A stretch of 64,000 nt of DNA. Source: Actinocrinis puniceicyclus (GTDB lineage: Bacteria; Actinomycetota; Actinomycetes; Streptomycetales; Catenulisporaceae). Numbering within the stretch: the first letter of the stretch is position 1; each line of letters opens with the position of its first letter. Shown here piece after piece: positions 1-64,000 of the stretch. The position numbers and the translations under genes are program-made. The stretch is taken from the NCBI RefSeq assembly GCF_018283645.1, contig NZ_JAGSXH010000012.1:1-64000 (forward strand), read 5' to 3'. The notes below the pieces were generated by a model. It saw nothing but the letters and a program-made list of their open reading frames with translations, was not told the DNA's origin and did no database searches.

Positions 1-1157
1 GGGATGACCTGAGCGCCGCTCGGCGGCTGCTGCGCGGCGCGAGACCGGGCGGCGGCGGCCTGCGCGCCAGCGCCCCCGGCGACACCCGCTGCCGCACCGG
101 CACCGGCACCGGCGGCAGCGGGTCCGACCGGCGCCGGCTTCGCCCGCTCGGCGCCCTGGGGCGACGCGGCGCCGTTCGCGACGGCGACATTGCCCTGCTG
201 CGGCGGACGGCTCGGCCACACGGCATGAGGTGCGGCGTGCGCGCCTGCCCCTGCCCCGGCCGCGATATTCTCCTCGGCGGACAGCGCGGGCAGCACCACC
301 GTGCCCTCACTCGGGTTCACCGGCAGCCGCACGGTCGTGCCGTCCTGCTTGACACGCACCGCCGCGCGCAACCGGGACGCCAGCTCGCCGGCCAGCGGCC
401 GCAACTGCGGATCCTTCGCCAACGCCGCGGTCGCCACGGCCCACAGCCGGTCCGAAACGCCCGGCGGGCGCTGTGGCGTGGCGGTCTGATGCGCGCGGAA
501 GACCTCCATGGCGTCGCGGCCGCGGAACGGCGGATGCCCGGTGAGCAGTTCGTAAAGCATGATGCCCGAGGCGTAGATGTCCACTGCGGCGGTGGCCTTG
601 CGACCCGAGATCACTTCCGGCGAGAGGTAGTACGGCGTGCCGACGACCTGGCTCGTGCGGGTGACCGACGGCGCGTCGGCCAACCGCGCGATCCCGAAGT
701 CGGTCAGCAGCGGCCGGAAACCGCCGACATCCGGCTTGAGCAGCACGTTCGCGGGCTTCACGTCCCGGTGAATGATCTTCGCCGCGTGGGCGACGGCGAG
801 CGCCTCCGCCACATCGGCGACCAGCAGCGCGGCCTCCTCCGACCCGAGCGTGCCACGCGCGCGCAGGTAGGCTCGCAGGTCCGGGCCGTCGACCAGCTGC
901 ATCACCAGCGCCAGCACATCCCCCTCGACCACGAGGTCGCGTACTGACACCAGCGAGCGGTGTCTCAGGCCGACCAGCGCGGTACGCTCGCGCAGGAACC
1001 TGGTGACCACGTCCGGGTCCGCGGCGAGTTCCTCCAACAGCACCTTGACGGCAACCGCCTCGCCGGTGTCCCGAACATGCCCCCGCCACACCGACCCGAA
1101 GGCCCCGCGCCCCAACTGCTCATCCAGCTCGTATCGGCTGCCGATCGGCTGACCCAC
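1..1157 (-). CDS. Hanks-type serine/threonine protein kinase, C-terminus cut by window edge
   Basis: Read from GTG at 1157 (preceded by GGGGGAG), the protein shows a complete kinase domain: glycine loop GRGAFGSV near residues 16-23, catalytic Lys38 in AVKVL, catalytic loop HRDVKPAN (130-137), DFG (153-155) and GTPYYLSPE (173-181) closing the activation segment. After about residue 275 the chain becomes Ala/Pro/Gly-rich and runs off the left edge, so any membrane segment or sensor domain is unseen. Such kinases phosphorylate Thr residues read by FHA domains. The divergent neighbour at 1513 has an FHA domain, so a kinase-reader pair is plausible but inferred. The substrate is unknown. Confidence 0.93.
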   Translation of the reverse strand, partial: MGQPIGSRYELDEQLGRGAFGSVWRGHVRDTGEAVAVKVLLEELAADPDVVTRFLRERTALVGLRHRSLVSVRDLVVEGDVLALVMQLVDGPDLRAYLRARGTLGSEEAALLVADVAEALAVAHAAKIIHRDVKPANVLLKPDVGGFRPLLTDFGIARLADAPSVTRTSQVVGTPYYLSPEVISGRKATAAVDIYASGIMLYELLTGHPPFRGRDAMEVFRAHQTATPQRPPGVSDRLWAVATAALAKDPQLRPLAGELASRLRAAVRVKQDGTTVRLPVNPSEGTVVLPALSAEENIAAGAGAGAHAAPHAVWPSRPPQQGNVAVANGAASPQGAERAKPAPVGPAAAGAGAGAAAGVAGGAGAQAAAARSRAAQQPPSGAQVI

Positions 1158-1512
1158 GAAACCTCTCCCCCAGTTGTCGACTCGGGCTGGCGCCGCCGCG
1201 GCGCAGCGGACAACGCAAGGTCACACTAGTGCCGCCACCGCTTCCGGTGGGATCGCCCCATGGTTTCGTACCCAACCTGCTACAGGAGCCCGGCGACGCG
1301 CCGAGCGCGTACGTCGGCGGTTGGTGCACCTTGGCGGCTCATGCGCTCAGGACGGTGGTGTCCGGCTCTGTCTTCAGCCCTCGGCGCATATGCTCTCGGA
1401 TACCGTGACTACCGGCGAGAATTGACCGGACATCGAACCGTGCCACCCCGGCAGCGTTCGAAGAGCCGACATCGACAGCCTGGGTTCTCCCCATCCTGAT
1501 AAGGCAGCGCGC
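1158..1512. promoter_or_regulatory. Divergent control region between kinase and FHA gene
   Basis: This 355-base gap must hold the promoters of both divergent genes. A perfect 6-bp inverted repeat, CCACCG-CTTC-CGGTGG, lies at 1235-1250, upstream of the kinase. A TTGACC resembling a -35 element lies at 1422-1427 on the plus strand, but no convincing -10 follows at normal spacing. No small gene was seen. Confidence 0.4.
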
Positions 1513-4158
1513 ATGCAGATCCGACTCTCCGTGGCCTCGAACCGTGACGAGGCACGCGAGGAGGCCGGACTTGACTGCGTAGACGCAGTCGTCAAAGTGG
1601 CGGCCGGCACGCCGTTCAGCGCCGCCGCCGGGGCGCTGCGGGCACAGGCAGGGTTGACGGACGGCCGGTTCTACGCCGGCACGGAGCCGGTGCGCGACGA
1701 CACGCCGCTCGGGCTGCCTCCGCTGCTGGACGGCGCCGTGCTCACGGTCGGTGTTCCGGGCGCGCCCACGACGCTCCCGGGCGGCCTGGAACTGCACGTC
1801 GTCGGCGGCCCGGACGCTGGAGGCGTGCACCTGATCGCACCGCCCGAGCCGGGAGCGGAACCGGTGCGGATCGCGATCGGCCGCGGTCCGGCCGCGCAGG
1901 TGCGCGTCGAGGACCCGGACCTGTCCCGGCTGCACGCCGAGCTGCTCGTCACCGCCGACTGGGTGCGGCTTCGCGACGCCGGATCCACCAACGGGACCAC
2001 CCTGGACGGCACCCCGGTCGGCGACGAGCCGGTGCTGCTCCTGCCCGACGCCGTCGTGCGTCTCGGCGAGACCACCCTCATGCTGCGATCCGCGAACGAC
2101 CCGGCCGAAGCGGAACCGGACCGGCTCGGGCGCGTGCGGGTGCGTACCGAGCGGCATGTGCCGGCCGGCCTGCCCGCGCCGCGCATCGACCTGCCGCCGC
2201 TGCCGGCGAACCGCGGACTGCCCGCGCGCCGCCGCCGCGCCGCGGCCGCGTTCGAGCAGACCAAAGCCGCCACGGAGAAGCAGATCGCGGACGCACTGGC
2301 GGCCGAGGCCGCGCTGCGCCGCCGGCGGCATCCTGACCTCGCCGCGCTGCTGACCGCGGCGATCCGGCCCGAACCGGGACTGTGGTCCCGCGATCCGGAC
2401 GGCGCCGGCCTGCTGGAGCTGCGGCTCGGGACGGCGCGGATCGCGTCGCGGGTCACCGTGCGCTCCGGGCCGAAATCCTTCCGCCCGCGCGTTCCCGCCG
2501 CGCCGGTCACCGTCGACCTGGAGTCGGCCGGGGTGCTCGGCCTGGTCGGCCCGCGCCCGCAGCTGACCCGGCTCGCCCGCTCGCTCGTGGCCCAACTGGC
2601 CGCCGGTTGCGCGCCGCGCGACCTGGAACTCGTGATCCTCTGCGGCCAGGAGCCACAGCGCTGGCGGTGGGCGCGCTGGCTGCCGCACCTGATCCCGCAG
2701 GACGGCCAGGACTGCCGGGCGCTGGTCGGCCTGGACACGGCCCAGGCCCAGGCCCGGGTCGCCGAACTGCTGGGCAGGCTCGAAGCCCGCGAGGCGGAAT
2801 CGGGCGCCGGCCCGCACACCACTGGGTCTTCGAGCGCGTTCGGGCAACCGTGGCGCGCAAGGCGCACCGTCCTCGTGCTCGATCCGGCCTCGGCGCTGTC
2901 CGGACTGCCGGGCCTGCAGCGGCTCCTGAACGACGGACCTCAGTTCGGCATTCACGCGATCGTGCTCGCCTCACGTCCCGCGGAACTGCCGGACGCCACC
3001 GGAGCGATGGCGACGCTTGGCGGCGACGTGCACACGCGGGTGCGGCTGGAGCGGCCGGACGCCGCGGCTTTGGAGAACATCATCGCCGACCTCGCGTCCG
3101 CGCAGTGGGCGGAACGCCTCGGCCGCGCGCTCGCCCCGCTGCGCGAATCGGACGACTTCGGCGCGCCGCAACTGCCGGAAGAGGCGCGGCTGCTGGCGCT
3201 GCTGGATCTGGATCTGCTGACTCCGGCCAAACTGGGAGCGCGCTGGGCGCTGCGGCCGGCCAGCGCGGAGCTGACCTTCGGCGCCGACGACCACGGTCCG
3301 GTGCGCGCCGATCTGACGGGGCAACACATCCTGGTCGCGGGCGCGGCGGGCTCCGGGGTGTCCGAGACGCTGCGCTCGATCACGTGCGCGCTGGCGGCGG
3401 TCAACCGGCCGCAGCACCTGCGCGTCACGCTGGTCTCCGGCGGCGACGGCCCCTCGCTCGCCGACTGCGCCGCGCTGGCGCACACGAGCGCGCATCTGCC
3501 CGCGCAGGCGCCGCCGGACGACCTGCGCGCGCTGTTGGACCGCCTTGAGGCCGAAGTCGAACAGCGAGTTCAGGCGGCGCGGCGCCGGGCCGTCGAGGAC
3601 CCGTCGGACCTACCGCACCCGCCACACCCGCCACACCCGCCACACCCGCGACTGCTCATCGTCGTGGACGGTTTCGACGCGCTGGCCGCCGCTCATCCGT
3701 GGTTCGCCAAGGGCCTGGCCGCGGTGGCACGCGACGGCCGGGACCACGACGTGCATCTCGCGATCGGCCTCACCCTCGAAGACCCGCAGGCGGTACGCCT
3801 GCTCGACGGCGAGTTGTGTGACGAGGCGCAGATCCGCATCGCGCTGCGCACCCACGGCGTGGATGAGTCCCGCAGACTGGTCTCGCTGTCCGCGGCCGCC
3901 TCGATCCGCGCCGAAATGCCCGGCCGCGCGCACCTCGCGCTCCCGGACGGCCGGGTGCTGCCGATGCAGGCCGCGCTGATCAGTGGCCGTATGCCGTCCA
4001 CCGCATCCAGCCGGGCGAGCGCGATCCGGCTGGAGTGGACCGAACTGGGCAACCCGCTTGCGCGCCGCCCGGGCGACGCTTCGCCGGGCGCCGCGCCGGG
4101 CGGCCCGACCGACCTCGCGCTGCTCGCCGAGACGGTGCGCCGGGCCGCCTCCCGCTAG
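1513..4158 (+). CDS. FHA domain protein with FtsK/EssC-like ATPase body and degenerate P-loops
   Basis: An 881-residue protein. An N-terminal ubiquitin-like/EssC-type segment is followed by an FHA domain at about 95-193, with the usual Gly123-Arg124, Ser138-Arg-Leu-His141 and Asn160 phosphothreonine-binding residues. The rest resembles the tandem ATPase modules of FtsK/EccC/EssC proteins. Both P-loops lack the catalytic lysine: GLVGPRPQ near residue 345 and GAAGSGVS at 610-617, with Val616 at the Lys position. A Walker B-like strand LLIVVDGFD (714-722) is kept. A Pro-His-Pro repeat (703-712) precedes it. The start ATG follows AAGGCAG. It may be a non-hydrolysing scaffold controlled by the divergent kinase; no ESX genes are nearby. 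Its function is not known. Confidence 0.85.
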   Translation: MQIRLSVASNRDEAREEAGLDCVDAVVKVAAGTPFSAAAGALRAQAGLTDGRFYAGTEPVRDDTPLGLPPLLDGAVLTVGVPGAPTTLPGGLELHVVGGPDAGGVHLIAPPEPGAEPVRIAIGRGPAAQVRVEDPDLSRLHAELLVTADWVRLRDAGSTNGTTLDGTPVGDEPVLLLPDAVVRLGETTLMLRSANDPAEAEPDRLGRVRVRTERHVPAGLPAPRIDLPPLPANRGLPARRRRAAAAFEQTKAATEKQIADALAAEAALRRRRHPDLAALLTAAIRPEPGLWSRDPDGAGLLELRLGTARIASRVTVRSGPKSFRPRVPAAPVTVDLESAGVLGLVGPRPQLTRLARSLVAQLAAGCAPRDLELVILCGQEPQRWRWARWLPHLIPQDGQDCRALVGLDTAQAQARVAELLGRLEAREAESGAGPHTTGSSSAFGQPWRARRTVLVLDPASALSGLPGLQRLLNDGPQFGIHAIVLASRPAELPDATGAMATLGGDVHTRVRLERPDAAALENIIADLASAQWAERLGRALAPLRESDDFGAPQLPEEARLLALLDLDLLTPAKLGARWALRPASAELTFGADDHGPVRADLTGQHILVAGAAGSGVSETLRSITCALAAVNRPQHLRVTLVSGGDGPSLADCAALAHTSAHLPAQAPPDDLRALLDRLEAEVEQRVQAARRRAVEDPSDLPHPPHPPHPPHPRLLIVVDGFDALAAAHPWFAKGLAAVARDGRDHDVHLAIGLTLEDPQAVRLLDGELCDEAQIRIALRTHGVDESRRLVSLSAAASIRAEMPGRAHLALPDGRVLPMQAALISGRMPSTASSRASAIRLEWTELGNPLARRPGDASPGAAPGGPTDLALLAETVRRAASR

Positions 4159-4381
4159 TGCGCCGGAAATCCGTCGCATGACTCTGCTCGACCTGGCTGC
4201 GCACGTCCGGTCATCCGCGCCCGGCTGGCAAGGCGCCGGAACACCCTCGCGGTGCTCAATCAACGCAGTGGGTCGTCTGTGGGCGTTTCGGCAACGCGGC
4301 CAGGCGGGATGCGGGGGCCGATTTTCACGGCGGATTTCCGGCGCGGGACACCAGGCCAGGCCTAGGTACAGCCACCGTGCA

Positions 4382-7300
4382 TTACGTCAGCGAGCCGGTC
4401 CGCAGCATCGTGCGCAGGACGCGCAGCGCCACCGACAGGATCGACAGATCGAAGCTGTCCGCGCTGCCGATCTCCTCAAGGACCGCCTGCGCCCGGTCCA
4501 CCGCCGCCTTGTTCTTCGCCACCCAGGTGGCGAAGCGGGCGTCCGGTTCGGTCTCGCCGGGCGCCGCGGCCAGTACCTCGAAGGTCAGCGCGGCCTGAGC
4601 GCTGTACAGCTCCTCGCGCACGGCGGCGCGGGCCATCGCCTGCCAGCGGTCCGTGCGCGGCAGGGCATTGATACGGTCCCGAAGCACGCCGATACGCAAG
4701 CGGTCCAGGATGTCGAAGTAGCACTCGGCCACCTCGATCGGAGCGCGGCCGCTGTCCCAGGCGACCTCGACGATGTCGAGGGCCGAGTAGGCGGTCGAGA
4801 GGGTGGCGCCCCGGGCGGCCAGGTCCTCGGGCACCCCGGCGTCGAGCAACTCCTGCTTGGCCGCAGCCAACTGGTCGAAGTCCGCGCCCTTGAGCAGCTT
4901 GGGCAGCTGCGCGACCACTTCGGCGACGCCGGTGTGGAACGACTCGGCCTGGAGCGCGATGTCCAGCGGATGCCGGCGGTTGAGCAGGAACCAGCGGGAC
5001 GCGCGCTCGGTCAGCCGCCGCGCGGCCAGCCGCATGCGCACCTGTGTCTGGGCCGCGACCCGGTTGTCCAGCGCGTCCACGGCGGACCAGTACGCGGGCA
5101 TGTCGAACACGGCGCGGGCCACGATGTGCGCGCGGGCGATCTCCTCGGCCGACGCCCCGGTCTCCTCGCGCATCCGGAACACGAAGGTGGTTCCGGTGTT
5201 GTTCACCATGTTGTTGACGACCTGAGTGGTGATGATCTCCCGGCGCAGCGGGTGCGCCTCGATCCGGTCCCGGAAGCGCTCGCGCAGCGCGGTGGGGAAG
5301 TAGTGGATCAGGTCGCCCATGAGGAACGGGTCGTCCGGCAGCTCCGAGCCCAGCAGCTCGTCTTCCAGGGTGATCTTGGTGTAGGCCAGCAGGACGCACA
5401 GCTCCGGCTGGGTGAGCCCGAGACCCGCCTGGCGCCGCTCGCTGACGGCGCGCTCGCTCGGCAGGAACTCCAGTTCGCGGTTCAGGTGCCCGTCCGCCAC
5501 CAGCTTGCGCAGGTAGCGGGCGTGCACGTTGAGCAGCGAGGACGCCTGCGCCATCGCCGAGGCGAGCGCGACGTTCTGGCCGTAGTTGTCGGCCAGTACC
5601 AGCCCGCCCACCTCGTCGGTCATCGCGGCCAGCAGCGCGCCGCGCTCGGACGGGTCCAACTGCCCGGCGGCCGCCGCCTGGTCCAGCAGGACCTTGATGT
5701 TGACCTCGTGGTCGGAGGTGTCCACGCCGGCGGAGTTGTCGATCGCGTCCGTGCAGATCTTCCCGCCGGTGCCGCCGGCGCCGTGCAGCGCGAACTCGAT
5801 CCGCCCGAGCTGGGTGCAGCCGAGGTTGCCTCCCTCGCCCACCACCTTGACCCGCAGGTCCGCGCCGTTGATCCGGATCGCGTCGTTGGCCTTGTCGCCG
5901 ACGTCGGCGTTCGACTCGGCGCCGGACTTGACGTAAGTGCCGATGCCCCCGTTCCAGAACAGGTCCACCGGCGCGAGCAGGATCGCCCGCATCAGTTCGG
6001 CCGGGGTCGTGCGCGACGGCGAGCCGTCGATGCCGAGAGCGGCGCGTACCTGCGCGGTCAGCGGGATCGACTTGGCGGTGCGCGGGAAGACGCCGCCGCC
6101 CGCGGAGATCAGGCGCTTGTCGTAGTCGGCCCAGGAGGAACGGGGCAGTTCGAACAGTCTGCGGCGTTCGGCGTAGGAGAGCGCGGGATCCGGCGCGGGA
6201 TCGAGGAAGATGTGCCTGTGGTCGAACGCTGCGACCAGCTTGATGTGTTCGGACAGAAGCATGCCGTTGCCGAACACGTCCCCTGACATGTCGCCGATGC
6301 CGACGACGGTGAAGTCCTGTCGCTGCGTGTCGATGCCCAGTTCGCGGAAATGGCGCTTGACCGACTCCCAGGCGCCGCGCGCGGTGATGCCCATCGCCTT
6401 GTGGTCGTAGCCGACCGAACCTCCGGAGGCGAAGGCGTCGCCGAGCCAGAAACCCTTGCCGCCGGGACCCCACACGTCACACTCGGCCGCAACCGCGTTG
6501 GCGGTGTCGGAGAACGAGGCGGTGCCCTTGTCGGCCGCGACCACCAGGTACGTGTCGTCGCCGTCGAAGCGGACCACGTCGACGGGCGGCACGGCCTTGC
6601 CGTCCACCAGGTTGTCGGTGATATCCAGCAGGCCCTTGATGAACGTCTTGTAACACTCGACGCCCTCGGCGAGGAACGCGTCGCGGTCCGCCGAGTCGAC
6701 CGGGCTCTTGACCACGAAACCGCCCTTGGCGCCGACCGGGACGATCACGGCGTTCTTCACCATCTGCGCCTTGACCAGGCCGAGGATCTCGGTGCGGAAG
6801 TCCTCGCGCCGGTCGGACCAGCGCAGTCCGCCGCGGGCGACCGCGCCGAAGCGCAGGTGGACGCCCTCGACGCGGGCCGAGTAGACCCAGATCTCGTACT
6901 TGGGCCGGGGCTGCGGCAGGTCGGGCACGGCCGCCGCGTTGATCTTGAACGAGATGTAGGGCTTCGGCCCGCCGCCTGCGGCCTTCTGGTAGAAGTTCGT
7001 GCGCAGCGTCGCCTCGATCACCGCGCGCAGCGAGCGCAGGATGCGGTCCTCGTCGAGCGAGGCGACCGCGTCCAGCGCGCCCTCCGCCTCCTCGACCAGC
7101 CCGTCGATCAGCTCGCGGCCGGCCGCGGCGTGCGCCGGGTCGAAAGAAGCCTCGAACAGCTTGACCAGCAACCGGGCCAGGCCGGGATTGCGGCTGAGCA
7201 CCAGTTCGATGTACTCCTGGCTGAACGGGGTGCCGCCCTGCCGCAGGTACTTGGCGTAGGCGCGCAGCACGGTCACCTGGCGCCAGGCCAGCCCGGCGCG

Positions 7301-9370
7301 CACCACCAGCGCGTTGAAACCGTCGTTCTCGGTCAGCCCGGACCAGGCGGCGGCGAAGGCGGCGGTGAACCGCTCCCGGGCGGCCTCGTCGCGCAGGGAC
7401 TCGGGGTCGGCCACGCGCAGCCCGAAGTCGTAGATCCACGCCGCGTCGCCGCACCGCCGGCTCAGTTCGTACGGGTGCTCGTCGAGGACTTCGACCCCGA
7501 AGCGCTGGAGGATCGGGAGCACCTCGCCGAGCGGGATCATCCGGCCGACCCGGAAGATCTTCAGGCTGTACTGCTCGGGCGGGGCGCCGGGCCTGCGGTA
7601 GACCGCCAGCGAGGAGTCGGTGGTGTCGTCGGAGTGGATCGCCTCGATCCGGAACAGGTCCTTGACGGCGTTCTCCGGCGGGAAGTCCGCCTTGTAACCC
7701 TCCGGGAAGGCGCCGGCGTAGTCGCGCAGCAGTTCGGCGGCGCGTTCCGGGCCGACCGTATCGCCCAGTCGCGCGGCGAAGTCGTCCTCCCAGGTGCGGA
7801 TCGCGGCGGTCAGCCGGCGTTCGATCAGCTCCGCGTCGACGACGGGCAGCCGGTTGCCCGGGGCCACCCGCACCACGAAGTGCAGCCGGGTGAGCACCGA
7901 CTCGGTGGACCGGACGGTGTAGTCCACGACGGCGCCGTCCAGCTCGTCCAGCAGGATGCGCTGGAGCCTGAGCCGCGCGTCGGTGGTGTACCGGTCCCGC
8001 GGCAGATATACGAGCGCGGAGAAGTACCGGCCGTACTCGTCCTGACGCAGGAACAGGCGCAGACGCCGGCGTTCCTGGAGGTGAAGCACGGAGCCGGTGA
8101 TCTCAGCCAGCTCGTCCACCGGGATCTGGAACAGGTCGTCGCGCGGGTACGACTCCAGGATCTGTAGCAGGTCCTTGCCCGAGTGCGAGGTCAGGGCGTA
8201 TCCGTGGACGTCGAGGACCTGGCGCACCTTCTGCCGGATGACCGGAACGCGCTGCACCGACTCGGAATAGGCCGCCGCCGAGAACAGACCGAGGATGCGC
8301 TGTTCGCCGACGACCCGCCCCTCGGCGTCGAACCGTTTGACGCCGATGTAGTCCAGGTAGCCGCGCCGGTGCACGGTCGCGCGCGAGTTGGCCTTGGTCA
8401 GCACCAGCAGCCTCGGCTCGCGCGCCTTGGCCCGGACCTCCTGCGGCAGCTTGGCGAAGGACCGGGAGGAGCCGTGCGGCTGGTCGGAGCGCAGGATCCC
8501 CAGGCCGGTGCCCGTGACCGGGCGCAGCGAGTCCTCACCGTCGACCTGTTCCAGGGTGTACTCGCGGTACCCGACGAAGGTGAAGTGGTCGTCGGCGAGC
8601 CACCGCAGCAGTTCCTGGCCGGCGGTCACCTCGTCGTAGGAGACGCCGGCGCGCTGCGCGGCGCGGCCCTGCTCGGCGTCCAGGCCCTCGGCTATGGCGA
8701 GCGCGGTGGCGCGCATCTTGGGCCAGTCCTCGACGGCCTCCCGCACATCGCGCAGCACCCGGCGCAGGTCGGCCTCGATCGAGGCGAGCCGGTCCGGGTC
8801 CTCGGGCTGGCGATCGATCTCGATGTGCATCCAGGACTCGGTAAGCGCCCCGGCCGGCGTCTGCTGCGGCGGGTCGGCGTCCGGCAGCGAACGCAGCCGG
8901 CCGACCAGATCCCGCTCCACCGCGAACACCGGGTGGAAGACCACATGGATGCCGTGCCCGAGCCGGCTCAGTTCGGCGGTGACGGAATCGACCAGAAAGG
9001 GCATGTCGTCGGTGACGATCTCCACCACGGTGTGCGTGGTGGCACCGGTGGTCCAGCCGGAACGTTCGGGTGTGGGCGTGTACACGCGGATCTTCGCGGT
9101 GCCCTGCGGCCGGTTGGCCGCCAGGTCGGCCGAAGACCGCACCGCGCCGAGCAAGTCGGCGCAGGTGCGGTCAGCGAGATCGTCGAACGGGACGTGCCGG
9201 TAGTAGCGGCGCAGGACCGTTTCCGCCTGCGCTGGATCAAGAGGCGCCGATCCGGTTTCCGCCTGTCCGCCCGCCCCCTGCCCCGCGCCGCTGCCGCCTT
9301 CGGCCTTCCGCGCGAGTAGCGCGGCCTCCTCCAGCAGTGCGGCCTTGGCCTCGTCCAGCTGCGTCACCAT
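4382..9370 (-). CDS. gdh: NAD-specific glutamate dehydrogenase, 180-kDa class
   Basis: Large NAD-dependent glutamate dehydrogenase of the type first described in Streptomyces clavuligerus, converting glutamate to 2-oxoglutarate and ammonium, usually in the catabolic direction. From ATG at 9370 it is 1662 residues, normal for the class; this start has GTAGGAG seven bases upstream, better than an in-frame ATG at 9409. The N-terminal third carries ACT-like regulatory regions. The catalytic core has the Lys-bearing motif VPVGAKGGFVVKSP and the GDMSGDVFGNGML segment, and a long helical C-terminal domain ends the protein. It stands alone, with no cotranscribed nitrogen genes; the nitrate cluster is 30 kb away. 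Confidence 0.95.
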   Translation of the reverse strand: MVTQLDEAKAALLEEAALLARKAEGGSGAGQGAGGQAETGSAPLDPAQAETVLRRYYRHVPFDDLADRTCADLLGAVRSSADLAANRPQGTAKIRVYTPTPERSGWTTGATTHTVVEIVTDDMPFLVDSVTAELSRLGHGIHVVFHPVFAVERDLVGRLRSLPDADPPQQTPAGALTESWMHIEIDRQPEDPDRLASIEADLRRVLRDVREAVEDWPKMRATALAIAEGLDAEQGRAAQRAGVSYDEVTAGQELLRWLADDHFTFVGYREYTLEQVDGEDSLRPVTGTGLGILRSDQPHGSSRSFAKLPQEVRAKAREPRLLVLTKANSRATVHRRGYLDYIGVKRFDAEGRVVGEQRILGLFSAAAYSESVQRVPVIRQKVRQVLDVHGYALTSHSGKDLLQILESYPRDDLFQIPVDELAEITGSVLHLQERRRLRLFLRQDEYGRYFSALVYLPRDRYTTDARLRLQRILLDELDGAVVDYTVRSTESVLTRLHFVVRVAPGNRLPVVDAELIERRLTAAIRTWEDDFAARLGDTVGPERAAELLRDYAGAFPEGYKADFPPENAVKDLFRIEAIHSDDTTDSSLAVYRRPGAPPEQYSLKIFRVGRMIPLGEVLPILQRFGVEVLDEHPYELSRRCGDAAWIYDFGLRVADPESLRDEAARERFTAAFAAAWSGLTENDGFNALVVRAGLAWRQVTVLRAYAKYLRQGGTPFSQEYIELVLSRNPGLARLLVKLFEASFDPAHAAAGRELIDGLVEEAEGALDAVASLDEDRILRSLRAVIEATLRTNFYQKAAGGGPKPYISFKINAAAVPDLPQPRPKYEIWVYSARVEGVHLRFGAVARGGLRWSDRREDFRTEILGLVKAQMVKNAVIVPVGAKGGFVVKSPVDSADRDAFLAEGVECYKTFIKGLLDITDNLVDGKAVPPVDVVRFDGDDTYLVVAADKGTASFSDTANAVAAECDVWGPGGKGFWLGDAFASGGSVGYDHKAMGITARGAWESVKRHFRELGIDTQRQDFTVVGIGDMSGDVFGNGMLLSEHIKLVAAFDHRHIFLDPAPDPALSYAERRRLFELPRSSWADYDKRLISAGGGVFPRTAKSIPLTAQVRAALGIDGSPSRTTPAELMRAILLAPVDLFWNGGIGTYVKSGAESNADVGDKANDAIRINGADLRVKVVGEGGNLGCTQLGRIEFALHGAGGTGGKICTDAIDNSAGVDTSDHEVNIKVLLDQAAAAGQLDPSERGALLAAMTDEVGGLVLADNYGQNVALASAMAQASSLLNVHARYLRKLVADGHLNRELEFLPSERAVSERRQAGLGLTQPELCVLLAYTKITLEDELLGSELPDDPFLMGDLIHYFPTALRERFRDRIEAHPLRREIITTQVVNNMVNNTGTTFVFRMREETGASAEEIARAHIVARAVFDMPAYWSAVDALDNRVAAQTQVRMRLAARRLTERASRWFLLNRRHPLDIALQAESFHTGVAEVVAQLPKLLKGADFDQLAAAKQELLDAGVPEDLAARGATLSTAYSALDIVEVAWDSGRAPIEVAECYFDILDRLRIGVLRDRINALPRTDRWQAMARAAVREELYSAQAALTFEVLAAAPGETEPDARFATWVAKNKAAVDRAQAVLEEIGSADSFDLSILSVALRVLRTMLRTGSLT

Positions 9371-9515
9371 GTGCTCGCTCCTACGGCCGCGCGCCGTTGC
9401 GCGGCTCATCCCGGTTACGAGCTTTAGGCTACCCGGCAGTCTGGAGCGCCGGACGCGGATTGATCGATCATGTTGTCATTTCCGGGTTGCGAGATCCTAC
9501 AGAGTGAGACGGCGC

Positions 9516-9950
9516 TCACATCGTGTTCACACCGGCGCCGACCGCGAGCGGCGGACGGACCGTGCCGGTGCCCGGGACGGGCCGCGCCGGATCGTGATCG
9601 AGCTCGATGATCCGGTTCTGCGTGTCCACATGGACGATCCGCGGCTTCGCCGAGCGCGCCGCACGGTCCTCGATCTGCTGATAACTGATCAGGATCACCA
9701 GGTCGCCGGGCTTGATCAGGTGCGCGGCGGCGCCGTTGATGCCGAGCACGCCCGAGTCGCGCTCGCCCTCGATCACGTAGGTCTCCAGCCGCGCGCCGTT
9801 GGTGACGTCCACGATCGCCACCTGTTCCCCGGGCAGCAGGTCGGCGGCATCCATCAGCGCGGCGTCGACGGTCACCGATCCCACGTAGTGCAGGTCGGCC
9901 TGGGTCACGGTGGCACGGTGGATCTTGGACTTGAGCATGGTGCGGTACAC
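9516..9950 (-). CDS. panD: Aspartate 1-decarboxylase proenzyme
   Basis: Pyruvoyl-dependent enzyme making beta-alanine from aspartate for pantothenate and CoA. The 144-residue proenzyme has the self-cleavage site Gly24-Ser25 in HYVGSVT, where Ser25 becomes the pyruvoyl group, and the Lys/Arg-rich [16 protein letters not shown] leader typical of the family. The GTG start at 9950 is preceded by AAGGAG. The C-terminus is about 15-20 residues longer than in E. coli, as is common in actinobacteria. No panB or panC lies nearby. It is followed downstream by the glutamate dehydrogenase gene on the same strand. Confidence 0.97.
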
Positions 9951-10047
9951 GTGCGCTCCTTGTGTTCCGGATGCGTTCCAGTCGCCGTGCGGGTACCGGA
10001 CGCAGGGGTCGTACAGGTGCGGTTCTACGGGGCTGAAGCCGAGCCGG

Positions 10048-10557
10048 TCAGAGCAGGTCCGGCAGTTCCTGTGTGGCGAACCAGAGTAGGTCGTAGTCCT
10101 CGGCGCCGTCCACGGCGAACTGGGCGTCCTCGTCGCCGTCGTCGGCAGCCCGCACCACCAGGGCCGCCTCGGCGACGGTCGGCTCCGCGATGGCGTCGTC
10201 CACGTGGAACGAGGCGATGTCCCGCAGCGGCACGAGGCCGTCGATGCGTACCTGACCGGGCTCGACGCCCTGCTCCCGGGAGACCGGCGTGCCGACCGGG
10301 GTGACGACCGCGTCGAACAGGTCCGCGGCCACCACCACCCGGCGGCGCGGCGCGAGGGGATCGGCCGCGAGCAGCCTCAGTGCCCCGCGCGCGGCCTCCG
10401 TCATCGCAGCGTATTCGAGCTCTTCTTCGTCGCCCTCGGTGTACCACTCGCGCAACGCCGGGGTGACCGCGTAGCCGGTCAGCGGGCCGGGGCCGAGCTC
10501 GCCGCGCTTGGACAGCTCGGACAGAACCGGCAACGTCGCCGGGATGTACACGCGCAT
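10048..10557 (-). CDS. Conserved actinobacterial protein, DUF6912 type
   Basis: A 169-residue acidic soluble protein beginning [12 protein letters not shown] and ending in [18 protein letters not shown] recognise it as the conserved actinobacterial family DUF6912. There is no signal peptide, membrane segment or catalytic motif. In many actinomycetes this family sits near patatin- or HAD-type genes, as here (patatin upstream, HAD next). Its function is unknown. It lies 55 bases downstream of the patatin gene on the same strand, so cotranscription is likely. Confidence 0.85.
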
Positions 10558-10612
10558 CGTGTCGGGTCCCCTCCGCCGTGGGTGGTGTGCGGGCCGGCCG
10601 CGGGCCCGCGCT

Positions 10613-11593
10613 CTACGCTACTGCGCGCGAACCGCCCAGGAACGCCGCCGTGGTCTGCCGAGCCGTCGCCAGCACCTCGGCGCGCCGGCTGGGATCCATC
10701 AGGTTCGTACCGAGCGCGGCCAGGTCCTCCGGGCCCGGGCACAGGATGACGACCCGGCTTCCGCCGCGCCGCACCTCACGGGCTTCGAGCAGCATCTGCC
10801 GGGTGACCCGGTGCCGGTAGCCGCGCTCCAGCCGGCCCAGGGCGGTGCGGGGCCGGTCGTAGCCGCGGGCGGCCATCGGGGCGACGACGTAGATCTCGTC
10901 CAGCGGCCGGCCCCCGGGCAGCGCGTCGGCGACCAGCAGGTCCAGGCTCGTGTTCGAGAACGCGCCGCCGTCCACGAAGCGGCGGCCGTCGATGACCGCC
11001 GGGGTGAACCAGCCCGGGATGGAGCACGAGGCCACGACCGCCTCGGCGAGGCCGACGTGCGGCGCCCCCGGCTCGCCGAACACGACGCGTTCGCCGGTGT
11101 CGTAGTCCATGGCGACGATGCGCACGCCCGGATGCGGCGACCAGGCGCCGGACGGGATGACCTCCTCGACCATGCGGCCGATGTCGCCGAGCGAGCCGCG
11201 GCCGGGCGGCAGGAAGGCCGAGAGCACCACGGTCTTCGGGTAGCGGCGCGGGTGCCGGACGGAACGCGCGATCAGCTTCGGCGAGCCGATGCCGCGCTGG
11301 GGCCGCAGCGGGACCGCCCCGCCGGCCGCGTTGTCGTAATCGAACACCTGCCCCGCCAGCGGGCCGTCGAGGACCGCCTCGGCGAGCTGGTGCTGATACA
11401 GGTCCTGGGCGCTCGCGCCCGCGCCGACCAGCGCGGCGATGATGGCGCCGGCCGAGGTGCCGATGATCAGTTCGGCGGTGCGCGGGTCGAATCCCAGCTC
11501 CTCGTGCACGGTGGCCAGGGCTCCGATCGTCCAGGCCGCGCCGAGTGTGCCGCCTCCGCCGAGCACGAGGCCCCTGCGTACTGCTTCGCCCAC
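10613..11593 (-). CDS. Patatin-like phospholipase
   Basis: A 326-residue acyl hydrolase of the patatin/RssA family. The oxyanion loop LGGGGTLGAAW lies near residues 10-20, the nucleophile elbow GTSAG near 45-49 (Ser catalytic) and the Asp of the dyad in FVDGGAF near 210. No signal peptide is visible, so it probably acts in the cytoplasm on membrane or lipid substrates. The GTG start at 11593 has an AGGA that is unusually close, so the start is less certain than the frame. The HAD gene is 62 bases upstream on the same strand. Confidence 0.92.
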   Translation of the reverse strand: MGEAVRRGLVLGGGGTLGAAWTIGALATVHEELGFDPRTAELIIGTSAGAIIAALVGAGASAQDLYQHQLAEAVLDGPLAGQVFDYDNAAGGAVPLRPQRGIGSPKLIARSVRHPRRYPKTVVLSAFLPPGRGSLGDIGRMVEEVIPSGAWSPHPGVRIVAMDYDTGERVVFGEPGAPHVGLAEAVVASCSIPGWFTPAVIDGRRFVDGGAFSNTSLDLLVADALPGGRPLDEIYVVAPMAARGYDRPRTALGRLERGYRHRVTRQMLLEAREVRRGGSRVVILCPGPEDLAALGTNLMDPSRRAEVLATARQTTAAFLGGSRAVA

Positions 11594-11655
11594 TCCTGCT
11601 CACCGTCCCTACGACGCGCTCGCTGCCGTACTGATGCCCGCGGCGGAAACGGGCC

Positions 11656-12408
11656 TCACCTGCCGCCCTGTTTCTCGAGAGCCGGCCGCGCGGCCCGCCG
11701 CGCCGCGAACCGCACTCCGAACAGCGCTTCGAGTTCACCGATTGTTTCCGCGTAGGAGCGGTGGTGTACTCCGGTGATGCCCAGGTCCGCGGCGGCTCGC
11801 ACATTACGCTCCAGATCGTCGACGAACACCGCCTCCGCCGGCGCGACGTCGAGCAGGCCGAGGGTGTGCAGGTAGATCTCCGGTTCGGGCTTGCGCATCC
11901 CGACCTCCCCGCTGATGACCACGGCGTCGAACAACTGGTCCCATTCGTCCCGCAGGTAATCGTTGCCCCACGAGTTGGACAGCAGCGCGGTGCGCAGCCC
12001 GGACTCCTTGGCCCGCCGCACCGCGTTGACCATCGCCGGAGCGCGGGAGAATCCGGCGAACATGCGGCCGATCAGCCCCTCGGCCGGCACCGGCACCCCG
12101 CAGAAGCGGGTCAGCCGCTCGGCCAGCGCCTGCTCGAAGTGCTCCACCTGCAACTCGCCGCGCTCAAGCGCCGCGATCGGGTCGAAGACGTTGAGCGCGG
12201 CCAGGCCCTCGTCGTGAAAATCGCGGATCGCCCGCTCATATCCGGCGGCGTCGATCCCCTCGGCGGCGTACCATCCGTCGAGGGCGGTCGCGAGCGGGGA
12301 GGTCAGTACCCCACCCCAGTCCACGATCAGCGCCTTGAACCCGGCACCGGATGTGGCACCGCCGGGCGCGGCGTACTCGGACATTTCGAACCTGGCGCCT
12401 GTGGACAT
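11656..12408 (-). CDS. HAD-superfamily hydrolase (phosphatase or dehalogenase type)
   Basis: A 250-residue HAD protein. Motif I is DWGGVLT near residue 30, in which the usual first Asp is kept and the second is Gly, as in many HAD-IA members. Motif II lies in ALLSNSWG, and motif III/IV in KPEPEIYLHTL followed by FVDDLERNV. An all-alpha cap lies between motifs I and II. The ATG at 12408 has AAAGG at normal spacing; a longer reading to 12738 would run through the divergent gene and is unlikely. The substrate cannot be told from sequence. It is divergent from the DUF2156 gene with 80 bases between. Confidence 0.88.
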   Translation of the reverse strand: MSTGARFEMSEYAAPGGATSGAGFKALIVDWGGVLTSPLATALDGWYAAEGIDAAGYERAIRDFHDEGLAALNVFDPIAALERGELQVEHFEQALAERLTRFCGVPVPAEGLIGRMFAGFSRAPAMVNAVRRAKESGLRTALLSNSWGNDYLRDEWDQLFDAVVISGEVGMRKPEPEIYLHTLGLLDVAPAEAVFVDDLERNVRAAADLGITGVHHRSYAETIGELEALFGVRFAARRAARPALEKQGGR

Positions 12409-12488
12409 ATCGCCGCCTTTCGCCATCCGACCGCTCGGGTGGAATGCCGCCGATCGGGTAAGAGTTCCCATGGTACGGGGGTGATGCT

Positions 12489-14396
12489 GTGCCTGGCCGT
12501 AGCCGGTCGACGGTGTGGCCGTTCGCCGCGCTGTTCGCGAGCGGCGGTTTCGTGTTGGTCTTGTACTCGGCCGAGGAACAACCGCCCGGCTGGCTGAGCC
12601 GCTCGGCGGTGACCGTGTGCGGAGCCGCACCCAGCGGCTCCCACGCGCTCCTGCTCGGTTTGGTGTTGATCGCTCTCGCGCATGGACTGGGCAGGCGCCG
12701 CCGAGTGGACTGGATGCTCGGGCTGGGACTGGTGGCATGGAGCACCCTGGCCGAGGCGCAGTCGCTGGCGACCCGGGCGCCGGACGAGCCGTGGCGGCTC
12801 GTCCCGCTCAGCCTGACGTTGGTCTCGCTGGTGCGTGCGCGGGACCGGTTCACGGTCGTGCCCGATCCGCAGCGGCTGCGCCAGGCGGCGGCCGTGGCCG
12901 GCGCGTCCGGCGTGACGCTGGTGCTGGTCGGGGGTGGGGGACTGTTCGCGGAACGCGGTCGCTTCGCCGCCCCGCTGTCCGCGACGGGCCTGGGGCGCGA
13001 GTTCGTGGCCGCGGTCGCGGCCAACTCGGGTCCGGTGAATTTCGACGGGCCGGCCTGGTTGCTGCCCGGGCTGGCCGTGGCCTCGGGCCTGGCGCTGATC
13101 GCCGTGATCGCCACCCTGTCGGCGGCCGCGCCGCCGCCGGACCCGGCGGAGCCGCAGCAGCGCGCGGCGATGCGCACGCTGGTGGCGCACGGGGATTCGG
13201 ACACCCTCGCTCCGTTCGCGCTGCGTTATGACAAGAGCTACGTCTTCGAGGACGGCGGACGGGCGGCGATCGCTTACCGGGTCCTGGCCGGGATGGCGGT
13301 GGCGGCGGGCGATCCGATCGGGGACCGCCGAGCGTGGCCCGCGGCGATCGACGCGTTCCTGACACTAAGCGAGCGGCGCGGCTGGCGTCCCGCGGTGCTG
13401 GGCGCCGGGCCGCGCTCGCGCGAACTGTGGGCGGCGCGGGGGCTGCGCGGCTTCGGGATCGGCGACGAGGTCATCATCGACGTCGCGTCGTTCTCGCTGC
13501 GGGGCCGGGCGATGCGCAACGTCCGGCAGGCGGTGCGGCGCACCGAGCATTCGGGCATCTGGGTCGCGGTGGTGCCGGAGCGCGAACTGAGCCCCGAACT
13601 GGCCGCGCAACTGCGCCGGATCCACCGGGCGTGGCTCGGCAGGGGGACGCCGCGGCGTCCCCGTCCGGACGCCGACATGGTGGCCCAGGGCCGTGAGCAC
13701 GGCTTCGCGATGAACCTGGACGCGATGGCCGAGGGCAGGCACCCGGACTCACTGCTGGTGATCGCGTTCGCGGCGGACGGTTACGCGGTCGCCTTCCAGC
13801 GTTACCTGGTCGCGGCGCAGGCCGGTCCGCGCACCGTGCTCTCGCTGGATGTCATGCCGCGGCATCGGATCGCGCCGAACGGGGTGAACGAGCGGCTGAT
13901 CGTGGCGGCGATCGAATACGCCGCCGCGCACGAGATCGCGACGGTCTCCCTCAACTTCGCGGCGTTCCGCACCGTGCTGGAGGCGTACCGGCTGGGCGGC
14001 ACGTCGAGCGCGGCGGCCGACGGGGGGCCGGGATACGGCCCCGGCCGGCCCGGGCTGGTATCGCGCGCGACCCGCCGGGCCATCCACCTGATGGACCCGC
14101 TGATCCAACTGGAGTCGCTCTACCGGTTCAACGCGAAATTCCGGCCGGGCTGGCTGCCGCGCGCGGTCCTGGTCGCGTCCTGGCTGGATCTGCCGCTGTT
14201 CGGAATCGCCGCGTTCGGCCTGGAGTTCGCCCTGCCGTACGACCGGCGGCGCAGCCGGATCACCGCGCCCGAACTCAAGCACCGCACGCGGCCGCAGCCC
14301 GAGGGCGCGGCCGGCCGATCGCCCGCCGAGGCCGGGTCGGCCGGCGCGGATCAGGCGAACTGGAGCGCGGTGCAGCGCCATTCCAGCCGGTCCTGA
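12489..14396 (+). CDS. MprF-like membrane protein with DUF2156 (lysylphosphatidylglycerol synthase C-terminal) domain
   Basis: A 635-residue protein. The N-terminal 230 residues hold about five or six hydrophobic segments. The C-terminal 350 residues are a tandem GNAT-fold domain of the DUF2156/LPG-synthetase family, with the conserved YDKSYVFEDGGRAAIAYRV start, AVAFQRY and VNERLIVAAIEYA motifs. In MprF this domain transfers an aminoacyl group from tRNA to phosphatidylglycerol; stand-alone actinobacterial relatives are mostly untested. The membrane half is shorter than the MprF flippase. GTG at 12489 follows GGGGGTG. The last 46 bases overlap the tail of the DUF6459 gene on the other strand. 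Confidence 0.85.
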   Translation: MPGRSRSTVWPFAALFASGGFVLVLYSAEEQPPGWLSRSAVTVCGAAPSGSHALLLGLVLIALAHGLGRRRRVDWMLGLGLVAWSTLAEAQSLATRAPDEPWRLVPLSLTLVSLVRARDRFTVVPDPQRLRQAAAVAGASGVTLVLVGGGGLFAERGRFAAPLSATGLGREFVAAVAANSGPVNFDGPAWLLPGLAVASGLALIAVIATLSAAAPPPDPAEPQQRAAMRTLVAHGDSDTLAPFALRYDKSYVFEDGGRAAIAYRVLAGMAVAAGDPIGDRRAWPAAIDAFLTLSERRGWRPAVLGAGPRSRELWAARGLRGFGIGDEVIIDVASFSLRGRAMRNVRQAVRRTEHSGIWVAVVPERELSPELAAQLRRIHRAWLGRGTPRRPRPDADMVAQGREHGFAMNLDAMAEGRHPDSLLVIAFAADGYAVAFQRYLVAAQAGPRTVLSLDVMPRHRIAPNGVNERLIVAAIEYAAAHEIATVSLNFAAFRTVLEAYRLGGTSSAAADGGPGYGPGRPGLVSRATRRAIHLMDPLIQLESLYRFNAKFRPGWLPRAVLVASWLDLPLFGIAAFGLEFALPYDRRRSRITAPELKHRTRPQPEGAAGRSPAEAGSAGADQANWSAVQRHSSRS

Positions 14397-14917
14397 GCAC
14401 AGCGTTCGAAGCGCAACGCGACCGCGCGCACCCGCGGGCCGTCCTGCACGAGCACCGTGGATTCCACGGCGTCCGGTCCGGGTGCGTTGAGCCGGATCGA
14501 GCGGACCATGCTGCGCGCGGCGAAACGGGTGACCGCCCGGCGCTGCGCGACGGTGCTCAGCAACCCGAACACCTCGCGGGAGACCCAGCGCTTGACCTGC
14601 TCGGCCGGGCGCCGCTCCAGCAGCACGTCGACCACGGCCTCAACCAGGCGGCGCACTCCGGCCGGCGGCTGCTCGGCAGGCCGGCGAGCGCCGAGCGGGT
14701 CGAGTCGGTGCGTCCAGCCGACCACCCAGGAGCGCAGCGCTCCGGCGGCGCCGTCCAGCTCCAGGTCCTCCGGCTGTTGCGGCGCCTCTCGCGGCGCGGC
14801 GCGCTCCAGCGTGCCCACGACGGTCAGCAGCGGGCTGCGGCGGCGATTCTCGCCGAGCCCCTGGACGGGCGTCGCGCTATCGCAGGGATCGGCGTCATCA
14901 CGGCAGTTACGCGGCAT
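14351..14917 (-). CDS. Rv3235-family protein (DUF6459)
   Basis: A 188-residue protein whose C-terminal half (VKRWVSREVFGLLSTVAQRR ... VRSIRLNAPGPD ... ALRFER) matches the actinobacterial Rv3235/DUF6459 family, which regularly neighbours secA. The function is unknown; there is no membrane segment. ATG at 14917 has GGGG six bases upstream; a GTG three bases earlier is possible. It lies downstream of secA but behind a strong hairpin, so it probably has its own promoter in 14918-15049. Its 3' end overlaps the convergent DUF2156 gene by 46 bases. Confidence 0.8.
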   Translation of the reverse strand: MPRNCRDDADPCDSATPVQGLGENRRRSPLLTVVGTLERAAPREAPQQPEDLELDGAAGALRSWVVGWTHRLDPLGARRPAEQPPAGVRRLVEAVVDVLLERRPAEQVKRWVSREVFGLLSTVAQRRAVTRFAARSMVRSIRLNAPGPDAVESTVLVQDGPRVRAVALRFERCAQDRLEWRCTALQFA

Positions 14918-15049
14918 CACGCACCCCGATTCTCAGGGGCCCCGCATCCCGGAGCGGTCGCGCGCTCCTCACGGACGTCGGTGGCTCCGAACGGAACTCT
15001 GACGATGGTTCAGATCATCGAGCATGCCCGCGAGTTGCCCGGAAAGACG

Positions 15050-15099
15050 CCTCGGCGCCGAAGATCACCCGTTCAGCGCAGTGATCTTCGACACCGAGG
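15050..15099 (-). terminator. Hairpin terminator downstream of secA
   Basis: An inner 10-bp perfect stem (CGAAGATCAC at 15059-15068 with GTGATCTTCG at 15081-15090) is extended, after a 3x3 internal loop, by CCTCGG (15050-15055) pairing with CCGAGG (15094-15099). It lies 80 bases past the secA stop. On the minus strand it is followed by CGTCTTTCC, a short T-rich stretch. Confidence 0.7.
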
Positions 15100-15178
15100 T
15101 TGTCGATCATACGACGTATTCAGTTCTGCGACTTGACTGACACAGGCCGCGCCGGGGCGAGAGCGGTGGTGGCGGCGG

Positions 15179-17923
<2,745 letters not shown>

Positions 17924-18096
17924 TTTGGGAACGGCTCCTTGAACTGACTACAGACCTTGTATGGACGGACGCTGTGCGGACGGCCTGGCCGCCAAGGCGG
18001 GCAGCATACCCCCACCCCGGCCGTTATCCCATCGTAAGCGACTGTGCAGGTTCAATGACAGTGTGCGAGCCGCGATAACAGTGGCGGCCCGGCCGA

Positions 18097-19029
18097 TCAC
18101 AGCTGCGAGAGCGCGATTCCGTCGAGAATGTCATGTTCGGACACGACGACCTCGGCCAGCCCGAGCCGGTCCACGATCTGGGCCAGGATCAGTGCCCCGG
18201 CCCCGATCACGTCGACCCGGCCCGGGTGGATCACCGGATTCGCGGCGCGCTGCTCGTGCGTGGAGCTCAGCAGTTCTTCGGCGACGCGACGCGCCGTGCG
18301 TGCTGAAATCCGTGAAAGGTGCACGCGGTCGCGGTCGTACTCGGGCAGCCCGAGCGCGATCGCGCTGACCGTGGTGATCGAACCGGCCACCCCGACCAGA
18401 GTCTTCGCCTGCTCGATCGGCACGTGCGCGGCGGCCAGGTCGATCGCCGCGTCGATGTCCCGGAGCGCGGCGGAGATCTGCGCGCCGGTCGGCGGGTCCT
18501 GGGTCAGGTGACGCTCCGTGAGCCGGACGCAGCCGATGTCGACGGACCGGGCCGCCTCGACCGCGGCGTCGCCGAGCACGAACTCGGTGGAGCCGCCGCC
18601 GATGTCGACCACGAGGTACGGGGTCGGGTGCCCGGCCCCGTCGGCCGCCACGGCCTTGGTCGCGCCGTTGAACGAGAGCGCGGCCTCCTGGTCGCCGCTG
18701 ACCACCTCGGGTTCGACGCCGAAGCGGGAGCGCACGCCCTCGACGAACTCGTCCCGGTTGGCGGCGTCCCGGGTGGCGCTGGTGGCTACGAAGCGGACGC
18801 GCTCGGCGCCCAGATCGCGTATCGCGGCCGCGTACTCGTCGCAGACCGCGAACGTGCGGCGCAGGGCCTCGGGAGCGAGCCGTCCGGTGGCGTCCACGCC
18901 CTGGCCGAGCCGCACGATCTCCATGCGGCGAGTCAGTTCGTTCGCGCCCCCGGACGCCGGGTCCAGGTCGGTGACGAGCAGGCGCAGGGAGTTCGTCCCG
19001 CAGTCGATGGCCGCGACGCGGATGGTCAT
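18097..19029 (-). CDS. ppx: Ppx/GppA family exopolyphosphatase
   Basis: A 310-residue sugar-kinase-fold phosphatase that removes terminal phosphate from polyphosphate or pppGpp. Phosphate-binding motif 1 AAIDCGTNSLRLLV lies at residues 6-19 and motif 2 VDIGGGSTEFVLG near 140; the short form lacks the C-terminal HD domain, as in mycobacterial Ppx1/Ppx2. ATG at 19029 has GAGGGAGAGGGA upstream and overlaps the DUF501 stop in an ATGA, indicating translational coupling. Order eno-ftsB-DUF501-ppx is conserved across actinobacteria (Rv1023-Rv1026). Confidence 0.95.
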   Translation of the reverse strand: MTIRVAAIDCGTNSLRLLVTDLDPASGGANELTRRMEIVRLGQGVDATGRLAPEALRRTFAVCDEYAAAIRDLGAERVRFVATSATRDAANRDEFVEGVRSRFGVEPEVVSGDQEAALSFNGATKAVAADGAGHPTPYLVVDIGGGSTEFVLGDAAVEAARSVDIGCVRLTERHLTQDPPTGAQISAALRDIDAAIDLAAAHVPIEQAKTLVGVAGSITTVSAIALGLPEYDRDRVHLSRISARTARRVAEELLSSTHEQRAANPVIHPGRVDVIGAGALILAQIVDRLGLAEVVVSEHDILDGIALSQL

Positions 19030-19556
19030 CGGTCCCTCTCCCTCGTGTTGGTCGAGCCTGGGTCGGTCGGCGCGGAAACGGTCACGCAGGCGCCGTTGCG
19101 CCACCACTCGGGCAGCAGCGCCAGGGCCTCGTCCCCGAGCGGGTTGACTCCCGGACCGGCCGCGAGCGCGTGGCCGACCAGCACGTGCAGGCACTTGACC
19201 CGGTCAGGCATGCCGCCCGCGCTCGGGAAGCCTTCGAGTACGTCGATCGCGTCGCGGCGCTTGAGATAGTCCTCGTGCGCCGCACGGTAGGACACAGCCA
19301 ATTCAGGATCGGTACGCAGCCGTTCGGTCATCTCGGCCATCACGCCACTGCCTTCCAGCGTGCCGATCGCTGACGCAGCCTTCGGGCAGGTGAGGTAGTA
19401 CAGCGTGGGGAAGGGGCTGCCGTCCGGTAGCCGGGGTGCCGTCTCGACCACGTCCGGGTTGCCGCAGGGGCAGCGGTGCGCGACTGCGCGCAGGCCGCGT
19501 GGTTCCCGGCCCAGTTGTGCCCTGACCGCTTCGAAGTCCGCTTCCGCCACGCTCAC
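19026..19556 (-). CDS. DUF501 family protein
   Basis: A 176-residue cytoplasmic protein of the DUF501 family, always found between ftsB-like and ppx genes in actinobacteria. Cysteines in HRCPCGNPDVVET, in YLTCPKA and in KCLH could bind a metal, but that is inference. Its stop overlaps the ppx start by four bases (ATGA). The ftsB-like gene ends 24 bases upstream of its start, so the three are an operon. No function is established in anything I know. Confidence 0.9.
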   Translation of the reverse strand: MSVAEADFEAVRAQLGREPRGLRAVAHRCPCGNPDVVETAPRLPDGSPFPTLYYLTCPKAASAIGTLEGSGVMAEMTERLRTDPELAVSYRAAHEDYLKRRDAIDVLEGFPSAGGMPDRVKCLHVLVGHALAAGPGVNPLGDEALALLPEWWRNGACVTVSAPTDPGSTNTRERDR

Positions 19557-19580
19557 GCTGACACGTTACCCGGTGGCTCG

Positions 19581-20096
19581 TCAGCGCGTCTGCGACGGCG
19601 ACGGCACCGGGGAAGGCGTCTTGACCGTGGACCACAGCCGGTCGTACCAAGCCTTTTCGGTCGGCGTCGGGATGCCGAGCGGTTCGGCCGCGGCGCTCGG
19701 GTTGGGCACGATGTAGCCGATCTCGCCGGGCCGCACGTAGTGCAGCCGCTCGCGAGCCTGAATGGCGACGTATGCGGGGTCTGACCACTTGTCCAGCTCG
19801 CGCTGCAACGTGGCGACCTGCTGCGCGGTGACGTCGTTCTGGTGCCTCAAGCCGGCGATCTGCGTGCGCTGCGCGAGGTACTGGCGCAACGGATAGGCGA
19901 CCGTGACCATGACGGCGCACAGCGCGAGAGCGAGGATACCGACACGGCCGGTCAGCCGGTTGCGCGACGGCTTCCGCGGCGGTCCGCCGGAACCGGGCCG
20001 TTGCCGCGGCAGTGCGGCGATGCGGGCCGCCGGGCCGCTCACACCGCCACCGTTCTCAGTGGCCTTACCCGCCTTCGCCGACCGGCTGTCAGCCAT
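19581..20096 (-). CDS. FtsB/DivIC-type septum formation initiator
   Basis: A 171-residue bitopic protein. A basic, Gly/Pro-rich N-terminus (about 50 residues) is followed by one membrane helix (GILALALCAVMVTVAYPL) and then a coiled coil (about 75-110) and a DPAYVAIQARERLHYVRPGE segment that is the hallmark of FtsB/DivIC. It acts with FtsL and FtsQ in the divisome. ATG at 20096 has GGGAGGGGG upstream; a longer reading from 20183 is less likely. It lies in the eno-ftsB-DUF501-ppx operon order, but with a hairpin terminator after eno. Confidence 0.92.
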   Translation of the reverse strand: MADSRSAKAGKATENGGGVSGPAARIAALPRQRPGSGGPPRKPSRNRLTGRVGILALALCAVMVTVAYPLRQYLAQRTQIAGLRHQNDVTAQQVATLQRELDKWSDPAYVAIQARERLHYVRPGEIGYIVPNPSAAAEPLGIPTPTEKAWYDRLWSTVKTPSPVPSPSQTR

Positions 20097-20228
20097 CGCG
20101 CCGCACCCCCTCCCGTCCAACGCCGCCCGGAGATCGACCGCAAGCCCAGAAGAACGGGCGTGGCGCGCCGGTCCGCGCCGCACGCCGTCGCAGACGACGC
20201 GCGGCCCGGAAGACGCGCCACCCAGCCT

Positions 20229-20251
20229 AGTGCCTCGGCAGCCAAGGCACT
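20229..20251 (-). terminator. Hairpin terminator downstream of eno
   Basis: On the minus strand AGTGCCTTGG pairs with CCGAGGCACT across a CTG loop, a 10-bp stem with one G-T pair. It starts 7 bases after the enolase stop. There is no U-tract, as is common in high-GC actinomycetes. Confidence 0.65.
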
Positions 20252-20258
20252 CGAACGC

Positions 20259-21632
<1,374 letters not shown>

Positions 21633-22895
21633 CTAGTGCGCCGCGTGAACGGGGCGAACCGGGCTCGAAGTACGGACGGGTAACTCGTGCAGTCCACGCA
21701 TGATCAGCCCCGAGTGCCAGCGCAGTTGCGCCGGCGGGACCGCGAGGGTGAGATCCGGGAAGCGGGTGAGCAGCCGCTCGAAGGCGATGCGGCCCTCCAG
21801 CCGGGCGAGGGGCGCACCGAGGCAGAAGTGGATGCCGTGGCCGAGGGCGAGGTGCCCGGTGGCGTTGCGGCCCAGGTCGAGCGCGTCCGGGTCGGTGAAT
21901 CGCGCCGGGTCGCGATCCGCTGCGGCGAGCACTGCCAGGACCGGTTCGCCGGCCGGGATGGCAACGTCCGCGACTGTGATCGGTTCCGTGGTGAAGCGCC
22001 AGGTGGCGAACTCCACCGGCCCGTCGTAGCGAAGAAGTTCCTCGACGGCGCAGTCCATGGCGGCGGGGTCGGCCTGGAGCTTGGCACTCTGCTGCGGGTG
22101 GGTGAGCAGGGCGAAAGTCCCGTTGCCGATGAGATTGACGGTGGTCTCGAATCCGGCGAAGAGCAGAATGAAGCCCATTGCCGCGGCTTCGTCCTCGGTC
22201 AGGTGCTCGCCGTGGTCGGAGGCGCGGATCAGGGCGGAGAGCAGGTCGTCGTCGGCCGGATCGGCCGGCAGCGTGAGCCGCTTCTTGTGGATGAGCTCTC
22301 TGAGATAGCCGCGCACCCGCTTGACCGAGCGGCCGACACCGCCACGCGGTCCGGTCCGGTCGATCATCCCGTTGGCCCATTCGTGGAAGATCGGTTGGTC
22401 TTCGGGTGGAACGCCGAGCATTTCGCAGATCACGACGACGGGTAGGGGGAAGGCGTAGCCGCGGATCAGATCCACCGCGGCCGAGTCGGCCGCGGTGCCC
22501 GCGAAGGCGAGGTCGAGCAGGGAATCGGCGATCTGCACGATGCGCGGCTCGAAGTCAGCGACGCGGCGCGGTGTGAACGCCTTCGACACCAGGCGGCGCA
22601 GCCTGGTGTGGTCCGGCGGATCCAGGTTCAGCAGGTGCGCCGCGATCCCGGAGCGGTGCTCACCCGGGATCCCGGTGCGTCCGGGCCGCCAGCCGGGATA
22701 CGAGGTCTGAGCGTTCTTCGAAAGGCGCGGGTCGGCCAGCACCGCACGCACGTCCTCGTACCGGGTGACCAGGTAAGCCTCAACGCCATTAGGCAACCGC
22801 GTGCGGCGTACCGGGGCGTTCTCGCGCAGCCACGCATACGCCGGGTACGGATCGTCGATGAACTCGCGGCTGAACAGCGGTGGCGGTGCGGTCAC
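21633..22895 (-). CDS. Cytochrome P450, CYP107-like
   Basis: A 420-residue soluble bacterial P450. The I-helix oxygen-activation motif LFAGFETT, the K-helix ExxR in EELLRYDG, and the haem-binding loop LGHGIHFCLG with Cys358 as axial ligand are all present; Leu replaces the usual Phe at the start of the haem loop. The N-terminus FSREFIDDPYPAYAWLRENAPV is typical of macrolide-type P450s. No ferredoxin, reductase or biosynthetic genes are adjacent, so the substrate is unknown. GTG at 22895 has only GGGG upstream. It lies 93 bases upstream of eno and breaks the conserved mfd-eno order, suggesting a later arrival. Confidence 0.94.
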   Translation of the reverse strand: MTAPPPLFSREFIDDPYPAYAWLRENAPVRRTRLPNGVEAYLVTRYEDVRAVLADPRLSKNAQTSYPGWRPGRTGIPGEHRSGIAAHLLNLDPPDHTRLRRLVSKAFTPRRVADFEPRIVQIADSLLDLAFAGTAADSAAVDLIRGYAFPLPVVVICEMLGVPPEDQPIFHEWANGMIDRTGPRGGVGRSVKRVRGYLRELIHKKRLTLPADPADDDLLSALIRASDHGEHLTEDEAAAMGFILLFAGFETTVNLIGNGTFALLTHPQQSAKLQADPAAMDCAVEELLRYDGPVEFATWRFTTEPITVADVAIPAGEPVLAVLAAADRDPARFTDPDALDLGRNATGHLALGHGIHFCLGAPLARLEGRIAFERLLTRFPDLTLAVPPAQLRWHSGLIMRGLHELPVRTSSPVRPVHAAH

Positions 22896-22977
22896 CGCCC
22901 CATGGTCACACGCGCGGGGCGGCGGACGGTACGCCGTGCCCCCCACTCCGGAGACCCGCGCGGTTACTGTTTGTGTC

Positions 22978-23505
22978 ATGGAGATAACCACTGAGCGCGA
23001 AGATCTGCTCGCGATGGTCGCCGACCAACGCAGGAACTTCCTGTTCACCGTCGCGGACATCACCGACGAGCAGGCAGCGACGCGAACGACGGTCAGTGAG
23101 CTGACACTCGGTGGCCTGGTCAAGCACCTGGCCGGCATGCAGCGCTCATGGATCGCGGTGGTCGACGGCACGGCACCCGCCGAGTACGGCTGGTCCGATC
23201 TCGACCCGGACCACTACCGGATGACGCCGTCCGAGACCCTGGCCGGGCTGCTCGACGACTTCCACGGCACCTGCGCCGCGTTCGATCGGGCCCTGCGCGA
23301 AGAGCCGGACCTGGACCGCGAGGTGACTCTCCCGCGGTACCCGTGGTCGCCGGCGGGGCCGACCGTCTGGACCGTCCGCCACATTCTGCTGCACATCTTC
23401 CGGGAGATCACGCACCACAGCGGCCACGCCGACATCATCCGCGAAGCACTGGACGGCGCCAGCACGACGGCGCGGATGGCTGCGGCCGCGAGCGAGGGGC
23501 AGTAG
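22978..23505 (+). CDS. DinB-like protein, DUF664 family
   Basis: A 175-residue four-helix-bundle protein of the DinB/YfiT/DUF664 superfamily. His50 in VKHLAGMQRSW and His147/His150 in ITHHSGHADIIRE are the expected triad of a divalent metal site. Relatives include thiol-dependent (mycothiol or bacillithiol) transferases, but the DUF664 branch is largely uncharacterised. It is the only plus-strand gene in a 14-kb minus-strand block, divergent from the P450 gene with 82 bases between starts. Confidence 0.88.
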   Translation: MEITTEREDLLAMVADQRRNFLFTVADITDEQAATRTTVSELTLGGLVKHLAGMQRSWIAVVDGTAPAEYGWSDLDPDHYRMTPSETLAGLLDDFHGTCAAFDRALREEPDLDREVTLPRYPWSPAGPTVWTVRHILLHIFREITHHSGHADIIREALDGASTTARMAAAASEGQ

Positions 23506-23529
23506 CGGACCTCGGCGGGGACCTGCGGA

Positions 23530-23688
23530 TCAGGAGACCGGTTGTTCCTGGTTCACATGTCTGAGGTACCACAGGATCGCCGTCGCAAGGATCTCAGACT
23601 CGTTGCGTCCGGTCCTGCGGGCGTACTCGCTCAAACGCTGCTGGAGGCGGGGAGGCAACGAGTATTCGAAATCCACGCCCCCAACCAT
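23530..23688 (-). CDS. Small ribbon-helix-helix (CopG/Arc-type) protein, 52 residues
   Basis: A short minus-strand gene from ATG at 23688 to TGA at 23530. The product has the RHH pattern: a beta strand VDFEYSLPPRL, helix A QQRLSEYARRTG, the Gly/Asn turn RNESE and helix B ILATAILWYLRH. Proteins like this bind DNA as dimers and serve as repressors or antitoxins. No toxin gene is adjacent (DinB-like on one side, tatA on the other). There is no clear ribosome site, so translation may be leaderless. The fold assignment is fairly good; the function is unknown. Confidence 0.7.
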   Translation of the reverse strand: MVGGVDFEYSLPPRLQQRLSEYARRTGRNESEILATAILWYLRHVNQEQPVS

Positions 23689-23826
23689 CGCAAAACGCAG
23701 GCCGCCAAGGAAGTCAGAACTCCGATATTCACACGATCGTGGGAGCTGGGGAGCGCGAAGACGTGCTGCGCGTGCGCCGTGCGACCCCGCAGTCCCATCC
23801 CGATGGCGTGCGCGGAGCGGACGGAC

Positions 23827-24093
23827 TCAGGGCTGCGTAACACCGGTGTTGTGCGGGACGGAGTCGTTGACGGTCGGGGTCACGGTCTTGCCCTCGACGG
23901 CCTGCTGCATTCCGTCGACCTTCTTGCCTTCGGGCGCATCGCCGTCCTTGGCCGCCGCCTTCATCTCCGACTTGAAGATGCGCAGCGATTGGCCGACCGA
24001 CCGCGCGGCGTCCGGCAGCTTGCGCGAGCCGAACAGCAGCACGACAAGCGCGACGATGATGACGATGTGCCAGCCTTCAAGCCCACGCAGCAT
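23827..24093 (-). CDS. tatA: Sec-independent protein translocase subunit TatA/TatE
   Basis: An 88-residue TatA-family protein: a short periplasmic N-terminus, one membrane helix ([15 protein letters not shown]), the hinge and amphipathic helix with the signature [25 protein letters not shown], then an unstructured hydrophilic tail. It oligomerises with TatBC to pass folded proteins across the membrane. GTAGGAG precedes ATG at 24093. No tatC or tatB is in the window, so this is either the main TatA located apart or a second copy. Confidence 0.95.
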
Positions 24094-24158
24094 GGTCAGA
24101 TCTCCTACAACGGCGTAACGTCCGACCGGAGCGTTTCGTCCGGTACACGCCTCCCAGA

Positions 24159-25202
24159 CTAACCCGACACCGTGGCATCCCGGGAGGTCTCGCGGGCCAC
24201 GATCTGATCGCGCAGGCCACGGGCCGCGCCGCGCAGGGCCTCCTCCGGGTCGACGCCGAGCGAACGGGCGTGCGCCACCGCGGCGAGCAGCAGCCGCCCG
24301 ACCCCGGCCGCATCCTGGGCCTGAGCGGCTGCTTCGGCCGTCAGCGCGGGTAGTTCCAGCGGGATCCCGGCGTTGCGGGACCGCTTGAGCAGCTTGTCGG
24401 CCAGCGAGAGCGCCGGCTGAGCCAACGGCACGCCTTCGACCGCGGAGGTGCGGCCCTTCTCCTCGGCCTTGATCCGGTCCCAGTTCGCCTCGACATCGGC
24501 CGCGGTGTCCGCGACCGCTCCGCCGAAGACGTGCGGATGCCTGCCGACCAGCTTCTTCGCGATACCGTCCGCCACGTCGTCGATACCGAACGGGTCGGTC
24601 GGGTGCTCCTGTGCGATGCGTGCGTGGAACGCGACCTGAAGCAGCACGTCGCCGAGTTCTTCACGTAGCGCGTCGCGGCCCGGGCCCGGCTCGTCGCAGG
24701 CGCCCTCCTCGATCGTCTCGACGGTCTCGTAAGCCTCTTCGAGGAGGTACTTCACCAGGGAGCGGTGGGTCTGCTCCCCGTCCCAGGGGCAGCCGCCGGG
24801 GGAACGCAGCCGGTCCATGACGGCGACCAGGTCCAGCACCTTGGCCCCGGGCAGGTCGTAGCTGCCCGGCAGCAGCTCCAGTTCGATCTCACCGCCGTGG
24901 GCCAAGTGCTCGCCCAGCGCCTGGGCCAGCGCCTCGTCGCCGTCCTGGGCGGCGATCCACACCACGCTCGCGCCCGCCTCGGCCTGATCGATCAGGTCGC
25001 GGGCTATCTCATGCGCGGACGCCTTCGGGTCGAACACGACGATCTGTACGTCCACGTCGTCGAGGTAGGGCAGCACCGGGTGGTCCGGCGAACCGGTGTG
25101 GACGACGGCGCCGGAACCGGTCATGAGTCGCCAGGCCGAGGCCGAGACAAGCCCGGGGGCGACGCGCGGGGAGAACGGGACGAGAACGATCCGACCGGGC
25201 AT
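24159..25202 (-). CDS. mazG: MazG-family nucleoside triphosphate pyrophosphohydrolase
   Basis: A 347-residue house-cleaning enzyme that hydrolyses (d)NTPs to monophosphate and pyrophosphate. The N-terminal 120 residues are the tetrapyrrole-methylase-like domain seen in actinobacterial MazG. The MazG fold follows, with [18 protein letters not shown], the metal site EEAYET ... [14 protein letters not shown], and [11 protein letters not shown]. The C-terminal repeat of the fold is partial. ATG at 25202 has TTAGGG upstream. It lies 229 bases downstream of mfd on the same strand, the order found in mycobacteria (Rv1020-Rv1021). Confidence 0.95.
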
Positions 25203-25431
25203 GCCCTAACCCTAAAGCGTCGGCAGCGCGCCCGTGCTCCAGCGCGCTGAGAAGGCTGGTGACGCGGAATGCGGGCGCACGGTACGCGGTCGGGTAGGCC
25301 GGACAAGATCGGCTGCACGGGGGCGAGAGAAACGTGGCCCGGATGAGGGATCTGCAGCACCTGCCACCCGCCTGACGACACCGCGCCGCACCTGACGTCA
25401 CGTCACGCCGAGCGCCGGGCAACGGCAGAAG

Positions 25432-28986
<3,555 letters not shown>

Positions 28987-29098
28987 GGGAAACTCCTCGG
29001 TCCATGGCGGGCACGCGGACTACCCCCGATCTGCGGGAGAACGGGGGTGGGGTGATGCATCCAGCGTACGCACTCGGGCCGACAACCGCTCACACGTA

Positions 29099-29114
29099 TC
29101 GAACATACGATCGA
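29099..29114. promoter_or_regulatory. Putative LexA (SOS) box upstream of mfd
   Basis: TCGAAC-ATAC-GATCGA differs at one base from the actinobacterial/Bacillus-type LexA operator TCGAAC-n4-GTTCGA. It lies in the 380-base gap between mfd (minus) and the SUKH gene (plus), which otherwise holds a short perfect repeat GACGG-T-CCGTC at 29150-29160 and no evident gene. It is much closer to mfd (113 bases) than to the SUKH start (253 bases). Confidence 0.5.
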
Positions 29115-29366
29115 CGCATATGGGACGATTGCGCTCCACGGATCGCCTGACGGTCCGTCGGAATGTAGCTTCCACCGCCTGCCGGGGGCGTGCACACTCG
29201 TGCGCAATCCCGCCAAATACACCAGGAAGGCTCTCCCGCCTACCGCACAGAGGACTCGGACGGGTACCGTTCCACTGTCGTTAATGCCGACTTCGGCGAT
29301 CGCCTCGGGCACCCCGGCGCGGTCCGGTCGAGTGGACGTGACGGTTCGGGAAAAGGGCTGGAGATC

Positions 29367-30386
29367 ATGACGCAAGGATCGGGCATGGGTTCGCCGACGC
29401 GCGCCGCGATACCGAACGGGCAGTTCGCCGGCCGGCTGATCGAGTTCAGCGACCCGGAACTGGACCGCAAGTATCCGCGCGGCGTCTACGTGGACCTGCA
29501 GGGCTACCCGAACTTCTCGGTGTACGCGCGGCAGGCTGTGGAGATCGCCGAACCGCCCTCGGGCCTGTCCGTCGACGAGGTGCGTGTCACCGACGTCGTG
29601 GCGGCCAACCTGCTCGGCTCCGTCAGCGGTGACCCGTTGTGGCAGCAGGGCCGCCCGCCGACGGTGACTCCGGAAGGATGGACCTGGGTTCACGAGGCGC
29701 GCAGCCGCAAGCTTTACCTGGTGCCCGCGGAGCTGAACGCTTCGTTCCGGCACCACGGCGGCATCGCGACGCTGCAGAGCGACCCGTCGAAGTCCGGGCT
29801 CTGGCACGAGGGGATGCTTGAGCCCGTCGCGTTCGAGCGCTCGGGCTCGGTGCCGGAGGACGCGCTGCAGCAACTGGAGTCACAGCTCGGTTTCCAGCTG
29901 CCGGTCTCCTACCGGCGGTTCCTCGGCGGTACCGACGGCGGTCGGCCCCTGGTTCCCGCGGTCAACCTCAACTGCGGCTTCATCGCGGACGGATGGCTGT
30001 TCGGGCTGCGCCGCTCCGATCCGCATCAGGACCTGGTCTACGCCAACCAGTCGCTCTACGACCGGTTCACCGAGGAGTACCTGGGCATCGGCTTCGTGCA
30101 AGGCGGCATGCTCGCGCTGAAGATCCGCGGCAACGATCTGGGCTCGGTCTGGTACTTCGACGACGACGACCCGCGCGACCACGACGGCCGCGACGCCGCC
30201 TCGGTGTGCGCCGAACTGCTGCACCGTGTCGGCAACGACTTCGACGACTTCGCCCGGCACCTGGTGGCGCTGCCCGCGCAGATCGTGGAGATCTCGGAGG
30301 CAGCGGTGCGCGGCGGCCATGCCAGGCCGGTCGAGGACGCGCCGCACCTCGGCTCGGCGCTTCCCGTGCACCTGCGGGCGCGCTGA
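29367..30386 (+). CDS. SMI1/KNR4 (SUKH) domain protein
   Basis: A 339-residue cytoplasmic protein. The C-terminal half carries an SMI1/KNR4 (SUKH-like) domain: PEDALQQLESQLGFQLPVSYRRFLGGTDGG near residues 160-190, followed by the GSVWYFDDDDPRDHDG acidic stretch near 260. The N-terminal 150 residues are specific to actinobacterial relatives and do not match a domain I know. SUKH proteins are often immunity partners of contact toxins, but no toxin is nearby, and a house-keeping role is as likely. ATG at 29367 has GGAG close by; the 59-residue extension upstream is out of character. Confidence 0.82.
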   Translation: MTQGSGMGSPTRAAIPNGQFAGRLIEFSDPELDRKYPRGVYVDLQGYPNFSVYARQAVEIAEPPSGLSVDEVRVTDVVAANLLGSVSGDPLWQQGRPPTVTPEGWTWVHEARSRKLYLVPAELNASFRHHGGIATLQSDPSKSGLWHEGMLEPVAFERSGSVPEDALQQLESQLGFQLPVSYRRFLGGTDGGRPLVPAVNLNCGFIADGWLFGLRRSDPHQDLVYANQSLYDRFTEEYLGIGFVQGGMLALKIRGNDLGSVWYFDDDDPRDHDGRDAASVCAELLHRVGNDFDDFARHLVALPAQIVEISEAAVRGGHARPVEDAPHLGSALPVHLRAR

Positions 30387-30443
30387 CCGCGCGCGGCGAC
30401 CATGCCGTTCGGCGACTCGGCCGTTCGGCGGCACGCGCGCCCC

Positions 30444-30473
30444 GGCGGGCGTCGGCGGGCGTCGGCGGGCGTC
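30444..30473 (+). repeat. Three tandem copies of a 10-bp unit
   Basis: GGCGGGCGTC is repeated three times without gaps between the SUKH gene and ppc. A TAAGAT that could be a -10 for ppc lies downstream at 30530-30535, without a clear -35. Confidence 0.75.
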
Positions 30474-30604
30474 GGTTCGGGCGAAGTCTCACCGAGTGAA
30501 CTGATAACGAAGGTGTGACGAACGCCGCATAAGATGGCTCAGGTGTGGACAGCGTGGTCCGCCAGCAGTGCTGCCGAGTGTCGCCGACCTGCCGAGGATG
30601 AGCC

Positions 30605-33442
30605 ATGCCCGAGCCTGTGACCAGCGGACCCACCGAACCGTCGCCCTCCCCCGACGCCGCCCTGCGCGCCGACATCAAGTCGCTCGGCGAACTGCTCGGC
30701 CGCACCCTGGTGCGCCAGGAGGGCCAGGAGTTGTTCGACCTCGTCGAGGAGGTGCGCGCGCTGACCCGGTCGGATGATCCGGCGGACGGGGAGCGGGCGG
30801 TGAACCGGCTCGCCGAGATCGATCTGGCCACCGCCATCCGGCTGGTGCGCGCCTTCTCCTCCTACTTCTTCCTGGCCAACGTCACCGAGCAGGTGCACCG
30901 CGGCCGGGAGTTGCACACCCAGCGCGCCACGGTCGGCTCCTGGCTCACTCAGGCGATCGACCGGATCGCCGACGCGATCGACGACCCCGAGTCCAAGGTC
31001 ACCCGGGACTGGGTCGAGCAGGTGGTCTCGTATCTGTCCATCCGGCCGGTCTTCACCGCGCACCCCACCGAGGCCGCCCGGCGCACCATTCTGACCAAGC
31101 TGCGGCAGATCGCGCTGCTGCTGGACGCGAACCCGTTCACCGAGTCCAGCGACCCGGTCGCGCGAAGGCGGGCCGAGCGCCGCCTGGAGGAACTGGTCGA
31201 GTCGCTGTGGCAGACCGACGAACTGCGGGTGGCGCGCCCCGAGCCGACCGACGAGGCGCGCAACGCGCTGTACTACCTCGACGAGCTGCACTCCGGCGCG
31301 GTGCCCGACGTCCTCGACGAGCTGGCCGCGGAGCTGGACCGGATCGACGTCACGCTGCCCGTGGACGCCCGGCCGCTCTCGTTCGGCTCGTGGATCGGCG
31401 GGGACCGCGACGGCAACCCGAACGTGACTCCGCAGCTGACCCTGGAGATCCTCGCCCTGCAGCACGAACGCGCGATCGAGGACGCGCTCAAGGTGGTCGA
31501 GCAACTGCGCGCCACGCTGTCCACGTCCAAGCGGATAGCGCAGGTCAGCCCGCGCCTTGAGTCCTCGGTCGAGGCCGACCTGGCGGCGCTGAGCGACATC
31601 GCCCCGCGCTACAAGCGGCTCAACCAGGAGGAGCCGTACCGGCTCAAGGCGATCTGCGTGCGCCAGAAGCTGATCAACACGCGGCGGCGGATCGCGCAGC
31701 AGCGCCCGCATGTTCCGGGGCAGGACTACCTCAACGGCGAGGAACTGGTCGCCGACCTGGTGCTGATGCGCGAGTCGCTGCTGGCCGACCGGGGCGAGCT
31801 GATCGCCCGCGGTTCGCTGGACCAGGTGATCCGCACGGTTTCGGCCTTCGGCCTGCATCTGGCGACGCTGGACGTGCGCGAGCACGCCGACGCGCACCAT
31901 CACGCGATCGGCCAGCTGATCGACCGGCTCGGCGGCGAGTCCTGGCGGTACGAGGACATGCCGCGCGACTACCGCGCCGGGCTGCTTGCCAAGGAGCTGC
32001 GCTCGCGCCGACCGCTGGCGCTGTTGCCCGCGGCGGTCCACCGGGCCGCCGATCCGGCCACCGCGACCCCGCTGCTGGACGAGGCCGCGGCGCGCACGTT
32101 CGGCATCTTCACCGCGATCCGTGAGGCGATCGACCGTTTCGGCCCGGCGGTGATCGAGAGCTACATCATCTCGATGTGCCGCGGCGTGGACGACGTGTAC
32201 GCGGCCGTGCTGCTGGCGCGCGAGGCCGGTCTGATCGACCTGCGCGGCGAGAAGGCGCAGATCGGCTTTGTGCCGCTGCTGGAGACCGTGGAGGAGTTGC
32301 GGCAGTCGGACACCATCCTCAACGATCTGCTCAGCGACCCGTCGTACCGCAAGCTGGTGCGGCTTCGCGGGGACGTGCAGGAGGTGATGCTCGGCTACAG
32401 CGACTCGAACAAGGAGGCCGGGATCACCACCAGCCAGTGGGAGATTCACCTGGCCCAGCGCAAGCTGCGGGATGTGGCGCACCGGCACGGCATCCGGCTG
32501 CGGCTGTTCCACGGCCGCGGCGGTACCGTCGGGCGCGGCGGCGGCCCGACCCACGACGCGATCCTGGCGCAGCCGTGGGGCACGCTGGAGGGCGAGATCA
32601 AGGTCACCGAGCAGGGCGAGGTGATCTCGGACAAGTACGCGCTGCCGTCGCTGGCCCGGGAGAACCTGGAGCTGACGGTCGCGGCGACGCTGGAGGCCTC
32701 GGTGCTGCACCTGGGGCCGCGGCAGAGCGCGGACGCGCTGGCCCGCTGGACGGCGACCATGTCAGGCATCTCCGACGCCGCGTTCGCCCGGTACCGGGCG
32801 CTGGTGGAGGACCCGGATCTGCCGAAGTACTTCCTCGCCTCGACCCCGGTGGACCAGCTCGGCGACCTGCACCTCGGCTCGCGGCCGTCGCGCCGGCCGG
32901 ACTCGGGGGCGGGTCTGGCGGGGTTGCGGGCGATCCCGTGGGTGTTCGGCTGGACCCAGTCCCGGCAGATCGTGCCGGGCTGGTTCGGGGTCGGCACGGG
33001 CCTGGCGGCCGCGTACGAGGCCGGCAACGCGGACGTGCTGGCGGAGATGTTCGAGCAGTGGCACTTCTTCAGCAACTTCCTGTCGAACGTATCGATGACC
33101 CTGGCCAAGACCGATCTGCAGATCGCGCAGCGGTACGTCAACCGGTTGGTGCCTGAGGAGCTTCGGCACGTCTTCGACACGATCAAGGAAGAGCACGAGC
33201 TGACGGTTCAGCAGGTGCTGCGGGTCACCGGCCAGAAGCAACTGCTCGGGCATGATCCGGTACTCGCGCGCACGCTGCGGATCAGGGACCGCTACCTTGA
33301 CCCGATCTCGTACCTGCAGGTGGCGCTGCTCAAGCGGCACCGGGAGGCGGTCGCGACCGGGCAGGAGGTCGAGCCGCAGTTGACGCGCGCGCTGCTGCTG
33401 ACGGTGAACGGCGTCGCCGCCGGGCTGCGCAACACCGGGTGA
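30605..33442 (+). CDS. ppc: Phosphoenolpyruvate carboxylase
   Basis: A 945-residue enzyme fixing bicarbonate onto PEP to give oxaloacetate, an anaplerotic feed to the TCA cycle. Active-site motifs are intact: [12 protein letters not shown] (catalytic His near 158), [29 protein letters not shown] and [13 protein letters not shown]. The strictly conserved C-terminal RNTG is present, so the allosteric aspartate site is complete. ATG at 30605 follows GAGGATGAGCC. It is monocistronic, closed by a hairpin at 33508-33541. Confidence 0.98.
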
Positions 33443-33485
33443 AACGGCGGCCGCCGCCGGGCTCAGATACCGGGTGAAACGACGG
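33435..33485 (+). repeat. 16-bp direct repeat spanning the ppc stop
   Basis: CCGGGTGAAACGGCGG (33435-33450) recurs as CCGGGTGAAACGACGG (33470-33485), one mismatch, 35 bases apart. The first copy contains the ppc stop codon. It may be a small local duplication. Confidence 0.7.
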
Positions 33486-33507
33486 CGGCCGGGCGGCGAA
33501 AAGCATG

Positions 33508-33541
33508 CGGCGGACGGCCATTGATTTCTGGCCGTCCGCCG
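33508..33541 (+). terminator. Strong hairpin terminator after ppc
   Basis: CGGCGGACGGCC (33508-33519) and GGCCGTCCGCCG (33530-33541) form a perfect 12-bp stem around a 10-base AT-rich loop, followed by TTCGTTGTC. It lies 66 bases past ppc and can also stop transcripts from purU on the other strand. Confidence 0.85.
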
Positions 33542-33601
33542 TTCGTTGTCTCGACGCCCCCGGTTCACCTTGCGAGGAATGCGTTCATACCCCCGCTGAG
33601 C

Positions 33602-33655
33602 TGTGGATAAACAAGATCGGGTTGTCCACGAGCTGTGGATACATTCTGTGGATAA
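33602..33655. other. Cluster of four DnaA boxes outside an origin
   Basis: Four 9-mers of the DnaA box type occur in 54 bases: TGTGGATAA at 33602-33610 and 33647-33655 (both perfect complements of TTATCCACA), TTGTCCACG at 33622-33630 and TGTGGATAC at 33634-33642 (each one mismatch from consensus). Three point one way and one the other. The region is intergenic between the ppc terminator and purU and is less GC-rich than its surroundings. No dnaA, dnaN or other origin genes are nearby, so this looks like a DnaA-binding or titration site rather than oriC. Clusters outside oriC are known in Streptomyces. Confidence 0.75.
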
Positions 33656-33778
33656 CTCGCTGCGCCATGCACACCCGTCCTCACGTAATGGCAGCCGTCA
33701 GCCAATTGACACCCAGTTGTCATCCGGCGAGTGATGAAAGCACTGCCGCCATGCGTTCGGGTCGAGAAGGCGTCGCGG

Positions 33779-34651
33779 CTACGGAAAGACGACCGTGCGG
33801 CGGCCGTTGATCAGCACACGGTGCTCCGAGTGCCACGCCACGGCGCGAGAGAGCACCCGGCACTCCACGTCGCGGCCGACGGCCACCAGCTGATCGGGCG
33901 TCAGGCCGTGGCCGACGCGGGCCACGTCCTGTTCGATGATCGGTCCCTCGTCGAGATCGGGCGTCACATAGTGCGCCGTCGCGCCGATCAGCTTGACCCC
34001 GCGGGCGTGCGCCTGGTGATAGGGCTTGGCTCCCTTGAAGGACGGTAGGAAGGAGTGGTGGATGTTGATGATCCGGCCCTCCAGCTCCTTGCACACGGCC
34101 TCCGAGAGCACCTGCATGTAGCGGGCGAGCACCACGAGCTCGACTGCGTGCTCCTCGGCCAGCCGCAACAGGCGCGCCTCCTGCTCAGGCTTGTTCTCCC
34201 TGGTCACGGGCAGGTGGACGAAGGGGATGCGGTAGGACTCGACCAGGCTCTTGAAGTCGGTGTGGTTCGAGACCACCGCCGGGATCTCGATCGGCAGCGC
34301 GCCGATGCTGTTCCGGAAAAGCAGATCGTTGAGACAGTGCCCGAACCGGGAGACCAGGATCAGCGTCGGCATCCGGACCGTGACGTCGTGGATCTGCCAG
34401 GCCATGTGGAAAGCCGCCGCGGTCGCGGTGAAACCCCCGTTCAGCGAGATCAGGTCGACGCCCTCCACCTGCGCGGCGAAGTGCACGCGCATGAAGAACA
34501 GCTTCGTGTCCGGGTCGCCGTACTGCTGGCTGTCCACGATGGTGCAGCCGGTGACCAGCAGAAAGCTGGAGACCGCGTGCACGATTCCACGCTGGTCGGG
34601 GCAGGAGAGGGTCAGCACGTACTCGCGAGGCGGTGCGGACGACGTGGTCAT
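33779..34651 (-). CDS. purU: Formyltetrahydrofolate deformylase
   Basis: A 290-residue enzyme hydrolysing 10-formyl-THF to formate and THF, balancing one-carbon pools. An ACT domain (YVLTLSCPDQRGIVHAVSSFL) fills the first 80 residues. The formyltransferase-fold catalytic domain follows, with the Asn-His-Ser signature in INIHHSFLPSFKGAKPY and the catalytic Asp in DLDEGPIIEQDV. ATG at 34651 follows GGGTGG; in-frame ATGs at 34660 and 34681 are alternatives. It is divergent from the tricorn gene with 64 bases between. Confidence 0.96.
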   Translation of the reverse strand: MTTSSAPPREYVLTLSCPDQRGIVHAVSSFLLVTGCTIVDSQQYGDPDTKLFFMRVHFAAQVEGVDLISLNGGFTATAAAFHMAWQIHDVTVRMPTLILVSRFGHCLNDLLFRNSIGALPIEIPAVVSNHTDFKSLVESYRIPFVHLPVTRENKPEQEARLLRLAEEHAVELVVLARYMQVLSEAVCKELEGRIINIHHSFLPSFKGAKPYHQAHARGVKLIGATAHYVTPDLDEGPIIEQDVARVGHGLTPDQLVAVGRDVECRVLSRAVAWHSEHRVLINGRRTVVFP

Positions 34652-34715
34652 GCCACCCATCTTCGCCCATCCCGAATGCATCGCCCAGAGCGCAGGGCGC
34701 GGATATCGTCGGGCC

Positions 34716-37700
34716 GTGGTCTCTTCTTCCTATCTTCGCTTCCCGCATCTGGCGGGAGATCTGGTCACCTTCGTCGCCGAAGACGACGTGTGGCTCGCAC
34801 CGCTCTCCGAGGCCGCGGGCGGTGCCGCCGCGGGCGGCCGCGCCTGGCGGCTTACCGCGGATCAGGTCCCGGTGCTCAACCCACGGCTGAATCCGTCGGG
34901 CACCCGCATCGCCTGGACCTCGACCAGGGACGGCTCCGCGTCGCTGGCCCGGGGCGCGGCCCGTGAGATCTACACGGTGCCGGCGGACGGCGGGCCGATC
35001 CAGCGCCTGACGTACTGGGGCGACGCGCGCGCCGCGGTGCGCGGCTGGCTCTCCGACGACGAGGTGCTGGTCGTCAGCAACGCCGGACAGCACGACACGA
35101 TGCGAACCCGCGCGTTCGCGGTGCCGGTCGACGGGCCCGCCCGCCCATTGCCCTATGGACCGGTCGGCGACCTGTCGATCGCGCCGGACGGGGCGGTGCT
35201 GCTGGGTTCACCGGCCTACGCCGAGCCCGCCCGGTGGAAACGGTACGGCGGCGGCACCGGCGGCAAGATCTGGTACTCGCCGGACGGGACCGAGTACCGC
35301 CGGATCCTCGGCGAGGTCGGCAACCACCTGGTGAACCCGATGTTCGTGGCCGGCCGGGTGGTCTTCCTTTCCGATCACGAGGGCGTCGGCGCGCTGTACT
35401 CGGCCGCGCCCGACGGCTCCGGGTTGCGCCGCCACGGCGACCACGGGCCGTACTACGCGCGCAACGCCACGACGGACGGCACACGCGTGGTCTATCAGTG
35501 CGCCGGCGACCTTTGGCTGCTCGGTGCGCTCGACGAGGAACCGGTGCGGCTCGACATCCGGCTGGCTGGGGTGCGCGGCGGGCGCGACCGGTTCCCGGTC
35601 TCGACGCGGCGGGGGCTCGGCGACTTCTCGCTGTGCAAGACCGGCCGGATCGTCGCGGCAGAGGTACGCGGGACGGTGCACTGGTTGCCGTCGAAGGACG
35701 GGCCGGCGCGCGCGCTGATCGCGACCCCGGGCGTGCGCGGCAGGCTTCCGCGAGTGATTCCGGGCACCTCGATCGTCGTGTGCGTCTCGGATTCCGGGGG
35801 CGCGGACGGGCTCGACGTCGTCGCGGCGGACGGCTCGGTCACGCGCCGGCTGGCGCACGGACGGCTGGGGCACGTGCTCGAGATCGCGGTCGCGCCGAAC
35901 GGGCAGCAGGTGGCGGTCGCGGCGCACGACGGGCGACTGCTTCTCGTGGCCCTGGGTGACCCGGCCGGCGCGGACGCGACGGACGCGACGGACGCGACGG
36001 ACGCGACGGACGCGACGGACGCGACGGACGCGGAACAGAACACGAACGCTGAGCTGAACGCGGACACTGAGCAGGACGGCGAGGGCGCGGCGGTCACCGA
36101 ACTGGTGCGCAGCAGCAACGCTGAGGTCAGTGGCCTGGCATTCTCACCGGACTCGGCCTACCTGGCCTGGGCACAGCCGTGGAATCCATGGGAGCACTCG
36201 CACATTCGTCTGGCAAGGCTCGCGGACGGCACGGTCGCGGACCTGACGCCGCCGCGGTTCGACGACACCTGCCCGGTGTTCACGCACGACGGCAAACACT
36301 TGGCGTTCCTGTCCAACCGCGCCTTCGACCCGGTATACGACGAGCATTTCTTCGACCTCAGCTTCCTCCCGGGTGTGCGGCCGTACCTGGTGCCACTGGC
36401 CGAGACCACCCCGTCGCCGTTCGCCCCCGAGCTGAACGGGCGCCCGGTCTCACCCGAGGACCGCGAGACCGCCGGGGTCGATCGCCGGGGCTCGGACACG
36501 CGCGGAACCGGCTCCGAGGACGGTTCCGTCTCCGGTTCCCCGAAAGTCGCGGTGGACCTGGAGAACATCGCGGAACGCGTGGTGCCGTTCCCTGTCGAGG
36601 CGGGCGGCTACCGCTCGCTGCGGGCGGTCAAGGGCGGCGTGGTGTGGCTCGACCCGCCGCGTACCGGACAGCTGCACGAGGCGGTGATCGGCGCCTCCGA
36701 CGAGCACCCCAAGGCCAGTCTCGTCAGGTATGACCTGGACAAACGCAAACGCACCACCGTGGTGGAGCAACTCGACTGTTTCGCGGTCTCCGGCGACGGA
36801 GCGCGACTGGCGTACTTCGACGACGGCGAACTCAAGATCAAGCCCTCGGACGCGCGGGACGATGACGACGCCGTCACCGTGGACCTTGATCGGGTGCGGG
36901 TGACCGTCGTCCCCGCGGCCGAATGGGCGCAGATGTACGACGAAGCCTGGCGGCTGATGCGCGAGAACTTCTGGCGCGCGGACATGGCCGGGGTCGACTG
37001 GCCGGCGATGGCCGAGCGCTACCGGCCGCTGCTGGACCGGATCGGCACCCAGGACGACCTGCACGATGTGCTGTGGGAGCTGCAGGGTGAACTCGGCGCC
37101 TCGCACGCTTATGTGCGGGCTCCGTCGGCGGAAAGCCGCAAGGCGCTGGCACAGGGCCTGCTCGGCGCGGACCTCGCCCCGGACGCGAGCGGGGCCTGGC
37201 GGATCGTCCGGCTGCTGCGCGGCGAGTCCTCGGTGATCGCGGCGCGCTCGCCGCTGACCTCGCCCGGAGTGGCGGCCAGGGCGGGCGACGTGATCGCGGC
37301 GGTGGACGGATCGCCGGTCGATCCGGTGCGCGGGCCGAACGCGCTGCTGGCCGGCAAGGCCGGAAAACCGGTCGAATTGACGCTGCGCCGAGACGGGGTC
37401 GAACGGCGCGTGGCCGTGGTCCCGCTCGGCAGCGAAAGCGCGCTGCGCTATCAGGACCTGGTGCAGCAGCGCCGCGCGGCCGTCCGCGAAGCGTCGGGCG
37501 GACGACTCGGCTACCTTCACGTGCCCGACATGGCGTCGTGGGGCTGGGCCGAGTTCCACCGCGATCTGCGCGGCGCGTTCGAGGCCGACGGGCTGGTGCT
37601 GGACCTGCGTGAGAACGGCGGCGGACACACCTCGCAGCTGGTGGTGGAGAAGCTGGCCCGCAAAATCATCGGCTGGCAGGTCTCCCGGTACGCCGAACCC

Positions 37701-38096
37701 GTCGCCTATCCGGGCGAGGCGCCGCGCGGGCCGATCGTCGCCCTGGCCGACGAGTTCGCGGGCTCCGACGGTGACATCGCGACGCAGGCGCTCAAGCTGT
37801 ACGGCATCGCGCCGGTGGTCGGCACGCGCACCTGGGGCGGCGTGATCGGCATCGACGGCAAGTACACGCTGGTGGACGGCACCGGGGTCACCCAGCCGAA
37901 GTACGCGTTCTGGTTCGAGGGCAGCGGCTGGGGGGTGGAGAACTACGGCGTCGATCCGGACGTCGAGGTGCCCATCCCGCCGCACGACGCGGCGGCCGGA
38001 CGCGATCCGCAACTGGAGACGGCGATCCGGCTGGCTCTGCGGGAGCTGGAGCGCAGGCCCCCCAGCACGCCGCCGGGCAGGCCGCCGCGAGCGTGA
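34716..38096 (+). CDS. Tricorn-type protease (S41 family)
   Basis: A 1126-residue cytosolic protease of the tricorn family, which trims peptides released by the proteasome. Two N-terminal beta-propellers (about 1-680) precede the C1 domain, a PDZ domain (about 830-920) and the C2 catalytic domain. The catalytic residues fit: His797 in GELGASHAYV, Ser1017-Asp1018 in EFAGSDGDI and Glu1075 in GWGVENYGV. An 18-residue (Asp-Ala-Thr)6 repeat sits in a propeller loop. The GTG at 34716 is chosen because the protein begins with the family's SSYLRFPHLAGDLVTFVAEDD; the ribosome site is weak. Actinomycetes have the 20S proteasome this enzyme works with. Confidence 0.93.
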   Translation: MVSSSYLRFPHLAGDLVTFVAEDDVWLAPLSEAAGGAAAGGRAWRLTADQVPVLNPRLNPSGTRIAWTSTRDGSASLARGAAREIYTVPADGGPIQRLTYWGDARAAVRGWLSDDEVLVVSNAGQHDTMRTRAFAVPVDGPARPLPYGPVGDLSIAPDGAVLLGSPAYAEPARWKRYGGGTGGKIWYSPDGTEYRRILGEVGNHLVNPMFVAGRVVFLSDHEGVGALYSAAPDGSGLRRHGDHGPYYARNATTDGTRVVYQCAGDLWLLGALDEEPVRLDIRLAGVRGGRDRFPVSTRRGLGDFSLCKTGRIVAAEVRGTVHWLPSKDGPARALIATPGVRGRLPRVIPGTSIVVCVSDSGGADGLDVVAADGSVTRRLAHGRLGHVLEIAVAPNGQQVAVAAHDGRLLLVALGDPAGADATDATDATDATDATDATDAEQNTNAELNADTEQDGEGAAVTELVRSSNAEVSGLAFSPDSAYLAWAQPWNPWEHSHIRLARLADGTVADLTPPRFDDTCPVFTHDGKHLAFLSNRAFDPVYDEHFFDLSFLPGVRPYLVPLAETTPSPFAPELNGRPVSPEDRETAGVDRRGSDTRGTGSEDGSVSGSPKVAVDLENIAERVVPFPVEAGGYRSLRAVKGGVVWLDPPRTGQLHEAVIGASDEHPKASLVRYDLDKRKRTTVVEQLDCFAVSGDGARLAYFDDGELKIKPSDARDDDDAVTVDLDRVRVTVVPAAEWAQMYDEAWRLMRENFWRADMAGVDWPAMAERYRPLLDRIGTQDDLHDVLWELQGELGASHAYVRAPSAESRKALAQGLLGADLAPDASGAWRIVRLLRGESSVIAARSPLTSPGVAARAGDVIAAVDGSPVDPVRGPNALLAGKAGKPVELTLRRDGVERRVAVVPLGSESALRYQDLVQQRRAAVREASGGRLGYLHVPDMASWGWAEFHRDLRGAFEADGLVLDLRENGGGHTSQLVVEKLARKIIGWQVSRYAEPVAYPGEAPRGPIVALADEFAGSDGDIATQALKLYGIAPVVGTRTWGGVIGIDGKYTLVDGTGVTQPKYAFWFEGSGWGVENYGVDPDVEVPIPPHDAAAGRDPQLETAIRLALRELERRPPSTPPGRPPRA
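35973..36026 (+). repeat. Six tandem 9-bp units within the tricorn gene
   Basis: GACGCGACG is repeated six times exactly, then breaks into GACGCG. It encodes (Asp-Ala-Thr)6 at residues 420-437. Because the unit is a multiple of three, copy-number change would alter length without a frameshift. Confidence 0.95.
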
Positions 38097-38130
38097 CACC
38101 GCGCTGTGACAGCCCGACCGCCGGCGCGGA

Positions 38131-39015
38131 TCAGCCCTCGGACGCGGGGCCGCCGATTCGTGCCGGCGGCCCCGCGAGCGCGGCGTCGTAGCGGCGCAGC
38201 ACCAGGCGGGCGACCTGGTCGTGCGCGCCCAGAGGCTCGCTCACACAGATGCGGCGCCGGCGCTCGCGGTCCACATCGAGCGCCGCGAGAGCAGCGAGCG
38301 TGGCGCTGTCGTCGATGCGGCGGCTGAACTCGCCCGGGGACAACAGGTAGGTGGCGACCGCCACCGGCCTGCCACGCCGGGCCAGGCGGGTCAACAGGGC
38401 GCTGACGCTCGGCTCGGCCGTCGTCACGTATCCCGTGCGCACCGGCATGCCCAGCCGCTCCGCGAGCAGCCCCGCCATCGCGACCGCGTCGGCGTTCGCG
38501 CGGCGATCCGCGGAGCCGGCCGCGGCCAGCACGACCTGCGTGCCGAAAACGGTGCCGTGCGCCGCGGAAAGCCGTTCCTGCATCACCGCGGCCAGCATCG
38601 GGTCCGGTCCCAGTGCGGGCGCCTGGTAGATCCGCGCCGCGCGGCCCCCGGGCAGGCCGGACGCCTGTCGCAGCGCCCTTGGAAGGTCGTGCCGGACGTG
38701 GTAGCCGGAGCCGAGCAGCAACGGCACCACCACCAGTTCGGTGACCCCCTGCGCCAGCAGACGGGCCAGTTCCTCGTCCACGCGCGGCCGGGCCACCGAG
38801 ACGAAGGACAGCGCGGTCAACACCCCGGGTCGCAGGAACCTGACCCGTTCGAGCAGTGCGTCGAGGGCGGCCAGGCCCGCCGGGTCCGCGGTACCGTGGG
38901 CGACGGCGAGCAGCGGCACGTCCGAGCGCGGCGGCGGCAGCACGCCGGGAGGCGCGAGCAGCCATCCGGGTCGCTGCTCCCGGAAGGCCGTCGGGCCGAG
39001 CACCGGCGCGGACAT
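38131..39015 (-). CDS. Sirohydrochlorin chelatase, CbiX type
   Basis: A 294-residue tandem chelatase-fold protein inserting Fe or Co into sirohydrochlorin. The N-terminal active-site His lies in LLAVAHGTADPAG; the second His is in GSGYHVRHDLP. The two similar halves are as in the long CbiX/SirB. An AAGGAGG ribosome site lies nine bases before ATG at 39015. Its place beside a HemD-type gene and nirB, whose product needs siroheme, points to the siroheme branch rather than cobalamin. It is 159 bases downstream of the HemD/wHTH gene on the same strand. Confidence 0.92.
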   Translation of the reverse strand: MSAPVLGPTAFREQRPGWLLAPPGVLPPPRSDVPLLAVAHGTADPAGLAALDALLERVRFLRPGVLTALSFVSVARPRVDEELARLLAQGVTELVVVPLLLGSGYHVRHDLPRALRQASGLPGGRAARIYQAPALGPDPMLAAVMQERLSAAHGTVFGTQVVLAAAGSADRRANADAVAMAGLLAERLGMPVRTGYVTTAEPSVSALLTRLARRGRPVAVATYLLSPGEFSRRIDDSATLAALAALDVDRERRRRICVSEPLGAHDQVARLVLRRYDAALAGPPARIGGPASEG

Positions 39016-39174
39016 CTCAGGGTTCCTCCTTGCATTGCCGGCACGAAAAGACAGTGGAACGACCCGGCGACCCGGCGACCCGACCGCCGGACGGCACGGC
39101 AGTCGGCTGCCGGCTGGTCTGCGGGTCGGTCAGGCCGTTGGACGGCCGGACGAGCGGATGGTCGGACGGGTGCT

Positions 39175-40440
39175 TCAGGCGACCGGATCGATCGCGAGGC
39201 GGTATCCGCGCTTGGTCACGGTCTTGATGAGCGATGCGTCGCGCCCGAGCGCGGAGCGCAGCCGGGCGACGGTCGCCTCGACCGCGTGCTCATCGCGGCC
39301 GCCCGATCCGGTGCCGCGCGGCCCCCAGACGCGGCGCAGCAGGTCGGCGCGGGAAACCACCCAGCCGGGGCGGCGCCCGAGTTCGGCGAGCACGGCGGCG
39401 GGCAGCGGGGCCAACAGCACCGGCTCACCACCGGTCACCACCGCGGCCAGGCCCTGAAGCGTGAGCGTGCGGTGCTCGTCGATCGGGACCTCGTGCCGGA
39501 TCTTGGGCGGCAACACCGCACACAGCGTGGCGACCATCGCGCCCAACCGCGCCCGATCCGGCCAAACCGCGCGCACGTCGAGGGCGTCCAGCGGCCTCGC
39601 GCACACCGGCCCGACGCACACCGCGGTGACATCCGTGCGCAGCGCCACGAGAAGCTGATCGAGCGCACCGGTCACCGCCGCGGCCTCCAGCAGCGCGGTG
39701 ACGCCAGGCGCCGAGGTGAAGGTGACCGCGTGCACTTCCCTGCGCACGATCGAGTCGACGAGCCGGCGCACAGCGGCCCGGTCCGACGGCGGACCCCACC
39801 GGTACACCGGAATGTCCACGACGATCGCGCCGGCCTCCCGCAACGCGGTCACGAAGCGGGTGTCCTCCGCGGGGTTCTCGACACCGTACTGCTGGACCGC
39901 CACACGCTTGCCGACCACGCCCTGTTGCAGCAGATAGGCGAGCACCTCGTCGGAGGACTCGGAGGGCGCGCTGTAACTTTCGCGCAGCCCCGAGGCGCGG
40001 ACCGCCCCGGTGGCCTTGGGCCCGCGCGAGACCACGATCGCGTCCGCGAGCACCCGGTTCAGCTCCTCGCCCAGACCCCAGCTCTCGGCCGCCGACATCC
40101 AGCCGCGCCAGCCGCTGCCCGTGGTCGCCACCGCGTAGTCCAGCTGGGAGACGAGGCAGTCGTTGGTGGCCTTGCGCAGCGCGGCGTCGTCGTCGAGCGG
40201 GACCAGCCGCAGCGTAGGGGTCTCGATGACCTTCGCGCCGCGCCGCCGCAGCAGCGAGGCCAGGTCGTCGCGCCGCCGGTCGGCGGTGACCGCCACGACG
40301 CAGCCGGTGAGCGGGTACTCCTCGAAGACGGTGCCGCTCGGGTCCGCCGCGTCGAGGCTCGCGACGGCCGCGGTCCCGGGTTCGGCGGGTGGGCCGGCCG
40401 CGGCCGAGGGGGTGGGTTCGATCGCCTCTGCCAGTGCCAT
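39175..40440 (-). CDS. Uroporphyrinogen-III synthase-like protein fused to a winged-helix DNA-binding domain
   Basis: A 421-residue fusion. Residues about 45-310 have the two-lobed HemD fold (GCVVAVTADRRRDDLASLLRRRGA; FTSAPGVTALLEAA; VCVGPVCARPLDA). Residues about 320-420 are an OmpR/PhoB-type winged helix (PIDEHRTLTLQG ... LLRRVWGP ... EATVARLRSALG ... TVTKRGYRLAIDP). Similar fusions (for example Rv0260c) accompany nitrite reductase genes in actinobacteria. It may be a synthase, a tetrapyrrole-sensing regulator, or both. ATG at 40440 lacks a clear ribosome site. It is divergent from nasA. Confidence 0.9.
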   Translation of the reverse strand: MALAEAIEPTPSAAAGPPAEPGTAAVASLDAADPSGTVFEEYPLTGCVVAVTADRRRDDLASLLRRRGAKVIETPTLRLVPLDDDAALRKATNDCLVSQLDYAVATTGSGWRGWMSAAESWGLGEELNRVLADAIVVSRGPKATGAVRASGLRESYSAPSESSDEVLAYLLQQGVVGKRVAVQQYGVENPAEDTRFVTALREAGAIVVDIPVYRWGPPSDRAAVRRLVDSIVRREVHAVTFTSAPGVTALLEAAAVTGALDQLLVALRTDVTAVCVGPVCARPLDALDVRAVWPDRARLGAMVATLCAVLPPKIRHEVPIDEHRTLTLQGLAAVVTGGEPVLLAPLPAAVLAELGRRPGWVVSRADLLRRVWGPRGTGSGGRDEHAVEATVARLRSALGRDASLIKTVTKRGYRLAIDPVA

Positions 40441-40764
40441 GTCCGAAACAGTGGCCGCATGCCGTTACGGATATGTTGCCAAGCCGCTACGCACCGGTAA
40501 GGGAGGCTCGGATCAGGTTACGTACGCGCCCGCCGCGCGCTCGACCGGCTGGCGGCGAAGGGAGCCCGGACGCGCCCGAATGGCCCGGTCAAGCCGACGT
40601 GAGCCGGTGCGCACGACCCGGCGGCCCGGGTCGGAGAGGGCACGAAGGGCGCGCGGCGACGGCCGCGGTGCGCACACCCGGCCGTCAGGGGCGTGAAGAA
40701 CTCGTGCGCGCGACGAAATAGGCCCGACCCCGATGCGTCATCGCCGCCCCGCACCGTCGTAGAC
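40441..40764. promoter_or_regulatory. Divergent control region of the nitrate cluster with GlnR-like boxes
   Basis: At 40464-40501, four 5-mers recur every 11 bases: GTTAC, GTTGC, GCTAC, GTAAG, each separated by six bases. This resembles the GlnR operator (gTnAC-n6-GaAAC repeated), with good a-sites and weak b-sites. A second possible pair, GTGCC-n6-GAAAC, overlaps the HemD/wHTH start at 40434-40449. GlnR controls nitrate assimilation in other actinomycetes. The rest of this 324-base gap shows no gene. Confidence 0.35.
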
Positions 40765-42942
40765 ATGACGGGAAAGCGCGGTACCTCGGACGGCGGCCAC
40801 AGCCACTGCCCGTACTGTGCGCTTCAGTGCGGGATCGACCTGATTGCGGTTCCGCCGGTGGACGACCGCGGCGCGGCGGCGCCGGAAGACGCCCCGGCCG
40901 TACGTGTCGCCGGGCGTGAGGATTTCCCGGTCAACGAGGGCGCGCTGTGCGGGAAGGGCGCGAGCGCCGCGCAACTGCTCAGCGCGCGGCTGCGGTTGAC
41001 CTCGCCGCTCGTGCGCGACCGGCGCACAGCCGCGCTGCGGCCCGCCACCTGGGACGAGGCACTCGACCGGGTCGCGCGCGAGCTGAGCGCCCGGGATCCG
41101 CGGGCGGTCGCGGTCTTCGGCGGCGGCTCGCTGACCAACGAGAAGGCCTACCAGCTCGGCCGCTTCGCCCGCACGATCCTCAAGACGCCGAACATCGACT
41201 ACAACGGGCGCTTCTGCATGTCCTCGGCGGCGGCCGCGCAGAACCGGGCCTTCGGGATGGATCGGGGGCTGCCCTTCCCCGTGCGCGACATCCGCGCGGC
41301 GCGGGCGATCCTGCTGGTCGGCGCGAACCCGGCCGAGACGATGCCGCCGATCATGCGGCACTTCGCCGCCGCGCGCGAGGCCGGCGCCGTACTGATCACC
41401 GTCGACCCGCGGCGCACCAGGACCGCGGACCAGGCGGACCGGCACCTTCAGCCGGTGCCGGGCACGGACCTGGCGCTGGCGCTGGGGCTGCTGCACCTCG
41501 CGGTCGCCGAGGGCTTGGTGGACGAGCAGTATGTGGCGCGGCGCACCAGCGGCTTCGACGACGCGCGGCGGATCGCCACGGGGTACTGGCCGGAGCGGGT
41601 CGAGCGGCTGACCGGGGTGCCGGTCGCCGCGATGCACCAGACGGTCCACACGCTGGCCGATGCCGCCCGGGCTGTGCGATCAGGCGCGCCCGGCGGGGCG
41701 ATGATCCTGAGCGCGCGCGGCACCGAGCAGCACAGCAAGGGCACCGACACGGTCAACGCGTGGATCAATCTCGCTCTCGCGCTCGGCCTGCCCGGCCGGC
41801 CCGGCTGCGGCTACGGCGCGCTGACCGGCCAGGGCAACGGCCAGGGCGGCCGGGAGCACGGGCAGAAGTCCGATCAGCTGCCCGGGTACCGCAGGCTGGA
41901 CGACCCGGCGGCGCGCGAGCACGTCGCGGCGATCTGGGGGGTGGACCCGGACGAACTGCCCGGCCCGGGCCCGAGCGCCGCCGAACTCCTGGCCCGCTGT
42001 GGCGGCGGCGCGCAGGCAGGTCCGGACGCGATCGACGCGCTGCTGGTCATGGGCTCGAACCTGCTGGTGAGCGCGCCGGGCGCGGTGCAGACCGAGGAGA
42101 GGCTGCGCTCGCTGGGCTTCCTCGTGGTCTGCGACCTGGTGCTCTCGGAGACAGCCGAGATCGCCGACGTCGTCCTGCCCGCCGCGCAGTGGGCCGAGGA
42201 GACCGGGACGATGACGAACCTGGAGGGCAGGGTGCTGCTGCGCCCCGCCGCGATCGCGCCGCACCCGGGGGTGCGCACCGATCTGGAGATCATGGCGCAG
42301 TTGGCCGGGCGGCTCGGCGGGAAGCTGTCCGCAGACCCGGCCGAGGTGTTCGCGGAGCTGGGCCGGGCCAGCGCGGGCGGCGTCGCCGACTACAGCGCGA
42401 TCAGCCACGAGCGTCTGGCGCGCGGCGAGGAACTGTACTGGCCGTGCGGCGAGGACAGCCCCGGCGGCACGCCGAGGCTGTTCGAGGACTGCTTCCCGAC
42501 CCCGGACGGCCGGGCCCGCTTCGTGCCGGTCGACTTCCGGGTCTCCGCCGAGGAGCCGGATGATCAGTACCCTTACCGGCTCACCACCGGGCGGGTGCTT
42601 TCCCAGTACCAGTCCGGCGCGCAGACCCGGCGGGTGGACTCGCTCAACCAGGCGGCGCCCGAAGCCTTCGTCGAGCTGCACCCCGACCTCGCCCGCGATC
42701 TCGGCGTCGAGGAGGGAGCCACGCTCAGCGTGATCAGCAGACGAGGCACCGCGAGCGCCCCCGCGCGGCTGAGCCGGGCGATCCGGCCGGACACGGTGTT
42801 CATGCCCTTCCACTGGCCGGGCGCGGGGCGGGCGAACTCGTTGACCAACCCGGCCCTTGATCCGACGTCGAAGATGCCCGAGTTCAAGACCTGCGCGGTG
42901 CGGCTGGAGAAGACGTCCGGGGAGGCGCCGTGCGAAGGATAG
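40765..42942 (+). CDS. nasA: Assimilatory nitrate reductase, molybdopterin catalytic subunit
   Basis: A 725-residue Mo-bis-MGD oxidoreductase reducing nitrate to nitrite in the cytoplasm. The [4Fe-4S] cluster ligands are Cys15, Cys18, Cys22 and Cys62 (HCPYCALQCG ... GALCGKG). Cys151 in GRFCMSS is the likely Mo ligand, as in other NasA/NapA enzymes. The C-terminal molydopterin dinucleotide-binding domain (YRLTTGRVLSQYQSG) is complete; there is no extra [2Fe-2S] tail. ATG at 40765 gives the usual N-terminus; a GTG at 40693 would add 24 residues. Its end overlaps the next gene by 13 bases, so they are cotranscribed. Confidence 0.95.
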   Translation: MTGKRGTSDGGHSHCPYCALQCGIDLIAVPPVDDRGAAAPEDAPAVRVAGREDFPVNEGALCGKGASAAQLLSARLRLTSPLVRDRRTAALRPATWDEALDRVARELSARDPRAVAVFGGGSLTNEKAYQLGRFARTILKTPNIDYNGRFCMSSAAAAQNRAFGMDRGLPFPVRDIRAARAILLVGANPAETMPPIMRHFAAAREAGAVLITVDPRRTRTADQADRHLQPVPGTDLALALGLLHLAVAEGLVDEQYVARRTSGFDDARRIATGYWPERVERLTGVPVAAMHQTVHTLADAARAVRSGAPGGAMILSARGTEQHSKGTDTVNAWINLALALGLPGRPGCGYGALTGQGNGQGGREHGQKSDQLPGYRRLDDPAAREHVAAIWGVDPDELPGPGPSAAELLARCGGGAQAGPDAIDALLVMGSNLLVSAPGAVQTEERLRSLGFLVVCDLVLSETAEIADVVLPAAQWAEETGTMTNLEGRVLLRPAAIAPHPGVRTDLEIMAQLAGRLGGKLSADPAEVFAELGRASAGGVADYSAISHERLARGEELYWPCGEDSPGGTPRLFEDCFPTPDGRARFVPVDFRVSAEEPDDQYPYRLTTGRVLSQYQSGAQTRRVDSLNQAAPEAFVELHPDLARDLGVEEGATLSVISRRGTASAPARLSRAIRPDTVFMPFHWPGAGRANSLTNPALDPTSKMPEFKTCAVRLEKTSGEAPCEG

Positions 42943-44216
42943 TCGTAGCCGGATACGGCATGGCCGGACACCATCTGGTGGCGGGACTGATACGCGCCGG
43001 GCGTGCCACACCGGCCGGGGACTTCGAGCTGACCGTGCTCGGCGCCGAGGCAGGCGCTCCGTACAACAGGGTGCTGCTGCCCGAGGTGCTGGCCGGACGG
43101 ATCGACCAGCACCGCATCGACCTGCCGGAGGCCGACGATCCGAGGGTCACCGTGCGCGCCGGGGTGCGCGCCACCGGCATCGACCGGGAACGGCGGCTGG
43201 TGACCGGCGACGACGGCTCGGTACTGCGCTACGACGCGCTGGTACTGGCCACCGGGGCGAACCCGGTGCTTCCGCCGCTCGGCGGCATCCTCGACGAGCA
43301 CGGGCTCAAGCCGGGCGTGCACACGCTGCGCACGCTCGCCGACCTGGAGCGCATCCAGGACCAGCTCGCCGCCGCGCCGCGCGGCCTCGGTTCCGAGAAG
43401 CGCAAGCCGCGCGCGGTGGTCGTCGGCGGTGGGCTGCTCGGCGTGCAGTGCGCCAGGGGTCTGACGCTGCGCGGAGCCGACGTCGTGCTGATCCATCAGG
43501 GCTCGCATCTGCTCGACCACCGGCTCGACGCGGAGGCTGCGGCCATCCTGTCCCGTACCGCGCGCGGTCTCGGCATCGAGGTGCACGTCGGGTGCCGGGC
43601 GCGTGCGGTACTGCACGAGCGCGACGGCCGGCTCGGCGGCGTGCAGCTCGCGGACGGCTTCCAGCTTGACGCCGACCTGGTCCTGCTGGCCTGCGGCAGC
43701 GCCCCGGCGACCGCGCTGGCGGCGCGCGCCGGCCTGGCCGTGGACCAGGGCGTCCTGGTGGACGAGCGGCTGGCCAGCGTGACCGACCCGTGCATCCACG
43801 CGATCGGCGACTGCGCCCGGGTGCGCGGCGGCGCGCGCGGGGCGCAGGGCCTGGCCGCCCCGGCACTGGAACAGGCCGAGGTGCTGGCCGAGCGGCTGCT
43901 CGGGCGGCCCGCGCTCTATCAGGGGTCCTCGACGGTCGCGCGGCTGACCGCGACCGGCGTCGACGTCGCCATCCTCGCGGCCGCGCCCTCGCTGGTCGCC
44001 GAATCGAGGCCCGACCATGTGGCACGCACCGTGCGGCTGACCGACCCGATCGCCGGCACGCACCGCGCGGTCACCGTGCACGGCGGCCGCGTGGTCAGCT
44101 CCGTGCTGATCGGCGACGTGTCGGCCGCCGCCCGCCTCACCAGGCTGGTCGACCGACCGGGTCCGCTTCCCGAGAACCCGATCGACCTGCTGTTCGACAC
44201 CGCGGAAAGGAACTGA
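42930..44216 (+). CDS. NAD(P)/FAD-dependent oxidoreductase, likely electron donor to nitrate reductase
   Basis: A 428-residue pyridine nucleotide-disulphide oxidoreductase fold, resembling the N-terminal half of NirB. The FAD Rossmann motif VVAGYGMAG opens the protein; a second dinucleotide motif VVGGGLLGVQ lies near 165, and the FAD-closing CIHAIGDCA near 288. It lacks siroheme and Fe-S modules. The GTG start lies inside the nasA 3' end, and nirB begins six bases after the stop. By position it most likely passes electrons from NAD(P)H to NasA; this is inference. Confidence 0.9.
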   Translation: MRRIVVAGYGMAGHHLVAGLIRAGRATPAGDFELTVLGAEAGAPYNRVLLPEVLAGRIDQHRIDLPEADDPRVTVRAGVRATGIDRERRLVTGDDGSVLRYDALVLATGANPVLPPLGGILDEHGLKPGVHTLRTLADLERIQDQLAAAPRGLGSEKRKPRAVVVGGGLLGVQCARGLTLRGADVVLIHQGSHLLDHRLDAEAAAILSRTARGLGIEVHVGCRARAVLHERDGRLGGVQLADGFQLDADLVLLACGSAPATALAARAGLAVDQGVLVDERLASVTDPCIHAIGDCARVRGGARGAQGLAAPALEQAEVLAERLLGRPALYQGSSTVARLTATGVDVAILAAAPSLVAESRPDHVARTVRLTDPIAGTHRAVTVHGGRVVSSVLIGDVSAAARLTRLVDRPGPLPENPIDLLFDTAERN

Positions 44217-44222
44217 TCCACG

Positions 44223-46958
44223 ATGAACGCGAACGGTGTGAACCCGGAACACGACGCGACCCGGCCCGGCCCAGCCGCGCAGGACGGCGCGCGGCGGATC
44301 GTCGTCGTCGGCTACGGCATGATCGGGCACCGGTGCGCCGAACTGCTGGCCGAGCGTGCCGCCGCCGCGTCGCCGGCCACCGCCCCGGTGCGGATCACGG
44401 TGCTCGGCGAGGAGCCGCACGAGGCCTACGACCGAGTACATCTCGGCGCCCTGTTCGACGGTAAGAGCGCTGAGGACCTGACTTACGCCGCGCCGCCGGG
44501 GGTCGAGCTGCGACTCGGCGACCCGGCGACCGCGATCGACCGGCAGCGCAAGACGGTGACCACCGCGTCGGGGGCCGAGTTCGGGTACGACGAGCTGGTC
44601 CTGGCCACCGGCTCGTATCCGTTCGTTCCGCCGGTTCCGGGCCACAACGCGACGGGCGCGTTCGTGTACCGCACGATCGACGACGTCGAGGCGATCAAGC
44701 GGTTCGCGGCCGGGCGGAAGGTCGGCGCGGTGGTCGGCGGCGGGCTGCTCGGGCTGGAGGCGGCCGGGGCGCTCAAGGCCATGGGGCTGGAGACGCACGT
44801 GATCGAATTCGGCCCGCGGCTGATGGGCGTGCAGGTCGACGAGGGCGGCGGACAGGCGCTGCTGTCGCGGATCGACGCCCTCGGGGTGAGCGTGCACACC
44901 TCGACCCGCACCGAGGCGGTCGAGATCGGCGAGGACGGCGCGGTGTACGCCCTGGTGCTCGCCAAGGGCGAGGACCTGAGCGCTCTGCCGGTGGACCTGG
45001 TGGTGTTCGCGGCCGGGGTGCGGGCGCGCGACCAGCTGGGCCGGGACGCGGGTCTGGCCTGCGGCGAGCGCGGCGGGATCCGCGTGGACGAGCTGTGCCG
45101 GACCGACGATCCCGCGGTCTACGCGATCGGCGAGTGCGCACAGACTGTGGACGGCCGCGTGTACGGTCTCGTCGCGCCCGGGTATGCGATGGCTGAGACG
45201 GTCGCGGACCACCTGCTCGGCTCGGACCCGGCCCCGTTCCACGGCGCGGACCTCTCCACCACGCTCAAGCTGCTCGGCGTCGAGGTGGCGTCCTTCGGCG
45301 ACGCCTTCGGCGCCACGCCCGGGGCGCTCACGGCGCTCTACAGCGACTCGACCGCGGGGCTCTACAAGAAGCTGGTGATCGGCGAGGACGGAAGGCTGCT
45401 CGGCGGGATCCTGGTCGGCGACGCCTCCGCGTACGCGACCCTGCGCCCGCTCGCCGGCACCGACTCACCGTTGCCGGCCACCCCGGAGCAGTTGCTGCTG
45501 CCCGCGAGCCTCGGGTCCGCTCCGTCGCTCGGCCCGGACGCGCTGCCCGACTCGGCGACCGTGTGCAGCTGCCACAACGTCACCAAGGGCTCGATCAACG
45601 CGGCGATCCACGAGCAGGGCTGCGCCGACGTGGCCGCGCTCAAGACGTGCACCAAGGCGGGCACCGGTTGCGGCTCCTGCGTGCCGCTGCTCGGGCAGTT
45701 GCTGTCCGCGGCCGGGGTGCAGACCTCGAAGGCGCTGTGCCGGCACTTCGAGCAGAGCCGGGCCGAGCTGTACGAGGTCGTGCTGGTGACCGGCATCGAC
45801 ACCTTCGCCCGGCTGCTCGCGCAGCACGGCACCGGAGAGCCGGACGGCTGCGAGGTGTGCAAGCCCGCGGTCGCCTCGATCCTGGCCTCGCTCGGCGGGA
45901 CGCTCGGGTCGGGAAAGCGGGGCTCCGGCCGGCACATCCTGGCCGGGGAACAGGCCGCGCTGCAGGACACCAACGACCACTTCCTGGCCAACCTCCAGCG
46001 CAACGGCAGCTATTCGGTGGTGCCGCGCATCCCCGGCGGCGAGATCACCCCGGAGAAGCTGATCGTCATCGGCGAGGTGGCCCGGGACTTCGGGCTGTAC
46101 ACGAAGATCACCGGCGGACAGCGCATCGATCTGTTCGGCGCGCGGGTCGAGCAGCTGCCGCTGATCTGGCGCCGGCTCGTGGACGCCGGCTTCGAATCAG
46201 GGCACGCCTACGGCAAGGCACTGCGGACGGTGAAGAGCTGCGTCGGCTCGGAATGGTGCCGTTACGGCGTGCAGGAGTCGGTGAAGATGGCCATCGAGCT
46301 CGAACTGCGTTATCGGGGCCTGCGATCGCCGCACAAGCTCAAGGCCGCGGTCTCCGGGTGTGCCCGCGAGTGCGCGGAGGCGCAGAGCAAGGACTTCGGG
46401 GTCATCGCCACCGAGGCGGGCTGGAACCTGTACGTCGGCGGCAACGGCGGCTTCCGGCCGCGGCACGCCGACCTGTTCGCCAAGGACCTCTCCAGCGAGG
46501 AGCTGATCCGCACCATCGACCGCTTCCTGATGTTCTACATCCGCACCGCGGACCGGCTCGAACGCACCGCGGCCTGGATCGAGCGGATGGAAGGCGGCCT
46601 GGATCACCTCAAGGCGGTCATCCTGGAGGACTCGCTGGGCCTGTGCGCCGGGCTGGACCGGGTGATGGCGGAGCACGTGGCGAACTACGCCGACGAGTGG
46701 AGGTCGGCGATCGAGGATCCGGAGACGCTGCGGCGCTTCGTCTCCTTCGTCAACGCCCCGGGCACGCCGGACCCGGAGATCAAGTTCGAGGTCGAACGCG
46801 GACAGATCAAACCCCTGCTGACCATCGGCCCGCCGCCGCAGGCGGGCGACGGCGCGGGCGAATCCGGCGCGGACCGGGGCGGCGCGCACGCGCGCGGCGG
46901 GGATCGACCCGCCGGCAGCGAGGACGAGCGCCTGGTTCCGGCCGAGGTGGGAGCATGA
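44223..46958 (+). CDS. nirB: Assimilatory nitrite reductase, large subunit
   Basis: A 911-residue NAD(P)H-nitrite reductase making ammonium. Domains in order: FAD/NAD module (IVVVGYGMIG, VVGGGLLGLEAAG), BFD-type [2Fe-2S] with Cys448, Cys450, Cys483 and Cys486, and the sulphite/nitrite reductase core whose [4Fe-4S]-siroheme ligands are Cys673, Cys679, Cys713 and Cys717 (SCVGSEWC; SGCARECAE). The C-terminal 40 residues are acidic and Gly-rich. It needs siroheme, supplied in part by the cbiX gene close by. Its stop overlaps nirD in an ATGA. Confidence 0.97.
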   Translation: MNANGVNPEHDATRPGPAAQDGARRIVVVGYGMIGHRCAELLAERAAAASPATAPVRITVLGEEPHEAYDRVHLGALFDGKSAEDLTYAAPPGVELRLGDPATAIDRQRKTVTTASGAEFGYDELVLATGSYPFVPPVPGHNATGAFVYRTIDDVEAIKRFAAGRKVGAVVGGGLLGLEAAGALKAMGLETHVIEFGPRLMGVQVDEGGGQALLSRIDALGVSVHTSTRTEAVEIGEDGAVYALVLAKGEDLSALPVDLVVFAAGVRARDQLGRDAGLACGERGGIRVDELCRTDDPAVYAIGECAQTVDGRVYGLVAPGYAMAETVADHLLGSDPAPFHGADLSTTLKLLGVEVASFGDAFGATPGALTALYSDSTAGLYKKLVIGEDGRLLGGILVGDASAYATLRPLAGTDSPLPATPEQLLLPASLGSAPSLGPDALPDSATVCSCHNVTKGSINAAIHEQGCADVAALKTCTKAGTGCGSCVPLLGQLLSAAGVQTSKALCRHFEQSRAELYEVVLVTGIDTFARLLAQHGTGEPDGCEVCKPAVASILASLGGTLGSGKRGSGRHILAGEQAALQDTNDHFLANLQRNGSYSVVPRIPGGEITPEKLIVIGEVARDFGLYTKITGGQRIDLFGARVEQLPLIWRRLVDAGFESGHAYGKALRTVKSCVGSEWCRYGVQESVKMAIELELRYRGLRSPHKLKAAVSGCARECAEAQSKDFGVIATEAGWNLYVGGNGGFRPRHADLFAKDLSSEELIRTIDRFLMFYIRTADRLERTAAWIERMEGGLDHLKAVILEDSLGLCAGLDRVMAEHVANYADEWRSAIEDPETLRRFVSFVNAPGTPDPEIKFEVERGQIKPLLTIGPPPQAGDGAGESGADRGGAHARGGDRPAGSEDERLVPAEVGA

Positions 46959-47299
46959 GCGTGACCGCGAGCAAGCAGCGGGTGTGGACCGCCGTGTGCC
47001 GGTACTGCGAGCTGACGCCCGGACGCGGCGTCGCGGCCCTGGTGGACGGCGTGCAGATCGCGCTCTTCCGAACCACCGCGGGAGAGCTGTACGCGATCGG
47101 TAACCGGGACCCCTACTCGGGCGCGTTCGTCATCTCGCGGGGCGTCACCGGCTCGCGAGACGGCGTCCCGACCGTCGCCTCCCCGATGTACAAGCACGTG
47201 TTCGATCTGCGCAGTGGTACCTGCCTTGACGATCCGACCGTGGCGCTGCCGGTCTACCCGGTGCGTCGCTATCGCGGACTGGTGTGGGTTCAGCGCTGA
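46955..47299 (+). CDS. nirD: Assimilatory nitrite reductase, small subunit
   Basis: A 114-residue Rieske-fold protein, the partner of NirB. Motifs include GVAALVDGVQIALFRT, YAIGNRDPYSGAFVISRG and SPMYKHVFDLRSGTCLDDP. Cluster-binding Cys/His pairs of true Rieske proteins are absent, which is normal for NirD. Its ATG overlaps the nirB stop by four bases, so translation is coupled. A strong hairpin follows 68 bases later, before narK. Confidence 0.95.
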   Translation: MSVTASKQRVWTAVCRYCELTPGRGVAALVDGVQIALFRTTAGELYAIGNRDPYSGAFVISRGVTGSRDGVPTVASPMYKHVFDLRSGTCLDDPTVALPVYPVRRYRGLVWVQR

Positions 47300-47367
47300 G
47301 CGGGCGCCGGACCGTCGGCGCCACGCCGCGGCGAACCGGGGTCGCGCCGGGATGTCACAAGCACGAA

Positions 47368-47404
47368 AGCGGCGCGTGCGGGTGAGTTGACCGCACGCGC
47401 CGCT
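47368..47404 (+). terminator. Hairpin between nirD and narK
   Basis: AGCGGCGCGTGCGG (47368-47381) and CCGCACGCGCCGCT (47391-47404) form a perfect 14-bp stem with a 9-base loop and no U-tract. It should end or reduce the nasA-nirBD transcript, leaving narK to read-through or its own promoter in 47405-47496. Confidence 0.75.
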
Positions 47405-47496
47405 GCCCTGCAGCCGGCCGAAACGCCGCGTCCGTACCGTCCAGGCCCATAAGGCGGTTTCACCGACCGCATCCCCATACGCCGCAGGAGGCGACG

Positions 47497-48870
47497 ATGA
47501 GCGCCGAGACAACGACAGGCGCGGGCAACACCGCGGTCATCACCCCGGCCGGGTCCAGAGCCGCGATCACCGACTGGCGCCCCGAGGACGCCGCGTTCTG
47601 GGAGCGGGAGGGCGCGCGCACCGCCCGGCGCAACCTGACGCTCTCCATCTTCGCCGAGCACCTCGGATTCTCGGTGTGGAGCCTGTGGTCCGTGTTCGTG
47701 CTCTTCCTCGGGCCGGCCTACCACATCGACGCGGCCGGGAAGTTCTTCCTCACGATGGTGCCGACCATCGTCGGTTCGGTGCTGCGGCTGCCGTACACGT
47801 TCGCGGTGGCCAGGTTCGGCGGCCGCAACTGGACGGTGTTCAGCGCGAGCCTGCTGCTGGTGCCGTCCATCCTCGCCGCGGTCGTGCTCAAACCGGGCGT
47901 GTCCTACAGCACCCTGATGATCATCGCCGCGGTGGCGGGGGTCGGCGGCGGGAACTTCGCCTCGTCCATGGCCAACATCAACGCGTTCTACCCGGAGCGG
48001 CTCAAGGGCGCCGCGCTCGGCCTGAACGCCGGGGGCGGCAACGTCGGGGTGGCCGTGGTGCAACTGCTCGGCCTGCTGGTGCTGGCCACCGCCGGGGTCG
48101 CGCACCCGCGCCTGCTGCTGGCCGTCTACATCCCGCTGGTCGTGGTAGCCGCGCTGCTGGCGGCGCTGTTCATGAATAACCTGACACAGTTGCGCAACGA
48201 CAAGCGCGGCATGCGCGACGCGACGAAGGACGCGCACACCTGGGTCATGTCATTGCTCTACATCGGCACGTTCGGGAGCTTCATCGGGTACAGCTTCGCG
48301 TTCGGCCAGGTGCTTCAGGTCCAGTTCGCGCAGACGCCGCGGCACGCGGCCGACCTGGTGTGGCTCGGCCCGCTGCTCGGCTCGCTGATCCGCCCGGTCG
48401 GCGGGGCGCTGGCAGACCGCGTCGGCGGGGCGAAGGTCACCTTCTGGAACTTCGTCGCGATGGCCGCCTGCGCAGGGCTCGTGCTCGCCGCGTCGCAGGG
48501 CAAGTCGCTGCCGCTGTTCGTCACCGGCTTCGTCCTGCTGTTCGCGTTCAGCGGCATCGGGAACGGCTCGACGTACAAGATGATCCCGGCGATCTTCCGG
48601 GCCAAGTCGCAGCGAGCGGTGGCGGCCGGCGCGGACCCGGCCGAGGCTCAGCGCGAGGCGCGGCGGCTGGCCGGCGCGCTGATCGGCATCGCCGCCGCGA
48701 CCGGAGCGTTCGGCGGGGCGCTGGTGAACTTCGCCTTCCGCGAGTCCTTCCTGACCTACAAGAGCGGTAACGCCGCGTACATCGGCTTCATCGCCTTCTA
48801 CGGCCTCTGTTTCGCGGTGACCTGGGCGGTGTACCTGCGGCCCGGCCCCCGCCGGCTGGCGGGGGTCTGA
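47497..48870 (+). CDS. narK: Nitrate/nitrite transporter, NarK/NasA type (MFS)
   Basis: A 457-residue major facilitator with about twelve membrane helices after a 50-residue hydrophilic N-terminus. Nitrate signature 1 is seen in GVGGGNFASSMANINAFYP and signature 2 in FSGIGNGSTYKMIP, the hallmarks of the nitrate/nitrite porter family. The Arg in the early helices (SVLRLPYTFAVARFGG) is conserved. It brings nitrate to the NasA-NirBD enzymes upstream. AGGAGG precedes ATG at 47497. It is convergent with the next gene, with 13 bases between. Confidence 0.95.
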   Translation: MSAETTTGAGNTAVITPAGSRAAITDWRPEDAAFWEREGARTARRNLTLSIFAEHLGFSVWSLWSVFVLFLGPAYHIDAAGKFFLTMVPTIVGSVLRLPYTFAVARFGGRNWTVFSASLLLVPSILAAVVLKPGVSYSTLMIIAAVAGVGGGNFASSMANINAFYPERLKGAALGLNAGGGNVGVAVVQLLGLLVLATAGVAHPRLLLAVYIPLVVVAALLAALFMNNLTQLRNDKRGMRDATKDAHTWVMSLLYIGTFGSFIGYSFAFGQVLQVQFAQTPRHAADLVWLGPLLGSLIRPVGGALADRVGGAKVTFWNFVAMAACAGLVLAASQGKSLPLFVTGFVLLFAFSGIGNGSTYKMIPAIFRAKSQRAVAAGADPAEAQREARRLAGALIGIAAATGAFGGALVNFAFRESFLTYKSGNAAYIGFIAFYGLCFAVTWAVYLRPGPRRLAGV

Positions 48871-48883
48871 CACCGCCGGGCGG

Positions 48884-50179
48884 CTACAGCCTGCCCGCGC
48901 TCACCTGCGACTCGCCCAGCGGCGTGGCCACGTTGTCGTTCCACAGCTGCGCCGCCTGGGCCTTCGCGTCGTCCGCGGCGCCGGCCTGCTTGTTGACGGT
49001 CTGGTAGTTCGGGTCCTTACGCGCCGCGTTCGGCTTGCAGCCGGTCTGCAGGTCGCCGGCTATCTGCGCGTACGCCGAGTCGTAGAGGGCTGATGCGGTC
49101 CACGCGGCCTTGAGCTGGTCGACCAGATCGGCGCCGTTCTGGATGCCGGTCACCTCGAGCTTCGCGACGCTGTCGGCCTGAGCCTGCCGTTTCTGCGCCG
49201 TCGTGGACAGGATCGTCTGCGCGTCGGCGAGGTTCTTGCACTCGTTGACGTCGATGACTCCGGTGTTGGCGTCCGCGCGCAACTGGCCGGACTGCTGGAT
49301 CAGCTGGTAGATCTGGTCTGCCTGCGCCTTCGGGTCGGCCTTCGAAGCGGTGGTGCTGGGAGAGGCCACGGCGCCCTGCGATCTGGCCGGCGAGCCGTTG
49401 GAGGAAAGGGCGAACGCGACACCGATCACCGCGACCACGGCCACCGCCGCACCGATGATCAGCGCCTTGCGATTATGAGGTGCGCCGCCGCCCGGTCCGC
49501 CGCCGTCGTAGCCGCCGGGCGCGCCGTAGCCCATGCCGTCCTGCGGGTAGCCCGGCCGGCCGTACTGAGCGCCCTGATACTGAGCCCCGCCCTGATACTG
49601 AGCCCCGCCCTGATACTGGGAACCCTGATACTGGGAACCCTGATACTGCGGTTCCTGGTACTGCACGTCCTGATACTGGGGATCTTGGTACTGGGCGTCC
49701 TGGTACTGCGCATTCTGATAAGGGCCCGGATACTGGCCGTTCTGGTACTGGTCGGCCGCCTGCGAGAAGGGCTGCTGCTGCGGGAACTGCGGGAAGGACG
49801 AACCCTGCGGCGCTGCCTGCTCCGGCACCGCGGCCTCGGGCTGCACGCCGTTGAGGTAGCCGGGAGCGGCGCCGCCGACCACCGGTTTCTGACGGTCTAT
49901 CGCGCGGCGGCTGTCCGGAGTCGAGTCCCGGAACAGGTGGTCGAACTCTGTCGGCAGACCGGAACCGCCGTCCTGGAGCATCATGTCCGGATCGGGCAGC
50001 GCGCCGGCGTATCCCGCCTGCGCGGCGTGATCGCCCTGCGGCGACCCGTACTGCTGCTGCGCAGCGTGGTGCGGCGGCGCACCACCCGCCGCGGGCGGCG
50101 CTTCCTCCGGCCGGGCGTAAGCCGAGGGGTCGTAACCCTGCTCGGGCCAACCGGCGGACATCTCCGGCAACTGGGACAC
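48884..50179 (-). CDS. Membrane-anchored protein with Tyr-Gln-rich tandem repeats
   Basis: A 431-residue protein of unknown function. A conserved-looking segment PTEFDHLFRDSTPDSRRAID lies at residues 76-95. A Gln/Tyr-rich tandem array (units such as AQYQD and SQYQG) spans 144-206, followed by Gly-rich spacer, one membrane helix at 239-258 and a 170-residue extracellular domain with four Cys-poor helices (QADQIYQLIQQSGQLRADANTG; NECKNLADAQTILSTTAQKRQA). The N-terminus faces the cytoplasm. The start is GTG with GAGGAAAG. Similar repeat-headed membrane proteins occur in Streptomyces, always without known function. It lies downstream of the NsdA-like regulator gene. Confidence 0.8.
   Translation of the reverse strand: MSQLPEMSAGWPEQGYDPSAYARPEEAPPAAGGAPPHHAAQQQYGSPQGDHAAQAGYAGALPDPDMMLQDGGSGLPTEFDHLFRDSTPDSRRAIDRQKPVVGGAAPGYLNGVQPEAAVPEQAAPQGSSFPQFPQQQPFSQAADQYQNGQYPGPYQNAQYQDAQYQDPQYQDVQYQEPQYQGSQYQGSQYQGGAQYQGGAQYQGAQYGRPGYPQDGMGYGAPGGYDGGGPGGGAPHNRKALIIGAAVAVVAVIGVAFALSSNGSPARSQGAVASPSTTASKADPKAQADQIYQLIQQSGQLRADANTGVIDVNECKNLADAQTILSTTAQKRQAQADSVAKLEVTGIQNGADLVDQLKAAWTASALYDSAYAQIAGDLQTGCKPNAARKDPNYQTVNKQAGAADDAKAQAAQLWNDNVATPLGESQVSAGRL
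49562..49750 (-). repeat. Tandem 15-18-bp repeats encoding Tyr-Gln-rich units
   Basis: About eleven imperfect copies of a 15-18-bp unit (core CAGTACCAG read on the minus strand) encode the array at residues 144-206. Neighbouring copies such as the two SQYQG and two GAQYQG units are nearly identical at DNA level, suggesting recent slippage. Confidence 0.85.
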
Positions 50180-50390
50180 AGCGCACTTTCCTCACAAGGC
50201 AACGGCTCTGGCTCGCTGATCGCGACGGCGCGGGACCGCCCCGGCTCGTGCCGGGAGTGAGCCGACACCGCCTCAGCCAACCAAACCGGCCGCACGCGGG
50301 CAAGCTCAAGTCGCCCGGCACGCCCCTTTTGACACGGAACCGATACCGGGACGCCCCAGAATACGCCCGCCGTCCGTCCGGCCGCTGAGC

Positions 50391-51806
50391 TCAGGCCGCC
50401 GCGGCCGCGGTCTGCCGCACCGCCAGGCGGCCGAGCCGCTCCCGGAAGCCGCGCACCGCGTTGCTCTCCTGGTACGGATCGAGCCGACGGTCGAGATCGT
50501 GCAGGTACTCCACACCGCGGTGCGAGCGCAGCTGAGCGAACATGTCGATGGCCGCGGTCCCCGCCGCGCAGGCCGCCTCGACCTCGCGCTCCTGCGCGTA
50601 GGCGGTGGCGATGATCACCGTGTCCACGGCGCGCCTGCGCACGTGCCGCTCGGCGTGCGCGGCCAGCGCCCGCTCCGCGTGTTCCTTGGCCTGTCGCGGC
50701 CGGTCCAGGTCCCGGTAGCAGTGGGCGAACTCGTCGGCCAGGTACGCCGGGGTGAAGTGCGCGATCCACTCCGGGTCCTTCTCCGGCTCCGACTTCTCCA
50801 TCTGCGCCGCGGCCTGGTGCAGCGCCGCCTCGCAGGACCGCACGTCGCCGAGCACCGCGTGCCCGCGCGCCTCGGCCGCGTAGAACATCGCCCGAGCGGT
50901 GGCCGTGGCCTGCTCCCGCGCGCCCTCCTGGGCCGCGCGCGCCAGCTGGGTGATCTCCCGCGGCGAACCGAGCTGCCCGGCCAGGTGGCTCATCCCGGCG
51001 GCCAGCACGTAGCCGCCGTAGGCCCGGTCCCCGGCCGCCTGCGAAAGTCGCAGAGCCTGGATGTAGTACCGCTGCGCCAGCCCGTGCCTGCCGGTGTCCA
51101 CGGCCATGTACCCGGCCAGCTCGGTCAGCTGGGCCGCGGCCGCGAAGAGCGCGCGCCCGGTGCGCTCCGGGTAGGCCCCGTTGAGCATCTCGCCGACCAC
51201 CTCGTCGAGGTAGTGCACGACGATCGAGCGCACGTATCCGGACCCGAACTGGTGGTCCAGCTCGCGGAACGCCTTCGTGGCGGCGCGCACCGCGTACACG
51301 TCGCCGGGCCCGACGCGCGGCCCGCGGCCCACCAGCGTCAGGGGCCTGGCGACCTCCGCGTCCGGCGGGGTGATCAGCCAGTCGCGGCTCGGCGCGATCA
51401 GCGCGGCCACCGCGAAGGAGGAGCCGAGCAGAAACTCACGATGGCTCACATCGGCCCGCCACAGCTCGGTGGCCTCCTCGATCGCCGCGGCGACCGTGGG
51501 CGCGAAGTGCAGGCCGACGCTGGAGGAGCCGTTGCGGCCGTCCGCCATGCCGATCTCCTCGACGGTGACCGGGCGGCCCAGCTTGCGGCCGAGTGCCTCG
51601 GCGATCAGCGTCGGGGCCATGCCTCGCGGCTGCTGACCGCGCAGCCACCGGGCCACGGAGGTTTTGTCGTATCGCAGATCCAGACCGTGTTCCGCGCCTA
51701 CCATGTTGACCCGGCGGGCAAGCCCGGCATTGGAGCAGGCTGCCTCGTGGATCAATGCGGCGAGCCGCTGATTCGGTTGCCGCGCGGCGGCGGTGCGAAC
51801 AGCCAT
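50391..51806 (-). CDS. NsdA-like regulator: N-terminal helix-turn-helix with TPR-like domain
   Basis: A 471-residue protein. The N-terminal 85 residues look like a divergent XRE-type helix-turn-helix (SNAGLARRVN ... DKTSVARWLRGQQPRGMAPTLIAEAL). The remainder is helical with TPR-like repeats (RTGRALFAAAAQLTELAGYMA; AQRYYIQALRLSQAAGDRAY; RQAKEHAERALAAHAER). This layout is that of NsdA and its paralogues, which restrain development and antibiotic production in Streptomyces. I cannot say whether this is NsdA itself. ATG at 51806 has AGGGGAG upstream. It lies 211 bases upstream of the YQ-repeat gene on the same strand. Confidence 0.8.
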   Translation of the reverse strand: MAVRTAAARQPNQRLAALIHEAACSNAGLARRVNMVGAEHGLDLRYDKTSVARWLRGQQPRGMAPTLIAEALGRKLGRPVTVEEIGMADGRNGSSSVGLHFAPTVAAAIEEATELWRADVSHREFLLGSSFAVAALIAPSRDWLITPPDAEVARPLTLVGRGPRVGPGDVYAVRAATKAFRELDHQFGSGYVRSIVVHYLDEVVGEMLNGAYPERTGRALFAAAAQLTELAGYMAVDTGRHGLAQRYYIQALRLSQAAGDRAYGGYVLAAGMSHLAGQLGSPREITQLARAAQEGAREQATATARAMFYAAEARGHAVLGDVRSCEAALHQAAAQMEKSEPEKDPEWIAHFTPAYLADEFAHCYRDLDRPRQAKEHAERALAAHAERHVRRRAVDTVIIATAYAQEREVEAACAAGTAAIDMFAQLRSHRGVEYLHDLDRRLDPYQESNAVRGFRERLGRLAVRQTAAAAA

Positions 51807-51931
51807 CGGGGTCTCCCCTTCCCTCGACCACACAGGCAGTCTCTTATCGCAGCCAACTGCGCATATGTCGCGAAGAGTAGCGTCGAATCGAGGCCAGCGG
51901 TAGCCCTGGGTAACTGGGCAGTCCTGATTCG

Positions 51932-51944
51932 CGACGTCACGTCG
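51932..51944. promoter_or_regulatory. Palindrome upstream of the NsdA-like gene
   Basis: CGACGT-C-ACGTCG is a perfect 13-base inverted repeat, 126 bases upstream of the NsdA-like start, in a 300-base gap (51807-52106) that shows no other feature. Operator-like, but no matching regulator is known to me. Confidence 0.35.
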
Positions 51945-52106
51945 ATTCCAGGATGCCGCCGGCCACGCCGAGTGCCACCTAAACGCCCATAACCGGTATA
52001 CCTCGCCAGGAGTGGGGCGACACATCGAACGCCGGCACCGGCCCGCCGGCTGGACCGCGTCCGGCAGCGCGCCACGTGACGATCTGACGGCCGGTCAGCA
52101 CGCGCC

Positions 52107-52829
52107 TCACGGCGACGTCTCGTCCCGCGTGCGCCCCTCAACGAAGACGTGCGCGGCCAGATCGAGCTCCACCTCCGTGGCCTCTCCGCCCGAGGAGAGT
52201 TGGACGCCGCCGGCCACCGCGCAAGCCTGGAGCGCGGCGCCCGGTCGCAGTCCGACCCGGCGAAGCCGGTGCATCACCTCGTTGTCGGTCTGCACCGGCT
52301 CGCCGATGCGGCGCACCACGACGACAGCGTGCTCCCCGTCGGCCAGCTTCTCGACCACCTCGCGCAGCGAGACCAGGCCCGCGGCCCGGAACTCCGGGGC
52401 GCTGAGCGAGGCGTCCAACTCCGCCAGGCCGGGGATCGGGTTGCCGTAGGGCGAGACGGTCGGGTTGTTGAGCAGCGCGAGCACCCGCCGCTCCACCGCC
52501 TCGCTCATCACGTGCTCCCAGCGGCACGCCTCCTCATGCACCTCGTCCCACTCCAGGCCGATCACGTCCACCAGCAGACGCTCGGCGAGCCGGTGCTTGC
52601 GCATGACCCTGGTGGCGAGCGCGTGGCCCGCGTCCGACAGTTGCAGGTGCCGATCCCCCTCCACGGTCAGCAGTCCGTCGCGGGCCATCCGCGCCACGGT
52701 CTGGCTCACCGTCGGGCCGCTTTGCCCCAGCCGCTCCGCGATGCGCGCGCGCAGCGGCACGATTCCCTCCTCCTCCAATTCGAAGATGGTCCGCAGATAC
52801 ATCTCCGTGGTGTCGATCAGGTCGCTCAC
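52107..52829 (-). CDS. ideR: Iron-dependent repressor, DtxR/IdeR/DmdR type
   Basis: A 240-residue metalloregulator that represses iron-uptake genes when Fe(II) is bound. A winged helix (LRARIAERLGQSGPTVSQTVARMARDGLL) is followed by the dimerisation/metal domain and a C-terminal SH3-like domain. Both metal sites are intact: Met10, Cys102, Glu105, His106 (EEACRWEHVM) and His79, Glu83, His98 (RKHRLAERLL; DEVHEE). A Cys at 102 identifies an iron regulator rather than the manganese-sensing MntR. The start is GTG. No iron box was seen at this gene itself. Confidence 0.95.
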   Translation of the reverse strand: MSDLIDTTEMYLRTIFELEEEGIVPLRARIAERLGQSGPTVSQTVARMARDGLLTVEGDRHLQLSDAGHALATRVMRKHRLAERLLVDVIGLEWDEVHEEACRWEHVMSEAVERRVLALLNNPTVSPYGNPIPGLAELDASLSAPEFRAAGLVSLREVVEKLADGEHAVVVVRRIGEPVQTDNEVMHRLRRVGLRPGAALQACAVAGGVQLSSGGEATEVELDLAAHVFVEGRTRDETSP

Positions 52830-52968
52830 GCTCGTCGGCTCCGGCGTTTGAGAATGGTGGTAGCACCTTCAATTGTGACGCACCGCCGAAGGGATCGGAC
52901 GGTAACTCCGCGCCGTACGAACCGCGCCCGGACAGCCGCCGGAACACGAGCACTTCGCCGGCGGCGGT

Positions 52969-53628
52969 TCACGGGCTGAGGCGCTCCAGGCGCCATGCCT
53001 GCGCCTCGCGCACGTACCGCAGCCGGTCGTGCAGTCGGCTGCTGCGGCCTTGCCAGAACTCCACGGCCTGCGGCTCCAGCAGCAGCCCGCCCCAGTGCGG
53101 CGGCCTCGGCACCGTCTCGGGGAACTCGCGCTCGAACCGGGTGTACCGCTCGTCGAGCAGAGCCCGGTCCGCGATCACCTCGGACTGCTCGCTCGCCCAG
53201 GCGCCGAGCTGCGCGCCGCGCGGCCTGGTGGCGAAGTAGGCGTCGCTTTCGGCGTCCGGCAGCTTCCTGATCTCCCCGGTGACGATCACCTGACGCTCCA
53301 GCGGATACCAGGGGAACAGAAGGCAGGCGGCCGGGTTGGCCGCCAGCTGCCGCCCCTTGCGGGACCGGTAGTTGGTGTAGAACGCGAATCCGTCCGGCCC
53401 GAATCGCTTCAACAGCACCGTGCGCGCGCAGGGACGGCCCTCGGCGTCGGCGGTCGAGAGCACCATCGCGTTCGGCTCGAACCACGACGTGTCCGATTTT
53501 GGGACGGCCTTGTCGAGCTCAGCGAACCAGCGGGCGAACTGCTCGATCGGGTCTGCTGTGAGGTCGGTCACCCCGATGCCGCGGTCGGAGTACTCGCGGC
53601 GAAGATTGGCTAGGTTCACGAACACCAT
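52969..53628 (-). CDS. pdxH: Pyridoxamine 5'-phosphate oxidase
   Basis: A 219-residue FMN enzyme oxidising pyridoxamine or pyridoxine 5'-phosphate to pyridoxal 5'-phosphate. The FMN-binding core [27 protein letters not shown] and the C-terminal signature [18 protein letters not shown] ... WRLERLSP are present. Length and motifs are as in E. coli PdxH. It is divergent from citrate synthase across a 328-base gap, a neighbourhood shared with Streptomyces. Its product is the cofactor of SerC, encoded nearby. Confidence 0.96.
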
Positions 53629-53702
53629 TGTCCCCGGTCATGGCGGGCATCAGGACCCGATACCGGCAGCGGTAAGGGGCGGGGCGTGCGAGCGCTCCCA
53701 TT

Positions 53703-53724
53703 CATAGGGCCTATGGTCTAGACC
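53703..53724. promoter_or_regulatory. Two abutting palindromes between pdxH and citrate synthase
   Basis: CATAGG-G-CCTATG (53703-53715) shares its last base with GGTCTAGACC (53715-53724). Both are perfect and AT-richer than the surroundings. They lie 75 bases upstream of pdxH and 233 upstream of the citrate synthase gene. A separate hairpin, CAAGGG (53856-53861) with CCCTTG (53878-53883), lies in the citrate synthase leader. No gene is seen in this 328-base gap. Confidence 0.45.
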
Positions 53725-53956
53725 TTGCCGACGAAAGCCGCGCTCGCGCGGATTTCCGTTCCGAAGTTGTAGCGGTCCAATATAGGTAGGCGGCCTCGCT
53801 TGGCGGGAACCTCCAAGGTAGAACCACCCGTTCAGCGCGTGATAGTCACAGAGTGCAAGGGAGCGCTCACCGCCGAGCCCTTGCGCGGCCCGCCACGCCG
53901 ACCGGCGCGGCGGACACTCCACGAAGGACGATTTGCCACAGCAAGGGAGCAGCAGG

Positions 53957-55060
53957 ATGCCCGACTTCGTACCCGGTCTTGAGGGCGTCGTCGCCTTCGA
54001 GACGGAGATCGCCGAACCCGACAAGGACGGCGGCGCACTCCGATACCGCGGCGTCGACATCGAGGACCTGGTCGGGCACGTGACCTTCGGCAACGTCTGG
54101 GGTCTGCTGGTCGACGGGAAGTTCAACCCGGGCCTGCCGCCGGCCGAGCCGTTCCCGATCCCGATCCACTCCGGCGACATCCGGGTGGACGTGCAGTCCG
54201 CGCTGGCGATGCTCGCCCCGGTGTGGGGCCTCAAGCCGCTGCACGACATCACCGACGCGCAGGCCCGCGAGGACCTGGCCCGCGCCGCGGTGATGGCCCT
54301 GTCCTTCGTGGCGCAGTCGGCCCGCGGGATAGACAAGCCGATGGTGCCGCAGCGGGAGATCGACAAGGCGCAGACCATCGTCGAGCGCTTCATGATCCGC
54401 TGGCGCGGCGAGCCGGATCCACGGCACATCCAGGCGATCGACGCCTACTGGACCTCCGCGGCGGAGCACGGCATGAACGCCTCGACGTTCACCGCCCGGG
54501 TCGTCGCGTCCACCGGGGCGGACGTGGCCGCCGCGCTGTCCGGCGCGGTCGGCGCGATGTCCGGCCCGCTGCACGGCGGCGCGCCCTCCCGGGTGCTTCA
54601 CATGATCGAGGCGATCGAGCGCGAGGGCGACGCCAAGGCGTACGTCAAGGGCGTGCTCGACCGCGGGGAGCGGCTGATGGGCTTCGGCCACCGGGTCTAC
54701 CGGGCCGAGGATCCGCGGGCCCGGGTGCTGCGGCGCACCGCGCGGGAACTCGGCGCTCCGCGCTACGAGATCGCGCTCGCGCTGGAGGAGGCGGCGCTCG
54801 AAGAGCTGCGCAGCCGCCGTCCGGACCGCGTCCTGGAGACGAACGTCGAGTTCTGGGCCGCGATCGTGCTCGACTTCGCCGAGGTGCCGGCCAACATGTT
54901 CACCTCGATGTTCACCTGCGCGCGCACCGCCGGTTGGTCCGCGCACATCCTGGAGCAGAAGCGCACCAGCCGCCTCGTGCGCCCGGCGGCCCGCTACATC
55001 GGCCCGGTGCAGCGCAAGGTCCAGGACATCGAGGGTTTCGACTCCATGATCCTGCACTGA
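53957..55060 (+). CDS. Citrate synthase 2 (type II-like actinobacterial form)
   Basis: A 367-residue citrate synthase-fold enzyme condensing oxaloacetate and acetyl-CoA. Catalytic and binding motifs: SGPLHGGAPSRV (first His near 215), GFGHRVYRAEDPRA (second His near 255) and the Asp/Glu-bearing TNVEFWAAIVLDFAEVP near 305. It is shorter than the main GltA and of the kind annotated citrate synthase 2 or citrate synthase-like; methylcitrate activity cannot be excluded. ATG at 53957 has AAGGGAG. A strong hairpin ends the transcript. Confidence 0.93.
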   Translation: MPDFVPGLEGVVAFETEIAEPDKDGGALRYRGVDIEDLVGHVTFGNVWGLLVDGKFNPGLPPAEPFPIPIHSGDIRVDVQSALAMLAPVWGLKPLHDITDAQAREDLARAAVMALSFVAQSARGIDKPMVPQREIDKAQTIVERFMIRWRGEPDPRHIQAIDAYWTSAAEHGMNASTFTARVVASTGADVAAALSGAVGAMSGPLHGGAPSRVLHMIEAIEREGDAKAYVKGVLDRGERLMGFGHRVYRAEDPRARVLRRTARELGAPRYEIALALEEAALEELRSRRPDRVLETNVEFWAAIVLDFAEVPANMFTSMFTCARTAGWSAHILEQKRTSRLVRPAARYIGPVQRKVQDIEGFDSMILH

Positions 55061-55082
55061 TTCGCACGGCGACACGCCACAC

Positions 55083-56380
<1,298 letters not shown>

Positions 56381-56423
56381 CCGGCCGCGCGCGGAAGTGC
56401 TGCCGCGCCGCCGGGCCGGAGGG

Positions 56424-56513
56424 TCAGCGGCGCAGCAGCGTTCCGAGGACGACCAGCGCGATCAGCACGAGGAATGCCGCCGTGACGATTCGGGTTCTGA
56501 TGCGCGGATCCAC
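56424..56513 (-). CDS. Predicted 29-residue single-span membrane peptide
   Basis: A minus-strand reading from GTG at 56513 to TGA at 56426-56424 gives a basic N-terminus MDPRIRTRIVT, a 16-residue hydrophobic helix AAFLVLIALVVLGTLL and RR at the end. This is what a small inner-membrane peptide looks like, and tiny proteins beginning MDPRIR are, as I recall, annotated in related actinomycetes. The GGCAGG lies too close to the GTG for a normal ribosome site. Presence as a gene is tentative; the role is unknown. Confidence 0.45.
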   Translation of the reverse strand: MDPRIRTRIVTAAFLVLIALVVLGTLLRR

Positions 56514-56554
56514 CCTGCCAGTCTAGTGTCCCGGTGCGGGGCTCAAGGCGCCGG

Positions 56555-57187
56555 TCAGCGCCCGGTCAGCGCCCAGCGCCCGATCCGCTCGTAGCGCTTG
56601 GACGGGTCGTCGATCACGTTGAACAGGTCTATCTCGCCGACCAGCCAGCGCGGTGTGCGAAACGCCGCCATCCGGTCCACGTAGGGCTGAAGGTCCGCGG
56701 GCCGTTCCTGGCAGATCGCGGCGCCGCCGGCGAGTTCGCGCGCCGCGCGCACCCCGTCGGCCTGGTCCGGGCCCGAGCCGGCGCTCGAGCCCGGGTCGCG
56801 CACCCGGGCGAGGGTCAGGTGCGGGCGGAACGGCCGTTCGTCCACCTTGATGTGGCAGCGGCGGGCGACGCTGTTGACCGATTCGGCGAGCCGGCCGAGC
56901 CGGTCGCGGTCACCCTGCACCCCGGTCCACAGCGTGCGGCCGTTGAAGTGGCCGCCGCCGGCCAGCGCCAGTTCCATCGGGGTGTTTCGGGCCGCCGCAC
57001 GCCCCAGGCGCTCGGTGAGGTCCGCCAGCGCATCCTGCGGCACGTCGCCGAGGAACGCGAGCGTCACGTGCCAGGTCTCGGGCCGGCACCAGCGCACGCG
57101 CGGGTTGTCGTGCGGCAGGGTCATCAACGCGGCACGCAGTTCGAGCACGACGGGGCGCGGGGGGATCACCGCGACGAACAGCCGCAT
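56555..57187 (-). CDS. thpR: RNA 2',3'-cyclic phosphodiesterase
   Basis: A 210-residue 2H phosphoesterase (ThpR/LigT family) that opens 2',3'-cyclic phosphates to 2'-phosphates. The two catalytic HxT motifs are HVT in WHVTLAFLGDV near residue 40 and HLT in RPHLTLARVRDP near 123, spaced as in the family. The start MRLFVAVIPP is typical. It lies 115 bases downstream of the MFS gene. Its biological substrate in actinomycetes is unknown; tRNA-related roles are assumed. Confidence 0.94.
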   Translation of the reverse strand: MRLFVAVIPPRPVVLELRAALMTLPHDNPRVRWCRPETWHVTLAFLGDVPQDALADLTERLGRAAARNTPMELALAGGGHFNGRTLWTGVQGDRDRLGRLAESVNSVARRCHIKVDERPFRPHLTLARVRDPGSSAGSGPDQADGVRAARELAGGAAICQERPADLQPYVDRMAAFRTPRWLVGEIDLFNVIDDPSKRYERIGRWALTGR

Positions 57188-57301
57188 CGAGACCTCCGGT
57201 CCATGGCTCCGCCACCGTCGACAGTGCCGCTCGACCCATCATGCCCCTTCGAACGTGCTCGTGGCGGCGGCGCGGATCGAGCGGCGGCGGAGCCTGCCGT
57301 C

Positions 57302-58591
57302 TCACGCGGTGCGCGGTACCACCGCGAGGTGCGGACGTCTGGTGACGCGGGCCAGAATCCTCCGGTCGGTGTGCCAGGCGAGCAGGTAAGCCGCGGCCAC
57401 TGCGCACAGCGCGGTGGTCACGCCGCAGAAGGCGAGCGTCCACCGCACGCCGACCACGGTGGCCAGCCAGCCGACCACCGGCGCGCCGATCGGCGTGCCG
57501 CCCATGAAGACGAGCAGGTAGACGCCCATGACCCGGCCGCGAAGCTGCGGCGCGACGGTGGTCTGCATCACCGCGTTGGCGGTCGTCGCCACGGTCAGCC
57601 CGGCCGTTCCGGTAAGCAGCAGCAACAGCGCGAAAGCCGCGAAATCGGGCATGGTCGAGGAGAGCGCCTCCAGCACCCCGAAGGCCACCGCGCCGCCGAG
57701 CACGATCCGGATCCGCGCGGTGCCGCGCTGGGCCGCCAGCAGCGCCCCGATCAGCGAGCCGACCGCCATGATCGCGGACAGCAGCCCGTACGCCGAGGCC
57801 CCGGCGTAGAAGATGCCCGTGGTGAACAGCGGCAGCAGGACCGGGAAGTTCAGGCCGAAGGTGCCGAAGATCAGCACCGTGGCCAGGACCGCGATCAGGT
57901 CGGGCCGGGTGCGCAGATAGCGGAAGCCCTCGATCTGCTGACCGCGGCGCCGTTCGAGGGTCCTCGCGGGCAGCAGGTCGCGGCCGCGGATCGCGGCGAG
58001 GCTGGCGACGACGGCGGTGTAGGAGATGGCGTTGATGAGGAACACCCAGCCGCTGCCGGTGATCTCGGAGCTGAACATGCCGATCATCACACCGGCGACC
58101 GCCGGGCCGACGATCCGGGCCAGGTTGAAGTTCGCGGAGTTCAGCGAGACCGCGTTCTGCAGTTGCCGCGGTCCGACCATCTCGACCACGAAGGACTGGC
58201 GCGCCGGAGTGTCCAGCGCGGTGACGGTTCCGAGCGCGAGCGCGAAGAGGTAGATCTGCCAGACGGTGACCGCGCCGCCGAGCGTCAGCCCGCCGAGCGC
58301 GGCCGCCAGCAGACCCATCGTCGTCTGCGTGATCATGAGCATCGCGCGCTTCGGGTAACGGTCGGCCAGTGCCCCGCCCCAGACCGACAGCAAGAGGATC
58401 GGCAGGAACTGGAGCGCCGCGACCACGCCGAGCGCGATGCCGCTGTGGGTCAGCGCCAACACCAGCCAGTCCTGGGCGATGCGCTGCATCCAGGTACCGG
58501 TGTTCGAGAAGAGTTGCCCGGCCGCAAAGAGCCGGTAGTTGCGGATACGCAGAGATCGGAAGGTGGTGTTGACGGCGCTACGCGCGCTCAA
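57302..58591 (-). CDS. MFS transporter, drug-efflux-like (MFS_3/enterobactin-exporter group)
   Basis: A 429-residue major facilitator with about eleven or twelve membrane helices. The cytoplasmic loop motif A is GGALADRYPKRAML near residues 75-88, and the N-terminal NYRLFAAGQLFSNTGTWMQRIAQDWLV is typical of the transporter group that includes EntS and multidrug exporters. The substrate cannot be predicted. No regulator gene is adjacent, but a short palindrome lies 78 bases upstream. Confidence 0.92.
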   Translation of the reverse strand: MSARSAVNTTFRSLRIRNYRLFAAGQLFSNTGTWMQRIAQDWLVLALTHSGIALGVVAALQFLPILLLSVWGGALADRYPKRAMLMITQTTMGLLAAALGGLTLGGAVTVWQIYLFALALGTVTALDTPARQSFVVEMVGPRQLQNAVSLNSANFNLARIVGPAVAGVMIGMFSSEITGSGWVFLINAISYTAVVASLAAIRGRDLLPARTLERRRGQQIEGFRYLRTRPDLIAVLATVLIFGTFGLNFPVLLPLFTTGIFYAGASAYGLLSAIMAVGSLIGALLAAQRGTARIRIVLGGAVAFGVLEALSSTMPDFAAFALLLLLTGTAGLTVATTANAVMQTTVAPQLRGRVMGVYLLVFMGGTPIGAPVVGWLATVVGVRWTLAFCGVTTALCAVAAAYLLAWHTDRRILARVTRRPHLAVVPRTA

Positions 58592-58668
58592 GGGCGGCCC
58601 CCCTGGATCGAGCGGTCATGCGGTATCGGGACGTGCGGACGGCCCACACCGATGGTGAGACTACATCA

Positions 58669-58681
58669 TTAGTTACGCTAA
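58669..58681. promoter_or_regulatory. Small AT-rich palindrome upstream of the MFS gene
   Basis: TTAG-TTACG-CTAA has 4-base arms and is embedded in an unusually AT-rich stretch, in the position expected of the MFS promoter. MarR-type operators often look like this, but no regulator gene is near. Confidence 0.3.
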
Positions 58682-58763
58682 GCAGCAAGGAGTTATTCCG
58701 CGCAGCGCTCCTTACCGTCCGGGCAGGGTCGCGGGCGATCTACCGCAAGCTGTGACCGCCGAC

Positions 58764-58840
58764 CGTGGCCCGTGGCCCGTGATCCGTGCTCAGTGATCCG
58801 TGCTCAGGGATCCGTGATCCGTGATCCGTGATCCGTGGCA
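58764..58840. repeat. Eleven tandem 7-bp units
   Basis: A strict 7-base period runs through 77 bases: CGTGGCC, CGTGGCC, CGTGATC, CGTGCTC, AGTGATC, CGTGCTC, AGGGATC, CGTGATC three times and CGTGGCA. The consensus is CGTGATC. It lies between the MFS gene and the ECF42 operon, 24 bases upstream of the predicted ECF42 promoter. It is not a CRISPR (no spacers). Confidence 0.9.
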
Positions 58841-58863
58841 CGAAGAGATTCACTGCGGCCGGT

Positions 58864-58890
58864 TGTCGATTCGGCGGGCTGCTGTTCGTC
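58864..58890 (+). promoter_or_regulatory. Predicted ECF42-dependent promoter
   Basis: TGTCGA (58864-58869), a 17-base spacer, then CGTC (58887-58890). This fits the published ECF42 target (TGTCGA at -35 and CGA/TC at -10) and lies 42 bases before the start of the DGPF gene. It implies the sigma factor activates its own operon. Confidence 0.65.
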
Positions 58891-58931
58891 GTACTGGTGT
58901 CGGAACCGAACCGAAGTGATAGGACACCGTC

Positions 58932-59270
58932 ATGGCGGAATACATGATCCTGCTGTTCGACGACGAGACCGCGTGGGCCGAGGCGTCGCCGGACGAGTAC
59001 GACCGGATCTTCAAGGCACACGGCCGTTTCCAGGAGCAGTGCGCCGAACTGGGCGGCCGTATCGTCAGCAGCGGCGCGCTCCAGCCGACGAGCACCGCCA
59101 CCAGCGTGCGCGGCGACGTGGTCACCGACGGCCCGTTCGCGGAGACCAAGGAGGCTCTCGGCGGCTACTACCTGATCGACGCTCAGGACCTGGACCAGGC
59201 ACTGGCCATCGCGAAGCTCGTCCCGGTGCTCAGGGGCGGCGTCGAGGTGCGGCCGATCATGGTCTTCTGA
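58932..59270 (+). CDS. YCII-related DGPF protein, ECF42 partner
   Basis: A 112-residue dimeric alpha-beta barrel protein of the YCII/DGPF family. It contains the diagnostic VTDGPFAETKEALGGYYLID. Proteins of this family are encoded beside ECF42 sigma factors in most genomes that have them and are thought to be linked to sensing or to the target function, but this has not been shown. AGGA precedes ATG at 58932. It is the first gene of a two-gene operon, and the sigma factor starts three bases after its stop. Confidence 0.92.
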   Translation: MAEYMILLFDDETAWAEASPDEYDRIFKAHGRFQEQCAELGGRIVSSGALQPTSTATSVRGDVVTDGPFAETKEALGGYYLIDAQDLDQALAIAKLVPVLRGGVEVRPIMVF

Positions 59271-59273
59271 CAG

Positions 59274-60605
59274 ATGACGCCGGACCCGCGATCACGGCCG
59301 GACCGCGGCGACGCCTTCCACGGGGGTGTGGGCGACGCCGCGTACGTCCGGTCCGCGATCGAGGACGCGCACCGTCGCGAGTGGGCCTTCGTGCTCGCCG
59401 CCACGGCGCGCGTCGCCGGTGATCTCGACCTGGCCGAGGAGTGCGTGCAGGACGCGTATCTCGCGGCGCTCGACGCGTGGACCAGACAGGGCGTGCCGAG
59501 CAGCCCCGGGGCGTGGTTGACCACGACGGCCCGCCGGCGCGCCCTGGATGTCTGCCGCCGCCGGCGGACGCTGCGGGACAAACTGCCTCTGCTCGTCGAG
59601 CCGGAGCCCGCGCTCGAAGGTGTCGACGCCGGTGACGGGCCGGACTGCGCCGCGGTGCCCGACGACCGGCTGCGCCTGATCTTCACCTGCTGCCATCCCG
59701 CGCTCGCCGGGGAGGCGCAGATCGCGCTCACCCTCCGTCTGGTGTGCGGCCTGACGACCCGCCAGATCGCGCACGCGTTCCTGGTCTCGGAGGCGACGAT
59801 GGCCGCGCGCGTGACCCGGGCCAAGAAGAAGATCGCCGCGGCGCGCATCCCCTACCGTGCGCCGGACGCCGACGAACTGCCCGACCGGCTCGGCAGGGTG
59901 CTGTCAGTGATTCATCTGGCCTACACGACAGCTCACACCGATCCCACCGGCGCCGAGCTGATGCACCGGGACCTGGCGGCCCGGGCGATCGATCTCGCGC
60001 GCATGCTGCTCGCTCTCATGCCCGACGAACGCGAGGTGCGCGGCCTGCTCGCGCTGCTTCTGCTCACCGACGCGCGCGCCGCGGCGAGGATCGACGCACA
60101 GGGCCGCTTGGTGCTGCTGGAAGACCAGGACCGCGATCGCTGGAACCGCGGCTTCATCGAGGAGGGCACGGGCCTCGTCGCGCGAGCGCTGCGCGGCGGC
60201 CGTCCCGGACGCTACGCGCTCCAGGCCGCGATCGCGGCTCTGCACGACGAGGCCGTGTCGTATCAGGACACCGACTGGCCGCAGATCGTCGAGCTCTACG
60301 ACGTGCTCATGCGCGTATGGCCGTCCCCTGTCGTCGCGCTCAACCGCGCGGCGGCCCGGTCCATGGTCTATGGCCCGCAGGCCGCTCTCGCCGAGATCGC
60401 CGAGCTCGAACAGCACGCCGCGCGCGCGAAGGCCGACTCGCTGGCCGGATACCGTTATCTAGCGGCCGCGAAGGCCGACCTCCTGCGCCGGCTGGGCCGC
60501 ACGGAGGAAGCGGTGTTGACGTACCGTCAGGCGCTCGAGCTCACCGAAGGGACCGCCGAGCGCGAGTTTCTGCTGCGGAGGCTTCGCGAGCTCGGTGCCG
60601 GTTGA
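59274..60605 (+). CDS. RNA polymerase sigma factor, ECF42 group
   Basis: A 443-residue ECF sigma factor with a long C-terminal extension. Region 2 (about 30-105, AEECVQDAYLAALDAWTRQG ... AWLTTTARRRALDVCRRRR) binds the -10 element. Region 4 (about 130-195, CGLTTRQIAHAFLVSEATMAARVTRAKKKI) binds -35. The following 230 residues are the DUF6596/TPR-like extension that replaces an anti-sigma factor in this group and is reported to be needed for activity. No anti-sigma gene is present. ATG at 59274 lacks its own ribosome site and probably depends on coupling to the DGPF gene. Confidence 0.94.
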   Translation: MTPDPRSRPDRGDAFHGGVGDAAYVRSAIEDAHRREWAFVLAATARVAGDLDLAEECVQDAYLAALDAWTRQGVPSSPGAWLTTTARRRALDVCRRRRTLRDKLPLLVEPEPALEGVDAGDGPDCAAVPDDRLRLIFTCCHPALAGEAQIALTLRLVCGLTTRQIAHAFLVSEATMAARVTRAKKKIAAARIPYRAPDADELPDRLGRVLSVIHLAYTTAHTDPTGAELMHRDLAARAIDLARMLLALMPDEREVRGLLALLLLTDARAAARIDAQGRLVLLEDQDRDRWNRGFIEEGTGLVARALRGGRPGRYALQAAIAALHDEAVSYQDTDWPQIVELYDVLMRVWPSPVVALNRAAARSMVYGPQAALAEIAELEQHAARAKADSLAGYRYLAAAKADLLRRLGRTEEAVLTYRQALELTEGTAEREFLLRRLRELGAG

Positions 60606-60662
60606 GACAAACGGGTCTGTCGCCCTGTCACCCGTTCAGACATCTCTCACTAATACGGCCTA

Positions 60663-60693
60663 CACCTGAGCGCACTCGACAGGTGGAGTGCGC
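60663..60693 (+). promoter_or_regulatory. Possible pseudoknot in the NlpC/P60 leader
   Basis: A perfect hairpin, GCGCACTC (60670-60677) with GAGTGCGC (60686-60693), has an 8-base loop whose AGGTG (60681-60685) is complementary to CACCT just upstream (60663-60667). These could form an H-type pseudoknot 22 bases before the ATG. A shorter repeat, ACGGGT/ACCCGT (60611-60616, 60630-60635), may end the ECF42 transcript. Confidence 0.4.
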
Positions 60694-60715
60694 AGCACCG
60701 AGTTATGAACGTGTC

Positions 60716-61318
60716 ATGCACAAATTGACCCGGCACCACAGCGAACCCACGGAGCACTTCGCCTCTCGCGCCCGTCGTCGCGCGGTCGCCACGGCGCTCG
60801 CCCCGCTGCTCGCCGCCACGACCAGCCTCCTGATTTCTCCCGCCACCGCCGACGCGACGGTCCGACATACGCACCATCGCGCGGCGGCACACACCTCAGG
60901 CCACCACGCGTCCAAGCGCCCCGCTCACCGAAAGACCACCAGCGCGCCGCACGCGACCGCCATACACGGCTCACGCGGCGCGGTGGCGCTGCGCTTCGCG
61001 GTCGCGCAACTGGGCAAACCGTATCGCTGGGGCGCCACCGGCCCCGGCTCGTACGACTGCTCCGGCCTCACCCAGCGGGCCTGGCGTGCCGCCGGGGTGT
61101 CGATTCCGCGCACGACGCAGGCGCAGGCGCGCTTCGGCACTCCCGTACCGCTCAGCCGGATCCAGCCCGGCGATCTGGTGATCTTCTACGCCAACGCCTC
61201 GCACGTGGGGATCTACGCAGGCCACGGCAAGGTGATCGTCGCCCCGCATCGCGGAAAGGCCGTCAGCTACGCGTTGATGCGCTGGATGCCGATCTACGCC
61301 ATCCGCCGGCCTGGCTGA
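60716..61318 (+). CDS. Secreted NlpC/P60 peptidoglycan hydrolase
   Basis: A 200-residue exported cysteine peptidase. A basic N-region with RARRR and a hydrophobic core (about 23-42) ends in ATADA, a plausible signal-peptidase site near residue 47. A His-rich linker (48-80) leads to the NlpC/P60 domain: Cys115 in YDCSGLTQ, His163 in ASHVGIYAG and His178 in APHRG form the catalytic triad. It probably cuts D-Glu to diaminopimelate bonds in the cell wall. It follows the ECF42 operon with 110 bases between, so control by that sigma factor is possible but unshown. Confidence 0.93.
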   Translation: MHKLTRHHSEPTEHFASRARRRAVATALAPLLAATTSLLISPATADATVRHTHHRAAAHTSGHHASKRPAHRKTTSAPHATAIHGSRGAVALRFAVAQLGKPYRWGATGPGSYDCSGLTQRAWRAAGVSIPRTTQAQARFGTPVPLSRIQPGDLVIFYANASHVGIYAGHGKVIVAPHRGKAVSYALMRWMPIYAIRRPG

Positions 61319-61403
61319 CCGAGCGGTACGCCGCGTCCGACCGTCGACGAGCGACGTAAGGTCCATTCCAGCGGCAGGTGGCCCCGCAGCGAATCGGCGG
61401 TAT

Positions 61404-61729
61404 TGGCGGATGGCGCAGCTCGCGGAGCCGGAGCACTCACGTGTCGTTCAAGCGAAAGTGGCCGGCCCCGCTACCGCTTCGTCACTTCACGTTGAGGACC
61501 TGCTGGATCGGGTTGAGCGCGAAGTAGGCCGCGAACAGCGCGGCCACGATCCACAGTAGCGGGCTTACCTCGCGGATCTTGCCCGCCGCGGCCTTGACCA
61601 GCACGAAGGCGATGACGCTGGCGCCGATGCCGACCGTGATCGAGTAGGTGAACGCCATCAGCGTCATCGCCAGGAACGCCGGGACCGCGATCGTCCAGTC
61701 GTCCCAGGGCACGGCCTTGATCTGGGTCA
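61404..61729. repeat. Direct repeat copy A: duplicated 3' end of the purine permease gene
   Basis: This stretch is 326 bases long and matches 62544-62869 at an offset of 1140 with 7 mismatches (about 98 %). It contains the last 80 codons of the permease and about 78 bases past its stop. Four of the seven differences fall in the 45 bases nearest the vapC side. Confidence 0.95.
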
Positions 61730-61730
61730 A
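61482..61730 (-). pseudogene. Orphan C-terminal fragment of the NCS2 permease
   Basis: An 82-codon reading in the permease frame, nearly identical to the C-terminus of the intact gene at 62622 (MTQIKAVPWDDWTIAVPAF ... LNPIQQVLNVK). It holds only the last two or three membrane segments, has no ribosome site and opens at TTG where the duplication ends. It is a by-product of the duplication, not a working transporter. Substitutions such as Gly-Lys-Ile-Arg for Gly-Arg-Val-Arg show modest divergence. Confidence 0.9.
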
Positions 61731-61762
61731 TGCTTGTTCGCGCCCTACTGCGGGATCTGCGG

Positions 61763-62194
61763 CTACCGGTCGAAGGGAAGCAATCGGAAAGCGTCGAAGC
61801 GTCTGGTCAGCGGAGTGACGGTGCGAAAGTGCCGCTGGTCCGCGGTCAAGATCTCGTTCGTCTCGTAACGCTCGGCGAGCACTGCGTTGACCGCATCCGT
61901 AAGCCCGATCCTCAAGTCCCGGTGCTTGGCGACAAGGTGGCGTGCGGCGCGCAGGTCGTCCGAGTCGAGGTCCGGGAGCTCGTACGCGCCACCGGTCAGA
62001 TCGTCGATTACCGCAAGTTCCTGCTCGACTCCGGCCTTGTCCAGCACCATGTAGTCAATCTCCGCCACAACCAGCGGGGAGACGACGGGTGGCTGGTCGG
62101 CGCCGGTCAGCACCTCGCGCACATCGCCGTACAACGGGTGCTTAGGGATCGTGCCGATCAGATACCCGGAGGTGTCGACGATCAGGCGCGCCAC
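61763..62194 (-). CDS. vapC: PIN-domain ribonuclease toxin, VapC family
   Basis: A 143-residue PIN protein. The conserved acidic residues are in LIVDTSGYL (Asp7), VVAEIDYMV, LTDAVNAVLAERY and ILTADQRHF. VapC toxins cut tRNA or rRNA in a Mg-dependent way. GTG at 62194 has GGAGGG six bases upstream and overlaps the antitoxin stop by 13 bases, the usual coupled arrangement. The pair lies between two copies of the permease 3' end, so it arrived as an insertion. Confidence 0.92.
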   Translation of the reverse strand: MARLIVDTSGYLIGTIPKHPLYGDVREVLTGADQPPVVSPLVVAEIDYMVLDKAGVEQELAVIDDLTGGAYELPDLDSDDLRAARHLVAKHRDLRIGLTDAVNAVLAERYETNEILTADQRHFRTVTPLTRRFDAFRLLPFDR

Positions 62195-62439
62195 CAGTCG
62201 CCCTCCAGCCCGTGCTCGCCGAACCCGGCGGACAAGTGCGCGTCAACGTCGTCAGCGACCGAAGGGGCCATATCAAGCGCCGGCGGATTGGGTTTGGGCC
62301 GCTCAGGTTCCTCGGCCAGCAACCGATCGATCGCGTCGCGGATCAGCTCGGCCTCGCTGCGGTGGCGGCGCCGTGCGGCCAGGGATAGGCGCTGCTTGGC
62401 GTCCCGTGACAGGTAAACGGTGGTGCGCGTCATACTCAT
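62182..62439 (-). CDS. vapB: Ribbon-helix-helix antitoxin, VapB type
   Basis: An 85-residue antitoxin. The N-terminus is an RHH DNA-binding fold (TRTTVYLSRDAKQRLSLAARRRHRSEAELIRDAIDRLL); a Pro-rich linker and the C-terminal toxin-binding segment ending GLEGDWWRA follow. ATG at 62439 (or 62433) comes directly after a palindrome; there is no ribosome site, but TACCAT at normal -10 distance suggests a leaderless transcript. It overlaps vapC by 13 bases. Confidence 0.9.
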   Translation of the reverse strand: MSMTRTTVYLSRDAKQRLSLAARRRHRSEAELIRDAIDRLLAEEPERPKPNPPALDMAPSVADDVDAHLSAGFGEHGLEGDWWRA

Positions 62440-62440
62440 G

Positions 62441-62450
62441 CCATATATGG
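62441..62450 (-). promoter_or_regulatory. Palindromic operator at the vapBC promoter
   Basis: CCATATATGG is a perfect 10-base palindrome, one base upstream of the vapB ATG. On the minus strand it overlaps TACCAT, which would be the -10 for a transcript starting at the ATG. This is the layout expected for autorepression by the RHH antitoxin. Confidence 0.6.
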
Positions 62451-62543
62451 TAGGGGAACTTGGCATCTCGGAAGCGGCACCGGCCACCGCGGCTGAAATT
62501 ACTGCGCGGCAGTCGCTGGCGCGCCGTCGGCAGGCCAGTTCAG

Positions 62544-62869
62544 TGGCGGATGGCGCAGCTCGCGGAGCCGGAGCACTCACGTGTCGTTCAAGCGAAAGTG
62601 GCCGGCCCCGCTACCGCTTCGTCACTTCACGTTGAGGACCTGCTGGATCGGGTTGAGCGCGAAGTAGGCCGCGAACAGCGCGGCCACGATCCACAGCAGC
62701 GGGCTTACCTCGCGGACCCTGCCCGCCGCGGCCTTGACCAGCACGAAGGCGATGACGCTGGCGCCGATGCCGACCGTGATCGAGTAGGTGAACGCCATCA
62801 GCGTCATCGCCAGGAACGCCGGGACCGCGATGGTCCAGTCGTCCCAGGGCACGTCCTTTATCTGCGTCA
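62544..62869. repeat. Direct repeat copy B: native 3' end of the permease gene
   Basis: The partner of 61404-61729. This copy is continuous with the intact permease gene, so it lies at the gene-body side of the inserted vapBC module. The repeat begins at the same base (TGGCGGATGG) in both copies, giving a sharp outer boundary. Confidence 0.95.
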
Positions 62870-64000
62870 TCATCAAGAAACCGACCACCACCAGAGCCGG
62901 GGCGGCGGCCTGCTGCGGCACGACCGTGGCCAGCGGGGTCAGCAGCGAGGTCAGGCCCAGCAGCAAGCCGGTGACCACCGAGGCCAGACCGGTGCGGGCG
63001 CCCTCGCCGACACCGGCCGCCGACTCCACGAAGGTCGTGTTCGAGCTCGCCGAACCGAAGCCGCCGGCCGCCGCGGCCAAGCCGTCGATGAACAACACGC
63101 GGCCGATGTTCGGCACGTTGCCGTCCGCGTCGAGCAGACCGGCCTCGGAGCTGACGCCGACGATCGTCCCCATCGCGTCGAAGAAGTCGGAAAGGATCAG
63201 CGTGAAGATGAACACGATCGCGGTGACCACGCCGGCGTGTACGAAGCCGCCGAACAGCGAGACCTTGCCCAGCAGCCCGAAGTCCGGGGTGGAGACCACC
63301 GAGTGCGGCCACTTCGGCTGGATCAGGCCCCAGTCGGCGGCCTTGAGGTGCGCCGCGTAGTTGATGACGATCGCCAGAATCGTGGTGCCCACGATCGAGA
63401 TCAGGATCGCCCCCGGCACGCGGCGCACCAACAGGACGAAGGTGACCAGCACACCGACGCAGAAGACCAGGATCGGCCAACCGGTCAGCTCGCCGTTGTT
63501 GCCCAGCTGCACCGGCACGGTGGACTGGGCCGCATCCGGGATCCGCGTGACGAACCCGGCGTCCACCAGGCCGATCAGCGCGATGAACAAGCCGATGCCG
63601 ACACCGATGGCCTTTTTCATCGGCACCGGGATGGCGTCCATGATCAGCCGGCGCAGACCGGTGACCACGAGCAGGCAGATGCCCAGGCCCTCCAGCACCA
63701 CCAGCCCCATCGCGTCCTGCCAGGACATCGTCGGAGCGATGGTGAACGCCACGACGCCGTTGAGCCCGAGGCCGGCGGCGATGGCCAGCGGCAGATTCCC
63801 GCCCAGGCCCATGACCAGCGTCATCACGCCGGCGACGATCGCCGTGGCGGCGGTGAGCTGGCCCAGGTTCAGCGTGTGACCGTAGAGGTCCTTGCCGCTG
63901 CCGAGGATGATCGGGTTGAGCACCACGATGTAGGCCAGGGCGAAGAAGGTGGCGACGCCGCCGCGCACCTCGCGGCCCGCCGTGGTGCCGCGCTCGGTCA
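62622..64000 (-). CDS. NCS2-family purine permease (AzgA/GhxP-like), N-terminus beyond window
   Basis: A purine/H+ symporter with about twelve membrane segments, missing only its first residues at the right edge; the reading frame stays open to 64000 with ERGTTAGREVRGGVATFF, the typical first-helix approach. Signature regions are FALAYIVVLNPIIL, AAGLGLNGVVAFT, FFDAMGTIVGVSSEAGLLD and FGSASSNTTFVESAAGVGEGARTGL, matching adenine/guanine/hypoxanthine transporters. The gene is intact at its 3' end, thanks to the duplicated segment that separates it from vapBC. Confidence 0.94.
   Translation of the reverse strand, partial: TERGTTAGREVRGGVATFFALAYIVVLNPIILGSGKDLYGHTLNLGQLTAATAIVAGVMTLVMGLGGNLPLAIAAGLGLNGVVAFTIAPTMSWQDAMGLVVLEGLGICLLVVTGLRRLIMDAIPVPMKKAIGVGIGLFIALIGLVDAGFVTRIPDAAQSTVPVQLGNNGELTGWPILVFCVGVLVTFVLLVRRVPGAILISIVGTTILAIVINYAAHLKAADWGLIQPKWPHSVVSTPDFGLLGKVSLFGGFVHAGVVTAIVFIFTLILSDFFDAMGTIVGVSSEAGLLDADGNVPNIGRVLFIDGLAAAAGGFGSASSNTTFVESAAGVGEGARTGLASVVTGLLLGLTSLLTPLATVVPQQAAAPALVVVGFLMMTQIKDVPWDDWTIAVPAFLAMTLMAFTYSITVGIGASVIAFVLVKAAAGRVREVSPLLWIVAALFAAYFALNPIQQVLNVK

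Follow-up and report, generated by a model that had tools for sequence, protein, structure and literature searches.

The window, by which we mean the whole stretch of 64,000 nucleotides analysed, opens with two divergently transcribed genes (Table 1). One encodes a PkaA-like Ser/Thr kinase and the other a protein that combines a ubiquitin-like (UBL) fold, an FHA domain and a region related to the EccC/EssC motors of type VII secretion. Since the window begins at base 1 of contig C33, the kinase gene is incomplete. Its visible product matches PF00069 (E 3.2e-51), and the AVKVL, HRDVKPAN and DFG motifs readable in the translation provide the Lys, HRD and DFG expected of a Hanks-type kinase. A preliminary description of this DNA had placed a divergent Hanks kinase next door: a kinase does adjoin the gene, but it is divergent in its direction of transcription only, divergence in sequence being ruled out by the PF00069 match.

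Table 1. Features of the kinase and UBL-FHA genes, in window coordinates
Feature	Position	Strand	Remarks
Ser/Thr kinase, PkaA-like	1..1157	-	divergently transcribed; cut at contig end, 385 aa visible
Shared divergent promoter region	1158..1512	.	between kinase and UBL-FHA gene
UBL-FHA-EccC-like gene, predicted pseudo-ATPase	1513..4158	+	881 aa; ORF call, hydropathy without transmembrane helix
Ubiquitin-like fold, residues 1-81	1513..1755	+	separate model and fold comparison
FHA domain, residues 90-195, pThr-ligand residues intact	1780..2097	+	PF00498 E 4.7e-12, fold comparison
EccC-type stalk and DUF domain, residues 205-546	2125..3150	+	fold comparison
FtsK/EccC-type ATPase fold and C-terminal helix, residues 551-881	3163..4155	+	PF01580 (FtsK_SpoIIIE) E 5.6e-12, fold comparison
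Broken P-loop GAAGSGVS, residues 610-617	3340..3363	+	V616 replaces Lys
Broken Walker B LLIVVDG, residues 714-720	3652..3672	+	G720 replaces Glu; hhhhDE usual

The open reading frame starts with MQIRL, as it does in relatives. Besides the two Pfam domains, the NCBIfam model EccCa (TIGR03924) matches residues 327 to 826 (E 4.7e-55), bearing out the earlier view of an FHA-linked protein related to FtsK/EccC; the score of 187.6 bits lies below the curated cut-off of 509.15 bits, which places the protein outside EccCa proper. An AlphaFold model of the 881-residue chain, built from 50 aligned sequences (mean pLDDT 89.8, pTM 0.79), agrees with fold comparison on the two ATPase-like folds proposed earlier. 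The stalk and DUF align with a chain of the ESX-3 core complex that we take to be EccC (Z 21.9, rmsd 3.5, 297 residues aligned) and residues 551 to 881 with ATPases 2-3 of EssC (Z 28.5, rmsd 2.5, 261 aligned, VIA-align). The FHA region resembles the CT664 FHA domain (Z 18.3, rmsd 1.5, 98 aligned, VIA-align). For residues 1 to 90, folded apart (pLDDT 82.1), the best matches were all ubiquitin-like (Hub1: Z 8.9, rmsd 2.1, 71 aligned); an ESX-3 core complex chain, presumably EccD, also matched (Z 8.2, rmsd 2.5, 73 aligned).

The protein thus has the stalk, DUF and FtsK-type ATPase folds of an EccC/EssC motor; it has neither the transmembrane helices that precede the DUF nor the three ATPase domains that follow it. 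A simple hydropathy scan found no transmembrane segment, and the chain stops after ATPase 1, with ATPases 2 and 3 absent by NCBIfam, model and fold comparison. As modelled, it is one soluble chain made of a ubiquitin-like fold, an FHA domain, the EccC stalk/DUF and a single ATPase fold. In a loop of that fold before the Walker B motif, a short tandem repeat (positions 3616-3648 of the window) encodes HPPHPPHPPHP, at residues about 701 to 712; it has low pLDDT and does not occur in the aligned relatives compared.

The FHA and nucleotide sites across the order

An ortholog was found in 386 of the 391 genomes of the order to which Streptomyces belongs (N-terminal alignment search, E 1e-20 or better), a number that includes two weak matches (G012, 4.0e-22; G374, 1.8e-25), so that 384 is the safer count. 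Four of the five genomes without a match (G088, G122, G194 and G255) contain C-terminal pieces, at least some of them at contig ends, and the fifth (G013) is 81% complete. The window protein has both the FHA fold and its G-R, S-R-x-H and S-T-N-G residues; the ligand residues described earlier as kept (G123, R124, S138, R139, H141, S158, T159, N160 and G161) proved invariant in 57/57 relatives from the order. Thr occupies position 159 in all of these, versus 9/19 outgroup proteins. The domain would accordingly be expected to bind phosphothreonine. In six of six close pairs omega was below 0.4 in every domain, ranging from 0 to 0.11 for FHA and from 0.10 to 0.29 for the ATPase domain (plain Nei-Gojobori, with no high-G+C correction). 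Judged by these ratios, all domains are under purifying selection, the FHA domain being kept most strictly.

The nucleotide site has a different history. We aligned its motifs in 57 proteins of the order and in 19 outgroup proteins, which belong to other orders of the class; two rows were dropped, L170 (missed by the HMM) and L156 (unreadable in the motor region). Four rows are truncated or frame-broken (L134, L137, L153 and L154), so the P-loop counts comprise 52 letters plus the deletion in L050; in L138 the P-loop is present and the Walker B is not readable. Two of these, L134 and L153, are Streptomyces loci in which the broken or shortened frame may reflect real decay or an assembly error. 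The P-loop lysine is present in 18/18 outgroup rows. Within the order, its position holds Arg in 37 rows, Val in 7, Ile in 2 and Lys in 6, with the single deletion and four unreadable rows. Val or Ile is found in 9/9 members of the window's family, probably Catenulisporaceae, and Arg in most Streptomyces. The Walker B glutamate is present in 18/18 readable outgroup rows versus 0/52 readable rows of the order, where Asp (43), Asn (5) or Gly (4) stands instead. An arginine-finger candidate, R673, is found in 18/19 outgroup proteins, its column being ambiguous in the order.

The preliminary description had both ATPase modules losing the P-loop lysine. This stands for the second module (V616). The first is the EccC DUF, which never had one: alignments show the lysine missing there also in intact relatives and in mycobacterial EccC5, and its absence is therefore ancestral. 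The broken Walker B (VVDG) is a further defect, Walker B having gone unmentioned before. An intact P-loop elsewhere, which would have spoken against a disarmed motor, was looked for along the 881 residues, and no second P-loop-like stretch was found.

How strictly the motifs are defined affects the verdict. The excerpted text of PMC9436818 gives [A/G]xxxxG[K/R][S/T] (Walker A) and hhhhD[E/D] (Walker B) as canonical for EssC. By this relaxed rule, both motifs pass in 18/18 outgroup rows and in 42 of the 43 readable order rows outside the window's family; within that family neither passes in any of the nine, the window reading GVS and VVDG. In six further genomes from five other genera of the order, we found K + DD in four genomes of four genera and R + DD in two genomes of one genus. 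When Lys presence was mapped on a quick tree that excluded eight outgroup rows and every paralog, it changed four times within the order (five with the outgroup counted). At least four changes within the order on this tree imply that the P-loop lysine was lost more than once. From the motifs, we regard "pseudo-ATPase" as a firm prediction for the window protein and its family. In the Streptomyces orthologs the site may still hold ATP, so that calling it "dead" could overstate the case.

Kinase neighbours, sigma-E and the probable S. coelicolor counterpart

Conservation of the kinase-FHA pairing, a check suggested at the outset, held throughout: in 56/56 fetched loci of the order, the adjacent gene on the opposite strand encodes a Ser/Thr kinase (16/16 by similarity cluster, 40/40 by BLAST). 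The 16 assignments rest on similarity clusters, with a Pfam check on four kinases (the window's, two of L052 and one of L257). The kinases are mostly two in tandem, followed by prfB, ftsE and ftsX where the fetched stretch reaches that far; Pfam identified these three genes in the single Streptomyces locus examined in this way. In genome G015 there is a lone kinase instead of the pair. In the genome that contains the window, a second kinase (756 residues) and prfB sit at the end of contig C3, so the kinase pair-prfB arrangement probably applies there too. This second kinase (L257:6201-8471) has a possible transmembrane segment; its long C-terminal part, in which Pfam recognises nothing, is perhaps an extracellular sensor.

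The S. coelicolor pkaA gene is SCO2974, and SCO2973 encodes the tail-anchored kinase PkaB, according to the available portions of PMC6767563 and PMC3087755. The PkaB tail as printed matches our locus L195 at 93%. A table in PMC6767563, among the portions of that paper available, gives both pkaA and sco2975 (a "hypothetical protein") as sigma-E targets. Locus order (next to pkaA) and the match of the PkaB tail make SCO2975 probably the ortholog of the window protein, the likeness between these two proteins being one of position. We searched the kinase strand for a sigma-E-like site, AAC-N16/17-CGTC, up to 400 bases from the start of the adaptor gene. Such a site precedes the kinase in 35/41 Streptomyces loci, where mono-shuffled sequences gave a mean of 2.2 and a maximum of 6 in 200 shuffles. 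It occurs in 0/10 loci of the window's family and f3 together, and in the window's divergent region the kinase strand carries none. The pkaA sigma-E site as printed (29 bases) had 0 matches in the genome contigs searched.

Related motors and a possible origin

Several known systems share parts of this architecture. EccC/EccCa of the T7SSa (ESX) likewise has the stalk first, then the DUF and one FtsK-type ATPase, with fold Z values of 21.9 and 28. The window protein differs in being predicted soluble, in lacking ATPases 2 and 3, in its broken Walker A and B motifs, in its added FHA and UBL domains and in scoring below the EccCa cut-off. FhaA, GarA and OdhI are FHA adaptors that serve actinobacterial kinases, and their FHA folds are close to that of the window protein (3oun_A, Z 16.0; 7rj3_C, Z 16.1; 4qcj, Z 16.2); they are, however, small and have no motor-derived part.

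An N-terminal FHA domain on an EccC-like chain is also found in EssC/YukB (T7SSb) and TsdC/TseC (T7SSd/e), as stated in the accessible parts of PMC11217815. In the same parts, TsdC/TseC are said to keep the phosphothreonine residues, with a kinase linked to T7SSd, whereas the EssC FHA domains are without the phosphothreonine site. These proteins are nonetheless membrane motors that have WXG100 partners and, like all the FHA-bearing EccC/EssC relatives with kinases described there, four predicted NTPase domains (PMC11217815, same parts). Those parts describe no soluble or catalytically dead form, and the paper nowhere uses the word Streptomyces. A literature search found no functional study of the protein.

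Outside the order, the same UBL-FHA N terminus belongs to proteins that mostly measure 1,366 to 1,633 residues and usually have three P-loops and a hydrophobic segment near residues 225 to 275. We examined 20 such loci (L155-L174), chosen from the strongest N-terminal matches and not at random. They share the N terminus of the window protein but have intact K + DE (18/18), ATPases 2-3 and, in most, the hydrophobic segment; alongside, in place of kinases, 10/20 have a homologue of the Tad pilus ATPase, two of them partial. These Tad/Flp-adjacent loci are L155, L156, L159-L161, L163-L165, L168 and L172, and in L160 Pfam recognises T2SSE and T2SSF. In the available excerpts of PMC11217815, Tad linkage is given for the FHA-less T7SSg/h. 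In three of the 20 (L160, L162 and L172), prfB and ftsE lie within the stretch. The proteins of the order form one clade (SH-aLRT 100), whose branching point among the outgroup motors the tree, from a short search with long-branch warnings, did not fix.

The simplest story would be that a membrane motor at a prfB-ftsE locus lost its transmembrane segment, ATPases 2-3 and the Walker B motif, while kinases took the divergent position. Extended to the whole order, this becomes a more tentative proposal, to which we give somewhat less than even odds: the UBL-FHA-TM-EccC membrane motor would have been rebuilt into a soluble, ATP-independent phospho-reader, a signalling scaffold derived from a secretion motor. 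The transmembrane segment, ATPases 2-3 and the Walker B Glu would have gone first and the P-loop Lys later, more than once, as a kinase pair came to fill the divergent position, which in many outgroups is taken by a Tad pilus operon. The rebuilt protein might still be part of an EccC/EssC-like ring. If true, this would define a class of "pseudo-motors" comparable to the pseudokinases.

A candidate kinase adaptor and its alternatives

We favor, with a probability of roughly 0.55, the reading that a disarmed type VII (EccC/EssC) motor here serves the neighboring PkaA/PkaB-type kinases as a cytosolic phosphothreonine adaptor. We favor it because the FHA site is invariant beside the kinases and the motor fold is kept without catalysis. 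In this model, the kinase would phosphorylate either itself or a protein of the envelope or of cell division, the FHA domain would dock on the resulting phosphothreonine, and the ubiquitin-like, DUF and pseudo-ATPase domains would form a protein-binding, oligomerising platform rather than an engine. The identity of the partner, the oligomerisation and an involvement in envelope stress or growth are what we infer from this arrangement. Three findings count against the adaptor: the sigma-E-like site is missing in the window's family, 42/43 Streptomyces-side orthologs fit the relaxed Walker consensus, and G015 has one kinase and not a pair. Should it hold, Streptomyces would have a candidate partner for PkaA/PkaB that is conserved and hardly studied, encoded at a locus that also contains prfB-ftsEX and is under sigma-E control. 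The protein would also exemplify a secretion ATPase turned signalling part; since living lineages preserve the stages (K + DD, R + DD, and V/I + G/N), each step can be tested.

The motifs of the Streptomyces-side forms could instead be read as a nucleotide-binding switch that holds ATP and hardly hydrolyses it, as has been described for EssC D2, with the window's family as a degenerate tip. We consider this unlikely. The G[K/R][S/T] and hhhhDD motifs are indeed retained in 42/43 of those forms and Lys in four other genera of the order, and the excerpted text of PMC9436818, besides counting both K/R and E/D among the canonical residues of EssC, reports intact ATP in a D2 site. Yet the window's family scores 0/9 both for K/R and for an acidic second Walker B residue, the loop is deleted in one lineage, and the gene has been retained through repeated loss of Lys (the four in-group changes).

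Retention of the stalk, DUF and ATPase folds would also suit the phospho-switch put forward in the preliminary description: a pseudo-subunit, controlled by phosphorylation, that recruits a real EccC/EssC/FtsK ring or else caps or poisons it. Candidate rings exist in the same genome: contig C406 encodes a true EccC (EccCa 932.8 and EccCb 870.5 bits, against cut-offs of 509 and 347), accompanied by EccB and a mycosin-like protease that scores below its cut-off, and three further loci encode full-length UBL-FHA-TM EssC-like motors. We nevertheless hold this to be improbable. The ATPases 2-3 and transmembrane helices thought to hold EccC/EssC rings together (PMC9436818, excerpted text) are absent, and an unsystematic look recognised no T7SS or WXG100-type gene among the conserved neighbors, which are the kinases, prfB and ftsEX. 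The three EssC-like motors (L038, L039 and L040, on contigs C111, C381 and C384 of G000) have UBL/FHA-like N termini; one of them adjoins transglutaminase and DUF58 genes, and the FHA residues of L038 look degenerate.

Finally, the Pro-His repeat in the window's pseudo-ATPase region and the faster evolution of the ATPase domain than of the FHA domain in relatives might suggest that the gene is a remnant of a lost secretion locus, decaying and retained by chance, but this is very improbable given the 57/57 FHA residues, and a pseudogene is ruled out by the presence of the gene in 386/391 genomes with omega below 0.4 in every domain and pair.

Follow-up and report, generated by a model that had tools for sequence, protein, structure and literature searches.

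Clusters of DnaA boxes outside oriC are known from Streptomyces coelicolor (Smulczyk-Krawczyszyn et al. 2006, J Bacteriol 188:6184), where according to review accounts (PMC4585315, PMC5742627) they repress untimely initiation, and from Bacillus subtilis, where several oriC-proximal clusters are said in one of these reviews to act in the same way (Okumura et al. 2012, cited in PMC4585315). In E. coli, titration of DnaA and an enrichment of boxes near the origin have been reported (PMC12371093), and in S. coelicolor and M. tuberculosis the high-affinity DnaA box is TTGTCCACA (PMC4285127). The cluster analysed here lies in the spacer between ppc and purU, in a 64-kb window (the whole stretch of 64,000 nucleotides that was analysed), and this spacer probably holds a DnaA-binding cluster acting as a DnaA sink or timing locus. 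It resembles the S. coelicolor clusters, as far as the reviews portray them, in coming from the same class, Actinomycetes, in having several near-consensus boxes within a short non-coding stretch outside oriC, and in its place in the segment around oriC, judged by the ortholog in the relative G003. It differs from them in that Streptomyces favours TTGTCCACA and the Actinospica-like lineage TTATCCACA, and in its genomic place, because neither ppc nor purU has a cluster beside it in Streptomyces. With the clusters of B. subtilis, a member of a distant phylum, the likeness is one of cluster descriptions and not of loci. The locus shares with E. coli datA, DARS1, DARS2 and the titration region the enrichment of boxes toward oriC and the character of a non-coding cluster, here presumably DnaA-binding; however, datA and DARS2 require IHF, and DARS2 also Fis (PMC12371093), whereas the window is without an IHF consensus site.

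The preliminary description had placed four DnaA boxes within 54 bases at 33602-33655 of the spacer, and these positions were borne out (strands - + - -; Table 1). Two boxes had been called perfect, correctly, and the other two one-mismatch boxes. The latter holds for GTATCCACA but not for TTGTCCACG, which departs at two positions from the E. coli consensus TTATCCACA and at one from the actinobacterial TTGTCCACA. Both sequences may bind DnaA weakly. The surrounding patch is AT-richer, as had been stated, with 62% GC in the spacer and a 40-bp minimum of 45%, compared with 71% in the window. Apart from the two in the cluster, no perfect boxes were found in the 64 kb. Perfect boxes number 2 in the spacer and near-perfect ones 4, where shuffling gave means of 0.004 and 0.09, respectively, and the observed count was reached in 0 of 5000 dinucleotide-preserving shuffles, in agreement with the claim that such clustering is unlikely by chance. 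A count of boxes over the whole genome (6.77 Mb), which had been proposed as a check and was made by pattern searches, gave 29 occurrences of TTATCCACA versus 6 for the reversed control, and 21 of TTGTCCACA versus 10 for its control. One-mismatch boxes were barely above control (277 versus 209), so that the case rests on the perfect boxes, their clustering and their conservation. Because TTATCCACA occurs only 29 times genome-wide, pairs of perfect boxes no more than 45 bp apart are expected at about 0.006 per genome. The DnaA protein of this genome carries the Bac_DnaA_C domain with GGRDHTTV, the standard recognition motif.

Table 1. Positions of the genes, the spacer, the stem-loop and the DnaA boxes at the ppc-purU junction of the window.
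Feature	Position	Strand	Remarks
ppc, phosphoenolpyruvate carboxylase	30605..33442	+	NCBIfam NF000584, 928 bits (cut-off 815); PF00311
ppc-purU spacer, convergent	33443..33778	.	336 bp, 62% GC
Stem-loop, 13 pairs, likely terminator	33508..33541	.	Just past ppc, apart from the boxes
DnaA box 1	33602..33610	-	TTATCCACA, perfect; extended GTTTATCCACAGC; orientation unlike the nearest Actinospica box
DnaA box 2	33622..33630	+	TTGTCCACG; identical and aligned in 3/3 Actinospica-like genomes
DnaA box 3	33634..33642	-	GTATCCACA, 1 mismatch; aligns with TTATCCACA, TTATACACA or TTATCCCCA in Actinospica-like genomes
DnaA box 4	33647..33655	-	TTATCCACA, perfect in 4/4 genomes; 4-bp gap to box 3 conserved
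purU, formyltetrahydrofolate deformylase	33779..34681	-	TIGR00655 PurU, 325 bits (cut-off 286)

The nearest named genome is that of Actinospica durhamensis. The spacer of its locus (L036) is identical to that of G002, and the two were treated as a single genome, so that the window's own genome (G000) was compared with three Actinospica-like genomes of one genus group, G001, G002 and G003. All three possess the convergent ppc-purU junction with a larger box cluster in it, comprising 2 (G001), 5 (G002) and 4 (G003) perfect boxes, and 7-8 in each at no more than one mismatch. In each genome, 0 of 5000 shuffles matched the observed cluster. Identity among the three was about 90% in the box columns and about 48% in the remaining spacer columns, where a box column is one with a box in at least one row, a definition that slightly favours these columns. 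The contrast was weaker between the window and these relatives, 57-67% in box columns versus 46-51% elsewhere. A core is common to all of them, TTGTCCACG (+), then TGTGGATAM (-), 4 bp, and TGTGGATAA (-); the gap from box 2 to box 3 is 3 bp in the window and 1 bp in the Actinospica-like genomes, and the outer box is inverted between them. Between the genera, the orientation of boxes and the partners that they would find in a hairpin vary, and the number of boxes is kept.

Outside these genomes, no orthologous cluster turned up beside either gene in the loci checked of Streptomyces and Catenulispora-like genomes. There was no cluster at ppc in 26 Streptomyces-side ppc loci (L186-L211) or in the ppc 3' regions of 8 Catenulispora-like loci (L212-L219), none at purU in about 75 purU loci of Streptomycetaceae, and none near either gene in the 19-kb neighbourhoods of both in G004 (L236, L237). 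In Streptomyces and the Catenulispora-like genomes ppc and purU lie apart. Thus, among the genomes seen, the ppc-purU cluster is specific to the Actinospica-like clade. Conservation of the cluster between the two genes, suggested as a further check, was found in every genome with the junction, and the loss of boxes that was to speak against the reading was not seen in any of them.

The site had also been described as far from dnaA. In G000, whose assembly is fragmented, dnaA is on another contig, and the distance to the origin was therefore read from G003, a genome of one contig (9.92 Mb), in which dnaA is at 5.9496 Mb and the ppc-purU cluster at 5.5423 Mb, 0.41 Mb apart. The site itself is not oriC, as the DnaA-box array beside dnaA/dnaN sits on contig C408 and no replication genes adjoin the ppc-purU site. 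In two of the three Actinospica-like genomes, more perfect TTATCCACA boxes stand at ppc-purU than at oriC. The perfect boxes of G003 are concentrated, 21 of 22 falling at 4.73-6.00 Mb, a stretch of 1.28 Mb that surrounds oriC and extends to its left (binomial 4e-18, or 2e-10 with clusters merged, for an interval picked after seeing the data). In 1.56 Mb of this genome there are 20 copies of TTATCCACA, against a mean of 0.9 and a maximum of 9 for 60 permuted motifs. The GC-skew of G003, a noisy series whose sampled minimum falls in the 5.92 Mb block, gives no more than a rough control on where the origin lies. Within G003:C1:4725848-6003555 the perfect TTATCCACA boxes near oriC are one-sided, all but one lying on or left of oriC.

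Box loci of G000 were mapped to G003 by blastn and judged from the flanking alignments. Seven non-oriC box sites occupy matching positions in both genomes: ppc/purU, ssd/HAD hydrolase, rplI/dnaB, crgA/rhomboid, response regulator/DUF4192 gene, the ThiF-family/YgjP-like gene locus and C386, the last being a pair in G003 and one perfect box in G000. Clusters at two of the seven, crgA/rhomboid and rplI/dnaB, are also present in Streptomyces, and the constellation of box sites is thus partly shared across the order. At two matching sites (L226:5530-5699 and L229:4821-4846) the boxes are TTGTCCACA in G000 and TTATCCACA in G003; the box type shifts and the cluster stays.

In the convergent crgA/rhomboid spacer there are five DnaA boxes (G000:C408:16486-16559, equal to L224:8487-8560), 35 kb from dnaA, and the cluster recurs in G003 as well as in two Streptomyces genomes, G014 and G047. 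The S. coelicolor clusters bear the names H69, H24 and D78, and the crgA/rhomboid cluster may be H69. Boxes between rplI and dnaB lie upstream of the replicative helicase gene (G000:C387:21318-21478, equal to L227:5319-5479); this cluster is found in G003 as well and, within Streptomyces, in G014 only. The DnaB encoded there (L227:2757-5231, 824 aa) has its helicase domain split into two halves by a LAGLIDADG domain, and so probably carries an intein. Upstream of the gene for the septum-site-determining protein Ssd, two perfect boxes stand 13 bp apart (L228:5185-5206), and the pair is kept in G003.

The arrangement of the ppc-purU site can be explained by the action of a DnaA sink or timing locus, which is the reading we hold to be probable. 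The cluster would belong to a set of such clusters dispersed near oriC and along one flank of it. Since the site would be replicated fairly early, its copy number would double with each round of initiation, and the new sites would capture free DnaA, leaving oriC less likely to refire too soon. Box number has been kept while orientation and some spacings have drifted, as a sink would predict. We infer that DnaA binds the site in the cell with a net negative effect on initiation. Two points weigh against this reading: with several other clusters and oriC in the same genome the site could be redundant, and the kept three-box core (+ - -, with the fixed 4-bp gap) could reflect a structured complex and not a plain sink. 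A farther-reaching version, in our view doubtful, makes the site the main DnaA control locus of one clade, Actinospica together with the window's genus, where it would either replace the main Streptomyces sink or reset DnaA's nucleotide state independently of IHF and Fis. Among the genomes seen, the cluster was found only where the ppc-purU junction exists.

A regulatory complex that alters the nucleotide state of DnaA with the help of actinobacterial cofactors, in the manner of E. coli datA (ATP hydrolysis) or DARS (ADP release), seems unlikely here. Clustering of boxes in both orientations and the three-box core with its conserved 4-bp gap would suit such a complex, and reviews class the clusters of S. 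coelicolor and of B. subtilis functionally with datA (PMC5742627, PMC4585315). However, the window gave no match to the IHF consensus WATCAANNNNTTR, a result to be read with the reservation that IHF-like proteins of actinobacteria may differ in specificity. In addition, datA and DARS boxes hardly vary within E. coli, while at ppc-purU the outer box has changed orientation between genera and the gap between boxes 2 and 3 is either 1 or 3 bp; this contrast is suggestive at most, because variation within a species is set against variation between genera. The preliminary description had likened the cluster both to the non-oriC clusters of Streptomyces and to datA. The first likeness stands on the motif, the conservation in two genera and the origin-proximal set, while a strict datA/DARS mechanism is not supported, given the missing IHF consensus and an arrangement that differs in part between the genera.

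It is very unlikely that DnaA serves at this site as a transcription factor for ppc or purU, or for a small RNA of the spacer that lacks annotation. Such a role of DnaA is known, and further clusters of the set stand upstream of genes, for example dnaB and ssd. In contrast, ppc and purU converge, and the box cluster is consequently situated beyond both 3' ends. No sigma-70-like promoter was found in 33300-34900, and there were no Rfam matches across the 64-kb window. Control of purU by the boxes, which had been suggested earlier, was rejected as unsupported, on account of this convergence and of the distance of about 1 kb from the cluster to the start of purU, in a region where no promoter-like site was found.

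We regard it as highly improbable that the inverted boxes form a transcription terminator or other RNA hairpin between the convergent genes, with an incidental likeness to DnaA boxes. In favour of a hairpin, the folding of the spacer strand was good in the Actinospica-like genomes (z of -4.5 to -6.4), although it was weak in the window (z of -1.6). The partner boxes, however, differ by genome, the boxes being conserved and the stem not; as RNA folding pairs different boxes in different genomes, it is apparently the box that is kept and not the stem. Consistent with this, one arm in G001 has changed to TTATCCCCA without a compensating change in the other. The boxes are not accompanied by a T-run, and a separate stem-loop of the window (Table 1) has a T-run tail, on the minus strand. 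The same 9-mer is also enriched at oriC and at the other conserved sites. The hairpin or terminator was rejected for the lack of conservation of the partner boxes. Finally, an origin of the cluster by chance, or from the remains of a mobile element or of a plasmid origin, has next to no probability in view of the shuffle tests, the conservation in two genera and the lack of an adjacent replication gene, and nothing was found in its favour.

This kind of element is already known; the ppc-purU instance and its conservation are new within the literature searched, in which no paper naming both Actinospica and DnaA was found. Sequestration of DnaA on the chromosome as a timer of replication has been thinly tested outside E. 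coli. In the lineage described here, seven non-oriC sites keep their boxes across two genera while the orientation, the spacing and the type of box (TTATCCACA or TTGTCCACA) vary. Natural variation thereby separates the number of boxes from their arrangement; plain titration is compatible with such variation, and a structured complex should not be. As the ppc-purU cluster is absent where the two genes lie apart, its gain or loss can be studied between related genera.

Follow-up and report, generated by a model that had tools for sequence, protein, structure and literature searches.

A vapBC toxin-antitoxin module flanked by long direct repeats of a permease gene end suggests insertion with target duplication

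Introduction

Restriction-modification genes are reported to insert into genomes with long, variable target duplications on the order of 100 bp (Nobusato et al. 2000; summarized in PMC3874152, PMC3031569, PMC1643837). For toxin-antitoxin modules, the route of integration has been called unelucidated in a review, and a full-text literature search, confined largely to papers outside subscription, returned no report of their insertion with a long target duplication. Here we analyze a vapBC pair that lies between two copies of a permease gene end in a 64-kb stretch of DNA (the window). The locus resembles restriction-modification insertions in that a selfish gene pair appears to have inserted alone, without a transposase and with a long, variable direct repeat, and in that the target is present as a single copy in a relative. 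It differs in its cargo, a vapBC type II toxin-antitoxin module, and, considered together with similar loci, in its actinobacterial hosts and repeats of 109 to 326 bp. We suggest that the locus extends the insertion mode of restriction-modification genes to another class of addiction genes.

Other described systems share individual features with the locus. As in VapBC26-type modules, a ribbon-helix-helix antitoxin gene overlaps a PIN toxin gene whose product has four acidic residues; unlike in known VapBC26-like modules, the mode of entry appears to be visible, and the nearest VapC relatives, encoded in two MAGs and one genome of another family, are 69 to 73% identical. In CIMEs and other att-flanked islets, too, direct repeats of a gene 3' end enclose cargo that has no integrase of its own, but here there is no common core, and the repeat at a second locus (L151, described below) is wholly host sequence. 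Unconventional circularizable structures (UCS) also combine recombinase-less cargo with long direct repeats, and excision of a circle would be possible in principle at our locus. In contrast to UCS, the window repeat is the end of the target gene.

Results and Discussion

The gene pair in the window (Table 1) is predicted to be a complete vapBC type II toxin-antitoxin module. The vapB gene lies directly upstream of vapC and overlaps it by 13 bp. By sequence, the toxin matched the structure of Mycobacterium tuberculosis VapC26, and the alignment showed that all of the acidic residues (D7, E45, D100, and D119) are kept; no Pfam or NCBIfam model matched VapC at an E value of ≤1e-3. In addition to vapBC, the DNA between the repeats comprises 33 bp after vapC and about 100 bp before vapB, with no further gene, and homology to other vapBC loci is restricted to positions 61785 to 62453. 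Neither a transposase nor an integrase gene was present within the insert, no inverted-repeat pair was found at its ends, and defence-system models gave no match. A phage origin of VapC was rejected for want of any phage match, as was a plasmid origin, since all plasmid matches were below 45% identity. No flanking repeats were found at the loci of the closest VapC relatives (L075, L076, and L096). The L075 relative (positions 5001 to 5432, 72% identical) has no matching vapB, carries G at the position of the first catalytic D, and adjoins a YCII-ECF sigma pair, roughly as the window module does.

Table 1. Features of the window locus and of the flanking repeats at L151
Feature	Coordinates	Strand	Description
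YCII-like, ECF sigma factor, and NlpC/P60 genes	58932..61318	+	between copy A and the MFS gene
Repeat copy A	61404..61729	-	duplicated permease 3' end, start-less fragment
Presumed inserted unit	61730..62543	-	DNA between the repeats, about 812 bp
vapC	61763..62194	-	putative toxin, 143 aa, PIN-type RNase; PDB 5x3t (VapC26), E 2e-28
vapB	62182..62439	-	antitoxin, 85 aa, ribbon-helix-helix; Pfam RHH_1 (PF01402), E 5e-6
Repeat copy B	62544..62869	-	intact permease 3' end (last ~83 codons) plus 78 bp past the stop
Permease (target gene)	62622..63968	-	intact, xanthine/uracil-type, 448 aa; Pfam PF00860 (Xan_ur_permease), E 1e-25
L151 outer copy	7675-7818		beyond the toxin gene
L151 inner copy	8582-8725		end of an 801-aa ATPase gene

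The first-pass annotation of this DNA had placed vapBC between two permease 3' ends of about 98% identity, one of them still in an intact gene, and this description held. The two copies of the repeat are each 326 bp, lie on the same strand at an offset of 1,140 bp, and differ by seven mismatches (97.85% identity). No other direct repeat with an E value of ≤1e-6 exists anywhere in the window, so the repeat is not a product of chance. The target gene remains whole beside the insert and aligns end to end with orthologues of the same family at 70 to 79% identity, and copy A retains 83 codons without a frameshift and without a proper start. Elsewhere in the genome, the permease end matched nothing beyond a 47-bp stretch at 83% identity. 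A transcription terminator common to the duplicated 3' end was considered and rejected, the fold being no better than those of shuffled sequences (z -0.88), and no terminator or promoter consensus stood out.

The genome is a draft of 430 contigs, and the copies match without a difference over 112 bp and again over 153 bp, both of which would suit an assembly artefact. Such an origin is scarcely credible given the clean unique flanks and the sensible polarity of the seven fixed differences; these differences also make it unlikely that the repeat was collapsed or copied during assembly. Polarity was judged against four same-family genomes (G001, G003, G005, and G002). Two of the seven mismatches trace to changes in the intact permease, neither of which alters an amino acid (ACC>ACG and ATC>ATA). 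Three trace to the fragment, where GAC>GCC (D>A) and GTC>ATC (V>I) alter amino acids and CTG>CTA does not, and two are unclear. Although only seven sites are involved, this distribution fits the pattern predicted by duplication in place followed by decay of a useless copy. The crowding of three mismatches into the 16 bp next to the right edge counts against insertion with target duplication. The copies are 97.9% identical to each other, compared with about 75% to any relative.

The source genome is the sole member of its genus in the compared set, which included 13 genomes of the same family (G001 to G013), and a VapC of the window type was absent from all 13. G001 and G005 are not informative, as their contigs break off near the permease; the nearest informative genome is G003. 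There (L065) the order ligT-MFS-permease is the same as in the window, with 126 bp from the permease stop to the MFS start, a single permease tail, no vapBC, and no second copy. The empty site that the first-pass annotation had proposed to seek among relatives was found at the family level, with about 76% identity to the window, but not as the exact window site, where the YCII-sigma-NlpC block to the left of copy A replaces the ancestral neighbour and leaves the left junction without an ancestral counterpart. Since the MFS gene and the permease are adjacent in G003, we read this block as a second, separate insertion at the same site. Upstream of the MFS gene, positions 58763 to 58846 hold a short degenerate tandem repeat (CCGTGATC-like).

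Alternatively, vapBC may already have stood beside the permease when the 326-bp end was duplicated, or a tandem duplication of the end together with vapBC may have been followed by loss of the second vapBC. Because no congener was among the genomes searched, the direction of events in the window is not fixed, which leaves room for such histories. We nevertheless consider them distinctly unlikely: they require two events rather than one, the toxin is missing from the 13 same-family genomes and from the G003 site, and the second locus has the form of a one-step product set against clean empty sites. No relative was found that lacks vapBC and carries both permease ends, the arrangement that would place the duplication before the module.

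This second locus, L151, is a vapBC pair (7827-8530) in G093, a genome of the Streptomyces group whose genus is presumed. Its 144-bp flanking copies are identical at 142 of 144 positions (98.6%), and the 763-bp insert contains vapBC only, beginning 8 nt past the vapC stop and ending 51 bp before vapB. Four relatives (G651, G608, G557, and G016) lack vapBC and have a single copy at this site. The overlap between the two flanks in G651 is exactly 144 bp, and this empty site is about 82% identical to the L151 copies; with G651 as the reference, both differences between the copies are derived in the outer one. The two copies in G093 also have many bases in common that the four relatives lack, and the whole 144-bp repeat is the host's own sequence. 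Judged from these alignments, a bare vapBC was inserted at L151 in a single step, with duplication of the target.

The same anatomy would be produced by Campbell-type homologous integration, in which the resident gene recombined with incoming DNA of a related strain, circular or linear, that already carried vapBC next to a permease end, so that the second copy was imported. Import may have occurred at some loci, such as L102, where the copies differ by 26% and the outer one appears closer to G565, of another species, than to its own gene. For the window, with no congener in the set, a donor of about 98% identity is conceivable. Such an origin merely shifts the question to how vapBC first met the permease end, and at L151 it is opposed by the lineage-specific bases common to both copies and absent from four relatives; overall, we regard it as unlikely. 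A host origin of both copies is seen at L151, and the polarity in the window, judged against same-family genomes, would fit such an origin.

We conclude that the vapBC module of the window probably arrived by insertion with long target duplication, and the combined evidence is best read as showing that actinobacterial type II toxin-antitoxin modules also insert in this way. The related loci suggest that such pairs can enter genomes alone, without a transposase, duplicating 100 to 330 bases of the landing site. Insertion of this kind, as the first-pass annotation had proposed, gains support from the G003 empty site, the absence of VapC from the family, the polarity of the mismatches, and L151.

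In the proposed mechanism, a break a short way downstream of the permease 3' end would have taken up a piece of DNA consisting of little beyond promoter-vapB-vapC. The two ends of the break would have been staggered, or resected, over about 326 nt before the gaps were filled. Alternatively, a repair fork may have copied the fragment, switched template, and resumed upstream, thereby copying the stretch of ~326 nt again. Either course would leave the last 83 permease codons plus 78 bp on both sides of the insert, with one copy keeping the permease whole and the other becoming a drifting fragment. The break and the enzyme that joined its ends are inferred, as are the origin of the vapBC fragment and its function on arrival. 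Gene ends would be favoured as targets since the target gene stays functional through the longer copy. A Ku gene is present in the source genome (G000), G093, and G016; none was detected in G039 or G158, in which the repeats are more diverged (older or mosaic). End joining is therefore not an explanation for all cases.

The frequency of such arrangements was assessed by searching for direct repeats of ≥40 bp around vapC in up to 16 to 19 kb of DNA surrounding each of 85 VapC loci. Flanking repeats were found at 14 of the 85, compared with 4.0 expected from random positions in the same regions (P ≤ 5e-5), and stricter limits (gap of ≤1.5 kb, identity of ≥85%) left five loci compared with 0.35 expected. 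The window locus is counted here, and its exclusion leaves the result unchanged. When 30 loci of each family were sampled from the same genus, four PIN loci, five ParE/RelE loci, and one glyoxalase locus had flanking repeats; the last family served as a small control sample unrelated to toxin-antitoxin systems (n = 30), and its single case is weak (75% identity).

The 14 are not uniform: some of the repeats are tRNA fragments or IS and may have another cause. Repeats that are ends of protein genes, with the genes named from sequence rather than by family search, include cases at the permease (window), the ATPase (L151), a gene for a 492-aa product (L276), a Ppx-like gene (L278), an RNA methyltransferase gene (L102 and L104), and an aminotransferase gene (L279); among these, modules occur both in the same and in the opposite orientation to the target gene. 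Gene 3' ends are classic targets of integration, and 3' fragments of tRNA-Pro, tRNA-Gly, or tRNA-Arg flank some VapC/PIN loci, as would be anticipated if the repeats were the attL and attR of a CIME-like islet mobilized by an integrase acting in trans. Site-specific integration is nonetheless highly unlikely, as target, repeat length, and edges change from each protein-gene site to the next, the window has no integrase and no short conserved core, and all 144 bp at L151 are host sequence.

That type II toxin-antitoxin modules (vapBC and relBE-like) are self-mobile in actinobacteria by one general process, with target duplications of 60 to 330 bp at gene ends, is a tentative generalization that is somewhat more likely to fail than to hold. 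If true, it would explain how these modules enter chromosomes without a mobile element. The present loci bear on the unsolved question of how toxin-antitoxin genes move, and a module between fresh target copies, together with an empty site in relatives, opens that question to testing. With the repeats as markers, an insertion can be dated, its edges placed, and genomes screened for further repeats of the kind; the repeats also provide each module with a ready route of deletion, by which the benefit or cost of its loss could be measured. In the scenario of the first-pass annotation, recombination between the window copies would remove vapBC, and post-segregational killing may then act against the loss.

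Several flanked loci were set aside. As instances of the same process we rejected L109, L121, L130, L106, L127, L148, L254, and L259, whose repeats are tRNA fragments, and L174, whose repeat is an IS; all remain within the 14 of 85 except L254 and L259, which belong to the separate PIN sample. At six of these loci (L106, L109, L121, L127, L130, and L254), vapBC or PIN genes lie amid repeated 3' fragments of tRNA-Gly(CCC). In the same genome as L151, L276 (G093:C13) consists of a relBE-like pair between 109-bp repeats (924-1032 and 1774-1882, 99.1% identical) that represent the 3' end of the neighbouring gene, to which the pair is oriented in the opposite direction. It was not accepted as an empty-site case: the target is single copy in relatives, but its outer flank is unrelated to theirs. 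Nor was L278, for which G557 and G637 seem to be single copy, yet many Streptomyces have the module there, in keeping with either gain or loss. L102 and L104 were rejected as clean cases because their repeats are mosaic and perhaps partly imported. The 3' end of the RNA methyltransferase gene is a hot spot in genomes of the Streptomyces group (L102, L104, L213, L223, L216, and L218), where, depending on the species, vapBC, phd-doc, or a DUF234-like ATPase gene lies downstream, accompanied by mosaic copies of the gene end.
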